Shown one piece after another: positions 1-64,000 of a stretch of DNA of 64,000 nucleotides. This stretch comes from Sphingobacterium sp. UGAL515B_05 (lineage in GTDB: Bacteria > Bacteroidota > Bacteroidia > Sphingobacteriales > Sphingobacteriaceae): positions 682,001 to 746,000 of the forward strand of contig NZ_CP109907.1 of assembly GCF_033097525.1 (NCBI RefSeq). The letters run 5' to 3'. A program made the translations under genes and the position numbers. Within the stretch, counting starts at the first letter, position 1. Every line of letters starts with the position of its first letter. The notes below the pieces were generated by a model, which worked only from the letters and a program-made list of their open reading frames with translations, ran no database searches and was not told the DNA's origin.

Positions 1-2
1 AT

Positions 3-686
3 ACAGATCGGGGAATTTCCATTCTTAAAGAAATGGCGCCGTATAAGAAAACGGTTTTCGAAAAAAAATGGGCGTTTATTAAAAGCAACCCAACAGCTCG
101 GGTTGCTTTGGATGAAGCCTCTTATATGGTCATGGGCTATGGCGAAGAAAGCCTCTCCAAAGCACAAATGGATGAACTGCTCAAAATTTTTGAATCATCA
201 TGGACAGGTAAAACAGCCTATATTGAATTACAGGCTGCAATAACAAAGGCCAAAGCAACCGCTATTGGTTCAAAAATATTAGATGGCCCTATCTTGGATA
301 AAGAAGGGAACAGGGTACAGTTAACATCAATATTCCCAAAAGACAAAAAATATATTTTACTTGAATTTTGGGCTTCATGGTGTGGCCCTTGTAGAGGTGA
401 AATTCCCCATCTAAGACATACTTATGCCACATGGAAAGACAAAGGTTTTGACATCGTAAGCATTTCACTTGATGAAAAAGAAGCTGACTGGAAAAAAGCC
501 ATGAGCGAAGAACTTATGGTTTGGAACCAATACAATGCCCGTGAAGGTTTCAACAGTAAGATTGCGCAAAGTTACGACATCCAGGGTATTCCCTACGCCC
601 TCCTGATCGACTCAGATGGCACCATCATTAAACATGGTATGCGGGGAGCAAGCCTAGACCAGGCGCTGGAGGAACTCTCAAAATAA
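3..686 (+). CDS. TlpA-like thioredoxin-fold disulfide reductase (5' truncated by window edge)
   Basis: The reading frame is open from the first bases of the window with no stop before the ATG at 33, and the residues upstream of that ATG look coding, so the real start is probably outside the window. The visible part has an alpha-helical N-terminal stretch of about 75 residues and then a thioredoxin fold with the active-site motif WASWCGPC (near residue 115 counted from the ATG at 33) and the cis-proline strand GIPYALLID. This fits the AhpC/TSA-TlpA group of periplasmic thiol-disulfide reductases, which in Bacteroidota often carry an extra N-terminal domain. A signal peptide would lie upstream and cannot be seen. 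The redox role is firm from CxxC; the partner protein is unknown. Confidence 0.85.
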   Translation, partial: TDRGISILKEMAPYKKTVFEKKWAFIKSNPTARVALDEASYMVMGYGEESLSKAQMDELLKIFESSWTGKTAYIELQAAITKAKATAIGSKILDGPILDKEGNRVQLTSIFPKDKKYILLEFWASWCGPCRGEIPHLRHTYATWKDKGFDIVSISLDEKEADWKKAMSEELMVWNQYNAREGFNSKIAQSYDIQGIPYALLIDSDGTIIKHGMRGASLDQALEELSK

Positions 687-697
687 CAGGCCTTATT

Positions 698-724
698 GTG
701 CGGACTTTTCGCTTCGGTCCGCAC
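698..724 (+). terminator. Possible terminator hairpin after the TlpA-like gene
   Basis: Perfect 8-bp inverted repeat GTGCGGAC (698-705) / GTCCGCAC (717-724) with an 11-nt loop, 12 bp after the stop codon. There is no T-run after it, so intrinsic termination is uncertain. Confidence 0.35.
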
Positions 725-828
725 CATAAAACCGTCATATAAAAAATACATTTTTTCGTTCAATAAATCTGCAATCCTATTTTATGTAATACATAATAAT
801 TACTATCTTAGTGGAGCATGAGAAACCT

Positions 829-864
829 GTTTATAGCTACGCGCTATCCGGCATAGTTATAAAC
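829..864 (+). repeat. Inverted repeat in the leader of the sulfatase gene
   Basis: GTTTATAGCTA (829-839) faces TAGTTATAAAC (854-864), pairing at 10 of 11 positions around a 14-nt loop. It ends 33 bp before the sulfatase ATG. It could be a leader hairpin or an operator; nothing else in the sequence decides. Confidence 0.4.
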
Positions 865-897
865 GAGGTATACTATTCAATTTAAACCGACAGAACA

Positions 898-2427
898 ATG
901 AAAATCAGGATCTCTTTATTTGCCCTACTGACATCCATCTTTTACAAAACCTCATCTGCACAGAAAAGACCAAATATCGTCATTATTATTTCGGATGATC
1001 ACGCTTACCAAACCATTGGTGCCTATGGATCAAAATATGGAAAGACCCCCCAGATAGACCGCATCGCTGATCAAGGAGCTCTATTTAAAAATGCATTTGT
1101 TAATAACTCCATTTGCGGCCCATCTCGCGCAACATTGTTAACCGGGAAATACAGCCATAAAAATGGATTCAAGGATAATGAAACCTCTGAATTCGACTTT
1201 AGTCAGGATCTTTTTGTCAAGCAGTTGCAAAATGTGGGGTACAACACCGCCTGGGTGGGCAAGATTCATTTGGGTGACAAATTGCAAGGCTTCAATTATT
1301 ATGATATTCTAGTTGGTCAGGGCACCTATTTTAATCCAGATTTTATCAGTAAACAAGGCCTTAAACGTGCAGAAGGCTATGTATCTGATATCGTGACCGA
1401 AAAAGCGATCGACTGGCTCGATACCGTAGATGCTGATAAGCCATTTTGTCTGGTCATTGGTCACAAAGCCACACACCGTACCTGGATGCCAGATCCAAAG
1501 GACTTTGGCAGCTATGATACTGCAACCTTTAACTTACCAACCACTTTTTACGATAATTACCAAAGTAGACCTGCGGCCGCATTGCAGGAAATGTCCATTG
1601 ACAAGGACATGAAAATGGGCTACGATCTCAAAATGTTTAATTCGTTGGAAGACATGATGGCCGACGGTAACTTCAAGCGGATGAACCAAGTTCAAAAGGA
1701 TAGCTATATCGCCTATTACCGGCCCATTTATGAACAACTAAAGCAAGGTAATTTGACAGGCAAGCAACTTGCAGAATGGAAGTTCAGACGTTATATGATT
1801 GATTATCTCAATACGGCTCAATCTATGGACCGCAATATTGGGAAAGTACTAGATTATTTGGATCAAAAATCACTCCGTGAAAATACAATTGTGATCTATC
1901 TTTCAGACCAAGGTTTTTATATGGGTGAGCATGGTTGGTTCGACAAACGTTGGATGTATGAGGAATCTTTTCGTACACCAATGGTCATGCGGTACCCAGC
2001 GCTATTACACGCAAATTCAATTATAAATGCTAAAATTGTCAACGCTGATATCGCTCCCACGTTATTGGAGCTAGCTGCTATCAAAAAACCGAAAGACATG
2101 CAAGGTGAATCTTTTGTGCATGTCCTGAAAAATAACAAAGAGGAACATCGCAAAGATCTGTTCTATCATTATTTTGAAAATGGAGAACATGCCGTGAGCC
2201 CCCATTTTGGCGTTCGTGATGACCGTTATAAATTGATCCGCTATTATAAACGAATCGAAAATTGGGAACTCTTTGATCTTCAAAAGGATCCCAATGAACT
2301 CCATAATGTCTACAAGGATCCTGCCTATCAAAGCGTCGTCAAACTGATGAAAAAGAAACTGATCACACAAATGCGCCAATTTGATGACAAAGAAGCAGAA
2401 GCTATATACAAAATCAACATCGACTAA
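898..2427 (+). CDS. Secreted sulfatase, S1 family (formylglycine type)
   Basis: Signal peptide at residues 1-21, then the alkaline-phosphatase-like fold: a metal-binding start (NIVIIISDD, D33/D34), and the sulfatase signature CGPSR with C73 as the residue converted to formylglycine, followed by the second signature stretch (GYNTAWVGKIHLG). A second metal-site region (YLSDQGFYMGEHGWFDKR) lies in the C-terminal half. The 509-residue length is normal for the family. The first half resembles the N-acetylglucosamine-6-sulfatase/mucin-sulfatase branch, so a host- or plant-glycan ester sulfate is a plausible substrate, but this is inference. No maturase (anSME) and no glycoside hydrolase lies nearby. 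A strong terminator follows, so the gene is probably transcribed alone. Confidence 0.9.
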   Translation: MKIRISLFALLTSIFYKTSSAQKRPNIVIIISDDHAYQTIGAYGSKYGKTPQIDRIADQGALFKNAFVNNSICGPSRATLLTGKYSHKNGFKDNETSEFDFSQDLFVKQLQNVGYNTAWVGKIHLGDKLQGFNYYDILVGQGTYFNPDFISKQGLKRAEGYVSDIVTEKAIDWLDTVDADKPFCLVIGHKATHRTWMPDPKDFGSYDTATFNLPTTFYDNYQSRPAAALQEMSIDKDMKMGYDLKMFNSLEDMMADGNFKRMNQVQKDSYIAYYRPIYEQLKQGNLTGKQLAEWKFRRYMIDYLNTAQSMDRNIGKVLDYLDQKSLRENTIVIYLSDQGFYMGEHGWFDKRWMYEESFRTPMVMRYPALLHANSIINAKIVNADIAPTLLELAAIKKPKDMQGESFVHVLKNNKEEHRKDLFYHYFENGEHAVSPHFGVRDDRYKLIRYYKRIENWELFDLQKDPNELHNVYKDPAYQSVVKLMKKKLITQMRQFDDKEAEAIYKINID

Positions 2428-2438
2428 TTACGCCATCA

Positions 2439-2469
2439 GGGTATCCGATCTATTGGATACCCTTTTTTT
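2439..2469 (+). terminator. Rho-independent terminator of the sulfatase gene
   Basis: GGGTATCC (2439-2446) pairs perfectly with GGATACCC (2455-2462) around an 8-nt loop, followed at once by seven Ts. Confidence 0.9.
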
Positions 2470-2720
2470 ATTGCTATACGTTTCTTCAAAGCATGTCAAT
2501 GTATGGTCTATATACTTAAACCAATGCGCTCATGGCAAAATGAGTATTCTCCTTAGAACTGATAATCTAAAAAATTGAAACAGATCGAATCCGCAATCGA
2601 TTGTATTAAAAATAAATTTTCTTTTATAGTATAATTTTCATTTATTTAATGTATTATTAAAATGATTTACATAAAATCATCTTAACCACCAATATAGCCA
2701 AGATACACGTACTTAATTTT

Positions 2721-5408
2721 ATGAGAATTTACTTGTTTTTAATTTTATTACTCACTACAAATATAGTTATAGGTCAATCGAAGGGCAAAGTACTCGGAAC
2801 TGTTTTTGCTCAAAATGCTGAACCATTAGAAAAAGCGACTGTAACGATTTTCAATTCAAAAGACTCTTCCGTGGTTTCCTACCTACTAACAGATACAAAA
2901 GGTAAGTTTGAATTTGTCAAAATTCCCACAGGGACCGCATTAACACTTTTTATTTCACATGTCAATGCAAATCCATTCCGTAAGGAATTTAGTATTCCTA
3001 ACGGAGAAAATTATGATTTCGCTCAATTAAAGCTCGATTCCAAAAGTCTCGATGAAGTAGTCGTCAATATTGTTCCCCCCGTACGGATGAATAAAGATAC
3101 GTTAGAATATAACACCAACTTTTTCAAAACCCGCCCCAACGCCAATGTAGAAGAATTGCTCAAAGAACTGCCCGGTCTTCAGGTTAATATGGATGGATCT
3201 ATTTATTATCAAGGAAAAGAGGTTTCAAAAGTAAGAGTAAACGACAAGGATTTCTTTTCGAGTGATGTACGTATTGCTACACGAAATTTGGATGCTTCTC
3301 TTATAAAAACAGTACAGGTGTACCGTGATAAGGGCGAAACAAAAAAAGATAATGAAGACGAAGATAAACTGCCGATTACGATTAACCTAAAATTTAAGAA
3401 AGATTTCCTCAAGGCCAGTTTTGGTAAACTTTATGGTAGTGCAGGTACACGCAGCAGGTATGAGGCCGGTGGTTTATTCAATTCATTTAAGGACACACTA
3501 CAGCTGAGTTTTCTCGGTTTCGGAAATAATATTAACCGCCAGAGTTTTGATTACAATGAATTGAACCAAGAAGCTGGACTTGGACGTGCCGAAAACTATG
3601 GATTTGAAAATTTTGGAGGTAGGAACTATTCGGGTAAAGCCAACGATATTGGCTTGGGCTTTAATCTCAACAATGACTGGGGAAAGAAGACCAAGCTGAA
3701 CATTATGTACATGCTGAAATATAATAAAGCCGAAAATCAAAATACCGGCAATCAAATCTCTTTATACGATCAGGAAAAACAATATTCAGCATCCGATTAC
3801 CAGCGACAGGAGAAATCTGTAGGGCATAATCTCAAAACCCTGCTTCGACATCGTATGGATACAACAGCCTACTTTGAATTTACGCCTAATTTGGGTATCA
3901 ATTCAAAAAACAATTCAACCTTCGGAATGAACCGTTCCTATACGGATCTCAAAAAACTTAATGACGCAACAGGTACGGGCGGGAATAAGGAAAATACCCT
4001 GAACTATTCACATGGATTCTATATCGAAAAACAACTTAATAAAAATCATATCGTATCGTTTAGAAATACAATTTCCATCAATACAAATGAAAAGACCGAT
4101 ACGTCTTTTCAGAATACCAATATATATGATACAGCTAAGCCGCGGACTAGTTTATGGTATAAAAACCGAACACAAAATAATTCCAACAACCTATACTTCA
4201 GTGCAGCCTATTATAATAAAATAATTAAAAAACTAAACTTTGACTACTACTTCACCTATGTTACTAACCGCCAAGGGCCACAGGAAAGTGTATATATCAA
4301 CCGCGACAGCACTGGAGAAATGCATGCAGCTCCTTATGAAAATAGCTATCGTTATAAATACCAGGATTATATTACCGGTATTATATTTTACTGGAGACCC
4401 ACCAAAGATTTTAACGTAAAGTTTGGAACAGCCTATCAAGTAAAGGTAAATCATTTTGATTTACTTAAAATCAACTCTGTTGAGAAATCATCTTTAGGCT
4501 ACTGGCTGCCCAATATTAATATCCGTTATAAAGATCTAAACCTCGGCTGGTATAAAGATCTCGAGTCTCCCGAACTCTACGGAATTCAGCAACTCGTCAT
4601 GGATCTAAATCCATTGTATACACGAAAGACATCCTTTATATTCAACAATATCGAAAAACAGAATGTCAGTATATCATACTATAAGTATACCTCGAAATTG
4701 CAGTTTAATGTAAATGGAAATATCAATTATGTCAATAACAGCATCGGGTCCCGTAGCTGGCGAAACAACAATACAGGACAAATGACCACCCAGATGTTTC
4801 TCGCTGGCTCAAAATATAACTATAGTACCTATACTTACCTGAGATACAACCTAAAAGCCAGCAAAAATTGGTCATTCTATCTATCGCAAAACAACAGTAT
4901 CTATACCTATGAAAATTATAGTTCCGTCAATGATGTTGATAATAAAGGGACCAATATAGGGATCAATGCCAGCCAACAATTTTCCGCGACGTGGAAAAAC
5001 CTAGTGACGATATCACCACAGTATACCTATTCTTGGAACAAGAACATAAATTCGGTAAAAGATAACCCCGACTTTATTGAATCAACTTATTCAATCCGTA
5101 AAATTGGTGCAGGATTGAATATTAATCCAATCCACGGATTTTCGCTGGAATCAACATACTCCTTAGATAACCGGGCCAGCGGATTGAGTGGCAGAAAAAA
5201 CTACCATATCTTAAATGCGTCAGTCTATTATACCTTTAAAAATAATTCGCAGCTAAAATTGACCGGCTTTGATATATTGAATCAGAATACCCAAAATTAT
5301 TGGGGCAGTCAAGGCAACGTAACATATTTTGGGAATTCACTTACATTGAAACAATATTTTATGTTGGGCTATATCCATAAATTTAATATTATAAAAACAA
5401 AGAAGTAG
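2721..5408 (+). CDS. Outer-membrane beta-barrel protein with CarboxypepD-regulatory and plug-like domains
   Basis: Signal peptide (residues 1-18, ending VIGQ), a carboxypeptidase-regulatory-like beta-sandwich (about 22-110), a segment LDEVVV similar to a TonB-box junction, a plug-like region (about 115-230, with NVEELLKELPGLQVNMDGSI), and then a long barrel rich in Tyr/Asn/Lys. This is the architecture of the Bacteroidota outer-membrane beta-barrel family (OMP_b-brl_3), relatives of TonB-dependent receptors that have no SusD partner. It stands alone, with no lipoprotein gene beside it. The substrate cannot be read from the sequence. The acidic/lysine-rich turn KKDNEDEDK just before the barrel is characteristic of the group. 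Confidence 0.85.
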   Translation: MRIYLFLILLLTTNIVIGQSKGKVLGTVFAQNAEPLEKATVTIFNSKDSSVVSYLLTDTKGKFEFVKIPTGTALTLFISHVNANPFRKEFSIPNGENYDFAQLKLDSKSLDEVVVNIVPPVRMNKDTLEYNTNFFKTRPNANVEELLKELPGLQVNMDGSIYYQGKEVSKVRVNDKDFFSSDVRIATRNLDASLIKTVQVYRDKGETKKDNEDEDKLPITINLKFKKDFLKASFGKLYGSAGTRSRYEAGGLFNSFKDTLQLSFLGFGNNINRQSFDYNELNQEAGLGRAENYGFENFGGRNYSGKANDIGLGFNLNNDWGKKTKLNIMYMLKYNKAENQNTGNQISLYDQEKQYSASDYQRQEKSVGHNLKTLLRHRMDTTAYFEFTPNLGINSKNNSTFGMNRSYTDLKKLNDATGTGGNKENTLNYSHGFYIEKQLNKNHIVSFRNTISINTNEKTDTSFQNTNIYDTAKPRTSLWYKNRTQNNSNNLYFSAAYYNKIIKKLNFDYYFTYVTNRQGPQESVYINRDSTGEMHAAPYENSYRYKYQDYITGIIFYWRPTKDFNVKFGTAYQVKVNHFDLLKINSVEKSSLGYWLPNINIRYKDLNLGWYKDLESPELYGIQQLVMDLNPLYTRKTSFIFNNIEKQNVSISYYKYTSKLQFNVNGNINYVNNSIGSRSWRNNNTGQMTTQMFLAGSKYNYSTYTYLRYNLKASKNWSFYLSQNNSIYTYENYSSVNDVDNKGTNIGINASQQFSATWKNLVTISPQYTYSWNKNINSVKDNPDFIESTYSIRKIGAGLNINPIHGFSLESTYSLDNRASGLSGRKNYHILNASVYYTFKNNSQLKLTGFDILNQNTQNYWGSQGNVTYFGNSLTLKQYFMLGYIHKFNIIKTKK

Positions 5409-5456
5409 ATCAGGTAAAGTGCTGAACCTTGCTTATAGCAACAATAAAAATAATCA

Positions 5457-6068
5457 TTATAATCTTTCAATATTCGATATCTTACTTTTCATTTCTTCAA
5501 GTTCGGCACGCGATAAGCCTTGCTTTTCAGAATAGCTATCTGCATGTTGCTCGCGCAATTTGCGCAGGCCCTTTCGGCTATCCGCTTCATAATCGTTTAG
5601 GTCAAAGGTAACAGAGTCTGGCGTTAAATTGGCGATACGATAAAGCGTACGCATTGTTTTTCCATCTTTTGTATAGGAAACCTCATACACATCACCAACC
5701 TTTGGATCTTTCAGATACTTTTCCTTCTTTTTGGCACCGTAAATTCCGGCTATAACAATAGCAGATACAAAAAGCCCAATCAGAACTAAGCCCGAAAAAT
5801 ATCGAAAAGGTGTTTTACGGATAGCTCCCGAAGATATGGCCTGAAGTGTTTGTGGGTTGATTTCACGTTGGTGACTCAACTTTTTGCAATGCGTACAAAT
5901 GGTAATGACCTCCGAACTATAGGGAAATATGGGTATCCAAAAAACATGGAAATATTTAATTTGCCTGTAGGCAAAAAGGGATTGAACTGTGCCACAATAA
6001 TCGCATTTTCCGATTGCCGATTGCGATTTATTAGCTAAAACTTTTGTTCTTGTGCCAAAAATAATCAT
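5457..6068 (-). CDS. Zinc-ribbon, single-pass membrane protein of unknown function
   Basis: The N-terminus carries two CxxC pairs (C22/C25 and C58/C61), a zinc-ribbon arrangement in which the second pair follows a hydrophobic aromatic stretch (HVFWIPIFPY). One transmembrane helix follows at about residues 93-112, and then a soluble C-terminal part of about 90 residues ending in a charged helix. This matches the general type of zinc-ribbon membrane proteins common in Bacteroidota. No enzymatic motif is visible. It converges on the barrel gene at 2721-5408, 48 bp away. The start is the first ATG of the frame. A function cannot be assigned. Confidence 0.75.
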   Translation of the reverse strand: MIIFGTRTKVLANKSQSAIGKCDYCGTVQSLFAYRQIKYFHVFWIPIFPYSSEVITICTHCKKLSHQREINPQTLQAISSGAIRKTPFRYFSGLVLIGLFVSAIVIAGIYGAKKKEKYLKDPKVGDVYEVSYTKDGKTMRTLYRIANLTPDSVTFDLNDYEADSRKGLRKLREQHADSYSEKQGLSRAELEEMKSKISNIERL

Positions 6069-6351
6069 CGTGTTAACGTTTTAATTCACGATCATGGAGA
6101 CACAAGAACATTGCCCTTTCTTATTCGAAAATAGGAGGATTTACAATACGTGCGTTGCCGCTTACGATTCGCAGCTACCAATCAATATTCTGACAGGCAA
6201 CATATTGCAAAGAAAACAAGAAGGTGTTCCGAAAAAAAAAAAAAAAACTTGATGCCCCAGCACTCCTCACTTATAAAGACCTCCTCTTATCATTCTGACT
6301 CAAAAATTACAAAAAACAAAAAAACAAAGTATAGTTATCAGGTAGATTTTA

Positions 6352-6359
6352 TATATTTG
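6352..6359 (+). promoter_or_regulatory. -7 element of the SusC gene promoter
   Basis: TATATTTG matches the Bacteroidota -7 consensus TAnnTTTG exactly. No TTG lies at the expected upstream distance. Transcription from here would give a leader of about 135 nt before the SusC ATG at 6500. Confidence 0.5.
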
Positions 6360-6378
6360 CATTAACATTTTTTAACAC

Positions 6379-6423
6379 ATGAAACAGCATACAGATAATA
6401 TCCTTAAAAAACGAATGCCCTAA
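6379..6423 (+). other. Possible 14-codon leader peptide upstream of SusC
   Basis: ATG at 6379, 13 further codons rich in Lys/His (MKQHTDNILKKRMP), stop TAA at 6421. The stop falls in the loop of a weak hairpin: AAAAAC at about 6406-6411 can pair with GTTTTT just after, with a CCC/GGG inner stem. It lies between the -7 box and the SusC start. This could be a translated leader or chance. Confidence 0.25.
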
Positions 6424-6499
6424 GGGGATGTTTTTACAGGTAAATTTCAAATATCTCCTATAACCCAACTCAAACAATAAACTCACTATTATAATTAGT

Positions 6500-9400
6500 A
6501 TGGCAAAAAACAACATAAATTTTGTCGTAATGGCCGCGCTTTGTCTTAGTACTGGCGCACTATACGCACAAACCACTATAAAAGGAAAGGTAGTCGACAA
6601 CAATAACAATCCTATTCAGGGGGCTACAGTTACCGAAACAAACAGTAAAAAACAGGTTCAAACAGATGCAAATGGACTATTTGAATTCCCTTCGACCGGA
6701 AGCTCACTTAACATCAGCATTCAATATATTGGCTTTGAAACTAAGACTGTTCAAACCAATACTACAGGTTTCACTACCGTTCAACTCCTGCCTGCGACTT
6801 CTCAACTGGACGAAGTTGTTGTAACGGCATTAGGTATTTCACGTGAGAAAAAGTCACTGGGTTATGCCGTACAGGAAGTTAAATCTGTAGAACTTCAAAC
6901 GCGGCCTACCAATGCCCTCAGTGCCTTGTCCGGAAAAGTTGCAGGACTTCAAGTAACGACCTCAGGCGGAAACATGGGTGGGTCTTCCCATGTTTTGCTG
7001 AGAGGTATTAACTCAATCGCGGGAAATAATCAACCTTTATATGTCATTGATGGTACCCCTATTGATAATACCGATTTGAACTCTTCTTCTACTATCAACG
7101 GAAGTGCCGGAAAAGATGTTGGTAATATGATACAAGATATCAACCCCGATGATATTGACAACATTTCGGTATTAAAAGGGCCATCTGCTGCTGCTCTTTA
7201 TGGTTCTAGAGCAGCCAACGGGGTTATACTGATTACGACCAAACGTGCATCAAAGGGTGAAAAAGTAGATATTTCCTTAAATACCGGGGTTGATTTTGAA
7301 AATATTGTTCGATTACCCAAAAGACAACATCTCTATGGTCAAGGGTATTCTACAAGCTTCCAAACCCAAAATATCAATGGAACAGACTACAAAATAGTCG
7401 ATTATGCCGCAGATGAAAGCTGGGGACCAAAACTCGACGGCACGCCAGTGCTTCAATGGTATAATCTGAACCCTGAAGATGAGGCCAACTATTTAAATCC
7501 GTCGCCGTGGATTTATCCCAAAAATGATGTTAGTTATTTCTTTCGGACAGGTGTATCCAACACCAACAATTTTGCCATAGCTGGCAATAGCGGAAATACA
7601 AATTATCGCTTTTCCTACACTAATAAAAATGTAACGGGAACAACACCTAACTCCAGTTTGGGACGTAATACATTTAACTTCTCAGGAGGTACACAATTAG
7701 GTAAATTGAAGATTAATTCGAATTTTAACTATATCCGTAATGCATCAGTAGGCCGTCCATGGACTGGTGCTTCCAATAGAAATATTATTCTTGAAGCGTT
7801 CCAATGGGGAGCTGTACAAGTCGATTACAAAATATTGGAAAACTACAAACGTGAAGACGGAACTCCGTTAGCCTGGAACAGAACGGGATGGCAAAATACG
7901 CCTGCCGCCGAGGCGACCCGTTTTATTGATAATCCTTATTGGTCCGCCTATGAGTCGTACATGGAGGACAATAGAGATCGTTTCTACGGTAATATCGGTT
8001 TACAATATGACTTAAACAATTGGCTGACTTTAGGGGCTAAAGTCCATGGAGATATTTATTCATTCCAATCCCAAGATCGAATTGCGGTATACTCGCGAAG
8101 CACTTCTCAATACGAGGAAGCCAACAATAAACTAAATGAATACAACTACGAGTTTTTAGCTACCTCCAAGAAAAACTGGGATAAATTCTCCCTTATCGGA
8201 AACATAGGCGCCAATCTTCGTGACCAACAGCGGAAGCAAGACTATGCGATTACACAGGGCGGTTTGATTATTCCTAATTACTATAATCTGAAAAATGCCA
8301 ATGCAGTTAAAATTGACAACTTCCGATACCATAGACGCATTGCATCAATCTATGGTAGCTTCTCTTTGGGATACAACGATTTTCTGTATTTAGATGGAAC
8401 GGTACGTAATGACTGGTCATCTACATTGCCGACCAACAACAATTCATTTATATATCCGTCCCTCACAGGTAGTTTTGTTTTTAGCCAACTGGAAGCATTT
8501 AAAAAATTGGATTGGCTTAGTTTTGGTAAAATCCGCTTGGGATGGGCTCAAGTCGGAAATGATACAGATCCTTATCAATTGTATAAAGTCTACGAACCCG
8601 AGCAATCCTTTGACGGACAAGCGTCCTATGGGCTTCCAAGCACTAAACCAAATGCTAATCTAAAACCTGAAATTACCAGCTCTTGGGAAACAGGCCTAAA
8701 TATACAATTATTCAAAAATCGACTAGGATTTGATGTAACCTATTACAACAACAATTCGAAGAATCAAATCCTGCCAGTCCCTGTTTCTTCATCATTCGGG
8801 TATGCGGGAAAAGTATTCAATGCTGGAAAAATCAATAACCAAGGAATTGAAGTCGTCTTAAATGGCACCCCTATCAAACACGAAAATTTCACTTGGGACG
8901 CGACAATCAACTGGGCTAAGAATAAAAACAAAGTCATTAAATTGGATGATCAGGTCAACACATTGAGCTTAAGCAATTCCTTGGTCGAGCTCGTTGCGCG
9001 TGAAGGAGAATCCTATGGTCAATTTTTGGGTTACGACTTTGTCTATGCTCCGGACGGACAACGCGTTGTCCAGGCAGATGGCACCTACATGAAAACATCG
9101 CAGTTGGTTCCTTTAGGGTCAGTACTGCCCGATTTTACCTTCGGTATCCAAAATACCTTCCGTTACAAAAACTTTAGTCTAGGCTTCTTAGTCTCGGGTC
9201 GTGTGGGTGGAAAATTCTTCTCACAAACCTATAAAGTTGGTATGTATTCTGGTATTTTGGATAAGACAGCTGCAAATAATATTCGTGAAACGGGTGTCGT
9301 CCTGAATGGAGTTAAGGGAGATGTTGCATTCCATAGTGATGGTTCGTATGATGTGAGTAACATCCAACAGAATACCACTAATATTACTGCACAACAATGG

Positions 9401-9682
9401 GCGCGCAATGAATATAATGGTCCAACAACATTTTCAATCTTTGATGCAACGTATGTTAAATTAAGGGAAGTTACTCTGGGTTACAATTTCAGATTGACTA
9501 ATCCCAAAATTATCAAAAACATTGGCGTGAATGTATACGGACGTAATCTTTGGAACATTTATACCAAGAGTAAGTATATTGATCCAGAGTTCACATCTAG
9601 CGGTGGAAATGTTCAGGGTATTGAAGGTGGAAATATACCTCTTCCGGTTACTTATGGTTTTAATGTTAATCTTAAATTCTAG
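6500..9682 (+). CDS. SusC/RagA-family TonB-linked outer-membrane transporter
   Basis: Signal peptide at residues 1-23 (ending LYAQ), a CarboxypepD-regulatory-like domain (about 25-105), the SusC junction LDEVVVTALG, a plug domain (about 115-245, with GKVAGLQV, LLRGINS and LYVIDGTP), and a beta-barrel running to the C-terminal GFNVNLKF. At 1060 residues it is full length. The partner SusD-like lipoprotein follows at 9818, and a terminator follows that, so the two form one unit. No glycoside hydrolase, protease or regulator lies in the unit, so the substrate (glycan or peptide) cannot be inferred. The downstream partner is of the SusD-like_2 type. Confidence 0.93.
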   Translation: MAKNNINFVVMAALCLSTGALYAQTTIKGKVVDNNNNPIQGATVTETNSKKQVQTDANGLFEFPSTGSSLNISIQYIGFETKTVQTNTTGFTTVQLLPATSQLDEVVVTALGISREKKSLGYAVQEVKSVELQTRPTNALSALSGKVAGLQVTTSGGNMGGSSHVLLRGINSIAGNNQPLYVIDGTPIDNTDLNSSSTINGSAGKDVGNMIQDINPDDIDNISVLKGPSAAALYGSRAANGVILITTKRASKGEKVDISLNTGVDFENIVRLPKRQHLYGQGYSTSFQTQNINGTDYKIVDYAADESWGPKLDGTPVLQWYNLNPEDEANYLNPSPWIYPKNDVSYFFRTGVSNTNNFAIAGNSGNTNYRFSYTNKNVTGTTPNSSLGRNTFNFSGGTQLGKLKINSNFNYIRNASVGRPWTGASNRNIILEAFQWGAVQVDYKILENYKREDGTPLAWNRTGWQNTPAAEATRFIDNPYWSAYESYMEDNRDRFYGNIGLQYDLNNWLTLGAKVHGDIYSFQSQDRIAVYSRSTSQYEEANNKLNEYNYEFLATSKKNWDKFSLIGNIGANLRDQQRKQDYAITQGGLIIPNYYNLKNANAVKIDNFRYHRRIASIYGSFSLGYNDFLYLDGTVRNDWSSTLPTNNNSFIYPSLTGSFVFSQLEAFKKLDWLSFGKIRLGWAQVGNDTDPYQLYKVYEPEQSFDGQASYGLPSTKPNANLKPEITSSWETGLNIQLFKNRLGFDVTYYNNNSKNQILPVPVSSSFGYAGKVFNAGKINNQGIEVVLNGTPIKHENFTWDATINWAKNKNKVIKLDDQVNTLSLSNSLVELVAREGESYGQFLGYDFVYAPDGQRVVQADGTYMKTSQLVPLGSVLPDFTFGIQNTFRYKNFSLGFLVSGRVGGKFFSQTYKVGMYSGILDKTAANNIRETGVVLNGVKGDVAFHSDGSYDVSNIQQNTTNITAQQWARNEYNGPTTFSIFDATYVKLREVTLGYNFRLTNPKIIKNIGVNVYGRNLWNIYTKSKYIDPEFTSSGGNVQGIEGGNIPLPVTYGFNVNLKF

Positions 9683-9817
9683 AAGATGAAACTCATCATG
9701 ATTTACTCCATAATGTTAGACCGGATAAATCTGATCGTTCATCAGCTTTAAAAGATAAACCAAGTGCAACAGATTCATCGATAATCAGAACAAGCACTTA
9801 TAAATAAATATACACAG

Positions 9818-11365
9818 ATGAAAATATCAAACATACTACATACTTCATTCATCGGCCTATCGCTTATTGCTACTTCGTGCTCGAAATCCACATTTAGCGA
9901 TATCAATACAGATCCGAATCGACCTGCTTCTGTTACAACGCCAACAATTCTAGTGACCGCCGAAAAACAGCTAGTCAATGCATTACGAAGTGAAGAGGTA
10001 AGCCTACGAGGTGCTCAATTATTTGCACAGTATTTCAGTCAGAACATTTATACGGACCAATCTCGTTATCAAATACCAACAAGCTATTCAGACAACTATT
10101 GGACTGCGACCTATAAATCGCTTAATAATTTAAATGAAATTATTAAGCTTAATACCAATGAAACCACGAAAGCGATTGCCGCAGCGGGAACAGCTGGTAC
10201 AAATACCAATCAGATTGCGATAGCAAGAATACTTAAAGCCTACGCTTTCCAATCGCTAACAGATGTTTTTGGTGATATCCCCTATGAATCCTATGGCAAT
10301 AAAGATGCAGATTTTGAAGCGCTACAGCAGGATCCGGATAACCTGACGCCAAAATATGCAAGTCAAGAGAAAATCTACAAAGACATTCTCAATGAATTAC
10401 AGCAGGCAGCTGATACGCTAGCAAAGTATCCAACAGCCACGACTTTCGGAACAGCTGATATTATTTATAAAGGATCAAATAGTAGCTGGGCAAAATTCGC
10501 CAATTCGTTACGTCTCCGTGTTGCGAATCGGATCAAAGGCAAAGACGCCGCTTTGGCAACGACACATATCGCCGATGCTATCAAAAAAGGTGTATTCACA
10601 TCTAACAATGATAATGCGGTATTTAAATACTCCAAAACATCACCAAATGAAGCACCATTGTTTAGAGCAACGGTAACTGCCAATCGAAAAGACTTTGCAA
10701 TTTCTAATGTGATTATTGAAACTTTACAAGGCAATCGTGGCCCTTTTAAAATTGCAGATCCACGTCTATCAAAATTTGCTAAACCGACAAGCTCAGGAAA
10801 TGTTTACTACGGCCAACCCTATGGTCTCCCCCTAGCAGCGGGCAATCTATTTCCTGTAGACAAAATATCATTGCCGAGTGACATTATCAACGCTGCAGAT
10901 TACGGGGAGGTACTTATAGAATATTCGGAAGTTGCCTTCATTTTAGCTGAAAACAACAACTGGGATCAATCTAATTACGAAAAGGGTGTTCGGGCTTCTC
11001 TTGAAAAATGGTCAGTGCCTTCTGATGAGGTAGCAACCTATCTGAGTAAACTTCCCGCTGCGAATAAGGAAAATGTACTTTCGCAAAAGTACTTAGCACT
11101 TTTCAACCAAAGTATCGAATCTTGGTCCGAAATCAGAAGAACAGGGTATCCGTTATTCCTAATCAAGAAAGGTGATATTACATGGACCGGAACAGTAGAA
11201 GGCAAACCTGTTACATATACTTTCACGCCTGAGGTAGGCAACACAATCCCAAGCCGTTTGGTTTACCCATTAAAAGAACAAAGTACCAATAAGACGAATT
11301 ATCAAAGTGCACTTTCACGACAAGGAGATGATGTGATAAGCACCAAATTATGGTGGAATAAATAA
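9818..11365 (+). CDS. SusD-like_2 family surface lipoprotein
   Basis: Lipoprotein signal peptide with lipobox ATSC (lipidated Cys at residue 21), then the typical opening FSDINTDPNRP and an alpha-helical TPR-like body. The sequence NTDPNRP, the phrase KAYAFQSLTDVFGDIPY and the C-terminal RLVYPLKEQSTNKTNY resemble the SusD-like_2 branch of the family rather than classic SusD. It should sit on the SusC barrel encoded 135 bp upstream as the outer lid that captures the ligand. The perfect terminator at 11388-11418 ends the unit. Length of 515 residues is normal. Confidence 0.92.
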   Translation: MKISNILHTSFIGLSLIATSCSKSTFSDINTDPNRPASVTTPTILVTAEKQLVNALRSEEVSLRGAQLFAQYFSQNIYTDQSRYQIPTSYSDNYWTATYKSLNNLNEIIKLNTNETTKAIAAAGTAGTNTNQIAIARILKAYAFQSLTDVFGDIPYESYGNKDADFEALQQDPDNLTPKYASQEKIYKDILNELQQAADTLAKYPTATTFGTADIIYKGSNSSWAKFANSLRLRVANRIKGKDAALATTHIADAIKKGVFTSNNDNAVFKYSKTSPNEAPLFRATVTANRKDFAISNVIIETLQGNRGPFKIADPRLSKFAKPTSSGNVYYGQPYGLPLAAGNLFPVDKISLPSDIINAADYGEVLIEYSEVAFILAENNNWDQSNYEKGVRASLEKWSVPSDEVATYLSKLPAANKENVLSQKYLALFNQSIESWSEIRRTGYPLFLIKKGDITWTGTVEGKPVTYTFTPEVGNTIPSRLVYPLKEQSTNKTNYQSALSRQGDDVISTKLWWNK

Positions 11366-11387
11366 ACTTAGGTATTTCAATCAGCTT

Positions 11388-11418
11388 ACACCTGAGGCTT
11401 AAGCCTCAGGTGTTTTTT
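11388..11418 (+). terminator. Terminator of the SusC/SusD unit
   Basis: Perfect 13-bp palindrome (11388-11400 / 11401-11413, core GGCTTAAGCC), running directly into a T-run (11413-11418). Confidence 0.92.
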
Positions 11419-11466
11419 ATTAATATATTTCTTATCTTCGTATAGCACTCTAAAGAATAAAATGTT

Positions 11467-11892
11467 ATGGACGATCAAACATTAGACAGAATAGACGAAC
11501 TTAGCGAGGAAGGAAACATCCAATGTGATGAAGGCAACTATCAGGCGGCGATCCGGGTGTGGACTGAAGCACTTGATCTAGTCCCTAGTCCACAACATGT
11601 GCATGCGGAAAGTCTCTGGCTCGAAGCTTCCATAGGAGATGCCTTTTTCTTACTGGACGATTTTGGCAATGCCCTCTCCCATTTTGAAAAGGCAAAACAG
11701 AACATTATCGAAAATGCTTACGAAAACCCTTTTATCATGCTGCGCTTAGGACAGTGCTATCTGGAAGACAATAATAGCGAGTCTGCCCAAGAATATCTTC
11801 TTCGCGCCTATATGATGGAAGGAAGAGATATTTTCGAAGATGAATCACCTAAGTATCTTAAGTTTTTAGATGACAATATCGATTTGGATTGA
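11467..11892 (+). CDS. Small acidic TPR-repeat protein
   Basis: A 141-residue cytoplasmic protein with no signal peptide. Three tetratricopeptide-like helical hairpins can be seen: about residues 11-35 (GNIQCDEGNYQAAIRVWTEA), 52-76 (IGDAFFLLDDFGNALSHFEK) and 90-112 (LRLGQCYLEDNNSESAQEYL). Similar short TPR proteins are frequent in Bacteroidota and Firmicutes and some lie beside toxin genes as possible immunity factors, but no toxin gene is next to this one. A weak -7-like element, TATCTTCG, lies at 11433-11440. It converges with the GDPD gene, 10 bp apart. Role unknown; protein-protein interaction is the safe statement. Confidence 0.8.
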   Translation: MDDQTLDRIDELSEEGNIQCDEGNYQAAIRVWTEALDLVPSPQHVHAESLWLEASIGDAFFLLDDFGNALSHFEKAKQNIIENAYENPFIMLRLGQCYLEDNNSESAQEYLLRAYMMEGRDIFEDESPKYLKFLDDNIDLD

Positions 11893-11902
11893 TAATAATC
11901 CG

Positions 11903-12778
11903 TCAAAACGAATCGATTACTTCACCAACTTCCATAGGGAGATCGGACTCCAGAATGGAAGCTCCTTCCGTAAATATTGCTTTATACTTTTCAGCGCGTT
12001 CTGCCTTTGTATTCAACTTATCGTAAGTGGGCGCAGCTGAAATCATGCACATCACACCTTTGTTGTTGAAGAATTGATACATCTTCAAATTGGAATCCTT
12101 TAGTTCCGGCCCAATATAGACAATCATACGGTCGTAGGGTAATTCAGAAGATTTGAATTTTTCCAATGCAGCCTGATCTTTGATATGCATGGACATATAT
12201 TGTTCGGGATTCTGCGCCAAATAAAACGCTGCCTGTTCAGTATTATGTACCGTAACCCATACCCAACTGTAGGCATTGTATTTTTTTAGTATTGCTGCTG
12301 TAGCCGTCAATGGTAAGTCTTTTTTATCTAAGTTGAGGATGGTTTTACCCTTTGCCCATTGAATGACTTCCTCAAGTGTATTAATGCCGTAGCGGGTAAT
12401 GTTTCCGGCTTGATCTTTCAATTTCAGCTTACGCAATTCATCCCAAGTATAGTCATATACTTTTCCTTTTCCATTTGTGGTTCTATCCAATGTCGCATCG
12501 TGCATCAAAATAGCAACACTATCCTTCGTGTAACGCGGATCGATTTCAAAAATAGCCGGTGTTTTTCGCAATACAGCTTCAAATGCCGCAATCGAATTTT
12601 CAGGAAGTCCAGCCTCAATCGTTCCCCGATGACCGCTTACAATTCTTTTCCCTTTAGCATAAGTAAAATAATCACGCATCGCCTGAGGAGATTCAAACTG
12701 TAGGGAATGGATTTTTTGCCCAAAAACTACTGAGTAGAAGGACAAACAAAGAAATAAAAATAAAAATGTTCTTCTCAT
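11903..12778 (-). CDS. Exported glycerophosphodiester phosphodiesterase-family protein (paralogue 1)
   Basis: The start is placed at the ATG at 12778, which gives a clean signal peptide (MRRTFLFLFLCLSFYSVVFG, cleavage before Q21). The longest frame would put 14 polar residues ahead of it. The GDPD catalytic set is present: H50-R51 (GHRG), E78 and D80 (FEIDPR) and H93 (LMHD), with NGKGKVYDYTWDEL after it. It should hydrolyse glycerophosphodiesters in the periplasm to glycerol-3-phosphate and an alcohol. It differs from the second GDPD at 55909, which is a lipoprotein. The gene stands alone. Confidence 0.88.
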   Translation of the reverse strand: MRRTFLFLFLCLSFYSVVFGQKIHSLQFESPQAMRDYFTYAKGKRIVSGHRGTIEAGLPENSIAAFEAVLRKTPAIFEIDPRYTKDSVAILMHDATLDRTTNGKGKVYDYTWDELRKLKLKDQAGNITRYGINTLEEVIQWAKGKTILNLDKKDLPLTATAAILKKYNAYSWVWVTVHNTEQAAFYLAQNPEQYMSMHIKDQAALEKFKSSELPYDRMIVYIGPELKDSNLKMYQFFNNKGVMCMISAAPTYDKLNTKAERAEKYKAIFTEGASILESDLPMEVGEVIDSF

Positions 12779-13095
12779 TAATTTATCATTATAGCTGAAT
12801 TGATCAACCGAAACTATCAAAAAATATAGGACTAAATTAACTATCCAAAATCAATAAATCTTTAACAAGCTGTTCAATTAATGTAAACAGCCAATCCATC
12901 GGATAATGGCCTCATATCGATAAAAAACACCTAATCTAGTTTCATATTAGCCAGCAGTTAAATAATATACCAAATCAGCTTGAAAATCATACGATAACAA
13001 CTAAAAAAAATGTAAAAATAACCTATAGCTGTTGGCACAACTATAAAATAAACTATATTTGCGCATTAATTTATATTTGATCTAAATAAATTACC
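12779..13095. other. 317-bp divergent intergenic region
   Basis: AT-rich spacer between the GDPD gene and the TonB receptor gene. Apart from the promoter at 13032-13061 and a second TATATTTG at 13072-13079 I see no gene or clear repeat. Confidence 0.6.
13032..13061 (+). promoter_or_regulatory. Promoter of the TonB receptor-PepSY operon
   Basis: TTG (13032-13034), 19-bp spacer, TATATTTG (13054-13061): a full match to the Bacteroidota housekeeping promoter pattern, 34 bp before the receptor ATG. A second TATATTTG at 13072 lacks a matching upstream element. No clear Fur box was recognised. Confidence 0.75.
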
Positions 13096-15426
13096 ATGAA
13101 AAACAGAACACGATATATGATGTTCAGCAGTGGAATTCTTTTGCTATTAAGTGCTCAGCTACATGCACAAGAATTATCCCTTATCGTAAAAGACAGAGAC
13201 AATAAACCATTAAGCCAAGCGAATATCAAAGTTGACGGAAAAAGCGTCGGCTATTCTAATCAACTCGGACAATTCATTTTTGCCAAAAGACCTGCGGCTA
13301 ATCCTATTCAATTGCGGGTATCATACACAGGCTTTTCAACGGTTGAAAAAATGGTCAATTTAGATACCGTTCAACGCCCATTGTCAATTCAGCTTAATTC
13401 TACTCAAGTATTAGATGAGATTATCGTAACAGCAGGACGTAAGCCGGAAAGCATCTCCACTGTCCCTTCTTCAGTAACGATCTTGACCACAAAAGAAATT
13501 GAGGCCCAAAGCCAAATCAGCACCAATCTTTCAACAATTTTAGGGAATACTGTTCCCGGTCTTGGAACATCGACCAATAAAGCGACAAACTCCGGACAAA
13601 CACTTCGTGGGAGATCTGTGCTTGTTTTGATCGACGGTATTCCGCAATCTACGCCTTTGATGAATGGACAACGTGATCTTCGGACCATTGACCCGAGTGT
13701 CATCGAACGGGTTGAGGTTATCAAAGGTGCTACATCCATCTATGGAAATGGCTCCGCAGGCGGTATTATCAACTACATTACACGCAATCCATCGAAAGAC
13801 GCAGCTCCGATACAAGGGATCACAAGTGTTAGAACTACATTCAATCCAGTTCATAGCGCCGGCACAATGGGCTATCGCATAGGACAAACCTTATACGGAC
13901 AAAAAAATAAATGGAATTATACCGTCAGTGGATCCGCCGATTACGTTGGCCTGCAACGCGATGGTGACGGGGTTCCCCTTGGTCAGACAGACGGCCTTTC
14001 GAACACCTATCAATACAATGCGTTTCTAAAAGCCGGGTACCGTATCGATAGCAGTTCCAATATTACGGCAGTATACAACTTCTACAGAAGTAACCAACAC
14101 AACAGATACATCAGCCAAACAGGTGTATATGGTCAAACGCCAACGATAGGCGTGAAAGGCGAAGATCCAGGTAAGCCTGCTGGAACTCCGTATAACCATA
14201 ATGCCATGTTGACCTATACTAAAAGTAATCTATTCGCCTCGACATCTTTAACCGCTTCTGCATACTACAATACATTTCGATCCATGAACCGTTATGTTGA
14301 GAAAGCTTCTGCATGGTATGGTCCGGGACAAACACAGATCAATTCGGAGAAAAAAGGCTTACGCGTCAACCTAAACACACCTTTTCAGGTATTGGGTTCA
14401 AATGCAGATATCACCTACGGTGTAGATTTACTAAATGATGTAACAGATCAAAATCTGACCGACGGCAGGGTCTATATTCCCTATATGAACATGTTAAACG
14501 TTGCTCCATACGCCCAGGTAAAAATTGATTTCCTAGAAAATTTAATCTTTAAAGGCGGTGTACGTTATGAAAATGCAACAGTCAAAATAAAGGATTTCAA
14601 TACCATCGCTACAGGTCCCAACAACGAAGGAAGTATTGCCGTGAAAGGAGGCAATATCCCCTACAAAGGAGCGACCTTCAATGCAGGTTTGCGTTACAAC
14701 AAATTCGCGATCTTTAATCCCTTCGTGAGTTTCTCACAAGGTTTCGCAATCAATGAGCTCGGCCGTATTGTACGTCGGGCAACAGATAATGATTTAGATA
14801 GCCTAAAAACCGACCCTATTATCACCAATAATTACGAAATCGGATTCTCAAGTAATTACAGCATTTTCCAGTTATCGGCATCTTATTACTACAGTACTTC
14901 AAAAATGGGCGTTGAACTGGTGGACATTGGCGGTTACCTGATGCCACAACGCCTTCCGGAAGATGTGTATGGGTACGAAATTGCATTAAGCGCTAATATT
15001 TCACCTCAATTGACCATCGGTGGAACCTATGCCTATGTGGAAGGAAAATCAAAAAAAGACGATGGATCAAAATCCTACCTCAATGGCTCACGTATCTCGC
15101 CAGACAAAGCAACGGGATACATCTACTATACTCCGATCAAACCCTTAACCTTTCAGCTTTTTTGGGTGCATACCGGATCCCGGGATCGCTTTGTTCCAAA
15201 CGATAAAGGCGTATACAAAAACAGCGAAGGCCCCGTTAAGGCCGTTGACCTATTTAACTTAAACGGAAACTACCAAGTAAACAAACAATGGTCTATCGGT
15301 ATGGGGGTAGAGAACTTATTCAATAAAAACTATTACCCTGTTGTCAGTCAATATCGCGCCTTAAATGAAGAATACGTCAAAGGACAAGGTATGCTGGCCT
15401 CATTTAACATCAACTACAAATTCTAA
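13096..15426 (+). CDS. TonB-dependent receptor, ferric-siderophore type
   Basis: Signal peptide (residues 1-24, ending LHAQ), a CarboxypepD-regulatory-like domain (about 26-105), the junction LDEIIVTAGR, a plug (about 110-235, with GQTLRGRSVLVLIDGIPQS and VEVIKGATSIYGNGSAGGIINYIT) and a 22-strand-type barrel ending ASFNINYKF. The plug and the barrel end (GVENLFNKNYYPVVSQYR) are those of siderophore receptors rather than SusC. The PepSY membrane protein begins 1 bp after the stop, which fits an iron-siderophore import and reduction unit. The particular siderophore cannot be deduced. At 776 residues it is complete. Confidence 0.9.
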   Translation: MKNRTRYMMFSSGILLLLSAQLHAQELSLIVKDRDNKPLSQANIKVDGKSVGYSNQLGQFIFAKRPAANPIQLRVSYTGFSTVEKMVNLDTVQRPLSIQLNSTQVLDEIIVTAGRKPESISTVPSSVTILTTKEIEAQSQISTNLSTILGNTVPGLGTSTNKATNSGQTLRGRSVLVLIDGIPQSTPLMNGQRDLRTIDPSVIERVEVIKGATSIYGNGSAGGIINYITRNPSKDAAPIQGITSVRTTFNPVHSAGTMGYRIGQTLYGQKNKWNYTVSGSADYVGLQRDGDGVPLGQTDGLSNTYQYNAFLKAGYRIDSSSNITAVYNFYRSNQHNRYISQTGVYGQTPTIGVKGEDPGKPAGTPYNHNAMLTYTKSNLFASTSLTASAYYNTFRSMNRYVEKASAWYGPGQTQINSEKKGLRVNLNTPFQVLGSNADITYGVDLLNDVTDQNLTDGRVYIPYMNMLNVAPYAQVKIDFLENLIFKGGVRYENATVKIKDFNTIATGPNNEGSIAVKGGNIPYKGATFNAGLRYNKFAIFNPFVSFSQGFAINELGRIVRRATDNDLDSLKTDPIITNNYEIGFSSNYSIFQLSASYYYSTSKMGVELVDIGGYLMPQRLPEDVYGYEIALSANISPQLTIGGTYAYVEGKSKKDDGSKSYLNGSRISPDKATGYIYYTPIKPLTFQLFWVHTGSRDRFVPNDKGVYKNSEGPVKAVDLFNLNGNYQVNKQWSIGMGVENLFNKNYYPVVSQYRALNEEYVKGQGMLASFNINYKF

Positions 15427-15427
15427 T

Positions 15428-16609
15428 ATGTTTAAAACTGTCGTTCTTTGGTTGCATAAATGGCTCGGAATCATCACCGGAGTTGTGGTATTCATCCTAA
15501 GCCTGACGGGTAGCATATACACCTTTCAGGATGAGCTCAAGCTCTGGGCTTATCCTGAAAAATATTTTATCTCCGACACAACCAACCACTCCAAAACTCC
15601 GCTACCTTTAAGCACACTTCTTTACAACGCACAGAAAAGCCTCGAAAAAAATCAAAAAATCACGCGGGTTGATCTCTATCCTTCGAAAAATCGTACTTGG
15701 GTATTTCGTGCCATAAAAACGGACGAAAAAGCATTTGGCCATTGGAATTATTACCGCTATTACAAACGCGTTTTCGTCAATCCATATACTGGTCAAGTAC
15801 AGCAAGTAGAAAATTCAAAAACAGAATTCTTTCAACTGGTGCTTCAGCTTCACCTAAACCTCCTCTTGGGCAAGCAATATGGCCATCCTATCGTCGCCTG
15901 GTCAACGACCATTTTTGTCCTTATCTTACTTAGCGGCATCGTTCTTTGGTGGCCAAAAAAATGGAAGGGCAAGAATCTCAAGCGCAGTTTTTGGTTAGAT
16001 ACCAAAGTAAAATGGAAACGACTGAACCACGACCTCCACAATGTCATCGGATTTTACAGTTTATTTATCGGATTGATTTTTGCCATTACGGGGCTCGCTT
16101 TTGCTTTTCCGGATTTCAAAAAGACCTATATCGCAACATTCAGTTTATTGCAGTCGCCAACAGCTTCTTCCACACACAGTTCCCCTATACCCTTGCCCGC
16201 TGTGGAAAAGAAATTTCAGGACAATGCGCTGCGGTATGCCTTAACAAATTATCCGGATGCTGAAATGATGTCGATCCGACTAAAAAAAGAAACCGAAACA
16301 GCAATGGATATACAGGTGAGACATCATGAAAAACGAAGTGGTGTATTTGACTGGCTTTATTATAATAAAAAAGACAGCAGTCTCACAGCAGTCAAATCCA
16401 GCAACGAATTGCAGTATGGGGATAAGCTCGGTGCACTTAACTATGATATTCATACCGGTGGCATCGGTGGGCTCACAACAAAAATTATCGCTTGCCTCGC
16501 CAGTCTCTTTTGTGCTTCCTTGCCCATCACAGGATATATCATCTGGATGAATAAAAGCAAAAAGAAGAAAAAGAAAGGTTATCAACATAATGTTAATAAG
16601 TACTGTTAA
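15428..16609 (+). CDS. PepSY-associated membrane protein (iron-uptake partner)
   Basis: The start is the ATG at 15428, one base after the receptor stop; the open frame continues upstream into the receptor gene but that part is its shadow. The 393-residue protein opens with LWLHKWLGIITGVVVFIL, the standard first helix of PepSY_TM proteins, has further helices at about residues 150-175, 210-235 and 345-365, and a periplasmic PepSY-like domain between the second pair. Histidines near helix ends (LHKW, HLNLLLG, HDLHN, DIHTGG) are placed as in heme-binding or ferric-reductase-like members. In this position such proteins are thought to help release or reduce siderophore iron. The tail is a basic KKKKKKG stretch. 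Confidence 0.88.
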   Translation: MFKTVVLWLHKWLGIITGVVVFILSLTGSIYTFQDELKLWAYPEKYFISDTTNHSKTPLPLSTLLYNAQKSLEKNQKITRVDLYPSKNRTWVFRAIKTDEKAFGHWNYYRYYKRVFVNPYTGQVQQVENSKTEFFQLVLQLHLNLLLGKQYGHPIVAWSTTIFVLILLSGIVLWWPKKWKGKNLKRSFWLDTKVKWKRLNHDLHNVIGFYSLFIGLIFAITGLAFAFPDFKKTYIATFSLLQSPTASSTHSSPIPLPAVEKKFQDNALRYALTNYPDAEMMSIRLKKETETAMDIQVRHHEKRSGVFDWLYYNKKDSSLTAVKSSNELQYGDKLGALNYDIHTGGIGGLTTKIIACLASLFCASLPITGYIIWMNKSKKKKKKGYQHNVNKYC

Positions 16610-16946
16610 TAACTGTATTTTTCTTTTAAACAGGTTTTCAACAGCGTTATTAACATAATGTGGAAAACTAACCCTTACCCTATTTACCGACACCATCTCT
16701 TGTGTAATTTATAGAAATGCGATAAACCATCTGAAAAAAACAACATACAAGACAAAAAGACGACAACCTTTAAAACGAGAAGATCCCAACACGAAGCTGT
16801 GCGAACAGCGCAAATACTAAAAAAGGAAGCATTCTTCGACAGAAGGAGGCAAAGCACACAACCAAAAAAGAAAGTCGCGCGAGAAAAAAAAATCCGATAC
16901 ACAGAAGTGTACCGGATTTCTTCAATAACAAACCAACAAAAACATA
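16610..16946. other. 337-bp convergent intergenic region
   Basis: Contains the terminator of the minus-strand SusD gene (16883-16918) and two facing copies of a 10-bp word (ATGTTAATAA 16590-16599, TTATTAACAT 16647-16656) after the PepSY gene, 47 bp apart. No gene is seen. Confidence 0.5.
16883..16918 (-). terminator. Terminator of the SusC/SusD unit at 16.9-21.6 kb
   Basis: Read on the minus strand: a 12-bp stem (16907-16918 with 16891-16902, one mismatch) with a 4-nt loop, followed by a run of Ts (16890 down to 16884). Confidence 0.85.
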
Positions 16947-18440
16947 CTAAAGATTCGGATTTCGAACCGTCTCTTCGTATGGTATAGCAAATAAATAATA
17001 AGGACTGTTTTCAACAAAATTAGAACCATTAGGAAATTTAGTAACCCGGTGCCCTTGACCATTAACCAGCTTAGGCTTACCGTCTGCACCTACAATTTCT
17101 ACTTGAATTGGTTTTCCCTCCGCATCAAGATAGGACTTACGCACAACCTTTCCCTGAGTCCGGAGAATATCCGACAAAGCAAATCCTTCACCCCAAAGTT
17201 CCTTGCGTCTTTCAATAAGAATGGAAGCAATTAATTGTCCATTATCATTTCCTGAAAACAGTTTAGCGTTTCTAGCCGCCCGTAATTTATTCAGCGCTGC
17301 TACTGCTTTATCGTTTTCACCAGCTCTTGCATAACCTTCAGCCGCTATCAAAACCATTTCAGAAGCACGCATGTATACAATATCTCCAATTAAATTGGAC
17401 TTAAACTTAAACTTCTTATACCGTAGGAAACCTTCCCGACCGGGTAAATTATCCCATTCAAATAAAGCGTAACGCACATCACTGGTATCGAATAAATCTT
17501 TAAAATAAGGATCGGCCATAAAACTATAGTAATAAGATCCAGCTGACGACACATCCAAATAATGAAATGTATAACTTGCCACATTTTGCTCGTTAGTCTG
17601 CTGATGTCCCCAAATCCACTCACTATTTCCAAGATCATTAAAACCGGCCTGATAATCTGACGGAGTCATTAAATTATACTTCTGCGCTGCTTTTTCGGCA
17701 TATTCAGCGGCTAACTTCCATTCGCCTACTTGCAAATAGGTCCTCGCAAGCAGACCATACACAACATTAATATTTATTTCATATTTTTCACGTATACCAG
17801 CCGAGGCTAATAATCCTTCACTGTCTTTGAGATCTTTCAATATAAGCTCATACACTTCTGCCTGTGTGGACCTTGGTTTTCCTTCAGTCGACAATGTACT
17901 TGGTTCCGTATAAATTGGAACCGATTTCGCATTTTTATCCTTTAAATAGCTAAATTGATAAAAGGTTGCCAAATTCAAATAGGAAAAAGCGCGCAAAGCT
18001 TTTGCTTTTCCTTTCAATACATTCTTAGATTCAACAGCCCCTTCAGCACCATCCACTTTCGCGATCACGTTATTCATATTATCGATCACTTTATAAAACA
18101 TAATCCAAAAAGAATTGACACGATTAGACCGATTGTTTGTTAATTCGGTAAATGCATACGCATCGCGATAACCGTATTTGGTCGTCACCGCAACATCACT
18201 TCCCATCGCATCACTTGTACGCATTACTGCCGTATAGCCTGGATTGGCATAAGTAAAATAGGTATCATTTAAGTACTTCCAGGTACCGTTGATCACCGTA
18301 GCAACATTGTCGGTATTTTTAAATACTTCACCTTCGGGCACAGAAGTGGTCGGATCCAATTCAAGCGCATCCTTACACGATGCATTCATTAAGGAGAGCG
18401 CCAATATGATATATACAATTTTTAGTTTCATGATTTTCAT
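16947..18440 (-). CDS. SusD/RagB-family surface lipoprotein
   Basis: Lipoprotein signal with lipobox NASC (Cys at residue 22), then DALELDPTTSVPEGEVF, the usual SusD opening in which a motif after the lipidated Cys is followed by a TPR-like helical domain (KALRAFSYLNLATFYQF, GLLARTYLQVGEWKLAAEYAEKA). The C-terminal part has the SusD closing sequence (RRKELWGEGFALSDILRTQG and FAIPYEETVRNPNL). The second Met (18431) is an alternative start. It lies 27 bp downstream of its SusC partner and ends in a terminator, so the pair is one transcriptional unit. The ligand is unknown. Confidence 0.92.
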   Translation of the reverse strand: MKIMKLKIVYIILALSLMNASCKDALELDPTTSVPEGEVFKNTDNVATVINGTWKYLNDTYFTYANPGYTAVMRTSDAMGSDVAVTTKYGYRDAYAFTELTNNRSNRVNSFWIMFYKVIDNMNNVIAKVDGAEGAVESKNVLKGKAKALRAFSYLNLATFYQFSYLKDKNAKSVPIYTEPSTLSTEGKPRSTQAEVYELILKDLKDSEGLLASAGIREKYEININVVYGLLARTYLQVGEWKLAAEYAEKAAQKYNLMTPSDYQAGFNDLGNSEWIWGHQQTNEQNVASYTFHYLDVSSAGSYYYSFMADPYFKDLFDTSDVRYALFEWDNLPGREGFLRYKKFKFKSNLIGDIVYMRASEMVLIAAEGYARAGENDKAVAALNKLRAARNAKLFSGNDNGQLIASILIERRKELWGEGFALSDILRTQGKVVRKSYLDAEGKPIQVEIVGADGKPKLVNGQGHRVTKFPNGSNFVENSPYYLFAIPYEETVRNPNL

Positions 18441-18467
18441 TTAAATTCTCAGATTAACAATAAGGCA

Positions 18468-21400
18468 TTAAAAAACAAGCTGAATACCACCGGATATTGT
18501 TCGCATTGCCGGATAGCGAAAATAGGTCGCCCCATTCACCGTCTGTTCTGGATCCATTCCTTGATGAGCATAAAATGTCAATAGATTTTCGGCAGTTGCA
18601 AAGACACGAAGTTTTTCTACACCTATCCGCTTCAATAAATCCGAAGGTAATCTATAGCCCAAACTCACATTTTTAAGGCGTGCATAAGTGCCACTGTAAA
18701 GAAAACGTGTGGACGAAGAGGTCCAATTCAAATTATCAGTTGTCAATTTGGGCACATCGGTTTGCGTATGCTCAGGCGTCCAGCGCTCGAGGATCTCCTT
18801 GGACCAAGCACGTCCCGGATTATTACCACTATGCATAAGCTGAATATAATCGTTATCTAATATCTGTCCACCCAAACTAAAACTCAACAAAGCAGACAAA
18901 TCAAAATTTTTGTAGGCGAAACTGTTTTGAATCCCACCGACAAGATCTGGCAATGAAGTCCCGGCAATAAAATTACCGGCCTTGCTGTATTCCGAAGTTT
19001 TTTCACCAGTTTTATTACCATCCTTATCAGCAGTATACCATTGCGGCAGACCGTTCTCTGGATTTACTCCAGCCCATTCCGGCAGATAAAAATCATAGAT
19101 ACTTCCGCCTACACGCAAAAGTTTATTCCCTGTAATGATCGGCTTGTTATCCTTCGGCAACGCTGTAATCTTGTTTTTGTAATGCGAAAGATTGACGTCT
19201 AAATTCCATTTAAAATTTTCATTTCGAACCGGGACAGTACGAATATCCACGTCGACACCCGTATTTTTCAGCGCACCAATATTTGCATCATAGCCCGTAT
19301 ACCCTGTTGAATAAGCCATTGGCATAGTAAACAGCAAATCCTTACTCCGACGGTTAAAGTACTCCACACTCAATGAAACGCGGTTATCAAATGCAGAGAC
19401 ATCGACACCTACGTTCAAATTGAGGTTCGACTCCCATTTTAGATCTGGTGTAGCCAACCGACCGGTATACGTTCCGCCTTTACCCAAACTATTTGCAATG
19501 GTATAAAGTCCTTTATAAGCATAATAGGTACCTAAATTATCGTTTCCTTGTCCGCCATAACTTGCTCTTACCGTCAACTGATTAATCGTTGTGTTATCCT
19601 TCAAAAATTCTTCCTGTTTCAGCTTCCATGATCCTCCCACAGACCAGAATGTTCCCCAACGTTTTGCTGGCGAAAAGCGCGACGAACCATCGGTACGCAA
19701 CGAAGTTGATAAATAATACTTATTGTCATAGTTATATTCCGCTCTTCCCAAAAAACTCAACAACCTATAATCAACACTAGATCCTGTAAAATTATTGAGT
19801 TGTGAAGCAGCAGCAGGTTCATCGAAGTAAGGGAGCACAAATTGCTGTCTGCTACCATTGATGTTACTACTGTTAAAATCATAGTATTCCTGACCGGCCA
19901 AAACATTGAGGTAATGCAAACCAAATTGCTTCTCGTAAGTCAATAAATTATTCCAGGTCTGCGCTACTGTACGAACATTTGAACGATAGACATATCCACC
20001 GGTATTCACACCATCTCCCAACAAAGGATTGGTATAGTCGTGTGTATTCCCATTGATATAATCAACATTATATGTCGACTTAAATTTTAAATTTTTGGAA
20101 AACAACACTTCGAGATAAGTTCGTGCAGATAGATTTTCCCGACGGATATCATTCCTATCCAAAGGAAGAGAGGCTGCTAGGTTACTGCGTGGTGTGGCAC
20201 CACTTGGCCGATATTCTCCAAAATCATAAATCTTATTTCCAGCTCCATCAAGCACATATGAACCATCCGCATTACGCTCGTAGTATGGATAAAAAGATGG
20301 CACCAGTCTCGTAAAATTTATGATGTTAGCCGTATTGCTGTCTTCAGACTGCGGATATTTTTGTTGTGTACTGCTACCACCTATATTGAGACCGACATTT
20401 AACCAGGATTTCACCTTACTGTCGATATTTGCGCGTAGATTGTACCGCTTAAATCCAGATTCGATCGCTATACCCTGATCGTTCAGATAACCACCTGAAA
20501 TATAATAGGTGCTTTTGGCACTACCTCCGCTAAATCCTAGGTCTGCCTGTGTACGCACTCCAGTACGTTGCAATACGTCGGTCCATGGATCATCCCATAG
20601 TGTCTTCGCACCAGCAACCAACTTACCATCTACTCCGACCGGCTGCGGGTATTGACTGCCATACGGATTGATATTTAAATCTGTCAATACGGTCTTGCTT
20701 GCGTTGGAGGCCGCTTGCTCTGCTGTAAGGCCATCTGACAGGTTTTTGTTTCTCAAAGCTTCCCAATAGAGCTGAAAATATTCATCGGTCGATACCTGAT
20801 CATAGTCACGGACTGCACGGGTTGAATAGCCCTGTGTAAAATTGAGATTAATCTTGGTGTTGTCGGAAGACACACCGGACTTAGTTGTAATAATAATCAC
20901 ACCATTCGCCCCTCTGGAGCCGTAAAGTGCACTTGATGCTGCATCTTTTAAAACGGAGATAGACTGAATGTCATTCGGATTGATGGAGTTGATATCCCCG
21001 GCATAAGGACTACCATCCAACACGATCAGAGGTGAACTGGAGGCATTAATGGAGCCGATGCCCCTAATACGGATGGCTGCTTCAGTACCTGGTTGTCCCG
21101 AGGACGCTACGGACTGTAAGCCCGGTACCTGTCCCTCCAAGGCCTTCGTAATATTTGATACCTGTCTATTTTCAATAGCTTTGCTGCTCACCGTACTGAC
21201 CGATCCAGTTATGTTTGTACGTTTGGCAGTACCGTAAGCCACCACCACCACCTCTTCCAAATCTGTACTGGAGGGTTTCAAGGACAATGTTAAGTTTGTA
21301 CTTGTTGCTTTCAGCTGTTGAGATTCATAACCTACAAAAGAAAATTCCAATACAGGTAATGCGTCACCTGTGACATTGATTGTAAACTCTCCTTTTGAAT

Positions 21401-21578
21401 TCGTTAAGGTTCCTTGATTTTGCCCCGAAATGCGAACATTTACTCCAGGAAGTAGGTGACCGGTATTGGCATCAACAACTTTTCCTTGTATAGCCCGCTG
21501 CTGAGCATACAACCTGTTCATAGTAATACCTGATAATGCTATCGCAGCAATAGGAATGTATTTAAGTTTTGCGTACAT
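18468..21578 (-). CDS. SusC/RagA-family TonB-linked outer-membrane transporter
   Basis: Signal peptide (residues 1-25, ending NRLYA), CarboxypepD-regulatory-like domain (about 30-110), LEEVVVVAYG junction, plug (about 118-240, with GQVPGLQS, RIRGIGSINASSSPL and KDAASSALYGSRGANGVI) and a barrel ending SGGIQLVF. Full length at 1036 residues. The SusD partner follows directly. Upstream lies the LytTR regulator gene at 21809-22534, on the same strand, separated by 230 bp that contain two related hairpins and a TATATTTG element. The pair therefore probably has its own promoter but could also belong to the regulon of that regulator. Confidence 0.93.
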   Translation of the reverse strand: MYAKLKYIPIAAIALSGITMNRLYAQQRAIQGKVVDANTGHLLPGVNVRISGQNQGTLTNSKGEFTINVTGDALPVLEFSFVGYESQQLKATSTNLTLSLKPSSTDLEEVVVVAYGTAKRTNITGSVSTVSSKAIENRQVSNITKALEGQVPGLQSVASSGQPGTEAAIRIRGIGSINASSSPLIVLDGSPYAGDINSINPNDIQSISVLKDAASSALYGSRGANGVIIITTKSGVSSDNTKINLNFTQGYSTRAVRDYDQVSTDEYFQLYWEALRNKNLSDGLTAEQAASNASKTVLTDLNINPYGSQYPQPVGVDGKLVAGAKTLWDDPWTDVLQRTGVRTQADLGFSGGSAKSTYYISGGYLNDQGIAIESGFKRYNLRANIDSKVKSWLNVGLNIGGSSTQQKYPQSEDSNTANIINFTRLVPSFYPYYERNADGSYVLDGAGNKIYDFGEYRPSGATPRSNLAASLPLDRNDIRRENLSARTYLEVLFSKNLKFKSTYNVDYINGNTHDYTNPLLGDGVNTGGYVYRSNVRTVAQTWNNLLTYEKQFGLHYLNVLAGQEYYDFNSSNINGSRQQFVLPYFDEPAAASQLNNFTGSSVDYRLLSFLGRAEYNYDNKYYLSTSLRTDGSSRFSPAKRWGTFWSVGGSWKLKQEEFLKDNTTINQLTVRASYGGQGNDNLGTYYAYKGLYTIANSLGKGGTYTGRLATPDLKWESNLNLNVGVDVSAFDNRVSLSVEYFNRRSKDLLFTMPMAYSTGYTGYDANIGALKNTGVDVDIRTVPVRNENFKWNLDVNLSHYKNKITALPKDNKPIITGNKLLRVGGSIYDFYLPEWAGVNPENGLPQWYTADKDGNKTGEKTSEYSKAGNFIAGTSLPDLVGGIQNSFAYKNFDLSALLSFSLGGQILDNDYIQLMHSGNNPGRAWSKEILERWTPEHTQTDVPKLTTDNLNWTSSSTRFLYSGTYARLKNVSLGYRLPSDLLKRIGVEKLRVFATAENLLTFYAHQGMDPEQTVNGATYFRYPAMRTISGGIQLVF

Positions 21579-21639
21579 CGTAAGAATGCTTTACTAAATA
21601 AGTTAAGTGTGATTAAATACAAAAAACACAGTGGCTCCT

Positions 21640-21686
21640 TGCATTCCAACAAAATCTACCGAATAAGTAGTTTTTATTGGAATGCA
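21640..21686. repeat. Inverted repeat 1 in the SusC leader region
   Basis: TGCATTCCAA (21640-21649) faces TTGGAATGCA (21677-21686), a perfect 10-bp pair. The 27 bp between them can extend the pairing (AAAAnCTAC with GTAGTTTT). It lies downstream of the candidate -7 box for the SusC gene, so it would be at the 5' end of the transcript. Confidence 0.7.
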
Positions 21687-21692
21687 AATATA
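21685..21692 (-). promoter_or_regulatory. -7 element for the SusC gene at 18468-21578
   Basis: CAAATATA on the plus strand reads TATATTTG on the minus strand, an exact TAnnTTTG match about 107 bp before the SusC ATG. No TTG at the usual spacing. It sits exactly between the two inverted repeats and overlaps the end of the second. Confidence 0.5.
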
Positions 21693-21729
21693 TAACAAAA
21701 TCTATTGAATTAATAGATTTTGTTATATA
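21689..21729. repeat. Inverted repeat 2, perfect 18-bp arms
   Basis: Positions 21689-21706 and 21712-21729 are perfect reverse complements around a 5-nt loop GAATT. The arm shares the word AACAAAATCTA with the interior of inverted repeat 1 (offset 46 bp), so the two dyads appear related. It could end transcription of the regulator gene or be an operator. Confidence 0.8.
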
Positions 21730-21808
21730 AAAACACAAAACACTGTAAATGAAATATTTAAAATTAAAAACTAAGCTTTCAAAAGTTATTTAGTAAGCTA
21801 ACTCACTA

Positions 21809-22534
21809 TTATTGATCAAGCCATTTTTGAAACTTCGGAGATCGTTCCTCACTAACAATGACTACAATTCCCGGTGGAGTTGAGGGTATTAACTCTAATT
21901 TAATTCTATTCCGGCTAATTTTTAACATGGATTGAATCGCATCTATTCGGACAAGAAATTTACGATTGATCTGAAAAAAAACTGTTGGATCTACCTGTGT
22001 AACGAGATGAGTGATGGTATCTTCAATAATATATGCAATTCCAGATCCTTTTTCTACAGCATACAGCTCTTTGTCTTCCGCCATAAAATAAGCAATATCA
22101 GCAATGGCCAGCGACTTTAAAAAATTACCATATTTCACTAGAAAACGCTGTTTGAGCCGAGGTTCTACTTTGGGCAGTAGCGGTTCGATACGTTTCATAA
22201 CCTCAGTCAACTCATCGCTGTCGAAAGGTTTTAACAGATAGGCATAACCCTTATTTTGAAAGGCCTCCAACGCATATTGTTCGTAAGCAGTCGTAAAAAT
22301 CAACGGCACATCGATAGATACCTGCTTAAAAATTTCAAAGCTCAGCCCATCCATCAGGTGGATATCCATAAAAATCAGATCGAATTGATTTCTATTGATT
22401 GTCACCACCGCTTCCTGCACCTCTTTTGCATTGGTAAAGATCAGTTCACTTTCTCCATAGAGTGCAGTCAACATCTCCTTTAAGCCTACAAAAGCCCAGT
22501 CTTCGTCTTCGACAATCAGTATTTTCCATCCCAT
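21809..22534 (-). CDS. LytTR-family response regulator
   Basis: N-terminal receiver domain (residues 1-120) with the acidic pair E9/D10, phosphoacceptor D57 (FDLIFMDIHL), a switch Thr near 80 (PLIFTTAYEQ) and the conserved Lys in YLLKPFDSDEL. The C-terminal LytTR DNA-binding domain covers about 135-241 (RFLVKYGNFLKSLAIADIAYF, HLVTQVDPTVFFQINRKFLV). Its likely kinase is the LytS-type protein at 30293-31687, on the same strand but separated by the protease, SusC and SusD genes. A hairpin terminator lies between SusD and this gene, so the regulator may be expressed at a lower level or from its own start. Confidence 0.93.
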   Translation of the reverse strand: MGWKILIVEDEDWAFVGLKEMLTALYGESELIFTNAKEVQEAVVTINRNQFDLIFMDIHLMDGLSFEIFKQVSIDVPLIFTTAYEQYALEAFQNKGYAYLLKPFDSDELTEVMKRIEPLLPKVEPRLKQRFLVKYGNFLKSLAIADIAYFMAEDKELYAVEKGSGIAYIIEDTITHLVTQVDPTVFFQINRKFLVRIDAIQSMLKISRNRIKLELIPSTPPGIVVIVSEERSPKFQKWLDQ

Positions 22535-22548
22535 GGGTTGAATGTAAT

Positions 22549-22580
22549 AAAAAATCCATTTCCTAAAAAGAAAATGGATT
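22549..22580 (-). terminator. Terminator or attenuator between SusD and the LytTR regulator gene
   Basis: AATCCATTT (22553-22561) and AAATGGATT (22572-22580) form a perfect 9-bp stem with a 10-nt loop. On the minus strand it is followed by a short T-run (22554 down to 22549). Confidence 0.65.
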
Positions 22581-22608
22581 AATATATATAGGATTTAAAA
22601 AAAATCGA

Positions 22609-23928
22609 TTATTTCAACAGATCGGGATTATTATTGATTGCTTCCTGTGGATAGCGTATCACATAACGAGGATCGTTCTGTTGCAGGGTTACCGTTCTGC
22701 CGAAACTACTGTGCGTGATCGCAGGACGTGTCGTCCGTTTTAGATCATACCAACGTAATCCCTCTAGCGCCAGTTCACGCTTACGCTCCAGTAAAACCGC
22801 ATCTAGCAACTGTGCTGTTGACAAACTTGCGTCAGCCTTAGTTTCTTTGGCATAGGCATCTGCTGTGAATCTATTTTTCTTTAAAGCAGATAGGTATTTC
22901 AACGCTTCTGCAGTATTCCCCAACCGTACATAACATTCTGCTAAAGTCAAATAAAGATCAGCATTTCTAAAACTCACGTTAAAACGGTTTTCTCCACCTT
23001 TGAGGGATACAAAATCGCCACCACTTTTTTGGAAGTAACGACCTTTCCTCAAGTCACCATCCGAATATGCAGACAATAAGGAAGACGAAATAAATGAGCT
23101 CGAGCGAACTTCAGGAACAGACACTTTTTCCAGGGCCATAATCATCTCGGCAGATTCAAAATCATTCGGAAGTTGACTTCCCCCAACATTCAAGTCAACC
23201 AATTTATCGTTTATAGTGAGTGCCTTTTTTGCCGCATCAACCGCTGCTTGCCATTCTCCACGATATAAACGAACACGTGCGGCCATTGCATAAGCGGCAC
23301 GTTTGCTAAAGCGATAATTAGCACCTTTAACCTGATCATCCACTGTTAATAAACTAGTCCCCTTCTCCATATCAGTTAGGATCTGCGCATAAGACTCTCC
23401 AATGGTCGCAGGCACAAAACGCTGCTCCAAATCAATTTTCGTTGACAAAGAGACACCGCGAAGCCCTGCATTATTAGCCGAATAGACCTCACTGTAAAGA
23501 TTTAATAACTCAAAATGTGCATAGGCGCGCATCAGATAGGCTTCCCCTTTAATCTGATCCACCGTCGGATTGCTAGCCAACTTTTCATCAATAGTACTGA
23601 TGACCTGATTGGTATAAAAAATACTGCTATAAAATGTCAAGTAAGGATAAGGAATCGTTGTCGGATCAGGGTTTTGATCATTCCAAAGATAGATATCTTT
23701 GGTTCTAGCAGCATCGGTCGAACTTTCATCTAACACTAACTCATCCGTACGTAGGGATAGATAAGACTTGTGTGCAGGAAAGTTTGCATAGCTACTTGTC
23801 ATTAACCCCCTAAAATCACTTTCTGAAGCAGGAATGACAGTGCCTACCGGTTTTATATCTAAATATTTATCACAGGATGTCAATGCACTAGCGGCCATGA
23901 TCATTCCAAAATAAATTATTTTTTTCAT
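22609..23928 (-). CDS. SusD/RagB-family surface lipoprotein
   Basis: Short for the family at 439 residues. Lipobox LTSC (Cys 19) then DKYLDIKPVGTVIPASESDFRGL, the usual SusD opening. The helical body shows RAYAHFELLNLYSEVYSA and KRAAYAMAARVRLYRGEWQAAVDAAKKAL; the C-terminus has LLERKRELALEGLRWYDLKRTT and IRYPQEAINNNPDLL. It lies 20 bp after SusC, which itself lies 19 bp after a metalloprotease gene. This tight spacing suggests co-transcription and that the ligand is a peptide or protein fragment. Confidence 0.92.
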   Translation of the reverse strand: MKKIIYFGMIMAASALTSCDKYLDIKPVGTVIPASESDFRGLMTSSYANFPAHKSYLSLRTDELVLDESSTDAARTKDIYLWNDQNPDPTTIPYPYLTFYSSIFYTNQVISTIDEKLASNPTVDQIKGEAYLMRAYAHFELLNLYSEVYSANNAGLRGVSLSTKIDLEQRFVPATIGESYAQILTDMEKGTSLLTVDDQVKGANYRFSKRAAYAMAARVRLYRGEWQAAVDAAKKALTINDKLVDLNVGGSQLPNDFESAEMIMALEKVSVPEVRSSSFISSSLLSAYSDGDLRKGRYFQKSGGDFVSLKGGENRFNVSFRNADLYLTLAECYVRLGNTAEALKYLSALKKNRFTADAYAKETKADASLSTAQLLDAVLLERKRELALEGLRWYDLKRTTRPAITHSSFGRTVTLQQNDPRYVIRYPQEAINNNPDLLK

Positions 23929-23948
23929 GTTATTATCAATTAAAAAAA

Positions 23949-26900
23949 TTAAAAACTTGCTGACAGACCAAAGGCAAAAGATTTACTGATCGGTTGCGCA
24001 TAATAGTTACCATAGGTCTCTGGATCAAAATACCCGTCGTAATTAGCACCGATAACAAAAAGGTTACGTCCTTCTACATTCACACGCAAATTGCCTGCGC
24101 CAATTTTTTTGCTTAGTGCGGCCGGTAAGGTGTAACCTAAACGTATACTATTGATGCGGACATAACTCATTTTCTTGGCCCAGATATCATATAGGTTGAA
24201 TGATTTGATCGGATCGTTGCTTTCCATCCAACCAAAGGCCATCCAGCGATTATTTAATTCAGAACTTATACTTCCCAATGCGGGCATATTTCCGTCCTTT
24301 TGAACCGCCTTCAACAGATCTACAGTGTAATTCTGCCCCCGATCTACCAAAGCCGGGTTATAGGTGGGTGTACGGGTCACCCAACGTTCCAAATTAAATA
24401 CCGCAGAGATCGCAAGATCAAAGTTAGCATAACGGAAACGGTTGGTCATACCGCCAACAAACTTAGGATCTTTACTGCCTTTATATTTAAATTTAGCGCG
24501 GTATTCTGCAGCTGTCATATCGGTTTGTGAAATATACCCTGGCAGGAACTCTGCCCAAGGATCATATAATCCATAGAACTCCTCAAAGCTTGAAACCGTT
24601 CCATCTTGATTTCTAAATTGCATCACCCCATCTTTATCCAATCCGGCTGTTTCCAACACATATAAACCATTAATTGGGCGTCCTACCTGTGTTTCAAGGG
24701 AATAAGCTTTTGGATTAGCCAGCACCTTTAATAGTTTGTTGTTATTATGTGCAATATTAAAATCTGTTGACCAAGAAAATTTATCAGTTTGGATTTGACG
24801 GCTTGAGATAGTCAATTCAACACCTTGATTTCTTGCGGAAGCCCAATTAACTTTTACATTTTGGAAACCATTTTCTAATGGAATTGCGCTATAGTCGATC
24901 AAGTCTGTGCTTTTTCTGTTATAATAATCAACAGTGATATTTAATCTATTTTTCCATAAGCCCAAATCAATTCCGGCATTATATGACTGTGTCTTTTCCC
25001 AGCGAAGTTTATCATTGGCAGGCATATCGACAAATACTGTTCCTTCATTATTACCTGGTAACATGGTAATGTTATTATAGTATCCAACAATAAAAGGATA
25101 GGTATTGCGATCAATATTTCCTTGCGTACCATAAGAGGCCCGCACTCGGAGATCAGACAAGGCTGTTTTTCCTTTTATAAACTCTTCTTCCAATACATTC
25201 CATGATCCAGAAATAGACCAAATCGGAAGAAAGCGGTATTTAGGATCTACACCAAACATATTCGAACCGTCTTGTCGAATACTTGCATATAGGTTGTATT
25301 TCCGATCAAATGTATAGGTTGCATTCCCATAGAACGAGGCATAAGAACTTTCCACAAATCCTTTTCTATATTGCACGAACCTTGAATCATTTTGGTATGT
25401 ACTGTTTGGAAAGATAAGCGTTTGAGTCGTCAATGTGGCCGGGTTGTATCCAAAGCCTTTAGTCGTTACAATCTCACTCTTGCTTCGTCTCAGTTCTGTT
25501 CCGCCCATTACTTCCAGTTCGTGGCGATCGTTCCAAGTTTTATTGTATTTTAAGTACGTTTTCCAATTGTATTGAAACACGCTATTATTGGAATTCTCGA
25601 TCGTTCCACCTACAGGTAAGAAATACTTATTTGTCTTACTAGCGGCATCATAGTAACGTGTAGCAGCGCGCAATTTGCGGGTATTATAACTTTCCTGATC
25701 AGCAAATTTTTCTGTTTTATTTTCATCAAATTGTAAACCAAATTCTGTTCTCAAGGATAACTGTGGTAAAATAGCGTATTCTAAATAACTGATTGCTTTT
25801 AACGCCTTATTCGTCAATGTATATTTGGTATTCTCACGTTCCTCTATTGCATTAAAAGGAATATAGGTATCTTTTTCAAAACCCTCGATATCTGGGTCAT
25901 AGTTAAATTTCCCAGATTGATCATAAATAGAAAGATATGGGTTGACTGAACGGACATAATAACTTGGGTTCGTAAAAGCATCCCGATCCTGAATTGGATT
26001 TTGTCTATTCGAGACCGAGCCCAATAAATTAATACCGGCTTTAAATCGATCGTTGATTGTAAAGTCATTATTTAGCGTGAGGGAATAACGACGGAGATCT
26101 ACCGCTTTTGTCGCTCCTTTTTCATCATAAAAACCACTGGACAAATAGTAGCGATGTCCATCATTACCACCAGAGATGGATGCCGAATATTGTTGATTAA
26201 TTGCCTGACGGTACAATTCTTTCCCCCAGTCTGTTTGTTGTGTGCGCAATTGATTGATTGACTGTTGTACTTCCGGCGACAGAGCTGCTAAACCACCAGA
26301 ACGATAAGCATCCAATGCATTTGCTTTGTTTAATATCCGCATAACAGCCCCCTTATCTGTACGATAATTTAAATCGGTACGGTCGGCCATCAAAAGTTCG
26401 AAATCTATTTTTTCACTGGCATCCATCAGATTAAGTTTACCAAAGTCTGGACGCTGTGTTACAAAGGTGTTGGCCGAAACCTGTAATTTTGCAGGTCCAG
26501 GTTTACCCCTTTTTGTGGTAATTACAATCACCCCATTTGCTGCCCTCGCACCATAGATTGAAGTCGCTGCAGCATCTTTCAAAACGGTAATATCGGCAAT
26601 ATCATCGGGGTTGATGCCTGCAATAGGAAGATTTGTCAAACTATTAAGATCGTCTTTATCTATTCGGTTTGGCATTGCAGTGCCTTCGATAGGCAAGCCA
26701 TCAATCACCCATAAGGGATCCTGTGTACCATTCAGCGATACCGTACCACGGATACGGATCTGTGGTGCACTATTTGGTCCACCGTTAAAATTGCTCAACT
26801 GCAAACCCGCCACCTGACCAGCAAGCATTTCATCGATCGATGCAACCCCCGTCTGTTTGATGTCTGCTACATTGATTTTATTGTAAGCCGTCGTATTCTT

Positions 26901-27287
26901 ACGTTTTTTGATATCCGTATAACCTGTTACGATCACTTCATCTAACGACTCGCCACTAGGCTGTAGTAAAATTGTTTTATGATCCTGGAATACCGGCACC
27001 TGAATACGCTGGTACCCGACATAGCTAATCGTTACATATTTTAAATTACTAGGCACTTTTAAGCGAAATTCACCAGCCGCATCGGTCAATGAACCCAAGG
27101 CCGACTGCTGCACCTGATTAGGTACGCCGATATCTTCTGCTACTGCCGAACTTTCAACGACAACCGTCGCCCCCACGACCGGTTTTAACGTGACCGCATC
27201 CAAAACCTTTCCTTTCAGTTCCCTGGATTCCTGCGCATGCACAACATGCACACACATGAAGGTCAACGGTATTAAAAACTTATTCAT
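23949..27287 (-). CDS. SusC/RagA-family transporter of the protease-linked unit
   Basis: Signal peptide (residues 1-18, ending HVVHA). The CarboxypepD-regulatory-like domain (about 22-115) carries an insertion of about 15 residues (AVAEDIGVPNQVQQSALGS) relative to the other two SusC proteins here. Then comes the junction LDEVIVTGYTDIKKRKNTTAY, a plug (about 120-265, GQVAGLQLSNFNGGPNSAPQ, LWVIDGLP, KDAAATSIYGARAANGVI) and a barrel ending AFGLSASF. At 1112 residues it is the longest of the three. It is placed between the metalloprotease and SusD. The link with a protease favours import of oligopeptides, as in the RagAB system, but that is inference. Confidence 0.93.
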   Translation of the reverse strand: MNKFLIPLTFMCVHVVHAQESRELKGKVLDAVTLKPVVGATVVVESSAVAEDIGVPNQVQQSALGSLTDAAGEFRLKVPSNLKYVTISYVGYQRIQVPVFQDHKTILLQPSGESLDEVIVTGYTDIKKRKNTTAYNKINVADIKQTGVASIDEMLAGQVAGLQLSNFNGGPNSAPQIRIRGTVSLNGTQDPLWVIDGLPIEGTAMPNRIDKDDLNSLTNLPIAGINPDDIADITVLKDAAATSIYGARAANGVIVITTKRGKPGPAKLQVSANTFVTQRPDFGKLNLMDASEKIDFELLMADRTDLNYRTDKGAVMRILNKANALDAYRSGGLAALSPEVQQSINQLRTQQTDWGKELYRQAINQQYSASISGGNDGHRYYLSSGFYDEKGATKAVDLRRYSLTLNNDFTINDRFKAGINLLGSVSNRQNPIQDRDAFTNPSYYVRSVNPYLSIYDQSGKFNYDPDIEGFEKDTYIPFNAIEERENTKYTLTNKALKAISYLEYAILPQLSLRTEFGLQFDENKTEKFADQESYNTRKLRAATRYYDAASKTNKYFLPVGGTIENSNNSVFQYNWKTYLKYNKTWNDRHELEVMGGTELRRSKSEIVTTKGFGYNPATLTTQTLIFPNSTYQNDSRFVQYRKGFVESSYASFYGNATYTFDRKYNLYASIRQDGSNMFGVDPKYRFLPIWSISGSWNVLEEEFIKGKTALSDLRVRASYGTQGNIDRNTYPFIVGYYNNITMLPGNNEGTVFVDMPANDKLRWEKTQSYNAGIDLGLWKNRLNITVDYYNRKSTDLIDYSAIPLENGFQNVKVNWASARNQGVELTISSRQIQTDKFSWSTDFNIAHNNNKLLKVLANPKAYSLETQVGRPINGLYVLETAGLDKDGVMQFRNQDGTVSSFEEFYGLYDPWAEFLPGYISQTDMTAAEYRAKFKYKGSKDPKFVGGMTNRFRYANFDLAISAVFNLERWVTRTPTYNPALVDRGQNYTVDLLKAVQKDGNMPALGSISSELNNRWMAFGWMESNDPIKSFNLYDIWAKKMSYVRINSIRLGYTLPAALSKKIGAGNLRVNVEGRNLFVIGANYDGYFDPETYGNYYAQPISKSFAFGLSASF

Positions 27288-27306
27288 TTTGGTAGATGTT
27301 AATATA

Positions 27307-29913
27307 TTAGTTTAATTCTAAGGTATTTGCAATACGTAGTAAAAGATCCATGTAATGCGATTTTGTAGTCGCGTCACCTGTCCCCTGCTTTTGTTTCAGC
27401 AACTGGTAAATCTCATATAGTTCAGCACGTTTATAGGTCAACATATCGGAAGTGCGTATCATGCCAGTGACATGTACATTCCGAAGTCCCGTTTGTGAAG
27501 AGGATGCATGTTGCGGATGTAAACATAGATCAGGTTGTGTCGCTTCAACCAGTTGCTCAATGCCTGCCAGTTTCTTCGCATTTAATTTCTCCATGGATTT
27601 ATTGGTAGATACCATCAGAACATCCACATAGTTTTGTTGTAGCATCCGTGTCTTAAGATCCAACGATTGTCCACTGATGGTTTTAGCAAAGATCGTCTGA
27701 CGTACTGAAGTTAGAAACTCAGGTGCACTCCATGCTTTTCTACTTCCAAAAAGATTTTCCATCTCAACCATACGCAGCAAACGTTCATCATTGACCAGTT
27801 TATACAACATAGCGTATTGAAATTCACGCTGTAAGTTATAAGGAGCATACTCAAATGGTCCTATTGGAGAATCTTTCAATGGAAAAGTTTTTGCCATCAG
27901 CTCTGGGACGAACAACCACTCGGGCATGTAAAAGACATTCTTCTTGAGGTATTCCAAAGCACGCACTTGTTTGTCTTTTGGTACTGGACTATAGGCATCT
28001 TTTTGATCACCCAAAACTGCATTTTCCAGATATATACCCCCGATATTATTTAAGACATGGTCCGCATACGCGTACCATTGTCCGACTACACCCATATATA
28101 ATTTACCGGCACGGTAGTAATCATCACCTACATTAGTGGTCCAGTTGATAATATTAGGCATCATACGACGCAGATTCAGCATGCCGTATTCACCAGCTTT
28201 CATCGCGTCGTCACCAAGATCTTCCGACTGAGCCCGCGGATCAACGATATTTTTAGAATCTTGCTGTTCACCGTAATGGTAAATAGGATCATGTACATGG
28301 CTGTCAATTTCCTTTCTCAACAAAGGAATTTCATCCCAAGGTTGCGTTTTGCCATACCAACGGTAAGCCCAGCCAATAGCATACTTGTCGTAAGCACCGA
28401 TCACGGGAGTGATCTGTTCCACACCATCTTCGGGTTGTGCCACATAGTTAAAACGAGCGTAATCCATAATTGAAGGAGCAGTCCCACCCATTTTGGCGGT
28501 GAAGCTTTTGCTACGCAATGAATCAACAGGAAAACTTGCCGAGGAGCCCATGTTATGCATAAGACCCAAGGTATGCCCAATTTCATGGGAAGAAACAAAG
28601 CGAATAGCATGTGCCATTTTTTCATCCGAAAACACATTGGATCGTACCGATGTATCTACTATACCTGTTTGTATACGCATCCAGCTATTTAAAATCGTCA
28701 TGACGTTGTGCCACCAGATCACATCGGCTTCAAGGATCTCCCCCGAGCGCGGATCGACCACAGAAGGTCCCATGGCATTAGCCTGAGCAGATGCTGCATA
28801 AACGATCGAGGAAACATTGGCATCATCGGGATCAAATTTGACACTATCCGGCTGTTGTTTGGCCAGAATTGCATTTTTGAAACCAGCAGCTTCAAAGGCA
28901 ACCTGCCAATCATGAACTCCATCGATGATCGCTTGTCGCCACTGTTTTGGTGTCGCCGGATCTAAATAAAAGACAATCGGTTTCTTTGGTTCGACCAACT
29001 CCCCTTTCAGATACCGCGCTTTATCTTCGTCACGCGGTTCTAAACGCCAGCGATTGACCAGATTTTTCTTATCCAGTTCCTGTTGTTTATCATTAAAATA
29101 CCACCGTGGTGAAGTAAAGAAACCTACTCTTGGATCTGCAAACCGCGCAACCATAGGATTTTCAGGCAATTCGTAAAGGTTACTTGTAATTTCTAAAGAA
29201 ACCGGTACAGATTCATTACCTTCAGTCACCTTGGTAGAGAATACAGACTTCACAACGATATTATTCGCATAGGATTTAATGTCTTCAACGGTAGATATAC
29301 TCGTTTTAGGTGAAGTTCCCAAACCCAAAGACGTAAACACATCCGTAAAGCTTTTTTCTGAACCATCAAATACTTTGTTGACTTTGATCACCACGGCACT
29401 TGAATCCTTTGAATAGCTTTCAATTTTAAAAGATTCAATATAAGAAGGGCGATAATTATCATATACCGAAGCGGCTATTGCGTCACCTTTAGGGACTTCA
29501 ACCTGAGGCTTAATCTCCGAAACCCACACCTCTTTCTTCTCTTTGCGAAGTGTAAACCGGATGACCTTATTTTCATAATTCATCCCTTTGTTTACCCCAG
29601 CCTCATTCAAGGCCAACGGTACAGAAGATAGCTTTTGGATCAACAATATATCTTGCCCCATCTTTTTCAATGGAATTTCAAAGTAGTAGTTGTTTTCTTT
29701 ACGGATCACAGTAAACATTCCACTATCCACACGCGCATCTTTCAACAATTTGTCGTATGCAGCTGTAGAATCTTTCTTTGCCGTAGAATCTTTGGCAGAA
29801 GTAACCGTCTCTTTTTTTCTTAAACCTACTGTTTGCAATATAGAACAAGATTGCATTAGACCCGCCGAAAATAAAAGACCAATGGCTAGCTTAGTATAAG
29901 TGTTTTTCATCAA
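27307..29913 (-). CDS. HExxH zinc metalloprotease lipoprotein (DUF5117/DUF4953 type)
   Basis: Lipobox MQSC (Cys 23), a Lys/Ser-rich linker (33-52), a beta-rich N-terminal region (about 60-250) and a metzincin-like catalytic domain with HEIGHTLGLMHN: zinc ligands H443, H447 and H453, catalytic E444. Next to it is SVVDPRSGEILEADVIWWHN, also typical of the family. The C-terminal 300 residues are helical (KVLEYLKKNVFYMPEW-type region). The 868-residue length is normal. Being a lipoprotein in a SusCD unit, it is probably on the cell surface and cuts proteins whose products pass to the transporter. It is the first gene after the intergenic region with the 21-bp-phased repeats. Confidence 0.9.
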   Translation of the reverse strand: MMKNTYTKLAIGLLFSAGLMQSCSILQTVGLRKKETVTSAKDSTAKKDSTAAYDKLLKDARVDSGMFTVIRKENNYYFEIPLKKMGQDILLIQKLSSVPLALNEAGVNKGMNYENKVIRFTLRKEKKEVWVSEIKPQVEVPKGDAIAASVYDNYRPSYIESFKIESYSKDSSAVVIKVNKVFDGSEKSFTDVFTSLGLGTSPKTSISTVEDIKSYANNIVVKSVFSTKVTEGNESVPVSLEITSNLYELPENPMVARFADPRVGFFTSPRWYFNDKQQELDKKNLVNRWRLEPRDEDKARYLKGELVEPKKPIVFYLDPATPKQWRQAIIDGVHDWQVAFEAAGFKNAILAKQQPDSVKFDPDDANVSSIVYAASAQANAMGPSVVDPRSGEILEADVIWWHNVMTILNSWMRIQTGIVDTSVRSNVFSDEKMAHAIRFVSSHEIGHTLGLMHNMGSSASFPVDSLRSKSFTAKMGGTAPSIMDYARFNYVAQPEDGVEQITPVIGAYDKYAIGWAYRWYGKTQPWDEIPLLRKEIDSHVHDPIYHYGEQQDSKNIVDPRAQSEDLGDDAMKAGEYGMLNLRRMMPNIINWTTNVGDDYYRAGKLYMGVVGQWYAYADHVLNNIGGIYLENAVLGDQKDAYSPVPKDKQVRALEYLKKNVFYMPEWLFVPELMAKTFPLKDSPIGPFEYAPYNLQREFQYAMLYKLVNDERLLRMVEMENLFGSRKAWSAPEFLTSVRQTIFAKTISGQSLDLKTRMLQQNYVDVLMVSTNKSMEKLNAKKLAGIEQLVEATQPDLCLHPQHASSSQTGLRNVHVTGMIRTSDMLTYKRAELYEIYQLLKQKQGTGDATTKSHYMDLLLRIANTLELN

Positions 29914-30292
29914 ATAATTATTTTTGAGCTCGCTTTCAAAGGCATAAATGAGCTCGTGGCATTCTATTTGTTTTTCACTGGTGACGACGTAACATCAACC
30001 GAAAATCCATTGTTGATCCTAAGCCTGTTTTAGCTTCGGATGTTGAATCAGAAAGTAATTGCATCTATTCCATGGAGGTCAATCATAAGTTGCACTTTAT
30101 AAAGACCTTGGCATTTTATGGGATAAGATTAGGCTAATCACAAACTAAAACCGCTGGATTAAGAGCCAAATTTGTTAAAAATATTGTACAGAATAACACA
30201 TAAAGGGATGAACACGTCGTTCAGAGTGATGAACACGCACTATAAAAACATGAATACGTAGACACCTCCAATTTCATTATTCATATACAGCA
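29914..30292. other. 379-bp intergenic region between the kinase and the protease
   Basis: No gene seen. It carries the three phased repeats (30207-30258) and a near-consensus minus-strand -7 box, CAAATTTG at 30167-30174, which would start transcription toward the protease with a leader of about 250 nt. Confidence 0.6.
30207..30258 (-). promoter_or_regulatory. Three 21-bp-phased direct repeats, probable LytTR-regulator binding sites
   Basis: GATGAACACG at 30207-30216 and again at 30228-30237, and CATGAATACG (8/10) at 30249-30258. Starts are exactly 21 bp apart, two helical turns. On the minus strand each reads CGTGTTCATC or CGTATTCATG; two of the three contain the GTTnAT core of LytTR-type sites, which are known to be direct repeats with about 21-bp period. 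They lie 33 bp upstream of a possible -7 box for the protease-SusCD operon. Confidence 0.65.
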
Positions 30293-31687
30293 TTATGCGA
30301 GTGGTAATCGCACAATAAATTGCCCCGACGCTATCCCGAAATGAAAACCTGCCATGGCATAGTAACTATAGATGGATGACAAATAATTGAGCCCGTACCC
30401 CTCACCTTCAAGCTCTGCACCCTGTCTGGGCTGCCAGTTGTTGCTAACCTCCAGCAGGTTGGTTTCGGGTATATAGATTAAACGAATAGTAAGCGGATTC
30501 TCTATCGAAATGCGTGTATGCTTTATCGCATTCTCAATCAGCATTTGCAAACCTAAACGTGGAATTTTCTGTTCTAATAATTCTCTTGGAATATTTATAT
30601 CCATATCCTGCAATGCCGCGCCGAACCGCACCTGCTGCAAAAAGAAATAGGCTTTGGCCAATTCCAGTTCCTCCCTTAGCGTAGACCATTCTGCCTCATC
30701 TGTACGCAACATTTTACGATAAACCTTGGTCATCTTTCCAATAAAAGACTTGGCCAGTTCATCGTCTTTTCCGATCAGGTACTGAAGCGACCCAAATGTA
30801 TTGAATAGAAAATGTGGATTGATCTGTTGTCGCAATTGTACGAGACGCATCTGCGTATATTCATTTTCCTGCTTCAGGGCCAGCAATTTCAATTGTTGAA
30901 TCTTGCGTCGCTCCATAACATTGAAATAGATCAATACCATCGCCACCAACATTAACCCCACCCCGAGCAAGATACTATAGGTCAACAGTTCCTGGATTTC
31001 TTCTTCAATGCTCAACAAGAGAACATACACCTTGATTTCACCACCAACAAACAGAATGTTACAGGGATACGAATTAACCATCACGTCCAGCTGCAGAAAA
31101 TCTGACTGAACAATTTGTCCCTGTTTTGACACAGCGGAAGTATTTCTCTTTCCCCATGTTCGATTATCAGGAGAATAAACACAGATGCCGCGGTCATCAT
31201 AGATCTCAAAATAAGCCCGCCTTCCGAAATTGAGCTTTGCAAAATAAGCATTCAGCTTTTCGATATCCATATAGATATGATATAACCGATGATTTATTGT
31301 TCGTGTCCGTAACAATGTTAGCATCCTATGGCTCATATAATCAGGTTGGCCGACCGGGATAATGACCAATAAGGAATCACCACTTTCCTTTGGATCAAAC
31401 GTGGGTTGTTCCAATATTTTTTTTTCAGAAAGGTACAGATCCTGCTGTAGCAATTCCAATTGCTTTTTGACAAGAAACATATTCTCATCCGCAAAATCGA
31501 TCAATATTCTTTTCTTAAGACGATCAACTTTATGATGGATAACACCGAGCAATCCCCCTCCTACCAGCAGCAGCAACAACAAACAGACAATCAGGATAAT
31601 ACTATTTTTCTGTTCGGCATTTTTAAATCGAAATTTCACGGCGCAAAAATACATCAAAATTTTCAAAGCTTTAGCAAACAAGTTCAT
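30293..31687 (-). CDS. LytS-type sensor histidine kinase
   Basis: Two transmembrane helices (about 29-50 and 234-256) bracket a periplasmic sensor of about 180 residues with a stretch RRAYFEIYDDRGICVYSPD that resembles Cache/PDC-type sensors. The cytoplasmic part has a short coiled coil (260-285), then the His_kinase motif QINPHFLFNTFGSLQYL with phosphoacceptor H292, and an ATPase domain with the N-box LIENAIKH. These features define the LytS/YehU class that pairs with LytTR regulators. The matching regulator is at 21809. The longest start was kept; a Met at residue 12 is a possible alternative. The intergenic region downstream carries the candidate binding sites. Confidence 0.9.
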   Translation of the reverse strand: MNLFAKALKILMYFCAVKFRFKNAEQKNSIILIVCLLLLLLVGGGLLGVIHHKVDRLKKRILIDFADENMFLVKKQLELLQQDLYLSEKKILEQPTFDPKESGDSLLVIIPVGQPDYMSHRMLTLLRTRTINHRLYHIYMDIEKLNAYFAKLNFGRRAYFEIYDDRGICVYSPDNRTWGKRNTSAVSKQGQIVQSDFLQLDVMVNSYPCNILFVGGEIKVYVLLLSIEEEIQELLTYSILLGVGLMLVAMVLIYFNVMERRKIQQLKLLALKQENEYTQMRLVQLRQQINPHFLFNTFGSLQYLIGKDDELAKSFIGKMTKVYRKMLRTDEAEWSTLREELELAKAYFFLQQVRFGAALQDMDINIPRELLEQKIPRLGLQMLIENAIKHTRISIENPLTIRLIYIPETNLLEVSNNWQPRQGAELEGEGYGLNYLSSIYSYYAMAGFHFGIASGQFIVRLPLA

Positions 31688-31752
31688 AAGAAAGCTCTAA
31701 CCCAGCCTTTTGTCAATGAAAAACGACATATTCCAAGAGCTAACCAAAATAA

Positions 31753-34700
31753 ATGGCGCATTTAATAAAGATTAATAATAATTTTCTGATTTTTGTAACC
31801 ACAAAAAATTACAAAGTGTCAAAAGCAACATTTATAAAAGTTGTGAAACGTATCGCTATCGTTTTTACAAGCATCGTCGTACTACTCGTTATCAGCATAT
31901 TATCTATTCCCTATATATTCGAAAATGAAGTAAATAGCAAGGTCAAATCACTCGTAAACGAGCATATTACTGGTGAGTTAAATTATTCAAAAGTAAGATT
32001 AACCTTCTTTGATCAATTCCCTTTGCTTACTGCATCGATGGATGATGTCTTACTAAAAGGGGCCGAGCCTTTTAAAAACGATACGCTGCTCGCCGCGAAA
32101 AAAGTCAGTTTTGGTGTGGACCTTATGAGTCTTCTCAAATCTAAAATTGTCATCGATAAATTTATCGTGAACAGCGGAAAGATCAACATCTTGGTTGATT
32201 CTATGGGAAATGCCAATTATTCTATTTATAAATCCACCCCGTCAGATTCAACAAAAACACAAGATAATGCAGAAAGTAGCGCTTTGGCTTTTCAATTAAT
32301 TAAACTTGAAAAAACAAATCTCCATTATGAGGACCGCTCCATTCCGCTTCAGATAGAGGCAAAAGATCTCGAATATGAGGGTAAGGGAGATCTGATGTCA
32401 AATATTTTTGACTTGAACACACGTGCAAAAATTGAATCCTTTTCATTTTCCTTTGACAATGAATTATATGTGGACAAAAAGTCGATCGATGCCAATTTGC
32501 TAACACGGATCAATACCAATACGTTATCCTTCGTCTTCGAACGAAATGATATTAAAATAAATCAATTACCAGTTCGTTTCCGTGGATTGTTGTCTTTTAT
32601 TTCCCATGGTTATCACCTAGATTTTAAATTAAAATCACAGGAAAGCACCTTGGCCGAATTACTTTCATTAGTCCCAAATAGCTATGCCTCTTGGATCAAG
32701 GACCTCTCCGTGAAAGGTACATCTGAGGTTTTTGTTAACCTAGAAGGTGATTATATTGTCGACAACAACAAAATGCCTAATCTTTCACTTGGGCTCATGG
32801 TCAACAATGGCTTTCTCGCGTATAAACAATCCACCAATCCGCTAACAGACTGGAATGCAAAATTACGGATAGACTTGCCGGCACTGAATCCAGACTCACT
32901 ACAAATTGATCTTAAACAATTTGACTTTAAAGTTGCTTCAGGCTATTTCAATGCACAGGGCAACATTGCGGGTTTACACCCTGTAACCGTGCATGCCAAC
33001 ATAAAAAGTGATCTTAATCTCGATAAACTCCATGCCTCGCTACAGTTTCCCGATTTTTCTTTCGGTGGAAAGTGGAATCTTGACGCAAAAATCGACGGCA
33101 CATACGCCAAAGCTGTTCGCAAGGTAGGGCTCCAAAAGCGCGAACAGGAATACGTCGCATCCATTCCTACTTTTGATATCAAAAATACACTCGTAGATGG
33201 TAAATTCAAATTGGCTAAGCTCCCACAGGGATTGGACAAAATTGCCTATCGTCTAGAAGCAAAGGATCCCGATGGCCAGTTAAAAAGTGCATCAATAGCA
33301 ATCCATGACATTTCTGTTCAGGCACTTAACAACTATATAAAAGGATTTATTTCAATAACAGATTTTAATAAAATTGCAGTCAATTCGGATTTAAAGGCAT
33401 CATTTAATTTAGCAGATATCAAAAATTTCTACCCAATTAAACAAGTCGAATTGGCCGGATTGGTGGATGTCAACCTGATAGCAAAAGGTTATGTGGATCT
33501 CAAGCGAAACATTTTTCCCGAAACCAATACGTCCATCGTGATGAAGAATGGGTTAATCAAGTCAAATGATTATCCTATCCCGATGGAAAATATTCAGGTC
33601 GAAGCTTTTGTCAATAGCGAAAAAGGTTCACTTCGAGATCTGAATGTCAAAATTCTACCAGTATCATTTACATTTGCTGGTGAACCTTTTTTCTTGAATG
33701 CAGACCTCAAGAACTTCAATAACATCAAATACAACATACAGTCCAAGGGTAAGCTCAATCTCGGCCCTATTTATAAACTCTTTGCATTGGATGGTACCAA
33801 TGTCGATGGCTTTATCTATACGGATTTCAGTTTAAAAGGCTTACAGAGCGATGCCACCAATGGTCATTATAACCGACTCCAAAATAGCGGTCGGTTAAGT
33901 ATTGGAAATATCCAAGTTCAGTCCGACATGCTTCCACAGCCTATTGCAATTAGAAGTGGGAACTTCAGTTTCAATCAGGAGAAAATGAATTTCGATAAAT
34001 TCCTGGTTGCCTATGCTAAGAATGATATTTCCATCAAAGGATATCTCAACAATATTATTAATTATGCAACAAGTAGTCAAGCACCGTTAAAAGGTCAATT
34101 TACACTCAGCAGCAAGAAAATCAATGTGGATGATTTCATGGTTTTTGCCAGCCCTAGTTCGTCTACAACAGCAAGCTACTCCGAAAGCGGTGTGGTTCTT
34201 CTCCCCAAAAATTTGGACGTTCAGGTCTTAGGGCTTGTCAACGCCATATCATATAACAAAATGAATATCAAAGATTTCAAAGGAGACCTACAGGTAAAAG
34301 AAGGTAAGATGACACTGAATAAAACAAACTTTGAACTCGCGGGACTAAAAGTAGATATGAACGGAAGTTATCGTCCCATAAATCCACGTAGAGCAAGTTT
34401 TGATTATGCGGTGAAAGCCGACAGCTTTGATATTCAACGCGCTTACAAAGAAATACCGATGTTCAGAGAAATGGTTAGCTCTGCCAAAAATGCTTATGGT
34501 CTTGTTTCATTGGATTACAAATTGGGTGGTCTATTGAATGGCAATATGCAACCTATAATGCCTTCTATCGTCGGCGAGGGATCCTTAACACTAAATCAGA
34601 TTAAGTTCAGAGGCTTCAAACTACTCAATGGAATTAGTCAATCTACTTCCAAAGAAAAATTGAAGGATGGCGAAGTAAAAAAAGTTGTTATTAAATCCCA

Positions 34701-34989
34701 TATCAAAAATAATGTGATGACCATCGAACGCACGAAAATGAAAATGATGGGATTCAGGCCCCGCTTTGAAGGTCAAGTAACCTTAGACGGACGGATGAAC
34801 CTGGGTTTTAGACTGGGCTTACCTCCTTTTGGAATCTTTGGGATACCTATGCGAATTACGGGCACTCCAGATAACTTTCACTTAAAAATGGGAAAATACA
34901 AAGAAGAGGATCTCGACATGGACATGGATGACGAGGACAGTAAAGTATATAAAGAATCTCAAAAAGTGCAAGAAACACAGACTAAGTAA
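31753..34989 (+). CDS. AsmA-family (TamB/DUF748-like) inner-membrane-anchored protein
   Basis: One N-terminal transmembrane helix (about residues 31-54) followed by about 1000 residues of beta-rich sequence ending in an AsmA-like C-terminal module (EGSLTLNQIKFRGFKLLNGI, LDGRMNLGFRLGLPPFGIFGIP) and an acidic tail DLDMDMDDEDS. AsmA-like proteins are anchored in the inner membrane, extend through the periplasm and are linked to outer-membrane lipid transport or assembly. The ATG at 31753 is the first start; a GTG at 31816 would place the helix nine residues from the N-terminus, closer to the family norm, and sits just after a -7-like GATTTTTG at 31788-31795, so the true start may be 31816. Confidence 0.85.
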   Translation: MAHLIKINNNFLIFVTTKNYKVSKATFIKVVKRIAIVFTSIVVLLVISILSIPYIFENEVNSKVKSLVNEHITGELNYSKVRLTFFDQFPLLTASMDDVLLKGAEPFKNDTLLAAKKVSFGVDLMSLLKSKIVIDKFIVNSGKINILVDSMGNANYSIYKSTPSDSTKTQDNAESSALAFQLIKLEKTNLHYEDRSIPLQIEAKDLEYEGKGDLMSNIFDLNTRAKIESFSFSFDNELYVDKKSIDANLLTRINTNTLSFVFERNDIKINQLPVRFRGLLSFISHGYHLDFKLKSQESTLAELLSLVPNSYASWIKDLSVKGTSEVFVNLEGDYIVDNNKMPNLSLGLMVNNGFLAYKQSTNPLTDWNAKLRIDLPALNPDSLQIDLKQFDFKVASGYFNAQGNIAGLHPVTVHANIKSDLNLDKLHASLQFPDFSFGGKWNLDAKIDGTYAKAVRKVGLQKREQEYVASIPTFDIKNTLVDGKFKLAKLPQGLDKIAYRLEAKDPDGQLKSASIAIHDISVQALNNYIKGFISITDFNKIAVNSDLKASFNLADIKNFYPIKQVELAGLVDVNLIAKGYVDLKRNIFPETNTSIVMKNGLIKSNDYPIPMENIQVEAFVNSEKGSLRDLNVKILPVSFTFAGEPFFLNADLKNFNNIKYNIQSKGKLNLGPIYKLFALDGTNVDGFIYTDFSLKGLQSDATNGHYNRLQNSGRLSIGNIQVQSDMLPQPIAIRSGNFSFNQEKMNFDKFLVAYAKNDISIKGYLNNIINYATSSQAPLKGQFTLSSKKINVDDFMVFASPSSSTTASYSESGVVLLPKNLDVQVLGLVNAISYNKMNIKDFKGDLQVKEGKMTLNKTNFELAGLKVDMNGSYRPINPRRASFDYAVKADSFDIQRAYKEIPMFREMVSSAKNAYGLVSLDYKLGGLLNGNMQPIMPSIVGEGSLTLNQIKFRGFKLLNGISQSTSKEKLKDGEVKKVVIKSHIKNNVMTIERTKMKMMGFRPRFEGQVTLDGRMNLGFRLGLPPFGIFGIPMRITGTPDNFHLKMGKYKEEDLDMDMDDEDSKVYKESQKVQETQTK

Positions 34990-35034
34990 ACGCGTAATTA
35001 GTTTTTTAGTAAATCCAGTCGACACAATAGTGCT

Positions 35035-35094
35035 CAATTAAAAACGTTATTAAGTTAACAGAAAGATTTGTTAACTTAATAACGTTTTTAATTG
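35035..35094. repeat. Perfect 25-bp inverted repeat touching the next start codon
   Basis: Positions 35035-35059 and 35070-35094 are exact reverse complements around a 10-nt loop. The inner part (CGTTATTAAGTTAAC stem) is flanked by AAAAA on one side and TTTTT on the other, as in a bidirectional terminator for the AsmA-like gene. Its last base is directly before the ATG at 35095. Confidence 0.9.
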
Positions 35095-35631
35095 ATGAAA
35101 ACTATGAGATACATACTAATTATACCCCTTGCGGTTCTATCCATCTGCAGTTGGTCCAGTTTCAATACCGTTAACGATCAGAAAAATCCCTTATATGGGA
35201 AAGTATTCCGTGAGATCAACGAAATTGCTGAATTAAAATCTTATACCTACACAACTGGCGCACTTATTGAAACCGACAAGAATGCACAGGGCGATTATCG
35301 CTTTGCTGCCGGCTATTTTACAAATGCCAAAAATGGTGTTTGTATTTTAGAGGAATTATTACCCGATGATAGCAAAGGTAAAGTCAAATACAAGATTTTG
35401 GATACCATCAATATCCAAAAACTGAAGTCCAACGAGCAGCTTAGCTTATGCAACTGCAAGCAAGGTGACAAACCAAACAGTGAAATTATAGCCATTAGCC
35501 GGGTCGATGAAAGCAAAGAATATTTCGACAAAATCGTCAAGGCATGGCGCATGGATACCAAAAGCCAGAAAATTATTCCTTTAAAAGACACAAAAGGTAT
35601 AAGCTGTCTCAATGAAGGCTACGGCATCTAG
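35095..35631 (+). CDS. Small exported protein of unknown function
   Basis: A 178-residue protein with a signal peptide (MKTMRYILIIPLAVLSICSW, then a Ser-rich cleavage region). The mature part is mixed alpha/beta, with a CNC motif (LCNCKQGD) and one more Cys near the C-terminus (ISCLNEG), which could form a disulfide. I recognise no family. The frame extends 3 bp further upstream to a TTG inside the inverted repeat; the ATG at 35095 is preferred. No promoter can be placed between the repeat and the ATG, so the transcript must start inside or before the repeat. It has no obvious operon partner. Confidence 0.65.
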   Translation: MKTMRYILIIPLAVLSICSWSSFNTVNDQKNPLYGKVFREINEIAELKSYTYTTGALIETDKNAQGDYRFAAGYFTNAKNGVCILEELLPDDSKGKVKYKILDTINIQKLKSNEQLSLCNCKQGDKPNSEIIAISRVDESKEYFDKIVKAWRMDTKSQKIIPLKDTKGISCLNEGYGI

Positions 35632-35646
35632 AAGCGACAGGGTTTT

Positions 35647-36060
35647 TCAAATCAAGCCGTCAGCCTTCAACTTGTCAAACACATGCAAAACGCCAATGAC
35701 CTGGATCGGTTCTTCCAGGTACTCTTGGTGTGAAAAATAACGAACGGCGCCAATCTCATTACTGGGTTCGATCTGTTCTGTTAATGGATACAAAAAACAA
35801 TCTTGTTCCATGATAACCTCTGGCACAAGCCCATATGCCGGGGCTGTAACATGGCAATAATAGGATATTTTATCCGGATCCAGATTGATATTTAGCTCCT
35901 CCAAAATCTCACGACGAAGGGACTGCAGAGCTTCCTCCCCCGCATCAATCTTTCCCCCCGGCAGATACCATGCCTTTCTATTGTTGCTATACGCTAATAA
36001 TAATTTATCCTCCTTAATACTCACTAAACCCGCTGTAGGCAAACATTTTGTTGTTGTCAT
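35647..36060 (-). CDS. NUDIX hydrolase
   Basis: A 137-residue protein with a Nudix box at residues 36-58: G36, E42, then REILEELNI, matching Gx5Ex7REUxEExGU except that N replaces the last G. The strand before it (AWYLPGGKIDAG) is the standard lead-in. Such enzymes cleave nucleoside diphosphates linked to another group, as house-cleaning or signalling hydrolases; the substrate is not readable here. It converges with the small exported protein, 15 bp apart, and is divergent from nothing obvious; 135 bp separate it from the aminotransferase gene upstream on the same strand. Confidence 0.88.
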   Translation of the reverse strand: MTTTKCLPTAGLVSIKEDKLLLAYSNNRKAWYLPGGKIDAGEEALQSLRREILEELNINLDPDKISYYCHVTAPAYGLVPEVIMEQDCFLYPLTEQIEPSNEIGAVRYFSHQEYLEEPIQVIGVLHVFDKLKADGLI

Positions 36061-36195
36061 GAAATGTATTATAAGCTATTACTGATTAAATACGCTAGAT
36101 GTGAAATTACTTCTTTTACGACATTTATCAAAGCGCGACAGCTAATTTGGAGAATCCTTCATTAAAACTTTGCACAAAATCAATAGAGAGGCTAA

Positions 36196-37353
36196 TCAAT
36201 ATCCCGAAACAGCATGGGCTAGTTTATCTTTGAGCACAAGCTTCCGTAGACTCTTCAAAAAAGTCTCCGCATGATGCATGGTAAAACACAGCGGCGGTAA
36301 TAAACGGAGCGTATAGCGTCCTGCATATCCTGTAAAAATCTTTTCAGAAAACAGCAATTCTTTCCGCAGATGTCGAATATCGTTTTCAAACTCTACGCCA
36401 ATCATCAAACCTTGCCCCCTAACTTCACTCACGCCATGAATTTTTCTTAATTCTGTCAACAAAAATTCACCTACAGCTGCGGCATTATCAATCAATTGCT
36501 CCTTTTGAATTACTTCAAGTACAGCCAGAGCCGCCGCGCAGACCGCATGACTGCCGCCAAAAGTAGTCCCCAATTGTCCTATGACCGGCTTTATTTTAGG
36601 CGAAATAATTGTCGCCGCCATCGGCAGCCCATTTGCAATCCCTTTGGCCACAGTAATTAGATCGGCTTCTATCCCAGCATGCTGATGTGCAAAGAAAAGT
36701 CCCGTGCGCCCATAACCGCATTGAATTTCATCCAAAATAAGCATAGTCCCAGTTTTCGTGCAGATTGCTCTTACTTCCTGTAAGAAACTAGGACTTGCCC
36801 GATGAATTCCCCCTACTCCTTGAATAGGTTCAATAATGACCGCACAATATTCTTCCGTTTCCAATTGTTTTTTCAAACTGGAGATCTCATTGAAAGGTGT
36901 AAAGATAAATTGTTCACTTTCATTTATTGGTGCACGAATTGACTGGATATCCGTTGCCGCAACCGCAGCTGAAGTTCTCCCATGAAACGCATTGGACATC
37001 GCCAATACTTTCCTCCTTCCCGTATGGAACGAAGCTAACTTCAGTGCATTTTCATTTGCTTCAGCTCCCGAATTACTGTAAAAAATAGCATAGGTCGGAT
37101 AGCCACAGGCATTACCTAAGCGTTGGGCCAAACGATCCTGAAGATCGTTTGTAACTGCATTTGAATAAAATCCTATTTTGTTCATCTGTTGGATAGTTTG
37201 CTCAACAACATGCGGATGGCTATGCCCAACAGAAATAACGGCATGACCACCATAGAGATCTAGATAGGCCTGTTGCTGTTTATCATAGACAAAGCAACCA
37301 AGGGCTCGTTCGATCGCAATATCAACTTTCTCAAAAACGGGAAATGGTTTCAT
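36196..37353 (-). CDS. Class-III PLP aminotransferase, acetylornithine/ornithine type
   Basis: The start is placed at the ATG at 37353 (MKPFPVFEKVDI), which gives 385 residues, normal for ArgD-like enzymes. The longer frame would translate an operator-like repeat. PLP-site features are GAEANENALKLA (97-108), the Asp in LILDEIQCGYGRTG (D208) and the Schiff-base K237 (ITVAKGIANGLP). It transfers an amino group from an omega-amino substrate such as N-acetylornithine or ornithine to 2-oxoglutarate. No arginine biosynthesis genes are adjacent; the neighbour is a divergent MocR-type regulator, which suggests control by that regulator and leaves open GABA-like or diamine substrates. Confidence 0.87.
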   Translation of the reverse strand: MKPFPVFEKVDIAIERALGCFVYDKQQQAYLDLYGGHAVISVGHSHPHVVEQTIQQMNKIGFYSNAVTNDLQDRLAQRLGNACGYPTYAIFYSNSGAEANENALKLASFHTGRRKVLAMSNAFHGRTSAAVAATDIQSIRAPINESEQFIFTPFNEISSLKKQLETEEYCAVIIEPIQGVGGIHRASPSFLQEVRAICTKTGTMLILDEIQCGYGRTGLFFAHQHAGIEADLITVAKGIANGLPMAATIISPKIKPVIGQLGTTFGGSHAVCAAALAVLEVIQKEQLIDNAAAVGEFLLTELRKIHGVSEVRGQGLMIGVEFENDIRHLRKELLFSEKIFTGYAGRYTLRLLPPLCFTMHHAETFLKSLRKLVLKDKLAHAVSGY

Positions 37354-37402
37354 GAATGACTTAGAATTAGTAAAACTCAAAAATCCACTTAAATCCCCTT
37401 CC

Positions 37403-37438
37403 ATTCCTAGTCCAAGATGGTTATTTATTCCTAGTCCA
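37403..37438. promoter_or_regulatory. 12-bp direct repeat, probable MocR-regulator operator
   Basis: ATTCCTAGTCCA occurs at 37403-37414 and 37427-37438, 24 bp apart. The reverse strand reads TGGACTAGGAAT; MocR/PdxR-type sites are direct repeats that often contain TGGACTA- or TGGTCTA-like cores. It lies between the aminotransferase and the divergent MocR-like gene. Confidence 0.6.
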
Positions 37439-37509
37439 GCCGACACAGGCAATAAACAAAATAACTCATCTTAAATAGAATAGCGCAGCACTGCTCATGC
37501 ACCATCTAT

Positions 37510-37517
37510 CAAATGTA
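37510..37517 (-). promoter_or_regulatory. -7 element for the aminotransferase gene
   Basis: CAAATGTA reads TACATTTG on the minus strand, matching TAnnTTTG. A TTG lies only 16 bp further upstream, slightly short. The direct repeats would then fall inside the 5' leader. Confidence 0.4.
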
Positions 37518-37539
37518 TTTTAATCCTGCAGAACAATTG

Positions 37540-37547
37540 TATATTTG
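37540..37547 (+). promoter_or_regulatory. -7 element for the MocR-type regulator gene
   Basis: TATATTTG, exact match, 25 bp before the ATG at 37573. It lies between two copies of GAACAATT (37531-37538 and 37547-37554). Confidence 0.5.
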
Positions 37548-37572
37548 AACAATTACCGGATACAACAGGCTC

Positions 37573-39006
37573 ATGCTTAGACCTTGGAATTTAACGATAG
37601 ATATTGACAGATCCTCTTCAAAAGCGATTTACATCCAAATAGCGGATAACATTGCTGCTGATATTCAATCAGGTAGATTGCCGAAGGGAACGGCCTTACC
37701 GAGTAGCAGATCTCTTGCAGCCCAACTAAAATTAAACCGAAACACGGTAATTGACGCCATACAGTTGCTGTTGAGCGAAGGCTGGCTGGTTAGTCAAGCA
37801 CGTAGAGGTATATTTGTAGCGGCCCAATTACCTTATGGCTCGAACCTATATGTTGCACAAAAGATCGAATTATCTGATCATCAGCCACCCACACGCATTA
37901 TATTCGATGACGGTAATCCAGACAGTAAGATTGCCCCGGTAGAACAGCTCGGACGGGCCTATCGCCAAATTTTTAAACGCAGCGCACGTTGGAAAATGAT
38001 GGGATACGCCGATCCCCGAGGTCATCTAGATTTTCGTGAAGAAATCGCCAATATGCTCAACATCGAACGCAACATGCACATCGATAAAAATAAGCTATGT
38101 ATCAGTCGTGGAAGCCAAATGGCCATGTACCTGGTCGCTCAATGCCTATTGCAGCCCAATGATTATATTTTTGTGGAGTCTCCTGGATACCATTCAGCCT
38201 GGAAGATCTTTGAAAAAGCCCGTGCGAAATTGATTCCTATTCCCGTAGATACCAATGGTCTTATCGTTGAAGAATTGCTACCTCATTTATTGAAAAAGAG
38301 CAATATTAAGGCGCTATACCTTACCCCACATCGACAATATCCAACCACTGTCACATTAAACAAAGAACGGAGATCACAATTAATAGCATTATCCAACCAA
38401 TATAACTTTACGATCATTGAGGATGATTACGACTACGAATTTCATTTTGAACAAGTTCCCTATTATCCGCTCGCTTCACAGCAGGAGCTGATCAATACAG
38501 TATACATTGGTACGCTGAGCAAAGTTGTCGCACCAGCACTCCGTATCGGTTATCTTGCAACGAGAAACGAGCAGTTGCTCCAGCAGATTACCGAACTTCG
38601 CTACATCATCGATATCCAAGGAGACAATATTATGGAGCAAGCTGTACTGGAACTCATTCAGGATGGAACAATTCGTAGACATATCCGAAAAGCAACACAG
38701 CTTTACAAAAGGAAACGTGATTTTATGATCGCCCAATTGGACAAACATCTGCAGGATCATGTGAACTACACTTCTCCACAAGGGGGATTGGCGGTTTGGC
38801 TATCTTTTAAACATCAAATCGACTGGGCATTTTTATTCCAAAAATTAAAGGAAAAATCAGTACATATACCGCATCCCGAAAACTACAGCAGAGAAAATGC
38901 TTTTGGCGGAATACGGCTAGGCTACGGATCCTTATCAGAGGAATTAATCGAAGAAGGAATAGTCATTTTGGCTGAACTTTTGGAACAGGCAAAACTCTCC
39001 ACGTAA
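37573..39006 (+). CDS. MocR-type transcription regulator (GntR helix-turn-helix fused to aminotransferase fold)
   Basis: Residues 15-82 form a winged helix-turn-helix of the GntR class (IYIQIADNIAADIQSGRLP, SSRSLAAQLKLNRNTVIDAI). Residues about 105-477 are a fold-type I aminotransferase domain with the PLP lysine at K317 (GTLSKVVAPALRIGYL) and the Asp-rich IIEDDYDYEF before it. MocR proteins use PLP or an amine-PLP adduct as effector rather than catalyse a reaction. The divergent aminotransferase gene and the 12-bp direct repeat between them make that gene the likely target. The effector cannot be read; GABA, taurine and PLP are known ones for other family members. Confidence 0.92.
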   Translation: MLRPWNLTIDIDRSSSKAIYIQIADNIAADIQSGRLPKGTALPSSRSLAAQLKLNRNTVIDAIQLLLSEGWLVSQARRGIFVAAQLPYGSNLYVAQKIELSDHQPPTRIIFDDGNPDSKIAPVEQLGRAYRQIFKRSARWKMMGYADPRGHLDFREEIANMLNIERNMHIDKNKLCISRGSQMAMYLVAQCLLQPNDYIFVESPGYHSAWKIFEKARAKLIPIPVDTNGLIVEELLPHLLKKSNIKALYLTPHRQYPTTVTLNKERRSQLIALSNQYNFTIIEDDYDYEFHFEQVPYYPLASQQELINTVYIGTLSKVVAPALRIGYLATRNEQLLQQITELRYIIDIQGDNIMEQAVLELIQDGTIRRHIRKATQLYKRKRDFMIAQLDKHLQDHVNYTSPQGGLAVWLSFKHQIDWAFLFQKLKEKSVHIPHPENYSRENAFGGIRLGYGSLSEELIEEGIVILAELLEQAKLST

Positions 39007-39309
39007 TGGTTTGAAACACAAAAAGCAACTAGACTATTTTCCAATTTGGACGAACTTCTTTAGATTAAAATTTCGAAAAAACAAGCACATTCAATATTTA
39101 ATTCCGCCCCATAAAGACCGATTAAAAGATTAGTATAGGCAATACGTAAAAAACAGTTAAAAATGCTGATAAACGTAATTATTTTGTCAAAAATCAATTT
39201 TTTCACTTATTAATCGCATAAATTAACCGTAGTTTTACGGCGCAAAAAACACACGAGTAATTCCTAATAGGATAGCTATATAAAGAGAGAGAATAGAGTA
39301 CATTAATTT
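39007..39309. other. 303-bp intergenic region upstream of fabH
   Basis: AT-rich with no gene. A small inverted repeat CCGTA-GTTT-TACGG (39227-39240) about 70 bp before the ATG overlaps a weak -7-like TAGTTTTA. Nothing stronger is seen. Confidence 0.45.
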
Positions 39310-40308
39310 ATGACTGAGAGAATACCCAGCAGGCCATATGCAGCAATAACTGGTATTGGCGGATATATTCCACCGAATAAAAGATCAAATACAGATTTAG
39401 AGCAGTTTTGCGATACATCCGATGAGTGGATTATCAAACGCACAGGTATTAAGGAGCGGAGAATTTTAGATGAAAATCTTGCCACATCAGACATGGCTGT
39501 AAAAGCTATACAAGATTTGGCAACACAATATCATAAAAATCTGAACGATGTGGATGCCTTAATTGTGGCGACTTCGACACCTGATATGCCGATGCCGGCA
39601 ACAGCAAATATCATTTTAGAAAAATTAGGTCTTACCAATGTTTGGGCTTTTGATGTCAATGCTGCTTGCTCTGGATTTTTATATGCCTTAGATATGGCTT
39701 CTGCTCTCGTTGAGACTGGACGTTATAAAAATGTACTCGTAGTCGGAGCCGACAACATCAGTACTTATGTCGATTTAAAAGACCGTTCAACCAATATTCT
39801 TTTCGGTGATGGCGCTGGTGTGATATGGCTTGAGCCATCTTTAGAAGGTGGAATTATGGATGCCTATCTATGTAGCAATGGAGCGGGAAAAGAATTTTTA
39901 AAAATTGAAGCCGGCGGTTCTTTGTATCCAATCGACAGCAATCTTCCTGTTAACGACAACAGATTCCTGAAACAAGATGGTAAAACTGTATTTAAACATG
40001 CTGTGCAGTCTATGAGCGATGCCTGCAATACGGTTTTGCAACGCAACAACCTACAGATTGAAGATATCAATTGGTTAATCCCACATCAGGCTAATCAGCG
40101 CATCATTGATGCCGTTGGGCGTAGTCTTAATATACCAGAAGATAGAGCGTTAAGTAATATCGAATACCTAGGAAATACCATTGCTGCCACGATCCCACTA
40201 TGTATCTGGCAAAATATTAAAAAATTAAATACCGGTGATTTAGTCATGTTAACCGCCTTTGGTGCAGGTTTCTCTTGGGGAGCCAGCATATTTAAATGGA
40301 TGATTTAA
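39310..40308 (+). CDS. fabH: Beta-ketoacyl-ACP synthase III (FabH)
   Basis: Complete catalytic triad: C120 (DVNAACSGFLYALD), H259 (LIPHQANQRI) and N289 (EYLGNTIAATIP). The N-terminal TGIGGYIPPN and RTGIKERR are standard FabH sequence, and 332 residues is the expected length. It condenses acetyl-CoA or a branched-chain acyl-CoA with malonyl-ACP to start fatty acid synthesis in the cytoplasm. It is not beside rpmF/plsX or other fab genes, so it is either a second FabH copy or a stand-alone gene. A terminator follows, so it is monocistronic. Confidence 0.95.
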   Translation: MTERIPSRPYAAITGIGGYIPPNKRSNTDLEQFCDTSDEWIIKRTGIKERRILDENLATSDMAVKAIQDLATQYHKNLNDVDALIVATSTPDMPMPATANIILEKLGLTNVWAFDVNAACSGFLYALDMASALVETGRYKNVLVVGADNISTYVDLKDRSTNILFGDGAGVIWLEPSLEGGIMDAYLCSNGAGKEFLKIEAGGSLYPIDSNLPVNDNRFLKQDGKTVFKHAVQSMSDACNTVLQRNNLQIEDINWLIPHQANQRIIDAVGRSLNIPEDRALSNIEYLGNTIAATIPLCIWQNIKKLNTGDLVMLTAFGAGFSWGASIFKWMI

Positions 40309-40349
40309 GCGATCAAAAACTTTAGTCGTCATAAATTCACACTAAAATG

Positions 40350-40384
40350 AAACCCCAGGAATCAATGATTTCTGGGGTTTTTCT
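40350..40384 (+). terminator. fabH terminator
   Basis: AACCCCAGGAAT pairs with ATTTCTGGGGTT (one G-T wobble), 5-nt loop, then Ts. Confidence 0.88.
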
Positions 40385-40485
40385 TTAATTCCCGCTACCA
40401 AAAACAGCTTCGCCATTGCGCAAGAAGAATCGAAGCTATCCTCTTTTTACAGGCAGCACTGTGAAGAAGAAAGTAACAAATAATG

Positions 40486-40529
40486 GGGAGTTTATAGGGA
40501 GCTTATAGGGACCTTATAGGGACCTCATT
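40486..40529. repeat. Four tandem 11-bp repeats
   Basis: GGGAGTTTATA (40486), GGGAGCTTATA (40497), GGGACCTTATA (40508) and GGGACCTCATT (40519), back to back. Neighbouring units differ by one base except the last. A partly inverted copy, AGTCCCCATA, occurs near 40569. Confidence 0.8.
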
Positions 40530-40630
40530 CGGATAAAAGCGTCTAAAGTCCGATTTAATTTCCAATAAAGTCCCCATAATGTTTGTATCATTTAAGAAGA
40601 TTTCCTCCATCTATCCTATCTTTTAATGGC

Positions 40631-40664
40631 AAAAGAAAAGGGGGCTTTGCATTGCAAAGCCCCC
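40631..40664 (-). terminator. Terminator of the copper operon
   Basis: GGGGGCTTTGC (40640-40650) and GCAAAGCCCCC (40654-40664), a perfect 11-bp stem with a 3-nt loop. On the minus strand it is followed by TTTTCTTTT. Confidence 0.9.
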
Positions 40665-40686
40665 TAACTCAAATAAGATCTACGCT

Positions 40687-42969
40687 TTAATAATTTAATG
40701 ACAAGCCTACACCAAAGCCCATATCACTATCATAATGCGTTCTAAACGCCATATTTTTCGTGATGACATAATTTAGTCCCGCCATATATTCAAGGTCCGA
40801 GTTGACCATAAAATCACCACGGATTCTTCTAGCGATCGGAATATCTTCTCGCATCAGCTGCAATCTGACAATACCATCGTGATACACCTCCGCCTGAAAA
40901 TTGACCAACATAGGTAAAGTATACATAAAACCTAGACTCAAAGCTTTGCGACTATCTTTTTTATTGGCCTGCCCAAAGATATTTTTCTCATGTTCATCCT
41001 GCCCCATACGGCGATAACGATAATCAAAACCTACAAATGGCATAAACCATTGCATCTTCCCAAAGTATCTTCCCAGGTGGGTTTCCACCTCATAGCCATG
41101 CATATCGTTATACCCTAATCGCCATTCGGAACCGAGCTGCCAACGCGCATTCTGAAACATGGCCTGACCGTCATTTCCATTGGTCGCAAAATCATTTTGT
41201 GCCATAAAATGGGTCATATTACTTTCCATTTGCAATTCCTTGTAGGCTTTGGCTTTGTCTGGAAGATTTGGATTTTTATAATCATCCACAGCAAATACGC
41301 GATTCATCCCAGCCATCATATGATACAGGATGTGGCAATGAAAAAACCAGTCACCTTCTTCATTTGCTAAGAATTCGATCGTATCCGTCTCCATTGGCAT
41401 GATATCCACCACATTTTTCAATGGCGCTTTTGATCCTTTTCCATTCAACAGTCTAAAGTCAAAGCCATGCAGATGTATTGGATGACGCATCATCGAATTA
41501 TTATAGATGGAAATGCGCAATACCTCGCCCTTTTTTACAGGTATCTTATCCGTTTCAGAGAGAATTTTATTGTCCATGCTCCATACATAACGGCTCATAT
41601 TTCCCGTAAGCGTAAATTTAAGATCTCGTATCGGCGCTTCTTTAGGCAGTTCTGTCGCTTGAGGAGATTCCAACATCGCATAGTTTAGCGTTACAATATC
41701 GCCCAATGCATTGGCATTATAACGATTGGGATCTTCTTCCATCTTCATTTGTCCATGATCCATACCGCTATGTTTACTGTGATCTTCTTTTTTCTTTCCA
41801 TCACCTGTAATTTCGGGATACATCACCACATTCATATCCATCTGATTCAGACTCATCTTCATACCCATATCATTGAGATCCCCATTCATCTTCATCATAT
41901 CGTTCATCATCTTCATGCCTTCAAAATATTTAAGGCGGGGAAGTGGAGAAATCAACTGTTTGATGCCATTTCCGACAAAATAACTCGCAGATTGCGTTCG
42001 ATCTTCTGTTGTTGCCATGAATTCGTAAGCTGTACCTTCATTTGGGATTGTTACAACGACATCATAAGTCTCCGATACGGCAATCATTAATCGATCGACC
42101 TCCACCGGTACCACATCATTCCCATCATTGGCAACAACGGTAATTTTGCCACCGGCATAGCGCAGCCAAAAATAAGACGAAGCACCTCCGTTGGAAATTC
42201 GTAAACGCACTTTATCTCCTGCTTTCAAAGCTTTACCATTCACCGATTTTAAATCCGTGGAATGAGCCCCGTTCATCAGGACCTTATCATAATACACATC
42301 ACTGACATCCATTGCCAGCTGACGTTTCCATTCATTCGTGACTTTCGTCTTAAACTTCCCTTCTTTAATAGCTTCAACGTACGATTGTGTAGCGCCTTTT
42401 TTTATCGCGGCCCAATCGTTGGCCGTGTGTAACATCCGCTGAATGTTATTGGGATTATAATTTGTCCATTCACTCAATATGACCGGAATCGTGGGTAAAT
42501 CATCAATTCCTTTGCGGAAAGTCTTATCATCTGCACGCTTGTTGAGAATAAGACTACCATACATACCGATCTGTTCCTGTAGGCCGGAATGCGAATGATA
42601 CCAGTGTGTACCGTGCTGGATTATCGGAAAGCGATAGGTATAAGTCGAATTCGGCTTTATAGGTTCCTGCGTCAGGTGTGGCACTCCGTCTTCTTTGTTC
42701 GGCAGAAAAATACCATGCCAATGTAGCGACGTACTCTCCTTTAACTCATTGTGAACAACAATTTCCGCCGTATCTCCTTCAGTAAAAGTCAGGGTAGGCA
42801 TCGGAATCTGTCCGTTTACAGCGATTGCCCGTTTTGATTTGCCGGCATAATTGACAATGGTATCCCGTACATAAAGGTCATGACGAACCACTTTCTGGGC
42901 CAGCACTGTCAGTTGTGTCATCAATAATAAAACAACCGTTAATATATTACTCTTTTTACGCATGTTCAT
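40687..42969 (-). CDS. CopA-type multicopper oxidase with C-terminal barrel-like extension
   Basis: Signal peptide (residues 1-25, ending VLAQ). The cupredoxin domains carry all four copper motifs: HWHG (H83, H85), HGTHWYHSHSG (H122, H125, H127), HPIHLHG, and HCHILYHMMAGM near residues 540-555. A Met/His-rich insert (YFEGMKMMNDMMKMNGDL to DHSKHSGMDHGQMKM) lies in the middle, as in copper-resistance CopA. After the last copper motif about 150 residues follow with beta-strand repeats rich in aromatic residues and ending in LSLNY, like a CopB outer-membrane barrel. Oxidation of Cu(I) in the periplasm is the expected role. The Met at residue 3 is an alternative start. Confidence 0.92.
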   Translation of the reverse strand: MNMRKKSNILTVVLLLMTQLTVLAQKVVRHDLYVRDTIVNYAGKSKRAIAVNGQIPMPTLTFTEGDTAEIVVHNELKESTSLHWHGIFLPNKEDGVPHLTQEPIKPNSTYTYRFPIIQHGTHWYHSHSGLQEQIGMYGSLILNKRADDKTFRKGIDDLPTIPVILSEWTNYNPNNIQRMLHTANDWAAIKKGATQSYVEAIKEGKFKTKVTNEWKRQLAMDVSDVYYDKVLMNGAHSTDLKSVNGKALKAGDKVRLRISNGGASSYFWLRYAGGKITVVANDGNDVVPVEVDRLMIAVSETYDVVVTIPNEGTAYEFMATTEDRTQSASYFVGNGIKQLISPLPRLKYFEGMKMMNDMMKMNGDLNDMGMKMSLNQMDMNVVMYPEITGDGKKKEDHSKHSGMDHGQMKMEEDPNRYNANALGDIVTLNYAMLESPQATELPKEAPIRDLKFTLTGNMSRYVWSMDNKILSETDKIPVKKGEVLRISIYNNSMMRHPIHLHGFDFRLLNGKGSKAPLKNVVDIMPMETDTIEFLANEEGDWFFHCHILYHMMAGMNRVFAVDDYKNPNLPDKAKAYKELQMESNMTHFMAQNDFATNGNDGQAMFQNARWQLGSEWRLGYNDMHGYEVETHLGRYFGKMQWFMPFVGFDYRYRRMGQDEHEKNIFGQANKKDSRKALSLGFMYTLPMLVNFQAEVYHDGIVRLQLMREDIPIARRIRGDFMVNSDLEYMAGLNYVITKNMAFRTHYDSDMGFGVGLSLNY

Positions 42970-42973
42970 TCAT

Positions 42974-43438
42974 TTAATTGATTAGTATTCCATTTCCCAT
43001 CGGCCCTACGCCATATTGATAGACCAGTCTAGCCCCGTGATGTCCTGTGATAAATAGTGTCACCGATAAACTTATCAACAAAATCAATATCAAATAGTTT
43101 ATCCAGGCACCTGTATCTTTCCGCATACTAACAAAATGCAGGACTGTTGTACTACTTGCAAGCCAAAAGCTGATCCAGGCAAAACGTTGGTGGATCTCAA
43201 AAACCGCAAAGGCACCTTCATCGGCATCGCCTGAAATATGGATTGCGGTCTGAATTGCAGCAAGCGCTCCAAGTGTTCCCAATAACAACAATCCAAAAGT
43301 CAGCACAGTGAAAGGACGTCGATGTTTTTTTAACAATAAGGCACCAATATGACTAATCAACGCCATCAACAAGAGTACAATCGGAAAATGCACCAATAGC
43401 GGATGTAAACCGGGCAGTCCTTCGAATAAGCTTTTCAT
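42974..43438 (-). CDS. DUF2231-like four-helix membrane protein
   Basis: The 154-residue protein opens with LPGLHPLLVHFPIVLLLMAL, the characteristic start of DUF2231 with two histidines at the head of helix 1. Four helices are seen: about 14-35, 41-64, 88-106 and 112-130. A further conserved-looking His pair (TGHHGARLVYQYG) follows the last helix, as in cytochrome-b561-like or heme-linked members. It lies 4 bp upstream of the multicopper oxidase gene and 4 bp after the DUF3347 gene, so it is part of the copper operon; a role in electron transfer or copper reduction is inference. Confidence 0.82.
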   Translation of the reverse strand: MKSLFEGLPGLHPLLVHFPIVLLLMALISHIGALLLKKHRRPFTVLTFGLLLLGTLGALAAIQTAIHISGDADEGAFAVFEIHQRFAWISFWLASSTTVLHFVSMRKDTGAWINYLILILLISLSVTLFITGHHGARLVYQYGVGPMGNGILIN

Positions 43439-43442
43439 TGTT

Positions 43443-44108
43443 TTATTGTATTGTTTCTACGATAGATCCACAGGTGGGCATTGATTGACCTAGATAAGGA
43501 TTTTCAATTTTCTTTTGTGTGCTCAACCAATTGGCTCCTTTTCCATCACGATACATAGGACAGTGTTGATAATAGACCGTAACTTCAGGTTTGACAGATT
43601 TCATCAACACATACATATTTTTGGAAAGGGTCACAAAGTGCTCCCGCTGATGTTCATTTTCCTTAATTCCAGCGATATGTTCTGTATCGAAAGCCAATTT
43701 TCGTTGATATTCCTTCCAAAGCTTTCCTTGAACAGCATCCAATTGTTCGCTATTAACTTTTTCAATGGCGGCCTGGATTCCTTTCGCAGTTGCCTGTGCA
43801 GCCGCTCCATTATCCTTAACCAATGCATCTTTCAGTTCGAAATAGGCACTGTATAAGCCTGCAAAAGGATTGCTAGCTGTTTTTAGATTAACTTTCTCAG
43901 TGGATGATTCTATTTTTGCAGCCGTATTACTTACGCCGGCCGCCTCTTCTTTAGTCAAAGCGGTATCGCCTTTACCATTGTCTACAGCAATCGTCGCGGT
44001 ATCCTCGGCAACAGCGACCATATGATCTGCATGTGTATTTTTCGATCTTGAATTGTTGCATGCAACGAATATCAAAGCTGTCGCCACAATTGGCATAAAC
44101 TTTTTCAT
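43443..44108 (-). CDS. DUF3347-domain lipoprotein
   Basis: Lipobox FVAC (Cys 17). After a linker rich in Asp/Ala (residues 25-75) comes a DUF3347 helical domain (about 80-221): NPFAGLYSAYFELKDALVKD, YYQHCPMYRDGKGANWLS and the end PTCGSIVETIQ. The conserved HCPM and CG motifs, with Met and His residues nearby, fit a copper-binding role known for this family in heavy-metal efflux settings. A paralogue domain is in the gene at 44565. It is co-directional and tightly spaced (13 bp from the lipoprotein upstream). Confidence 0.85.
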   Translation of the reverse strand: MKKFMPIVATALIFVACNNSRSKNTHADHMVAVAEDTATIAVDNGKGDTALTKEEAAGVSNTAAKIESSTEKVNLKTASNPFAGLYSAYFELKDALVKDNGAAAQATAKGIQAAIEKVNSEQLDAVQGKLWKEYQRKLAFDTEHIAGIKENEHQREHFVTLSKNMYVLMKSVKPEVTVYYQHCPMYRDGKGANWLSTQKKIENPYLGQSMPTCGSIVETIQ

Positions 44109-44121
44109 AATATAAGTGTAT

Positions 44122-44553
44122 TTAGAGGTTTAAATTTTTAATGTAATTTCGATAGTTTGCTTCGTTTTCAAAATAGGAAACTTCACCCTGATCACCGGTA
44201 ATTGCGATGGAAGCCGTCGCCTTATCCACTTCTTTTTTTGAAAAAGGATCAATGGCTACACGTACCGCAGCTTCTTGGGGTATACGCTTTTTACACATTT
44301 CACAGCAGCCATAATAATCCTTCCCCTCGTGTCTGACCAGCAATTGTTTTTTCCCCATAAAAGCATCATTCACCATACAAACTTGTGCTGTAGGCACAAG
44401 ATCGCCTACCTTGTATTGAACGGACTGTACGGGCAAATTGATAGCAGGATCAGTCGAAACTATTCGATCTTCAGCTTGGGCATTCGTTTGTGAACCACCA
44501 CAGGCCGTTAAAGACAACACAACAACCGATAGGATAGCTAGGAAATAATTCAT
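44122..44553 (-). CDS. Small metal-site lipoprotein (CCxMC motif)
   Basis: The start is placed at the ATG at 44553, which begins directly with a lipoprotein signal (MNYFLAILSVVVLSLTAC, Cys 18) and avoids overlap with the gene upstream. The mature part has VCMVNDAFMGKK and GKDYYGCCEMCKKRI, a pattern of Cys and Met like the TRASH/YHS-type metal-binding modules, and ends in a segment that recalls the same modules (SYFENEANYRNYIKN). It probably binds Cu(I) in the periplasm or at the outer membrane and hands it on. Length of 143 residues. It sits in the middle of the copper operon, 11 bp after the HMA-like/DUF3347 gene. Confidence 0.78.
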   Translation of the reverse strand: MNYFLAILSVVVLSLTACGGSQTNAQAEDRIVSTDPAINLPVQSVQYKVGDLVPTAQVCMVNDAFMGKKQLLVRHEGKDYYGCCEMCKKRIPQEAAVRVAIDPFSKKEVDKATASIAITGDQGEVSYFENEANYRNYIKNLNL

Positions 44554-44564
44554 AACGCAGCCGA

Positions 44565-45446
44565 TTAGTTTAACGTTTCTACTGTACTTCCACAACTGAT
44601 CATTTGTGCACCAAAGAATGGGTTTTTCACGGCATTCTCCTTACTTAACCAATGCGCTCCCTTGCCTTCATTAAACATGGGGCAATGCTGATAATAAATA
44701 GGCCCATCCACTTTACTCACCTTCAGAAGCTCATACAACGTATTTGAAAGAGATGCAAAAGCCACACGTTGCCTAGCCACATCTTTATTTTTAGTTATAC
44801 CTGCCGCATCAGTTGCCAGCTTACCCATAACCTTCATCCATACCGTGTGTTCATCATGGCTAAGTTTATTCATATCGACAGCTTTGATTGCTGCTTGAAA
44901 TGCCTCTGCCTGAGCTGCAGCTGCCACCGCATCTGTCTTCACCAAAGCATCCTTTAGCGCAAAATAAGGATTTGTCAACAGCGCAAACGCGGTCTTTTCA
45001 TCGGCTGATTTTGTATTCGCCGAAGGTTGAATTATTGTATGTACGCCCTGGCTATGATTCGTATGATCGACCTGATGTTCAGTACCATTTTTTAATGCGG
45101 GTTTTAAGATTCGTTCATATTGTTCAGCTTTTGCCAATTGAATATAAGCATCATCTGGAGCCAGAAATTTTTCATTGTCGAACCCCGCCAATGCAATACG
45201 CTTAAGGACTTCATCCGCGCTTGTTTTTGAAGAGTCGTAGGTAACAACCGCTAGCTTGGTTGTCTGATTCCAGTCAACTTTAGCAAATTGTCCGTCCTTA
45301 CCTTCTTTTTCAATGATCGTTTTAACAGCCGGTGTATTTCCAAAAACCTTTACAGTCGCTGTCTTTGCATTTTTAATTTGTGCATGTGTATGTTGGGTGG
45401 ATAGTAATACTGGGATTACCAAACCAAGTAATGAAATTAATCTCAT
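44565..45446 (-). CDS. HMA-like plus DUF3347 periplasmic protein
   Basis: Signal peptide (residues 1-22, ending THA). Residues about 30-95 have the ferredoxin-like pattern of a heavy-metal-associated domain (TATVKVFGNTPAVKTIIEKE to SADEVLKRIALAGFDNEKFL), but the metal-binding CxxC is absent; GNTPAV takes its place. A His-rich linker (HQVDHTNHSQGVH) follows at about 125-137, then a DUF3347 domain (about 155-293) with YYQHCPMFNEGKGAHWLS and CGSTVETLN. Domain order and context suggest a copper chaperone or sensor-like periplasmic protein in which His, not Cys, residues bind the metal; that is inference. Confidence 0.82.
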   Translation of the reverse strand: MRLISLLGLVIPVLLSTQHTHAQIKNAKTATVKVFGNTPAVKTIIEKEGKDGQFAKVDWNQTTKLAVVTYDSSKTSADEVLKRIALAGFDNEKFLAPDDAYIQLAKAEQYERILKPALKNGTEHQVDHTNHSQGVHTIIQPSANTKSADEKTAFALLTNPYFALKDALVKTDAVAAAAQAEAFQAAIKAVDMNKLSHDEHTVWMKVMGKLATDAAGITKNKDVARQRVAFASLSNTLYELLKVSKVDGPIYYQHCPMFNEGKGAHWLSKENAVKNPFFGAQMISCGSTVETLN

Positions 45447-45517
45447 GATTATGATATGTAGTATATAAAAGAATACTGACGAAAAACCCTTCTACAGCGA
45501 TTTACTGTATCTGCGTA

Positions 45518-45536
45518 TTGAATCCGATAGATTCAA
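45518..45536. repeat. 7-bp inverted repeat inside the copper operon
   Basis: TTGAATC (45518-45524) and GATTCAA (45530-45536) with a 5-nt spacer, in the 173-bp gap between the Cys/His-rich gene and the HMA-like gene. Possible internal operator or processing site. Confidence 0.3.
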
Positions 45537-45619
45537 AGGGATTTTCATAAGCTAAATAAACGGGGTTTTGGATAGAGAAACCGATCCAAAAAGACATAGC
45601 ATGGGCTATCAGTCTAACT

Positions 45620-46024
45620 TTAAGCGATCTGAGGAGGTTGCCAAATGGAAAAATAGGCATCTGCGCAATAAGGTTGTTTATAACGCGCATAAGCGTTTAA
45701 TGCATCAGCATGCAAGGGTAAAATAAGCTGAGCTTCGATTACTGAAACAATAGGATTACATTGCAGGGAGGTACGACATGATTTTTCGCTACAATGTTTA
45801 CCACAGTCATCCCCATGGTGATCTGATTTTGACAATTCAGCTCTTTCATCTTTACAACAATCTTCTGTTCCGACGTCTTTTACATGTTGTCTTTCATCAA
45901 GACAACATGATTTTTCTTCCTGTTTTGGCTTTTCGGACGATTCGTGGCAGGCAAATAACCTATGGGGTGCTAAAAAAAGCCCCAGCATACAGATTATAAA
46001 TACGATATTGCGTTTTGCCCACAT
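45620..46024 (-). CDS. Cys/His-rich small exported protein, first gene of the copper operon
   Basis: A 134-residue protein with a signal peptide (MWAKRNIVFIICMLGLFLAP then a cleavage region before HESSEK). The mature part has many Cys and His residues (SCCLDERQHVKD, EDCCKDERAE, HHGDDCGKHCSEKSC), then a more ordered C-terminal stretch with QPYCADAYFSIWQPPQIA. Such small proteins of unknown name are common at the head of Bacteroidota copper and heavy-metal islands. Metal sequestration is likely, and the identity of the metal (copper) comes from the neighbours. The gap to the next gene is 173 bp. Confidence 0.7.
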   Translation of the reverse strand: MWAKRNIVFIICMLGLFLAPHRLFACHESSEKPKQEEKSCCLDERQHVKDVGTEDCCKDERAELSKSDHHGDDCGKHCSEKSCRTSLQCNPIVSVIEAQLILPLHADALNAYARYKQPYCADAYFSIWQPPQIA

Positions 46025-46087
46025 AACGGATTAAATTTGATAAGTAGAGATGTGCTACTTTGGAGGTAAATTTCGGTAGAATTTACG

Positions 46088-46101
46088 ATTGTACAATTGT
46101 A
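46088..46101. promoter_or_regulatory. Palindrome upstream of the copper operon
   Basis: ATTGTACAAT (46088-46097) and TACAATTGTA (46092-46101) are two overlapping perfect palindromes, 64 bp before the first copper-operon gene. A possible operator; the regulator is not in the window. Confidence 0.35.
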
Positions 46102-46170
46102 ATATTTCCTATTTTGTTTATAATATTTTGATTTGCTGTATTTCCGATTCTCGGCCTGACCACATAAAAA

Positions 46171-46977
46171 CTATTTTTCGAGTCCTTTGATCCAGTTAAG
46201 CATCAACAGACAGCCCGGTGCATACACTCCTCCATGATCAAAACCCTGCAGTTGGTACAACGAGGTTTTGGTATGTCCAACCTGTTTTAAGATCGCCGCC
46301 AAATGTGCGTTTTCCTCAAACCGTGCGGCCATTTCCAATTGTTGATCGCCAGTGATCAGGAGAATTGGCGGTGCATCCTTCCGTGCAAAAGAAAGTGGTG
46401 CAAACTGATCAATCTGGGGGATCACCATAGATTGACCACGTTCCTTTTTAATTGTATAATGCGTATTTGTTTGCCCACTAATCGGCGCCAGCCCTTTTAT
46501 ATTATTTGCATCAACACCAAATTTTTGAAGGTAATGCTTATCCAAACCAACCATTAAAGCCAGGTATCCGCCTGCAGAATGCCCCGACACATAAATTTTT
46601 GAGGGATCTCCACCATAGCTGGCAATATGTGAAAATGTCCATGCAACAGCCTCAGCAGCATCTTCAATATAGCTCGGCGATTTCGCTTTGGGGCTTAGCC
46701 GATAATTTACCGCTACAACCGCTACACCTTTCTCTTTAAGTTCAAGTGGAATAAATTTATTTCCCTCCTCTAGTCCACCGCCATGAAACCATACAATGGT
46801 AGCAAAATTTTTACGGTCAGTCGGGATATAGATATCCAATTTACAACGTTCTTTCTTATAAGAATCTGGTTCATCAGGTTTACAATAGGCAACGTCGGTT
46901 GTCGTTTTATATTGCTGCGCAAAAATTAAACCCGGTGAAAACAGAAAAAAGAAGATAAAAAGCAATTTGGAGGACAT
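46171..46977 (-). CDS. Exported alpha/beta hydrolase (esterase, HSL-like)
   Basis: Signal peptide (residues 1-20, ending IFA). The oxyanion motif HGGG (65-68), nucleophile S134 in GHSAGG, a probable acid Asp in LLITGDQQLEM (about 210) and catalytic His in GFDHGG (about 249) form the complete set for the carboxylesterase/BD-FAE group. At 268 residues it is a typical small secreted esterase, perhaps acting on acetylated sugars or xenobiotic esters. It is divergent from the SRPBCC gene, with 178 bp between them, and is separate from the copper operon by 146 bp, on the same strand. Confidence 0.88.
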   Translation of the reverse strand: MSSKLLFIFFFLFSPGLIFAQQYKTTTDVAYCKPDEPDSYKKERCKLDIYIPTDRKNFATIVWFHGGGLEEGNKFIPLELKEKGVAVVAVNYRLSPKAKSPSYIEDAAEAVAWTFSHIASYGGDPSKIYVSGHSAGGYLALMVGLDKHYLQKFGVDANNIKGLAPISGQTNTHYTIKKERGQSMVIPQIDQFAPLSFARKDAPPILLITGDQQLEMAARFEENAHLAAILKQVGHTKTSLYQLQGFDHGGVYAPGCLLMLNWIKGLEK

Positions 46978-47155
46978 ATAAATCGTATTAAAGTGTTAAA
47001 TAGCTTAAAGTTAACAAAACTCAATCAAAACCATCAGGTTGCATTAAAATAAGTTTCAACTTTACACTTTTTATTATATATTGATAATTATCTGACAACA
47101 GATATAACAAAACCCAAATTTTCCTGTTATTAACTTAGAAAACATCATACATTAT

Positions 47156-47587
47156 ATGGAACAGATAAAGATTGAAACCCATATCAACGTACGCGTAGAA
47201 ACGATCTGGAATGCATATAACTCAGCCGAGGATATCATGCAATGGAACCATGCTTCAGACGATTGGCACTGTACAAGTTCAATCAATGATTTACGCATTG
47301 GCGGAAAGTTCAAAAACCGCATGGAGGCAAAAGACGGATCTATGGGCTTTGATTTTGAAGGCAGCTATACCGCACTTGAACCCTTTAAAAAAATAGCCTA
47401 CGTTATGCCAGATGGCCGTCATGTAGAAGTCAACTTCAATGCAAAAAAGTCTGCTACAGATATCACGATAATTTTTGATGCAGAAACGGAAAATCCAATT
47501 GATATGCAGCGTAATGGATGGCAGGCCATACTCGAAAATTTCAGGTCCTACGTTGAAAACACCTATGCAACAACACAACTCGGGTAA
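47156..47587 (+). CDS. SRPBCC-superfamily protein (AHSA1-like)
   Basis: A 143-residue protein opening with IKIETHINVRVETIWNAYNSAEDIMQWNHAS, the typical start of the helix-grip AHSA1/START-like group, followed by GGKFKNRMEAKDGSMGFDFEG and ending with the long C-terminal helix (NGWQAILENFRSYVENT). These proteins bind hydrophobic ligands; many Bacteroidota members are stress- or polyketide-cyclase-like with no assigned ligand. It stands alone in front of the MaoC-like gene, 169 bp away. No active site can be pointed out. Confidence 0.82.
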   Translation: MEQIKIETHINVRVETIWNAYNSAEDIMQWNHASDDWHCTSSINDLRIGGKFKNRMEAKDGSMGFDFEGSYTALEPFKKIAYVMPDGRHVEVNFNAKKSATDITIIFDAETENPIDMQRNGWQAILENFRSYVENTYATTQLG

Positions 47588-47756
47588 TCGAATGAATGAC
47601 GAACGAACTTAGCTTGTCTTTTCATGCGATCATCTTTTAAATAAAGGATATGCTTAGGATTCTTAAAAGTATAGTTATATTTAGCCACTAATTCATCTTC
47701 CCTTCTCCATTAAAAGCGGGGAACGATACCAACAAAACGCGATAAAAAGATTACAT

Positions 47757-48215
47757 ATGACAATAATTAACAATTATGAAGAGTACAAAGCCTTTGAAGG
47801 AAAATCATTAGGCGAATCCCAATGGCATGTTATTGATCAAAAACAAATTAATCAATTTGCGGATGCAACACTTGACCACCAATGGATTCATTTAGATAGC
47901 GAAAAGGCCAAAACGGATAGTCCTTTCAAATCAACTATTGCCCATGGCTATCTGACCTTGTCCCTCATTCCTTATTTATGGAAACAAATTGCTGAAGTAA
48001 GAAATGTCAAAATGGAAATCAATTATGGGATTGAAAACCTACGTTTTGCACAACCCGTTTTGGTTGACAATGCTGTACAGCTACATACACAAGTAAAATC
48101 GGTGGTCAATCTAAGAGGGGTTGTTAAAGTTACCATTGAAGCTACATTGAAAATTAAAGACAGTGCTAAACCGGCTTACGTGGGTGATGTTATCTTTTTA
48201 TATCATTTCAATTAA
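47757..48215 (+). CDS. MaoC-like (R)-specific enoyl-CoA hydratase
   Basis: A 152-residue single hot-dog domain with the hydratase motif QFADATLDHQWIHLD (catalytic D40 and H45 in the D-x4-H spacing) and the following AHGYLTLSLIP helix. This matches bacterial MaoC/PhaJ-like enzymes that add water across (R)-enoyl-CoA or related substrates. A -7-like TATATTTA occurs about 85 bp upstream. It has no fatty-acid neighbours, so the pathway is open. Confidence 0.87.
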   Translation: MTIINNYEEYKAFEGKSLGESQWHVIDQKQINQFADATLDHQWIHLDSEKAKTDSPFKSTIAHGYLTLSLIPYLWKQIAEVRNVKMEINYGIENLRFAQPVLVDNAVQLHTQVKSVVNLRGVVKVTIEATLKIKDSAKPAYVGDVIFLYHFN

Positions 48216-48255
48216 TTCCAACATTAGACTATAGGCCATTAGCGAATTCTTATAC

Positions 48256-48720
48256 ATGCGCAATAGCTTTCAAATAAAACTTATTACAAATCATAAGGAT
48301 TATCCTTATGATTTGTTGCTTTTAGCAGACGAAACCATTCATGCAATCGACAAATACCTCTACGAATCGATGGTTTATGTTGTCTATGAAATGGTAAAAC
48401 CTATCGCTGTTTTCTGTTTATATCCGGTCAATACGGAAACATTAGAAATTAAAAACATCGCCGTATCACCAGAGTTTCAAGGCATGGGCCTCGGAAGTCA
48501 ACTACTTGATTTTATCAAGGAGAACTACCAGCAATATCCGAACCTCATTGTGGGTACCGCAGATTGTGGTCTGGCTCAAATTCGTTTTTATGAACGAAAT
48601 GGCTTTGTTAAATACGCTATCCGTAAAGATTTTTTCATCGAAAATTATGAGCGGCCTATTTATGAAAATGGTCAACTGTTGAAAGATATGATTATGCTGA
48701 AGTATACGTTAAATGCCTAA
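48256..48720 (+). CDS. GNAT-family N-acetyltransferase
   Basis: A 154-residue acetyltransferase fold with the acetyl-CoA loop in IAVSPEFQGMGLGSQLLDFI (motif A, Q-x-x-G-x-G/A pattern) and the later strand-helix RFYERNGFVKYAI (motif B, Y-Rx-NGF). The acceptor is unknown. It overlaps the convergent sulfate-exporter-like gene by 4 bp at the stop codons. It starts 40 bp after the MaoC-like gene and may be co-transcribed with it. Confidence 0.87.
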   Translation: MRNSFQIKLITNHKDYPYDLLLLADETIHAIDKYLYESMVYVVYEMVKPIAVFCLYPVNTETLEIKNIAVSPEFQGMGLGSQLLDFIKENYQQYPNLIVGTADCGLAQIRFYERNGFVKYAIRKDFFIENYERPIYENGQLLKDMIMLKYTLNA

Positions 48721-49691
48721 AGACAAAAATAAATATAGACAAGTACCGGTATTGATAATCCCAACCACAGCACTACTCCTTGTAGTATTGCTTTAAAACC
48801 TACTGCCAACAAAACCTCCCTAGACAAACTTGCTCCAATTAAAAACAAAGTTAAGGTAAGCCCCATCTTTGAAATAGGAACGACATAGCCTCCTATATGC
48901 TGAAAAAAAGGGATATAACTTGTTAAGATAACCGCCAATACAAATAGACCAATAAAATATGGTATTTTAATGCTCGTCCCTTTGGTCTTGAATGCTACAG
49001 CACTTAAACAGGCGATCGGAATAATCCATAAAGCTCTAGTTAATTTTACGGTTGTCGCGACCTGTAGTGCTTCATTACCATACTTACTTGCTGCACCAAC
49101 GACAGAACTGGTATCCTGTATAGCAACCGCACACCATAAGCCAAATTGCGTCTGGCTGAGATCAAGCAAATGACCGACAACAGGAAATACAAATAAAGCA
49201 ATGGCATTCAGTACAAATATGGTCCCTAGCGCCACACTTACTTGCTTCTCATTGGCTTTTATAGTCGGTGAAACCGCCGCAATGGCACTTCCACCACAAA
49301 TGGCCGTGCCGACAGAAATCAAATAAGCGGTTATCTTTTCCAACTTGAACAATCTACCCAATAGATAGCCCAATGATAATGTTCCGAGAATAGAAATAAC
49401 GGTTAACACAAACCCTTGCTTACCCGTTTGGATAGCCGTATCGATATTCATTCCAAAGCCAAGTCCAACGACAGAAATCTGTAACAAAATCTGTGTTGCC
49501 CTGTGATTGACTGCCAAAAAGGGATGACCGATCCATTGTGCCACAATAATACCCAAAAGTAAGGCAAGCGGGGCTGAAACAAATGGGGTAAGACATAATA
49601 CAAATAAGAGGATAAAAATGATTTCCCGAACGGAGATCTTTCGATTGAGCAGCTGCTTATAACGAATTGTCGTATTTATTTTTTTGTCCAT
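48717..49691 (-). CDS. YeiH-family putative sulfate exporter (UPF0324)
   Basis: The start is set at the ATG at 49691 (MDKKINTTIRY) because the eight residues added by the longer frame are not typical. About ten hydrophobic helices are seen, with the family sequences GFGMNIDTAIQTGKQG, GTAICGGSAIAAVSPTIKANEKQ and TLTLFLIGASLSRE. Other members are called YeiH/putative sulfate exporters in the inner membrane; the substrate is based on distant homology only. The cysE-cysM pair is only 1.6 kb away, which fits sulfur metabolism but does not prove it. Confidence 0.85.
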   Translation of the reverse strand: MDKKINTTIRYKQLLNRKISVREIIFILLFVLCLTPFVSAPLALLLGIIVAQWIGHPFLAVNHRATQILLQISVVGLGFGMNIDTAIQTGKQGFVLTVISILGTLSLGYLLGRLFKLEKITAYLISVGTAICGGSAIAAVSPTIKANEKQVSVALGTIFVLNAIALFVFPVVGHLLDLSQTQFGLWCAVAIQDTSSVVGAASKYGNEALQVATTVKLTRALWIIPIACLSAVAFKTKGTSIKIPYFIGLFVLAVILTSYIPFFQHIGGYVVPISKMGLTLTLFLIGASLSREVLLAVGFKAILQGVVLWLGLSIPVLVYIYFCL

Positions 49692-49936
49692 GACAATGAT
49701 ACATTGATTTGGCACAAAATTGAATAACTCTCAATTATTTTAAAAGACACAATTATAAATAAGTCATAACAATTAGTTATAATAAACAACTACATTTTAG
49801 TCAAAATAGCTAAAGAATACGTTATAAAAATGAAATAATCCTCATTGGTAGAACGTTAAAATATTGCGATAAATGACTATATTTCAAATAGGTTACTAAA
49901 CATTTGGATTAAACTCAACTTAATAATTATATACCG

Positions 49937-50296
49937 ATGAAACTGACAGCCGTTCATCCCAAACTGCCTATGCGCAGCAAAACCATCACAAAGAATTTTT
50001 ATCTACATAAACTTGGATTTTCATTATGTGGACCAGTCGATTACGACGGTTACCTGATGCTAAAAAAGGACCATATTGAAATTCATTTTTTTGAATTCCA
50101 AGAACTTCCACCCGAAGAAAATTATGGTATGGTTTATATACGCACAGACGATATTGATTGTCTGTATCAATCTTTTCAAGAAAATAACGTTGAGATTCAT
50201 CCGAATGGTAAACTTGAGATGAAGCCTTGGGGTCAGCGTGAGTTTTCGATTTTAGATCCCGACAGTAATCTACTAACTTTTGGCGCCGATGCTTAG
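49937..50296 (+). CDS. VOC-family (glyoxalase/bleomycin-resistance-like) protein
   Basis: A 119-residue beta-alpha-beta-beta-beta protein: FYLHKLGFSLCGPVDYDGYL, IEIHFFEFQEL, IRTDDIDCLYQSFQ and the closing strand REFSILDPDSNLLTFG, the hallmarks of VOC proteins that form a dimeric metal or ligand site (H and E residues at the expected strand positions). Bleomycin-resistance-type members bind drugs; others are glyoxalases. The activity cannot be chosen. A bidirectional-type hairpin follows at 50305-50352. Confidence 0.87.
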   Translation: MKLTAVHPKLPMRSKTITKNFYLHKLGFSLCGPVDYDGYLMLKKDHIEIHFFEFQELPPEENYGMVYIRTDDIDCLYQSFQENNVEIHPNGKLEMKPWGQREFSILDPDSNLLTFGADA

Positions 50297-50304
50297 ACAT
50301 CGAA

Positions 50305-50352
50305 AAGCCCACTAAAGATTGCTAAAACTCAGCGAAGATCCGTAGTGGGCTT
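50305..50352. terminator. Shared terminator hairpin between VOC and cysM
   Basis: AAGCCCACTA (50305-50314) and TAGTGGGCTT (50343-50352), perfect 10-bp arms, 28-nt loop. Only short T-runs on either side; probably works weakly in both directions. Confidence 0.5.
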
Positions 50353-50372
50353 GGTATTTTTTGTATGGGTAC

Positions 50373-51245
50373 TTAGCCGAAAAGGTCTGAACTCAAATAA
50401 CGATCACCTCGGTCACAGGCAATAAAGACAATAAGGCCTGCTTCGATTTCATTTGCAATTTTAAGTGCTCCGGCAAAAGCTCCGCCGGTACTCATTCCGG
50501 CAAAAACACCTTCGCGCTTGACAAGCTCGCGCGCAAACTCGGTTGCTTCCTGTTGGGATATATCGATGACACGATCTACCCTGCTCGGATCAAAAATCTT
50601 GGGCAGATACGCTTCGGGCCAACGCCGTATACCTGGTATCGAGGATTCCGGAGTAGGCTGGCAACCTACAATCTGAATAGCTGCATTTTTCTCCTTCAGA
50701 TAGATGGAGTTTCCCATAATTGTACCTGTAGTGCCCATAGCGCTTACAAAATGTGTAATCTTTCCGTCTGTATCACGCCAGATCTCAGGTCCCGTTGTCT
50801 TGATATGCGCTTCGTAATTATCCGGATTTGCAAATTGATTCAATATAAAATAACCTTCTTTTTCGGCCTTTTCTTCTGCATAATCGCGGCATATTTCCAT
50901 GGATTCCAATAAGGTAACTTTAGCACCATAAGCCTCCATCGTAAGTGTTCGCTCCCGTGTTGATGAAGCCGGCATCACAAGCTCAAGGTTAAGTCCATAT
51001 ATACCTGCAATCATAGCCAGTGCGATTCCGGTATTTCCACTCGTTGCCTCAATCAATTTGCTATCTTTTGTAATGTCACCGCGTTCCATCGCCGAGCGGA
51101 TCATATTTAGTGCCGCACGATCTTTCACTGAACCAGCAGGATTATTCCCCTCCATTTTCGCAAATATCCGCACCTTGGCATTTGTATGAAATTGTGTTAT
51201 CTCGACTAAGGGCGTATTTCCTATGGTATCTATGATATTTCCCAT
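50373..51245 (-). CDS. cysM: Cysteine synthase B (O-acetylserine sulfhydrylase)
   Basis: The start is set at the ATG at 51245, which gives MGNIIDTIGNTPLVEI, the standard N-terminus, and 290 residues. The PLP-binding K41 is in NPAGSVKDRAALNMI; the substrate loop SGNTGIALAM and the glycine-rich stretch AMGTTGTIMG are present. It joins O-acetylserine and sulfide to cysteine. The length and the TGPEIWRDT stretch favour CysM over CysK. The serine acetyltransferase gene ends 5 bp upstream, so both steps are co-transcribed. Confidence 0.93.
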   Translation of the reverse strand: MGNIIDTIGNTPLVEITQFHTNAKVRIFAKMEGNNPAGSVKDRAALNMIRSAMERGDITKDSKLIEATSGNTGIALAMIAGIYGLNLELVMPASSTRERTLTMEAYGAKVTLLESMEICRDYAEEKAEKEGYFILNQFANPDNYEAHIKTTGPEIWRDTDGKITHFVSAMGTTGTIMGNSIYLKEKNAAIQIVGCQPTPESSIPGIRRWPEAYLPKIFDPSRVDRVIDISQQEATEFARELVKREGVFAGMSTGGAFAGALKIANEIEAGLIVFIACDRGDRYLSSDLFG

Positions 51246-51250
51246 GGTAT

Positions 51251-52060
51251 CTATATTATTGGTTTCGAATCTATAAATTTTGATGTGGCCTGATGATATA
51301 CGGTGGTGTAAGGCTCTACAGAACTTGTCAACCAAACATTCCCGCCAATGACCGAATGATGGCCGATGTGTGTTTCACCGCCGAGGATTGTGGCCCCCGA
51401 ATAGATAATGACATGATCACCGATTGTCGGGTGGCGTTTTACATTGGAAAACACCTTATCAACACTCAGTGCGCCCAAGGTTACACCCTGATAAAGCTTC
51501 ACGTAATTACCAATGGTGCAGGTTTCACCGATGACTAATCCGGTGCCATGATCAATATGCAGATGATGGCCTATCGTTGCTCCGGGATGGATATCAATAC
51601 CTGTTTTGGAATGAGCATGTTCCGTCAATATGCGCGGTATCAAAGGAACACCCAAGCGATGCAGTTCATTGGCCATCCGGAAGATACAGATGGCAAAGAA
51701 ACCGGGATAAGTACGTACGACTTCTCTTTTATTCTGTGCTGCCGGATCCCCATCCATCAAGGCATCCGCATCCCAGCACATCAATTCATAAAGCTGTGGA
51801 ATCCGTTCAAAAAATTTGTGCGCTACTTCCGAATGATTACAACTTTGACAAGCTTTGGATTTGCTCAGGAGCTGCTCGAGCTCTAATTCAAATTGCTCAA
51901 AAGCGAGCTTCACATCATCGACCGATTTCATCTCGCTAGAATTTCGTTCGGGGAAGAGCACATCCACAATTCGGATAGCCCAGCCGCAGATCTTCTTGTT
52001 AGAAGGCATTTCTAGAACAGCAAGTTGCTGTTCATAGATATGTTGATAAAAATCATGCAT
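51251..52060 (-). CDS. cysE: Serine O-acetyltransferase
   Basis: The ATG at 52060 was chosen over the GTG two codons earlier. The N-terminal helical part (about 1-150) is followed by a left-handed beta-helix of hexapeptide repeats (IDIHPGATIGHHLHIDHGTG, VIGETCTIGNYVKLYQGVTL, IYSGATILGGETHIG). The His in HIDHGTG is the active-site base. It makes O-acetylserine from serine and acetyl-CoA, the first step of cysteine synthesis, in the cytoplasm. The N-terminal half is longer than in the E. coli enzyme, as in many Bacteroidota. Next to cysM it makes a complete two-gene cysteine module. Confidence 0.93.
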   Translation of the reverse strand: MHDFYQHIYEQQLAVLEMPSNKKICGWAIRIVDVLFPERNSSEMKSVDDVKLAFEQFELELEQLLSKSKACQSCNHSEVAHKFFERIPQLYELMCWDADALMDGDPAAQNKREVVRTYPGFFAICIFRMANELHRLGVPLIPRILTEHAHSKTGIDIHPGATIGHHLHIDHGTGLVIGETCTIGNYVKLYQGVTLGALSVDKVFSNVKRHPTIGDHVIIYSGATILGGETHIGHHSVIGGNVWLTSSVEPYTTVYHQATSKFIDSKPII

Positions 52061-52181
52061 CTTCACTAGTTTATTACAACAAATATACTATACAATATTG
52101 ATAGATTAAGCCTTATTATCAAAACTTAGTCCCGTTGACCATCACGTATTGTCCCCTGATCAAGCAAGCACATCTTTTAAT

Positions 52182-52565
52182 TTACAGAACCAGACGCTCA
52201 AACAGCTCCTTCAATGTTGCTTCGGGGTCTTCACATAATCCGGGATGTGATGCCGAACATTGAATCAGGGTACTCCGCTTCGCGGTCAACCATCGAAAGC
52301 GTTCCGTGATATCCAGTGCAGCAAGTTTGCCGGCATCTTTTTCGCCGTGGCAGATTCGTTGGAAAGATGAAAGATGATTTTCGATCAATTCCAATTCGAT
52401 ATCCGGACACAGCAACCGTACCTTCTGTTCATTGACAAGATAAACCATCTTCGCAAAACGATACTTACGACAATAAAGAGCTACGCCTACATTGATAAAT
52501 TCCTCTCGCTCCACCCGTGGTATCAAACGTACCACAGCATACTCATATACGGTCTTTTCTGGCAT
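52182..52565 (-). CDS. DUF3037 protein paired with HipA-like kinase
   Basis: A 127-residue cytoplasmic protein opening with YEYAVVRLIPRVEREEFINVGVALYCR, the DUF3037 start. No catalytic motif is obvious. Its start codon lies 23 bp inside the 3' end of the HipA-like gene, on the same strand, so translation is coupled. DUF3037 and HipA-like genes are often neighbours, which makes an accessory or regulatory subunit of the kinase likely. The biochemical role is unknown. Confidence 0.82.
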   Translation of the reverse strand: MPEKTVYEYAVVRLIPRVEREEFINVGVALYCRKYRFAKMVYLVNEQKVRLLCPDIELELIENHLSSFQRICHGEKDAGKLAALDITERFRWLTAKRSTLIQCSASHPGLCEDPEATLKELFERLVL

Positions 52566-53340
52566 CTTCTATTTGTTTTACAAAAATGGATGAATTGGCT
52601 ACACGCCGTTTCAGGAAAGAAACATACACTTCGCGCGCATCGGCTGCAGAGAGCTCACGTTCGGCATCTTCCAGCCATTCATCGGGTACCACCGCCAATA
52701 TTCCGCGAAATACCGCCTCCGTAAAAACGGAACGGTATTCCTGATCTATTTTCTCCACCATACTTGCATTTTTGAGCAGTACGTGATCTTTAATCTGAAC
52801 AAATGGTTTTAGGGATTGTTCTTCCCAATTATCCCAACTGTGATGAAAATATAAAGAAGCACCGTGGTCTATCAACCAAAGTTCTTTATGCCATATCAGC
52901 ATATTTGTATTCCGCACGGTACGGTCTACATTCATCAAGAGTGAATCCAACCAAACAATTTTCGATGCTTCTTCCGCGCCGATAGCATCGACATTCGCGT
53001 CAAATGTGATGGCTCCGCTCAGAAAATGAAGTCCCAGGTTTTTGCCCACACTAAATTTGAGCAGATCCTGAATTTCTTCATCAGGTTCTGTACGGCCAAA
53101 GGATTCGTCCAACTCCGCAAATACAATTTCGGGCACTCTTAATTTGAGCAATCTTGCCAGCTCTCCCCCGATCAATTCCGCGATCAATGCTTTTCGTCCC
53201 TGACCTGCCCCTCTAAATTTTATAACATAACTAAAGCCGTCATCGGCATCGACTAATGCGGGTAAAGACCCGCCTTCCCGAAATGGCTGAACATATCGGA
53301 TGATCTCTACTTCTCTAATAACAGGTTGTTGAAAATCCAT
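52543..53340 (-). CDS. HipA-like kinase-fold protein
   Basis: A 265-residue protein with the features of HipA-like kinases: a candidate ATP-binding K41 (FSYVIKFRG), the catalytic loop NVDRTVRNTN (D139, N144) and the metal-binding D158 in LIDHGASLYFHH. There is no HipB-type DNA-binding antitoxin next to it, so it is unlikely to be a simple HipBA toxin. It overlaps the DUF3037 gene by 23 bp. Substrate unknown; a protein or tRNA-synthetase-like target as for HipA is possible but not shown. Confidence 0.82.
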   Translation of the reverse strand: MDFQQPVIREVEIIRYVQPFREGGSLPALVDADDGFSYVIKFRGAGQGRKALIAELIGGELARLLKLRVPEIVFAELDESFGRTEPDEEIQDLLKFSVGKNLGLHFLSGAITFDANVDAIGAEEASKIVWLDSLLMNVDRTVRNTNMLIWHKELWLIDHGASLYFHHSWDNWEEQSLKPFVQIKDHVLLKNASMVEKIDQEYRSVFTEAVFRGILAVVPDEWLEDAERELSAADAREVYVSFLKRRVANSSIFVKQIEDARKDRI

Positions 53341-53646
53341 GAATTTATAGTTTTACTATCTTCAAAGTTGGCAAGACACCTTGCAAACTGATCAAACTTA
53401 TCTAAAGTTACCCATATTTAAACGTTTGGGGATATAGGAAACGAGAAATTCACGCCATGCACTTGCACGACGCTGTTGCCCCCTAGCCCCTGCGAACTTT
53501 TAATTGTGGTAATATCCAAAATTATTGTTTAAATTTTAGCAATAAAGCACAAATTGTACATTCATTTGACCGTTGGAAGTATTATTTTCTAATTATATTT
53601 GTAGTGTAATCACAACTTGTCTCATCAAGTTTCTTCAATCAACGAT
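53341..53646. other. 306-bp divergent intergenic region
   Basis: Contains the plus-strand promoter at 53573-53601. Otherwise AT-rich with no gene or repeat that I can support. Confidence 0.6.
53573..53601 (+). promoter_or_regulatory. Promoter of the DUF1599-DoxX-aroK operon
   Basis: TTG (53573-53575), 18-bp spacer, TATATTTG (53594-53601). It starts transcription about 40 nt before the ATG at 53647, which supports that start over the TTG at 53617. Confidence 0.72.
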
Positions 53647-54189
53647 ATGGATACCATTCAGGAATATAACAGTGTTATCAAACATTGTCAGGATTTATTT
53701 ATTAAAAAAACAAAAGATTATGGAACGGCATGGCGGATCATGCGCCTATCTTCCATTACGGATCAGATTTACATTAAAGCACAACGTATACGCACGCTAG
53801 AAATCAAAAAGGTTTCCAAAGTGGGTGAAGGAATTGTTGACGAATATATCGGTATTATCAATTACTGTGTCATGGCCATGATTCAGATTGATTTGGGTGA
53901 AGATGGTGAAGAAAATTTGGATCCAACCTTTGTGAATCAAAAATATACAGAAAAGGTTACCGAGACCAGAGATCTCATGCTTGCCAAAAACCACGATTAC
54001 GGTGAGGCATGGCGCGATATGCGTGTTTCTTCCATGACAGATCTGATCTTAATGAAAATACATCGCGTCAAACAAATTGAGGATAACGATGGACAAACCC
54101 TGGTCTCTGAAGGCATCCATGCCAACTATCAGGATATGCTCAATTACGCAGTTTTTGCATTAATTAAATTAGGAATCGCACAACAATAA
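53647..54189 (+). CDS. DUF1599 protein (nucleotide modification associated domain 1), tandem repeat
   Basis: 180 residues from the ATG at 53647. The sequence contains two copies of one motif: KDYGTAWRIMRLSSITDQIY and HDYGEAWRDMRVSSMTDLIL, about 100 residues apart, each followed by a charged helix (KAQRIRTLE, KIHRVKQIE). This is the DUF1599 arrangement, in which each half is one helical unit related to nucleotide-modification-associated proteins. Conserved His/Tyr/Glu/Arg residues suggest a metal or nucleotide-binding site. It begins an operon (next gene 7 bp later) that is found in the same order in other Bacteroidota. Confidence 0.85.
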   Translation: MDTIQEYNSVIKHCQDLFIKKTKDYGTAWRIMRLSSITDQIYIKAQRIRTLEIKKVSKVGEGIVDEYIGIINYCVMAMIQIDLGEDGEENLDPTFVNQKYTEKVTETRDLMLAKNHDYGEAWRDMRVSSMTDLILMKIHRVKQIEDNDGQTLVSEGIHANYQDMLNYAVFALIKLGIAQQ

Positions 54190-54196
54190 TCGGATT

Positions 54197-55384
54197 ATGA
54201 CAGCTATACAGCAGCAGCGTACCAAAACAAATTATCTTTTAGGATTTTGCCGGATTTTTACGGGACTTCTTTTCATATTCTCAGGTTTTATTAAAGCAAA
54301 TGACCCGACAGGGTTTGGCTATAAGCTTCAGGAATACTTTGAGGTCTTTCATCTCACAGCTTTTAATGAATACGCTACTGCCATCGCTGTGGTAATCTGT
54401 GGTTTTGAAATTTTGTTAGGAGCACTGTTATTACTGGGGGTCTATGCGAATACCGTTGCCTGGGGCCTGCTTCTACTGATTCTATTTTTCACTTTTCTAA
54501 CCTTCTATTCGGCATTTTTTGAGGTTGTGACCTCTTGTGGCTGTTTTGGGGATGCCATCCCACTTACACCTTGGCAATCATTTTCTAAAGATCTGGTGCT
54601 CTTGGCGTTGATCCTTATTATATTTTTTAACCGAAAGCAATTACGATCAATTATCAAAGGATCAGGCAATCAATTCGTTGCTACTGTGATTACAGCGATT
54701 ATCTCTTTAGGTATCGGTATCTATACCGTAAACTACCTCCCGTTTATTGATTTCTTACCCTACAAAGTTGGTAACAACTTACCTTCATTAATGGTGCTTC
54801 CTGAAGGCAAACAGGGCGATTTGTTTGAGCAAATCTATACCATGAAAAACAAAAAGACGGGTGAAACAAAAAAGGTCAATGACAAGGTCTATATGGCTGA
54901 CAAGCTATGGGAAGATGAATCGTGGGAAATTATAGGTGAACCCGAGAGTAAATTGGTCAAAAAGGGATATGATATTCCTATTCCTGATCTATTGATTACG
55001 GATGCCGACGGAGCAGACCATACGCAAGAAATCATTGCTAATCCGTATTACAATCTTGTTATCGTTGCAAAGGATCTTTCTTCGGCCAATATTGATGCTA
55101 TCCAAAAGATCAATCAGACAGCCATCCAATTAACAAAAGATTATAATGGGCTTCGGGTTGTGCTATTGACTGCTTCGGCATCCAAAGATGCCCAATATCT
55201 GAGCGATAAAATGCAATTAATTGCGGAGATATTCTATGCCGATCTCATTCCTCTAAAAAGCATGGTCAGGGCAAATCCTGGTGTATTGCTCCTAAAAGGA
55301 GGTAACGTCGTCGGAAAATGGCACTATAATAACTTTCCGGATGCCAAAACCATTGAAGATAAATTTCTAAGTAAAGACAAATAG
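54197..55384 (+). CDS. BT_3928-family DoxX-like membrane protein with thioredoxin-like C-terminus
   Basis: Four transmembrane helices in the first 155 residues (about 15-32, 62-83, 87-109, 128-146) form a DoxX/MauE-like unit with a periplasmic or cytosolic CGC motif (C114, C116 in SCGCFGD). The second half (about 190-395) resembles a degenerate thioredoxin-like domain with no CxxC. The BT_3928 protein family is typical of Bacteroidota and is commonly next to DUF1599 and shikimate kinase genes, as here. Quinone-linked redox work is a possibility from MauE-like members. Confidence 0.82.
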   Translation: MTAIQQQRTKTNYLLGFCRIFTGLLFIFSGFIKANDPTGFGYKLQEYFEVFHLTAFNEYATAIAVVICGFEILLGALLLLGVYANTVAWGLLLLILFFTFLTFYSAFFEVVTSCGCFGDAIPLTPWQSFSKDLVLLALILIIFFNRKQLRSIIKGSGNQFVATVITAIISLGIGIYTVNYLPFIDFLPYKVGNNLPSLMVLPEGKQGDLFEQIYTMKNKKTGETKKVNDKVYMADKLWEDESWEIIGEPESKLVKKGYDIPIPDLLITDADGADHTQEIIANPYYNLVIVAKDLSSANIDAIQKINQTAIQLTKDYNGLRVVLLTASASKDAQYLSDKMQLIAEIFYADLIPLKSMVRANPGVLLLKGGNVVGKWHYNNFPDAKTIEDKFLSKDK

Positions 55385-55389
55385 TACCT

Positions 55390-55905
55390 ATGCCTAAACC
55401 TATATTTTTGATTGGTTATATGGGAAGTGGAAAAACTACCCTGGGTAAGAAACTTGCCACTAAACTCGAACTCCCTTTTATCGACACAGATGAGGAGATC
55501 GTAAAACAAATTGGCATGAGCATTACCGAATATTTTAGTCAACATGGTGAAGACGCATTCCGGGCATTAGAACGCGAGCAATTGCGTAAATTTTCTGAGA
55601 ATGCTGCCGTCATATCTACCGGTGGTGGTGCCCCCTGTTTCTTTGACAACATGGAATGGATCAGGGCGAATGGATATGCCGTCTATTTACAGATGTCACC
55701 CAAAGCACTTTTTGACCGTCTTTCTCAATCTAAACTACACAAAAGGCCCATTCTAATCGGAAAATCACCTGAGGAACTACGGCTATTTATCGAAGAGAAG
55801 TTGATCGAAAGAGAACCTTATTATACGCAGGCACATCTGACAATCGACCAATTAAATACCAGTGTCGAGGCACTGGCCGATCTGATTAATCAGCACAATA
55901 GATAG
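55390..55905 (+). CDS. aroK: Shikimate kinase
   Basis: A 171-residue P-loop kinase: Walker A GYMGSGKTT (residues 9-17), FIDTDEEI (shikimate-binding Asp), a Walker-B-like GGGAPCFF and the LID region KRPIL. It phosphorylates shikimate at the 3-hydroxyl with ATP in the aromatic amino acid pathway. It is 5 bp after the BT_3928-type gene and 3 bp before a GDPD lipoprotein gene, so all four genes from 53647 seem to be one operon. Confidence 0.93.
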   Translation: MPKPIFLIGYMGSGKTTLGKKLATKLELPFIDTDEEIVKQIGMSITEYFSQHGEDAFRALEREQLRKFSENAAVISTGGGAPCFFDNMEWIRANGYAVYLQMSPKALFDRLSQSKLHKRPILIGKSPEELRLFIEEKLIEREPYYTQAHLTIDQLNTSVEALADLINQHNR

Positions 55906-55908
55906 ACA

Positions 55909-56847
55909 ATGAATATACGTATACGCCACTACTTCCTTTTATTGATCTGCTTTATCGTAAGCAGTTGCTTTCGTAACGGAGCCAATACGGATGGCTTGCC
56001 AGTGGGTAAACGTATACAGCTCCAAAATGTGGAGGAATTATATCAGTTTTTGACCTATGACGATAATCGTTATCCATTGGTCAGTTTGCATCGTGGTGGC
56101 CCCGCATCTGGATACCCCGAAAATGCAATCGAAACTTTTTCCTATAACGCGAGCTTGCAGCCAGTCCTTGTTGAATGTGATGTTCGCATCAGTAAAGACT
56201 CAGCGCTGATATTAATGCATGACAATACGCTAAACCGAACAACCACCGGCAGAGGGCCTGTGAACGCCAGCAGTTTGACTGAACTCAAAAAGCTTCGTCT
56301 ATTGGACAATAACAAAAAGATGACGCCCTATAGGATCCCCACGCTGGAAGAAGCACTTTCTTGGGGAAAAGGAAAGGTAATCTTCACCTTAGACATTAAA
56401 AATGATGTCCCTTATGAAGCCGTTATCAATGCTATTCGCAAACAAAGGGCAGAATCTAGCGTAGTCATCATCACGTATAGTGCCAACCAGGCGGCCAAAG
56501 TGCACAGTCTGGCTAGCGACATCATGATTTCGGCCTCAGTCAATAACCTGGATGACCTTGCTCGTCTAAATGAAAAAGATATCCCCGACAATCGCTTGTT
56601 AGCCTTCGTCGGAACCCGTGAAGCAGACCCAGCATTGACCAAAGTACTACATGACCATGGAATCATGTGCATATTGGGTACACTGGGAAACTTAGACAGA
56701 CAGGCCGACAAAAAAGGCTTTCAAGTTTATGCCGGATTTATTGATCGCGGTGCAGATATATTAAGTACAGATCGACCTACAGAGGCAGGGCGAGCGCTGA
56801 ATTTCTACATCAAGAAAAGAGGAATTACGTCGAAATTTATTCAGTAA
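55909..56847 (+). CDS. Glycerophosphodiester phosphodiesterase-family lipoprotein (paralogue 2)
   Basis: Lipobox VSSC (Cys 20). The catalytic set is H61-R62 (LHRGG), E89 and D91 (VECDVR) and H104 (LMHDNTLNR), as in the GDPD at 11903, with which it shares a similar C-terminal part (GADILSTDRPTEAG versus GASILESDLPMEVG). Both belong to the same extracytoplasmic branch. Being a lipoprotein it is likely bound to a membrane facing the periplasm or surface. It ends the DUF1599-aroK operon and has no partner in phospholipid breakdown beside it. Confidence 0.88.
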   Translation: MNIRIRHYFLLLICFIVSSCFRNGANTDGLPVGKRIQLQNVEELYQFLTYDDNRYPLVSLHRGGPASGYPENAIETFSYNASLQPVLVECDVRISKDSALILMHDNTLNRTTTGRGPVNASSLTELKKLRLLDNNKKMTPYRIPTLEEALSWGKGKVIFTLDIKNDVPYEAVINAIRKQRAESSVVIITYSANQAAKVHSLASDIMISASVNNLDDLARLNEKDIPDNRLLAFVGTREADPALTKVLHDHGIMCILGTLGNLDRQADKKGFQVYAGFIDRGADILSTDRPTEAGRALNFYIKKRGITSKFIQ

Positions 56848-56909
56848 GATTCCTGGACTTGTGCCTAATTCTATTCGTTTAATGCTTGGATTATCTCCAT
56901 CTAGTCCCT

Positions 56910-59423
56910 TCAAACTTTTTTAGCACGTACAATTCTCCCGATCAATTTATAGACCTCAAACCATAACACGGATGCTGTAGCCACAGAGAGCGCTATCCCC
57001 AATTCATATCCGCTCAGGGCTGCTACAGCAAAAAATTGGGCGACCGGAGCAACATATAATATCACGACTAAAAATAGAAGTACAGCGATCGAAATACCCA
57101 CGAGCAGCAAGTTTCGGTTTTTAAAACTTTCAAGGATACTATAGTGAAAAGATCGGTTGGCATAACTCAACAAAATATTGGCAAAGATTAAAGTAGTGAA
57201 AACCATAGCCCTCGTTTTTTCCTCAGTTCCCCCCTGCTGAACAGTAAACTGATAAACAAATAGAATCCCTATAGTGATTATCAGGCCTTGAACAATGCTT
57301 ATTCCGAGCTCATTTATACTTAAAAAAGTGTCGCTCATAGCTCTAGGAGGGCGCTTCATTGTATCCTTTTCAATAGGTTCATTTTCATATACAATCGAGC
57401 AGGTGGGCCCCATGACCAATTCGAGGAAGATCACATGCACAGGGCTAAAAATCTGCGGAAATACCCAGCCTAAAAACAAAGGTAGTGATACGGTCAAAAT
57501 AATGGGGATATGAATAGAAATGATGTATTGAACCGCCTTCTTGATGTTTGCGTAAATCCTTCTTCCGGCCGCTATACCAATGATTAACTTTTGTAGATCG
57601 TCATTTGTGATAATCAATGCCGCGGCTGATTTTGCTATTTCAGTACCTTTATTGCCCATAGCAACGCCAATGTGGGCTGCTTTTAAGGCTGGACCATCAT
57701 TTACTCCATCACCAAGCATCGCCACAACCTCGCCTTTCTTTTTAAGGGCATTTACAACGGCTAATTTAGCATCCGGAAACATTCTGGTAAATAAAGTTGT
57801 TTGCTCCGCTATCGCCATAATTTCAGCCTCGGATCTATTTACGATTTCACTGCCATTGATCGGCGGAGTCAAAATACGAATTCCGCCCTGAGCCGCTATT
57901 GCTTTAGTCGTATCGGCATTGTCGCCAGTAATTACTTTGACTTTAATCCCGGCATCATAAATATCTTGGAACACTTCCTGGATACCCTTTTTGGGAGGAT
58001 CATAAAATACGGTCAACCCTAAAAATTGGAACTCAAAATCCTGTTGCTTCGCGGGGAAATTATTGCCTTCGAATTTCGCTTTCCCCACACCCAATAGACG
58101 AAAGCCCTGCTCTCCATAGGATTTAACAATAGCCCTAATTTTATCTTTCTCACTATCGGGCAGCTTCGATACGCTAAGTATAGCCTCCGGTGCCCCTTTG
58201 GCAGCAATAATCCGATCTTTTCCTGTATTTTCGAAAAGATGGGTCATCATCGGCGGTTTACCATCTAAAGGATATTCATGAAATAATGCATATTCCTTTC
58301 TGAGGTCCTGATTTTGCGTTTTTTCATATATTTTATGCAACGTAATTTCCATAGGGTCAAAAGGCACAGGCTCACTGCTCCACATCGCATAATCGATAAG
58401 CTCTCTTAAATCGGATTTTTCAAACCTTTCTTGATCATAAGAGGAATCCGTAGCATAATTGTAGAGGTATTTCAATTGCATGGAATTCTCTGTAATGGTC
58501 CCGGTCTTATCTGTGCAAATCACCGTTGTACTGCCCAAAGTTTCAACAATACTGCTTCTTTTAATGATAATCCCCTCCCGCATGAGTTTCCATGCGCCAA
58601 GCGCCATAAAAGTCGTAAACGCAACAGGAATCTCTTCCGGCAATACAGACATGGCCAAAGTAAGTCCATTGAGCAAGCTCGCCACTAAATTACCACTGTC
58701 AATAAAACTGTATACACATACGATTAAAAAAATTAGGATACCGACAATGGCCATTGCTTTTACAAACTTTTGGATTTGCACCTGCAAGGGTGAAATTTCT
58801 TCCTTGATATTTTTGATCGATTCCCCTATTTTCCCAACACGGGTCTCTTTACCGATTTCAGTAACTTCAAACACAGCCAGGCCTGAGACCGTAACCGTCC
58901 CGCCGTAGACCAGATTATCTTCAGATTTACTGTCCTTAAAGACGGAAAAACTCTCCCCCGTCAACGAAGATTCATTAACAGAAAAATCGTTACTGTGTAG
59001 AATACGACCATCAGCGTTTATAATTCGACCTTCCTCAGTAATACAGAGATCCCCCACAACTATCTCATGTGTTGGAATTTCACTGACCTTCCCATCTCGA
59101 ATCACGGTGCTTAATGGTTCATTCAGCTTTTCCAATTCCTCCAGCGCTTTTTTGCTACGATTATCCTGATAAAAAGAAATTGCCGTAACAGCAACAATAG
59201 CGACAAACATAAATACAGCCTCTCCGTAATTCCCCACAAAAACATAAATCATCGAGATGATAATCAACAGAATCAGCATAGGCTCCTTCAAAATATCCAC
59301 AAGCAGTTCAAACCAGGTATTCTTGTGATTATCGCTCAATTGATTCCAACCATATTTAGCGCGAGAGGCATTAACCTCAGCAGCGGAAAGACCTTTCAGA
59401 TTATCGGGAATATTATATGACAT
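56910..59423 (-). CDS. P-type cation-transporting ATPase (calcium-type)
   Basis: A full 837-residue P-type pump: N-terminal cation-ATPase domain, actuator loop TGES (155-158), transmembrane PEEIP in helix 4 (262-266), phosphorylation site D305 in CTDKTGTI, P-domain MLGDGVNDGPALKAAHIGVAMG and about ten membrane helices, six after the P domain. The overall arrangement is P2-type (SERCA-like), but the helix-4 motif is PEEIP rather than PEGLP, so the ion (Ca2+, Mn2+ or another) is not certain. It is not linked to the copper operon. A palindrome with the form GTAACA-TCA-TGTTAC lies 88 bp upstream. Confidence 0.9.
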   Translation of the reverse strand: MSYNIPDNLKGLSAAEVNASRAKYGWNQLSDNHKNTWFELLVDILKEPMLILLIIISMIYVFVGNYGEAVFMFVAIVAVTAISFYQDNRSKKALEELEKLNEPLSTVIRDGKVSEIPTHEIVVGDLCITEEGRIINADGRILHSNDFSVNESSLTGESFSVFKDSKSEDNLVYGGTVTVSGLAVFEVTEIGKETRVGKIGESIKNIKEEISPLQVQIQKFVKAMAIVGILIFLIVCVYSFIDSGNLVASLLNGLTLAMSVLPEEIPVAFTTFMALGAWKLMREGIIIKRSSIVETLGSTTVICTDKTGTITENSMQLKYLYNYATDSSYDQERFEKSDLRELIDYAMWSSEPVPFDPMEITLHKIYEKTQNQDLRKEYALFHEYPLDGKPPMMTHLFENTGKDRIIAAKGAPEAILSVSKLPDSEKDKIRAIVKSYGEQGFRLLGVGKAKFEGNNFPAKQQDFEFQFLGLTVFYDPPKKGIQEVFQDIYDAGIKVKVITGDNADTTKAIAAQGGIRILTPPINGSEIVNRSEAEIMAIAEQTTLFTRMFPDAKLAVVNALKKKGEVVAMLGDGVNDGPALKAAHIGVAMGNKGTEIAKSAAALIITNDDLQKLIIGIAAGRRIYANIKKAVQYIISIHIPIILTVSLPLFLGWVFPQIFSPVHVIFLELVMGPTCSIVYENEPIEKDTMKRPPRAMSDTFLSINELGISIVQGLIITIGILFVYQFTVQQGGTEEKTRAMVFTTLIFANILLSYANRSFHYSILESFKNRNLLLVGISIAVLLFLVVILYVAPVAQFFAVAALSGYELGIALSVATASVLWFEVYKLIGRIVRAKKV

Positions 59424-59510
59424 ATCGAATGAACTAGGTTACCTAAATATAATGAATAATTCTTGTATTCAGGAGTTAAAATCATCTGTCAACGATCATC
59501 TCCTTCGCAC

Positions 59511-59525
59511 GTAACATCATGTTAC
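59511..59525. promoter_or_regulatory. Palindrome upstream of the cation ATPase
   Basis: GTAACA-TCA-TGTTAC, perfect 6-bp arms with a 3-bp centre. Its shape recalls Crp/Fnr-family operators; the regulator is unknown. Confidence 0.35.
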
Positions 59526-59626
59526 AATCTCTTATTTGCAGTTTTTATTTTTTGCAAAAAAGAAAGGCTACATAACTTATAAACAATATATTAGCATAAA
59601 ATTTACCTGCTAATACCTTTCTTCTA

Positions 59627-59656
59627 TTGAATATTTCTATTACAATCCTATATTTG
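59627..59656 (+). promoter_or_regulatory. Promoter with a long leader before the single-domain response regulator
   Basis: TTG (59627-59629), 19-bp spacer, TATATTTG (59649-59656): a full consensus match, about 248 bp upstream of the regulator ATG. Confidence 0.7.
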
Positions 59657-59725
59657 CGCAGAAATTCATTTGGGACTTTGAATTTCATATTAGCCAAAAG
59701 CAATTTTACGATCATTTTTCCAATA

Positions 59726-59788
59726 ATGCCAAGACAGCTTCTTGCGATTGAAGTCCTTCTTTGCTACCTATGTTTTCAGATCATGTAA
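59726..59788 (+). CDS. Possible 20-residue small protein
   Basis: ATG at 59726, 20 codons, TAA at 59786-59788, encoding MPRQLLAIEVLLCYLCFQIM, largely hydrophobic with two Cys residues. It lies 70 bp downstream of a strong promoter and has no nearby gene to overlap. It may be a small membrane peptide, a leader peptide or chance. Confidence 0.2.
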   Translation: MPRQLLAIEVLLCYLCFQIM

Positions 59789-59903
59789 AACAGAAGCTGA
59801 AAACTAAACATATTGTAAAATATTTCTGTACCTATCGTTAGATATGGAATAGCATCTAAACTTGTTATGGTCTTTATAGTAGTATATTAATAATAAAAAT
59901 AAG

Positions 59904-60269
59904 ATGGTCATCTTAATTGCAGAAGATAATGAGTTGATATTACGGACAGTTCAATACAAACTGATCAAGGCAGGTCACGAGGTTATCACTACCACCAATG
60001 GAAAAGATGCAATTGAAAAGCTCAATACAATGGATCTCGATCTGATCATTACCGATATTATGATGCCATTTGCTTCGGGGATAGAAGTCCTTACTTCCAT
60101 AAAAAAACTCGAGAAAAAAATTCCCGTTATTGTACTTTCCAACATGGGACAAGAGGAAGTCGTCATTGAAGCTTTTGATCTTGGTGCGTCAGATTTTATG
60201 GTGAAGCCGTTTAGTCCGGAAGAGCTCCTGTTGCGGGTCAAACGACTGACGATCAATAATCGCAACTAA
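59904..60269 (+). CDS. Single-domain response regulator (CheY-like receiver)
   Basis: 121 residues, receiver domain only: acidic pair (E7, D8), phosphoacceptor D51 (DLIITDIMMPFASG), the conserved Lys in FMVKPFSPEELLLRVKRL and a Ser at the switch position (IVLSNMG). There is no output domain, so it works through protein contact or phosphotransfer. No kinase gene is adjacent. Its unusual feature is the 250-nt leader. It converges on the aldehyde dehydrogenase gene across a 66-bp gap that carries a 13-bp direct repeat. Confidence 0.9.
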   Translation: MVILIAEDNELILRTVQYKLIKAGHEVITTTNGKDAIEKLNTMDLDLIITDIMMPFASGIEVLTSIKKLEKKIPVIVLSNMGQEEVVIEAFDLGASDFMVKPFSPEELLLRVKRLTINNRN

Positions 60270-60305
60270 ATCTTTCAGGGATTGCCTATACGAAAGGACG
60301 TGTAG

Positions 60306-60335
60306 CTGTCTTTATTGAAACACTGTCTTTATTGA
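60306..60335. repeat. 13-bp direct repeat between convergent genes
   Basis: CTGTCTTTATTGA occurs at 60306-60318 and 60323-60335, 17 bp apart, ending at the aldehyde dehydrogenase stop codon. Confidence 0.7.
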
Positions 60336-61748
60336 CTAAATCCATTTCTTCAATAATTTAAAAACTTTGCTCTTTTTAGCATAGGGTGGATAAATCAATG
60401 TAGAAAACGAAAGTTTAGATTGAAACATGACAGCCCTTTCATGTGAAAATGCCTTAAAGCCAAACTGCCCATGACAACTGCCCACGCCACTGCCATTGAC
60501 ACCACCAAAAGGCAAATGCGGGTTGGAAACGTGAATCAAAACATCATTCACACAAGCACCGCCTGAGGACACCTGCTTGAGGATGTATTGAATATTAGAT
60601 TTGTTATTGCTAAATACATACAAAGCTAAAGGTTTTTCAGCACGATTAATGAGTGCTAGCGCCTCTTCTAGGTCTTGATAGGTTACTACGGGAAGTATAG
60701 GACCAAATATTTCTTCCTGCATAATTGGATTGTCAGCCTTTACATCGATCAACAATGCCGGACTTAATGTCAGATCATCGGCCAACAGTCCCCCTTCAAG
60801 TAATTTTGCTCCGCATGCTGTTGCCTTGGCGATTAATGAAACAAGACGATTAGCGTGCTTTTCGTTAATGATCTTTGCATAAACTGTTCGATCCAGCTGC
60901 CCATCTTCCGTAAAAAACATACTTTTAACCGCTTTTAGATAATAGTTTACAAATTCATCTTGCTTATCCTTAGGCAAAAGAACATAATCTGGCGCAATGC
61001 AGGTTTGCCCTGCATTGATTAATTTTCCCCAAGCAACTTTATGGGCAGTCATTTCCAAATCTGCTGTCTCATCTAATATAACGGGTGATTTTCCTCCAAG
61101 CTCCAAGGTTACAGAACTGAGATTGCGGGAGGCAGCCTGCATAACCAGTTTACCTACCGCCGGACTCCCGGTGAAGAATATATGATCAAAGGGAAGCGCC
61201 AATAGTGCCTCGGAAACACGCTGTTCACCTTCAATACAGGCCACTTCCCGTTGGTCAAATCCTTTGGTCAAAATCTCGCCAATAACTGCAGACGTGAATG
61301 GACTATGTTCTGAGGGCTTTAAAATCACACAATTGCCTGCCGCAATAGCTGAAATCAATGGGCTCATTGTGAGCTGAAAAGGGTAGTTCCAAGGCGATAT
61401 AATGAGTGCCGTACCTTTAGGCTGGTAGGTAATTGTGCTCTTAGCAAGAAAATTGGTTATCGAACGGCCAACCTGTCTAGGCTTCATCCATTTTCGTAAA
61501 TGTCGTATTGCAAATGCTATTTCACCGTAAATAAATAATACTTCGCTTATAGCGGCTTCACTTCGTGACTTCCGTAAATCTTTTTCGAGCGCCGCATAGA
61601 TTAAATCTTCATGACTCTCAATAAGCGCTCTTAACTTGTAAAGTTTCTTTATACGTTCCTCTGCACTGCTAGACCGTAATTCATATTTAAAAAGCTGCTG
61701 CTGTTCAAATATTAAACCTATCTGATCCGTTAACTTCTCTTTGTTCAT
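60336..61748 (-). CDS. Aldehyde dehydrogenase (class-3/fatty-aldehyde type)
   Basis: A 470-residue NAD(P)-dependent enzyme with N121 (SPWNYPFQL), E216 (VTLELGGKSPV) and nucleophile C250 (NAGQTCIAPDYVL). The short N-terminal region and the start DYVL after the Cys are those of class-3 (ALDH3) enzymes that oxidise medium-chain and aromatic aldehydes. The C-terminus has no membrane helix. It follows the diheme cytochrome gene by 21 bp and probably belongs to the same operon, oxidising an aldehyde produced in that pathway. Confidence 0.92.
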   Translation of the reverse strand: MNKEKLTDQIGLIFEQQQLFKYELRSSSAEERIKKLYKLRALIESHEDLIYAALEKDLRKSRSEAAISEVLFIYGEIAFAIRHLRKWMKPRQVGRSITNFLAKSTITYQPKGTALIISPWNYPFQLTMSPLISAIAAGNCVILKPSEHSPFTSAVIGEILTKGFDQREVACIEGEQRVSEALLALPFDHIFFTGSPAVGKLVMQAASRNLSSVTLELGGKSPVILDETADLEMTAHKVAWGKLINAGQTCIAPDYVLLPKDKQDEFVNYYLKAVKSMFFTEDGQLDRTVYAKIINEKHANRLVSLIAKATACGAKLLEGGLLADDLTLSPALLIDVKADNPIMQEEIFGPILPVVTYQDLEEALALINRAEKPLALYVFSNNKSNIQYILKQVSSGGACVNDVLIHVSNPHLPFGGVNGSGVGSCHGQFGFKAFSHERAVMFQSKLSFSTLIYPPYAKKSKVFKLLKKWI

Positions 61749-61769
61749 ACCAATTGAAGATCAATATTA

Positions 61770-62861
61770 CTATTTTTTTGATGGCATATTATCGATCCAT
61801 TGGCGAATCAGATCCACACCTTCTTTATGTATTATACTTCTGGCCAACTCCGGCATCGCTGTACCGGGTTCCACACTGTTCATCCGATAAAGCAGGATAG
61901 AATGCTTGGCATCTCCTGGAATTACATCAAAATCCAAGCCACCTGCTCCACCTCCAGCTGAAACAGGAGCTTTATCAATACCAAGGTGGGAAGGAATTTT
62001 CACATCATAATCCAGGAAAAGCCCTGTATTGTAAGCGTCTCCCCCTTTGGTATGGCAATGCGCACAGTTCACATCTAAATAGGCTCTTGCCCGTTGTTCC
62101 AAACTGAATCTGTTTTCATCGGTCCATATAGGCAATTGCGGTACTTTCTTTAGCTCAGGCATATTGGACACCCGGCCAAGGGAAAGCCATTTGGCTAGTT
62201 GATTGATCGAATCACCTAATCGCACAAAATTGAGGTTTCGGGCCTTTGGACCTATGGGCATCAGCTTGGAGCTATTGTTATGACAGCGCTTGCAATCGTT
62301 GGTGTTGGGTACCATATAGTTTGTCCTATGCGTATTGCCCGCATTATCTAGCAATGTAATCGGTAGTTTAGCACCACGAATATGTTTAATCGCATCGGTC
62401 TGCCCATCATTCCACAGATAATTCATCACTTTCCAGGCATGATCAGCTGGATCCTTCACCAGCAAGCGCGTCTCTATCAACACTTTTTGCCTTTTTTCAT
62501 TTATGTAGGAGAAATTCTTTATAATAATGGTTGAGTCGGGAAAATCTAACGGACCATGTTCTGTATAGCCTATTTTCCCTCCTTTTGGCAAGACAATAAA
62601 GCGGTCTTTAACGGCATAATCAGAAAATAGAGGCGTGCTTAGGTCGTAGCCCAAGATATCAGCTCTTGCTATTAATTGATTTATTTTTCCAGTAAAAAAG
62701 CCGTATTCGGACAATCGTTCTTTAAATTCAAAAGATACAACCCCATGGTCTGATGATTTATTTTGCCCCTGCCGACAGCTCTGTTGCAGCATAAGCAGGA
62801 TCACACTCAATATTCCGGTACAGACGAAGGTAAATTTTGTTGGTTTCACAGCTATTTGCAT
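61770..62861 (-). CDS. SO_2930-type diheme c-type cytochrome lipoprotein
   Basis: Lipobox QQSC (Cys 29). Two heme-binding motifs: CKRCH (C190, C193, H194) and CAHCH (C266, C269, H270). The sequence matches the family described as SO_2930-like diheme c-type cytochrome proteins (region DYAVKDRFIVLPKGGKIGYT, SAGGGAGGLDFDVIPGDAKH). Its start overlaps the end of the beta-helix gene by 10 bp, and this pairing is known as a conserved gene pair in other genomes. The role is not defined; electron transfer linked to degradation by the beta-helix partner is inference. Confidence 0.87.
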   Translation of the reverse strand: MQIAVKPTKFTFVCTGILSVILLMLQQSCRQGQNKSSDHGVVSFEFKERLSEYGFFTGKINQLIARADILGYDLSTPLFSDYAVKDRFIVLPKGGKIGYTEHGPLDFPDSTIIIKNFSYINEKRQKVLIETRLLVKDPADHAWKVMNYLWNDGQTDAIKHIRGAKLPITLLDNAGNTHRTNYMVPNTNDCKRCHNNSSKLMPIGPKARNLNFVRLGDSINQLAKWLSLGRVSNMPELKKVPQLPIWTDENRFSLEQRARAYLDVNCAHCHTKGGDAYNTGLFLDYDVKIPSHLGIDKAPVSAGGGAGGLDFDVIPGDAKHSILLYRMNSVEPGTAMPELARSIIHKEGVDLIRQWIDNMPSKK

Positions 62862-64000
62862 TGAAAAGGTTGTACATTACTTGAGGGTTTCCACATCGTT
62901 GGTTGACCTGCGTGACTAAAATCTGCCGCTACAAACATATTCTCACCCGGCTGATTGATACAGATAGAATCCGGGTTTTGAGTATGACCGTTCGTGATCA
63001 CATTACTGGTAATACCGTCATACAATATGGCAGGAATCCGCTTATTTTTCCGATCCGGCTCAACGCTATTTAACTGGGCTTCGGTAGCAATAATCAATTG
63101 ACCGATACGATGCTCATAAGCTGCCTGCGGGAATTTATCCCCCATCTTAATGGTATTTTTATAAATTTTAACATGTGTGGGTATGGGGGAGTAATTTGCA
63201 TTGATGCGTTCTCCAGCTTTTTCATCGACAGCAAAACCTGAAGCGATCGTAATCGCAGACGTGTTATTTTGTTCGATAACATTATCGTAAATTTCAATAT
63301 TTGATGTAGAAAGAATAATGATACCACTTCCCGGTGATGCATTCCCTACTCCCCAAAAAGTTCCGAAACTCCCACCTTTGGCAAAATTTTTAAAATTATT
63401 AGCATAGATTTTATTGCGATATGCCTTTACCCTTCCACCGCGCTGTGAAAGTTCAGGCAGATCAAAAATCAGAAATCCGGCTGTATTTCCATAAAATTCA
63501 TTATCGTAAACTTCAGCATCTGTTGTATTTTCAATTTCACAACCAGCCACATTTTTCGCCGCTTTGCATTTCCGTACAATGACACCCTTTGTCTGTCCTA
63601 CATAGATACCTGCATCTGAAGCCCCTTCGGCATAACAATTCTCAACAAGCACATTTTTACAGAGCACAGGATAAATCCCATATCCGCCACTTGTAGAATC
63701 GGCCGAGCTCCATATACTATGAAGATTTGAGATGATAACGTCTTGGCTATTGTTTATCTTCAATAGATCTCCTTTTGAATCACGAATGGTCATATTCCCA
63801 ATCGCTAAACCTTTCACATCAGTAACCCGGATTCCCTCTCCTCCCTGTGTCTGACTGGAAAAATCAATAATTGTCTTATCATAGCCCTCGCCTTCAATCT
63901 TAATATGATTTACTTGCGCAATACTCAGATTATCGAAGGAGTATTTTCCAGCTTTTAGCACGATATTGGTGCTATCTTTAATGGAAAGGAAAGCTTCTTC
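62852..64000 (-). CDS. Parallel beta-helix repeat protein (5' truncated by window edge)
   Basis: The frame is open to the last base of the window. The longest start inside the window is a GTG in the middle of continuous coding sequence (IKDSTNIVLKAGKYSF), so the true start is beyond position 64000. The visible protein has regularly spaced right-handed beta-helix rungs, with repeats of the type GIYVGQTKGVIVRKCKAAKN, AEVYDNEFYGNTAGFLIFD and NIEIYDNVIEQNNTSAITIA. Such proteins are often polysaccharide lyases or other surface polysaccharide enzymes, and this one is the partner of the SO_2930-type cytochrome. Signal peptide not visible. Confidence 0.87.
   Translation of the reverse strand, partial: EEAFLSIKDSTNIVLKAGKYSFDNLSIAQVNHIKIEGEGYDKTIIDFSSQTQGGEGIRVTDVKGLAIGNMTIRDSKGDLLKINNSQDVIISNLHSIWSSADSTSGGYGIYPVLCKNVLVENCYAEGASDAGIYVGQTKGVIVRKCKAAKNVAGCEIENTTDAEVYDNEFYGNTAGFLIFDLPELSQRGGRVKAYRNKIYANNFKNFAKGGSFGTFWGVGNASPGSGIIILSTSNIEIYDNVIEQNNTSAITIASGFAVDEKAGERINANYSPIPTHVKIYKNTIKMGDKFPQAAYEHRIGQLIIATEAQLNSVEPDRKNKRIPAILYDGITSNVITNGHTQNPDSICINQPGENMFVAADFSHAGQPTMWKPSSNVQPFQCK

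What the first reader, a model, noticed from the sequence alone, without database searches (positions are those of the whole stretch)
30207..30258. Three direct repeats spaced exactly 21 bp upstream of a protease-SusCD operon with its own LytTR regulator
Seen: GATGAACACG, GATGAACACG and CATGAATACG start at 30207, 30228 and 30249. Known: LytTR-type regulators bind pairs of direct repeats with about 21-bp period and a GTTnAT-like core, which appears on the minus strand in two of the three repeats (GTTCAT; the third reads ATTCAT). Inferred: this is the binding array of the regulator at 21809, activating a promoter near 30170 that drives the protease and SusCD genes.
Basis: partly seen in the sequence, partly recalled or inferred. 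Interest (0 to 1): 0.7.

Follow-up and report, generated by a model that had tools for sequence, protein, structure and literature searches.

The report
Conserved LytTR operator before peptide-uptake operon
Three short DNA repeats in front of a protease and nutrient-import operon sit in the same place, at the same 21-base spacing, in related bacteria of several genera, so they are very probably the docking site of the operon's own two-component regulator.

Summary
Of 79 operons with these genes (window included; 36 same genus, 27 same family, 16 other families), 56 have two TTCAY words exactly 21 bp apart behind the kinase gene, and 77 do with one mismatch allowed. Of 78 kinase loci without the protease, 1 and 2 do. 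Exact pairs cover four of nine genus groups. In the window's genome the strict pattern stands above chance only here. In one genome the regulator gene lies on the other side of the kinase, and the repeats stayed between kinase and SusC. The conserved core is TTCA(C/T), not GTTnAT. It resembles the E. coli YpdB operator, also a 21-bp direct repeat. Best reading: a dedicated LytTR operator array, probably activating, with positive feedback. Binding, activation and signal are untested. It is a new member of a known kind.

The parts
30250..30258 (-). repeat unit R1, CGTATTCAT (distal)
   Evidence: aligned in 19 of 19 close relatives, window included
30229..30237 (-). repeat unit R2, CGTGTTCAT; TTCAT invariant in 19 of 19 close relatives
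30208..30216 (-). repeat unit R3, CGTGTTCAT (proximal); degenerate (e.g. CGTGCTCGT) in a 9-genome clade, spacing kept
30164..30185 (-). 22-bp block AATATTTTTAACAAATTTGGCT, invariant in 19 of 19 close relatives; probable core promoter
   Evidence: promoter role inferred; no sigma-70 type match found
30293..31687 (-). LytS-type membrane histidine kinase; sensor part (model residues about 50-228) looks like a Cache domain
   Evidence: Pfam His_kinase; weak Cache matches in some relatives, none significant in this protein itself; structure model and PDB matches
27307..29910 (-). metzincin protease (DUF4953/DUF5117/DUF5118), first gene of the putative regulated operon
   Evidence: start
23949..27287 (-). 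SusC/RagA TonB-linked outer membrane transporter
22609..23928 (-). SusD/RagB lipoprotein
21809..22534 (-). response regulator: receiver plus LytTR DNA-binding domain; putative binder of the array
   Evidence: invariant D57 and K102 in 22 aligned regulators; model matches LytTR structures

Best explanation
The three units are the operator array of the operon's own LytTR response regulator. The upstream kinase senses an extracytoplasmic small molecule through a Cache-like domain and phosphorylates the regulator. The regulator binds the 21-bp direct repeats side by side on one face of the DNA, next to a promoter at about 30164-30185, and switches on protease, SusC, SusD and its own gene, giving positive feedback. 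Shown: the array, its spacing and position, its conservation, the gene set and the Pfam domain content of kinase core and regulator. Inferred: that this regulator binds it, that the effect is activation, the promoter, the Cache assignment, and the signal (amino acids or peptide products are a guess from the Cache fold and the protease-SusCD cargo).
For: Exact TTCAY pair at 21 bp near the kinase stop codon in 31 of 36 genus, 17 of 27 family and 8 of 16 class operons; with one mismatch 36 of 36, 26 of 27 and 15 of 16; kinase loci without protease 1 and 2 of 78; 50 shuffles average 0.04-0.12 operons per group. For exact pairs no other spacing from 12 to 40 bp exceeds 2 of 36, 9 of 27 or 3 of 16. 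Without naming a word, 9-mers that agree at 7 or more places occur at lag 21 in 34 of 36 genus operons (next best below 42 bp: lag 31, 12 of 36) and in 21 of 27 family operons (next best 11). In 19 close relatives unit letters are conserved (mean majority 0.96, 0.98, 0.85) and spacers less so (0.70, 0.73). In the genus, 36 of 93 genomes have the protease, the same 36 whose kinase operon and array I saw (in L042 the contig ends inside the regulator gene). Three kinase homologues without protease or regulator nearby lack the array (L058, L059, L071). In L167 the order is regulator-kinase-array-SusC-SusD with the protease apart on the other strand. A known LytS/LytTR system, E. coli YpdA/YpdB, uses the same design: GGCATTTCAT direct repeat, sole direct target yhjX (PMC4847170, passages).
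Against: No binding data. The genome holds 21 places encoding homologues of this regulator, itself included, so another LytTR protein could bind. Exact pairs occur in four of nine genus groups only (the window's genus, g14, g27, g29); the others rest on one-mismatch pairs, and with one mismatch other spacings also reach 18 of 36 (13 bp), 15 of 27 (15 bp) and 6 of 16, so some such pairs (e.g. TTCAA in L094, L098) may be chance. Relatives are not independent samples. The 78 control loci are imperfect: in most of them a regulator match lies directly behind the kinase, so no promoter is expected there. No genus genome kept the protease and lost the kinase, so the link could not be broken there. 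R3, nearest the promoter, is degenerate in 9 of 19 close relatives. Activation is not shown: the LytTR regulator CoxC represses from a three-repeat operator (PMC11347149, passages).
Confidence: 0.86

Rival explanations
1. The array is bound by the same regulator, but as a repressor that is relieved by the signal, like CoxC.
For: CoxC, a LytTR protein, represses from three direct repeats overlapping -35 (PMC11347149, passages). In several two-unit relatives the proximal unit is close to a TATTTG-like stretch that may be the -7 element (promoter role is my guess).
Against: YpdB, a LytS/LytTR response regulator with this layout, induces its target. In the window the array lies upstream of the invariant block; R3 starts 31 bp before it. 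The regulator gene lies inside the operon, which suits positive feedback.
Confidence: 0.12
2. Another LytTR protein or an unrelated transcription factor binds the array, and the neighbouring regulator acts elsewhere.
For: 21 places in the genome encode homologues of the regulator at E <= 1e-4, this one included.
Against: The strict pattern is found only here in this genome above control level. Array, kinase and protease occur together in the genus, and array, kinase and regulator stay together in the rearranged L167.
Confidence: 0.08
3. The repeats are a chance or non-regulatory repeat.
For: Two-copy short repeats are common by chance; the upstream region of the window's other SusC also has a 9-mer pair agreeing at 7 of 9 places at 21 bp, though not of TTCAY type.
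Against: 0 of 100 shuffles give two such matches in the window; spacing and position are conserved in 77 of 79 operons by the one-mismatch rule and in 56 of 79 exactly.
Confidence: 0.01

Closest known systems
E. coli YpdA/YpdB (annotated PyrS/PyrR) and the yhjX operator
   Same: LytS-type kinase plus LytTR regulator; direct repeat GGCATTTCAT with 21-bp period; sole direct target (PMC4847170, passages). The published probe has TTCAT at three places exactly 21 bp apart, as the window does, and its TTCATTCC is close to the TTCACTCC of many relatives.
   Different: Regulators share only 24% identity over 213 residues. The window kinase seems to have a Cache-type sensor. The target is a protease-SusCD operon, and the regulator gene is inside it.
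RcoM1 and CoxC operators
   Same: LytTR domains on three evenly spaced direct repeats (CoxC 18-21 bp; RcoM1 TTCNNGCA, 12-13 bp spacers) (PMC11347149, passages).
   Different: CoxC carries sensor and DNA-binding domain in one protein and represses; repeat letters differ. That RcoM1 is also a single-protein sensor is partly recalled.
E. coli BtsS/BtsR
   Same: LytS/LytTR pair; the best NCBIfam model for the regulator is BtsR (65.8 bits, cut-off 246).
   Different: Far below the model cut-off; 25% identity over 212 residues. I did not compare the BtsR motif.

Membership tests
LytTR operator (direct repeats bound by a LytTR-type response regulator) | direct repeats of 9-11 bp separated by 11-13 bp (the paper says two repeats) | tested here: met
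   9-bp units, 12-bp spacers, 21-bp period; definition from PMC4847170 (passages)
LytTR operator (direct repeats bound by a LytTR-type response regulator) | bound by a LytTR-domain protein | not testable with these tools
   only association by conservation and gene context
LytTR response regulator | receiver domain plus LytTR domain above Pfam cut-offs | tested here: met
   PF00072 49.2 bits (cut-off 30.2), PF04397 47.7 bits (cut-off 22.6); predicted fold matches ComE and LytTR domains
LytS-type histidine kinase | His_kinase domain PF06580 with PHFLFN-type H box | tested here: met
   75.9 bits, cut-off 25.2; P291 H292 F293 L294 F295 N296 invariant in 18 aligned kinases
Cache sensor domain in the kinase | Pfam Cache model above its cut-off in the window protein | tested here: inconclusive
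   window kinase only sCache_2 at E 0.22, below cut-off; dCache_1 matches 7 of 18 relatives at E <= 0.5, best 2.1e-5; model of middling confidence (pLDDT 78, pTM 0.43) aligns to Cache domains with Z 10.4-12.4
YpdA/YpdB (PyrS/PyrR) system | orthology of the regulator to YpdB | tested here: not met
   24% identity over 213 residues; none of the 25 NCBIfam models shown reaches its cut-off. No tree was made.
YpdA/YpdB (PyrS/PyrR) system | operator built of TTCAT units at 21 bp | tested here: met
   resemblance of the operator only

The most novel reading that the evidence does not exclude
A vertically kept one-regulator-one-operon switch spread over several families of Bacteroidota: Cache-type kinase and LytTR regulator control protease-SusCD uptake through a TTCAYTCC array whose recognition code is shared with E. 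coli YpdB, so that one LytTR recognition rule may hold across phyla. The third unit, present in the window and in the published yhjX probe, would then be a general feature of such operators.
Probability: 0.4. Interest if true: 0.65.

Novelty: new member of a known kind. Interest (0 to 1): 0.5.

Why it matters
If right, it gives a defined operator for a LytTR regulator of Bacteroidota, ties a sensor kinase to a protease-SusCD uptake system, and offers a system, perhaps with a single target, in which signal, binding and output can be tested directly. I found no paper on it in the held library. The conserved spacing and the alignable regulators would also allow a test of how LytTR loops read DNA.

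Tried and rejected
Promoter and terminator consensus scan of 29850-30350: no sigma-70 type promoter and no terminator found; Bacteroidota promoters are not covered by that tool. Rfam scan of 29700-30500: one match at E 0.65, far below its cut-off, judged chance. The region before the window's other SusC (21579-21808) has one TTCAY word and the 500 bp before the other protease copy of the genome (L110) none, so no TTCAY pair at 21 bp in either. A looser pattern over 12 genomes hit the operon array in 7 of 12 and gave scattered other matches in all 12, most of them not looked at; it says little about regulon size, and only the strict search in the window's own genome was used. A script meant to chain units with relaxed letters over-extended some arrays (7 and 6 units in L072, L074), and its unit counts are not used. 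I asked whether the GTTnAT core is conserved; it is not. I looked for genus genomes with the protease but without kinase or array as a negative control; there are none. A Pfam scan of eight other window proteins was made for context only. A PDB sequence search with the regulator alignment mainly listed receiver domains; one with the protease gave a single match, to a metzincin domain.

Rows dropped or not examined: only kinase matches with E <= 5e-51 were followed (19 close ones, window included, and 20 distant); all 27 genomes outside the genus were fetched, 12 full-length matches outside the family (299 bits or more) were fetched, and the rest of the 115 matching genomes (238 bits or less) were taken as other LytS kinases without a check. 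In three class loci the regulator does not follow SusD at once or is elsewhere (L163, L171, L167), and at 31-39% identity the regulator assignments there rest on tblastn best matches. That g27 and g29 are Chryseobacterium and Flavobacterium is inferred from likeness to the named loci.

Full report
Observation. Read on the coding strand of the operon they are CGTATTCAT (R1), CGTGTTCAT (R2) and CGTGTTCAT (R3), with exact 21-bp steps. Two matches of the paired pattern at up to 3 mismatches in the window, against a mean of 0.06 in shuffles, put chance aside. In the whole 6.36-Mb genome no other place scores better than 3 mismatches, which is the control level.

Surroundings. All genes run on the minus strand: LytS-type histidine kinase (31687..30293), then 382 bp with the repeats, then metzincin protease (from 29910), SusC, SusD and the receiver-LytTR regulator (22534..21809). 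The next SusCD pair (21578..16947) has no such repeat before it. The genus is very probably Sphingobacterium: the same-genus contig G017:C1 and the named Sphingobacterium corticibacterium contig have the same length (2,002,851), and their kinase matches have the same coordinates. This is inference from that match.

Comparison within the genus. The kinase was sought in 93 genomes. I fetched 38 loci besides the window. With the window, 36 carry kinase, protease, SusC, SusD and regulator in the same order; in one of them, L042, the contig ends inside the regulator gene. Three kinase homologues (L058, L059, L071) have no match to protease or regulator in the fetched 16 kb, though two have weak SusC and SusD matches, and they have no array. 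Independently, 36 of the 93 genomes hold the protease at E <= 1e-180, and they are the same 36. In the 19 close relatives, window included, the alignment of the region shows conserved units, freer spacers, and a 22-bp block invariant in all 19, which I take as the core promoter. In nine of them R3 has drifted while R2 is unchanged and R1 is kept, with one change each in L051 and L055.

Comparison beyond the genus. In 399 genomes of the family (the genus among them) the kinase at E <= 1e-35 gave 27 further genomes from six other genus groups; all 27 have the five genes in order. In 395 genomes of the phylum an alignment search gave 12 full-length matches in two more families. All 12 have the five genes; in 11 of the 12 the order is kept, with extra sequence between SusD and the regulator in L163 and L171. 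Four named loci of Chryseobacterium and Flavobacterium were added. In seven of these 16 loci the first unit lies inside the 3' end of the kinase gene.

Numbers. Counting TTCAC or TTCAT pairs exactly 21 bp apart near the kinase stop: 31 of 36, 17 of 27, 8 of 16; with one mismatch in one partner 36 of 36, 26 of 27, 15 of 16. Kinase loci without the protease: 1 and 2 of 78. Exact pairs come from four of the nine genus groups; all 17 of the family are in one group, g14. With one mismatch other spacings also score (up to 18 of 36, 15 of 27 and 6 of 16), so the exact pairs carry the argument. The two operons that fail the one-mismatch rule, L082 and L177, have TTCGC and CTCAC pairs at 21 bp when read by eye. 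There are 75 distinct downstream regions among the 79, and many are close relatives, so these counts are not independent events. In six family loci the second and third unit are 22 bp apart.

A telling exception. In L167 the regulator gene lies upstream of the kinase, and the protease gene is apart and on the other strand. The array sits between kinase and SusC, with two TTCACTC words at 21 bp, and no TTCAY pair at 21 bp precedes the protease. So there the array goes with kinase, regulator and SusC, not with the protease.

What reads it. The regulator has a receiver with D57 invariant in 22 aligned regulators, the usual phospho-acceptor place (recalled), and a LytTR domain. Its model (pLDDT 86, pTM 0.53) matches ComE and isolated LytTR domains in the PDB. 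The kinase model (pLDDT 78, pTM 0.43) matches the GanS kinase domain (Z 13.5, rmsd 4.7, 174 aligned) and, over residues about 50-228, Cache sensor domains of amino-acid chemoreceptors and others (Z 10.4-12.4). Cache Pfam models match some relatives weakly (dCache_1 7 of 18, best 2.1e-5) and the window kinase not significantly. A shared fold does not prove the ligand.

Known relatives of the design. YpdB of E. coli binds a direct repeat of GGCATTTCAT and has one direct target (PMC4847170, passages). The probe used there carries TTCAT at three places 21 bp apart; I do not know whether the authors discuss the third. Three-repeat LytTR operators are known for RcoM1 and CoxC (PMC11347149, passages). 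So neither the spacing nor the triplet is new. What seems new is the operator and its partners in Bacteroidota, and its conservation over several genera. Ten paper searches of the held library showed no paper that, by title, start of abstract or the passages read, treats this operon; of four papers I saw passages, of the others only listings, and most subscription papers are not in that library. One listed paper reports mutations in a LytTR regulator and in a SusD gene of Flavobacterium johnsoniae, without linking them to such an operon in the passages seen (PMC10197871).

Verdict. I file it as a new member of a known kind.

Noticed in passing
window 29911-30163, minus strand: Between the invariant 22-bp block and the protease ATG lies a leader of about 253 bases with 60 columns invariant in 19 close relatives; most of the distant genus operons have a shorter one. 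It could hold a leader RNA or peptide.
   Followed up: no
L162, L163, L165, L166, L169, L170, L176: In these Flavobacterium-type loci the first repeat unit lies inside the last codons of the kinase gene, so operator and protein sequence constrain each other.
   Followed up: partly
E. coli yhjX promoter probe (PMC4847170, Table 1): TTCAT occurs at three places exactly 21 bp apart, one more than the two sites named in the passages I read; the 56-base stretch is found in 5346 of 5426 E. coli genomes.
   Followed up: partly
L058, L059, L071: Kinase homologues (35-39% identity) without protease or regulator nearby and without the array; their partner regulator is unknown.
   Followed up: no
window 16947-21578: A second SusC-SusD pair follows the regulator gene after about 230 bp, without the array before it, so probably under separate control.
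   Followed up: partly
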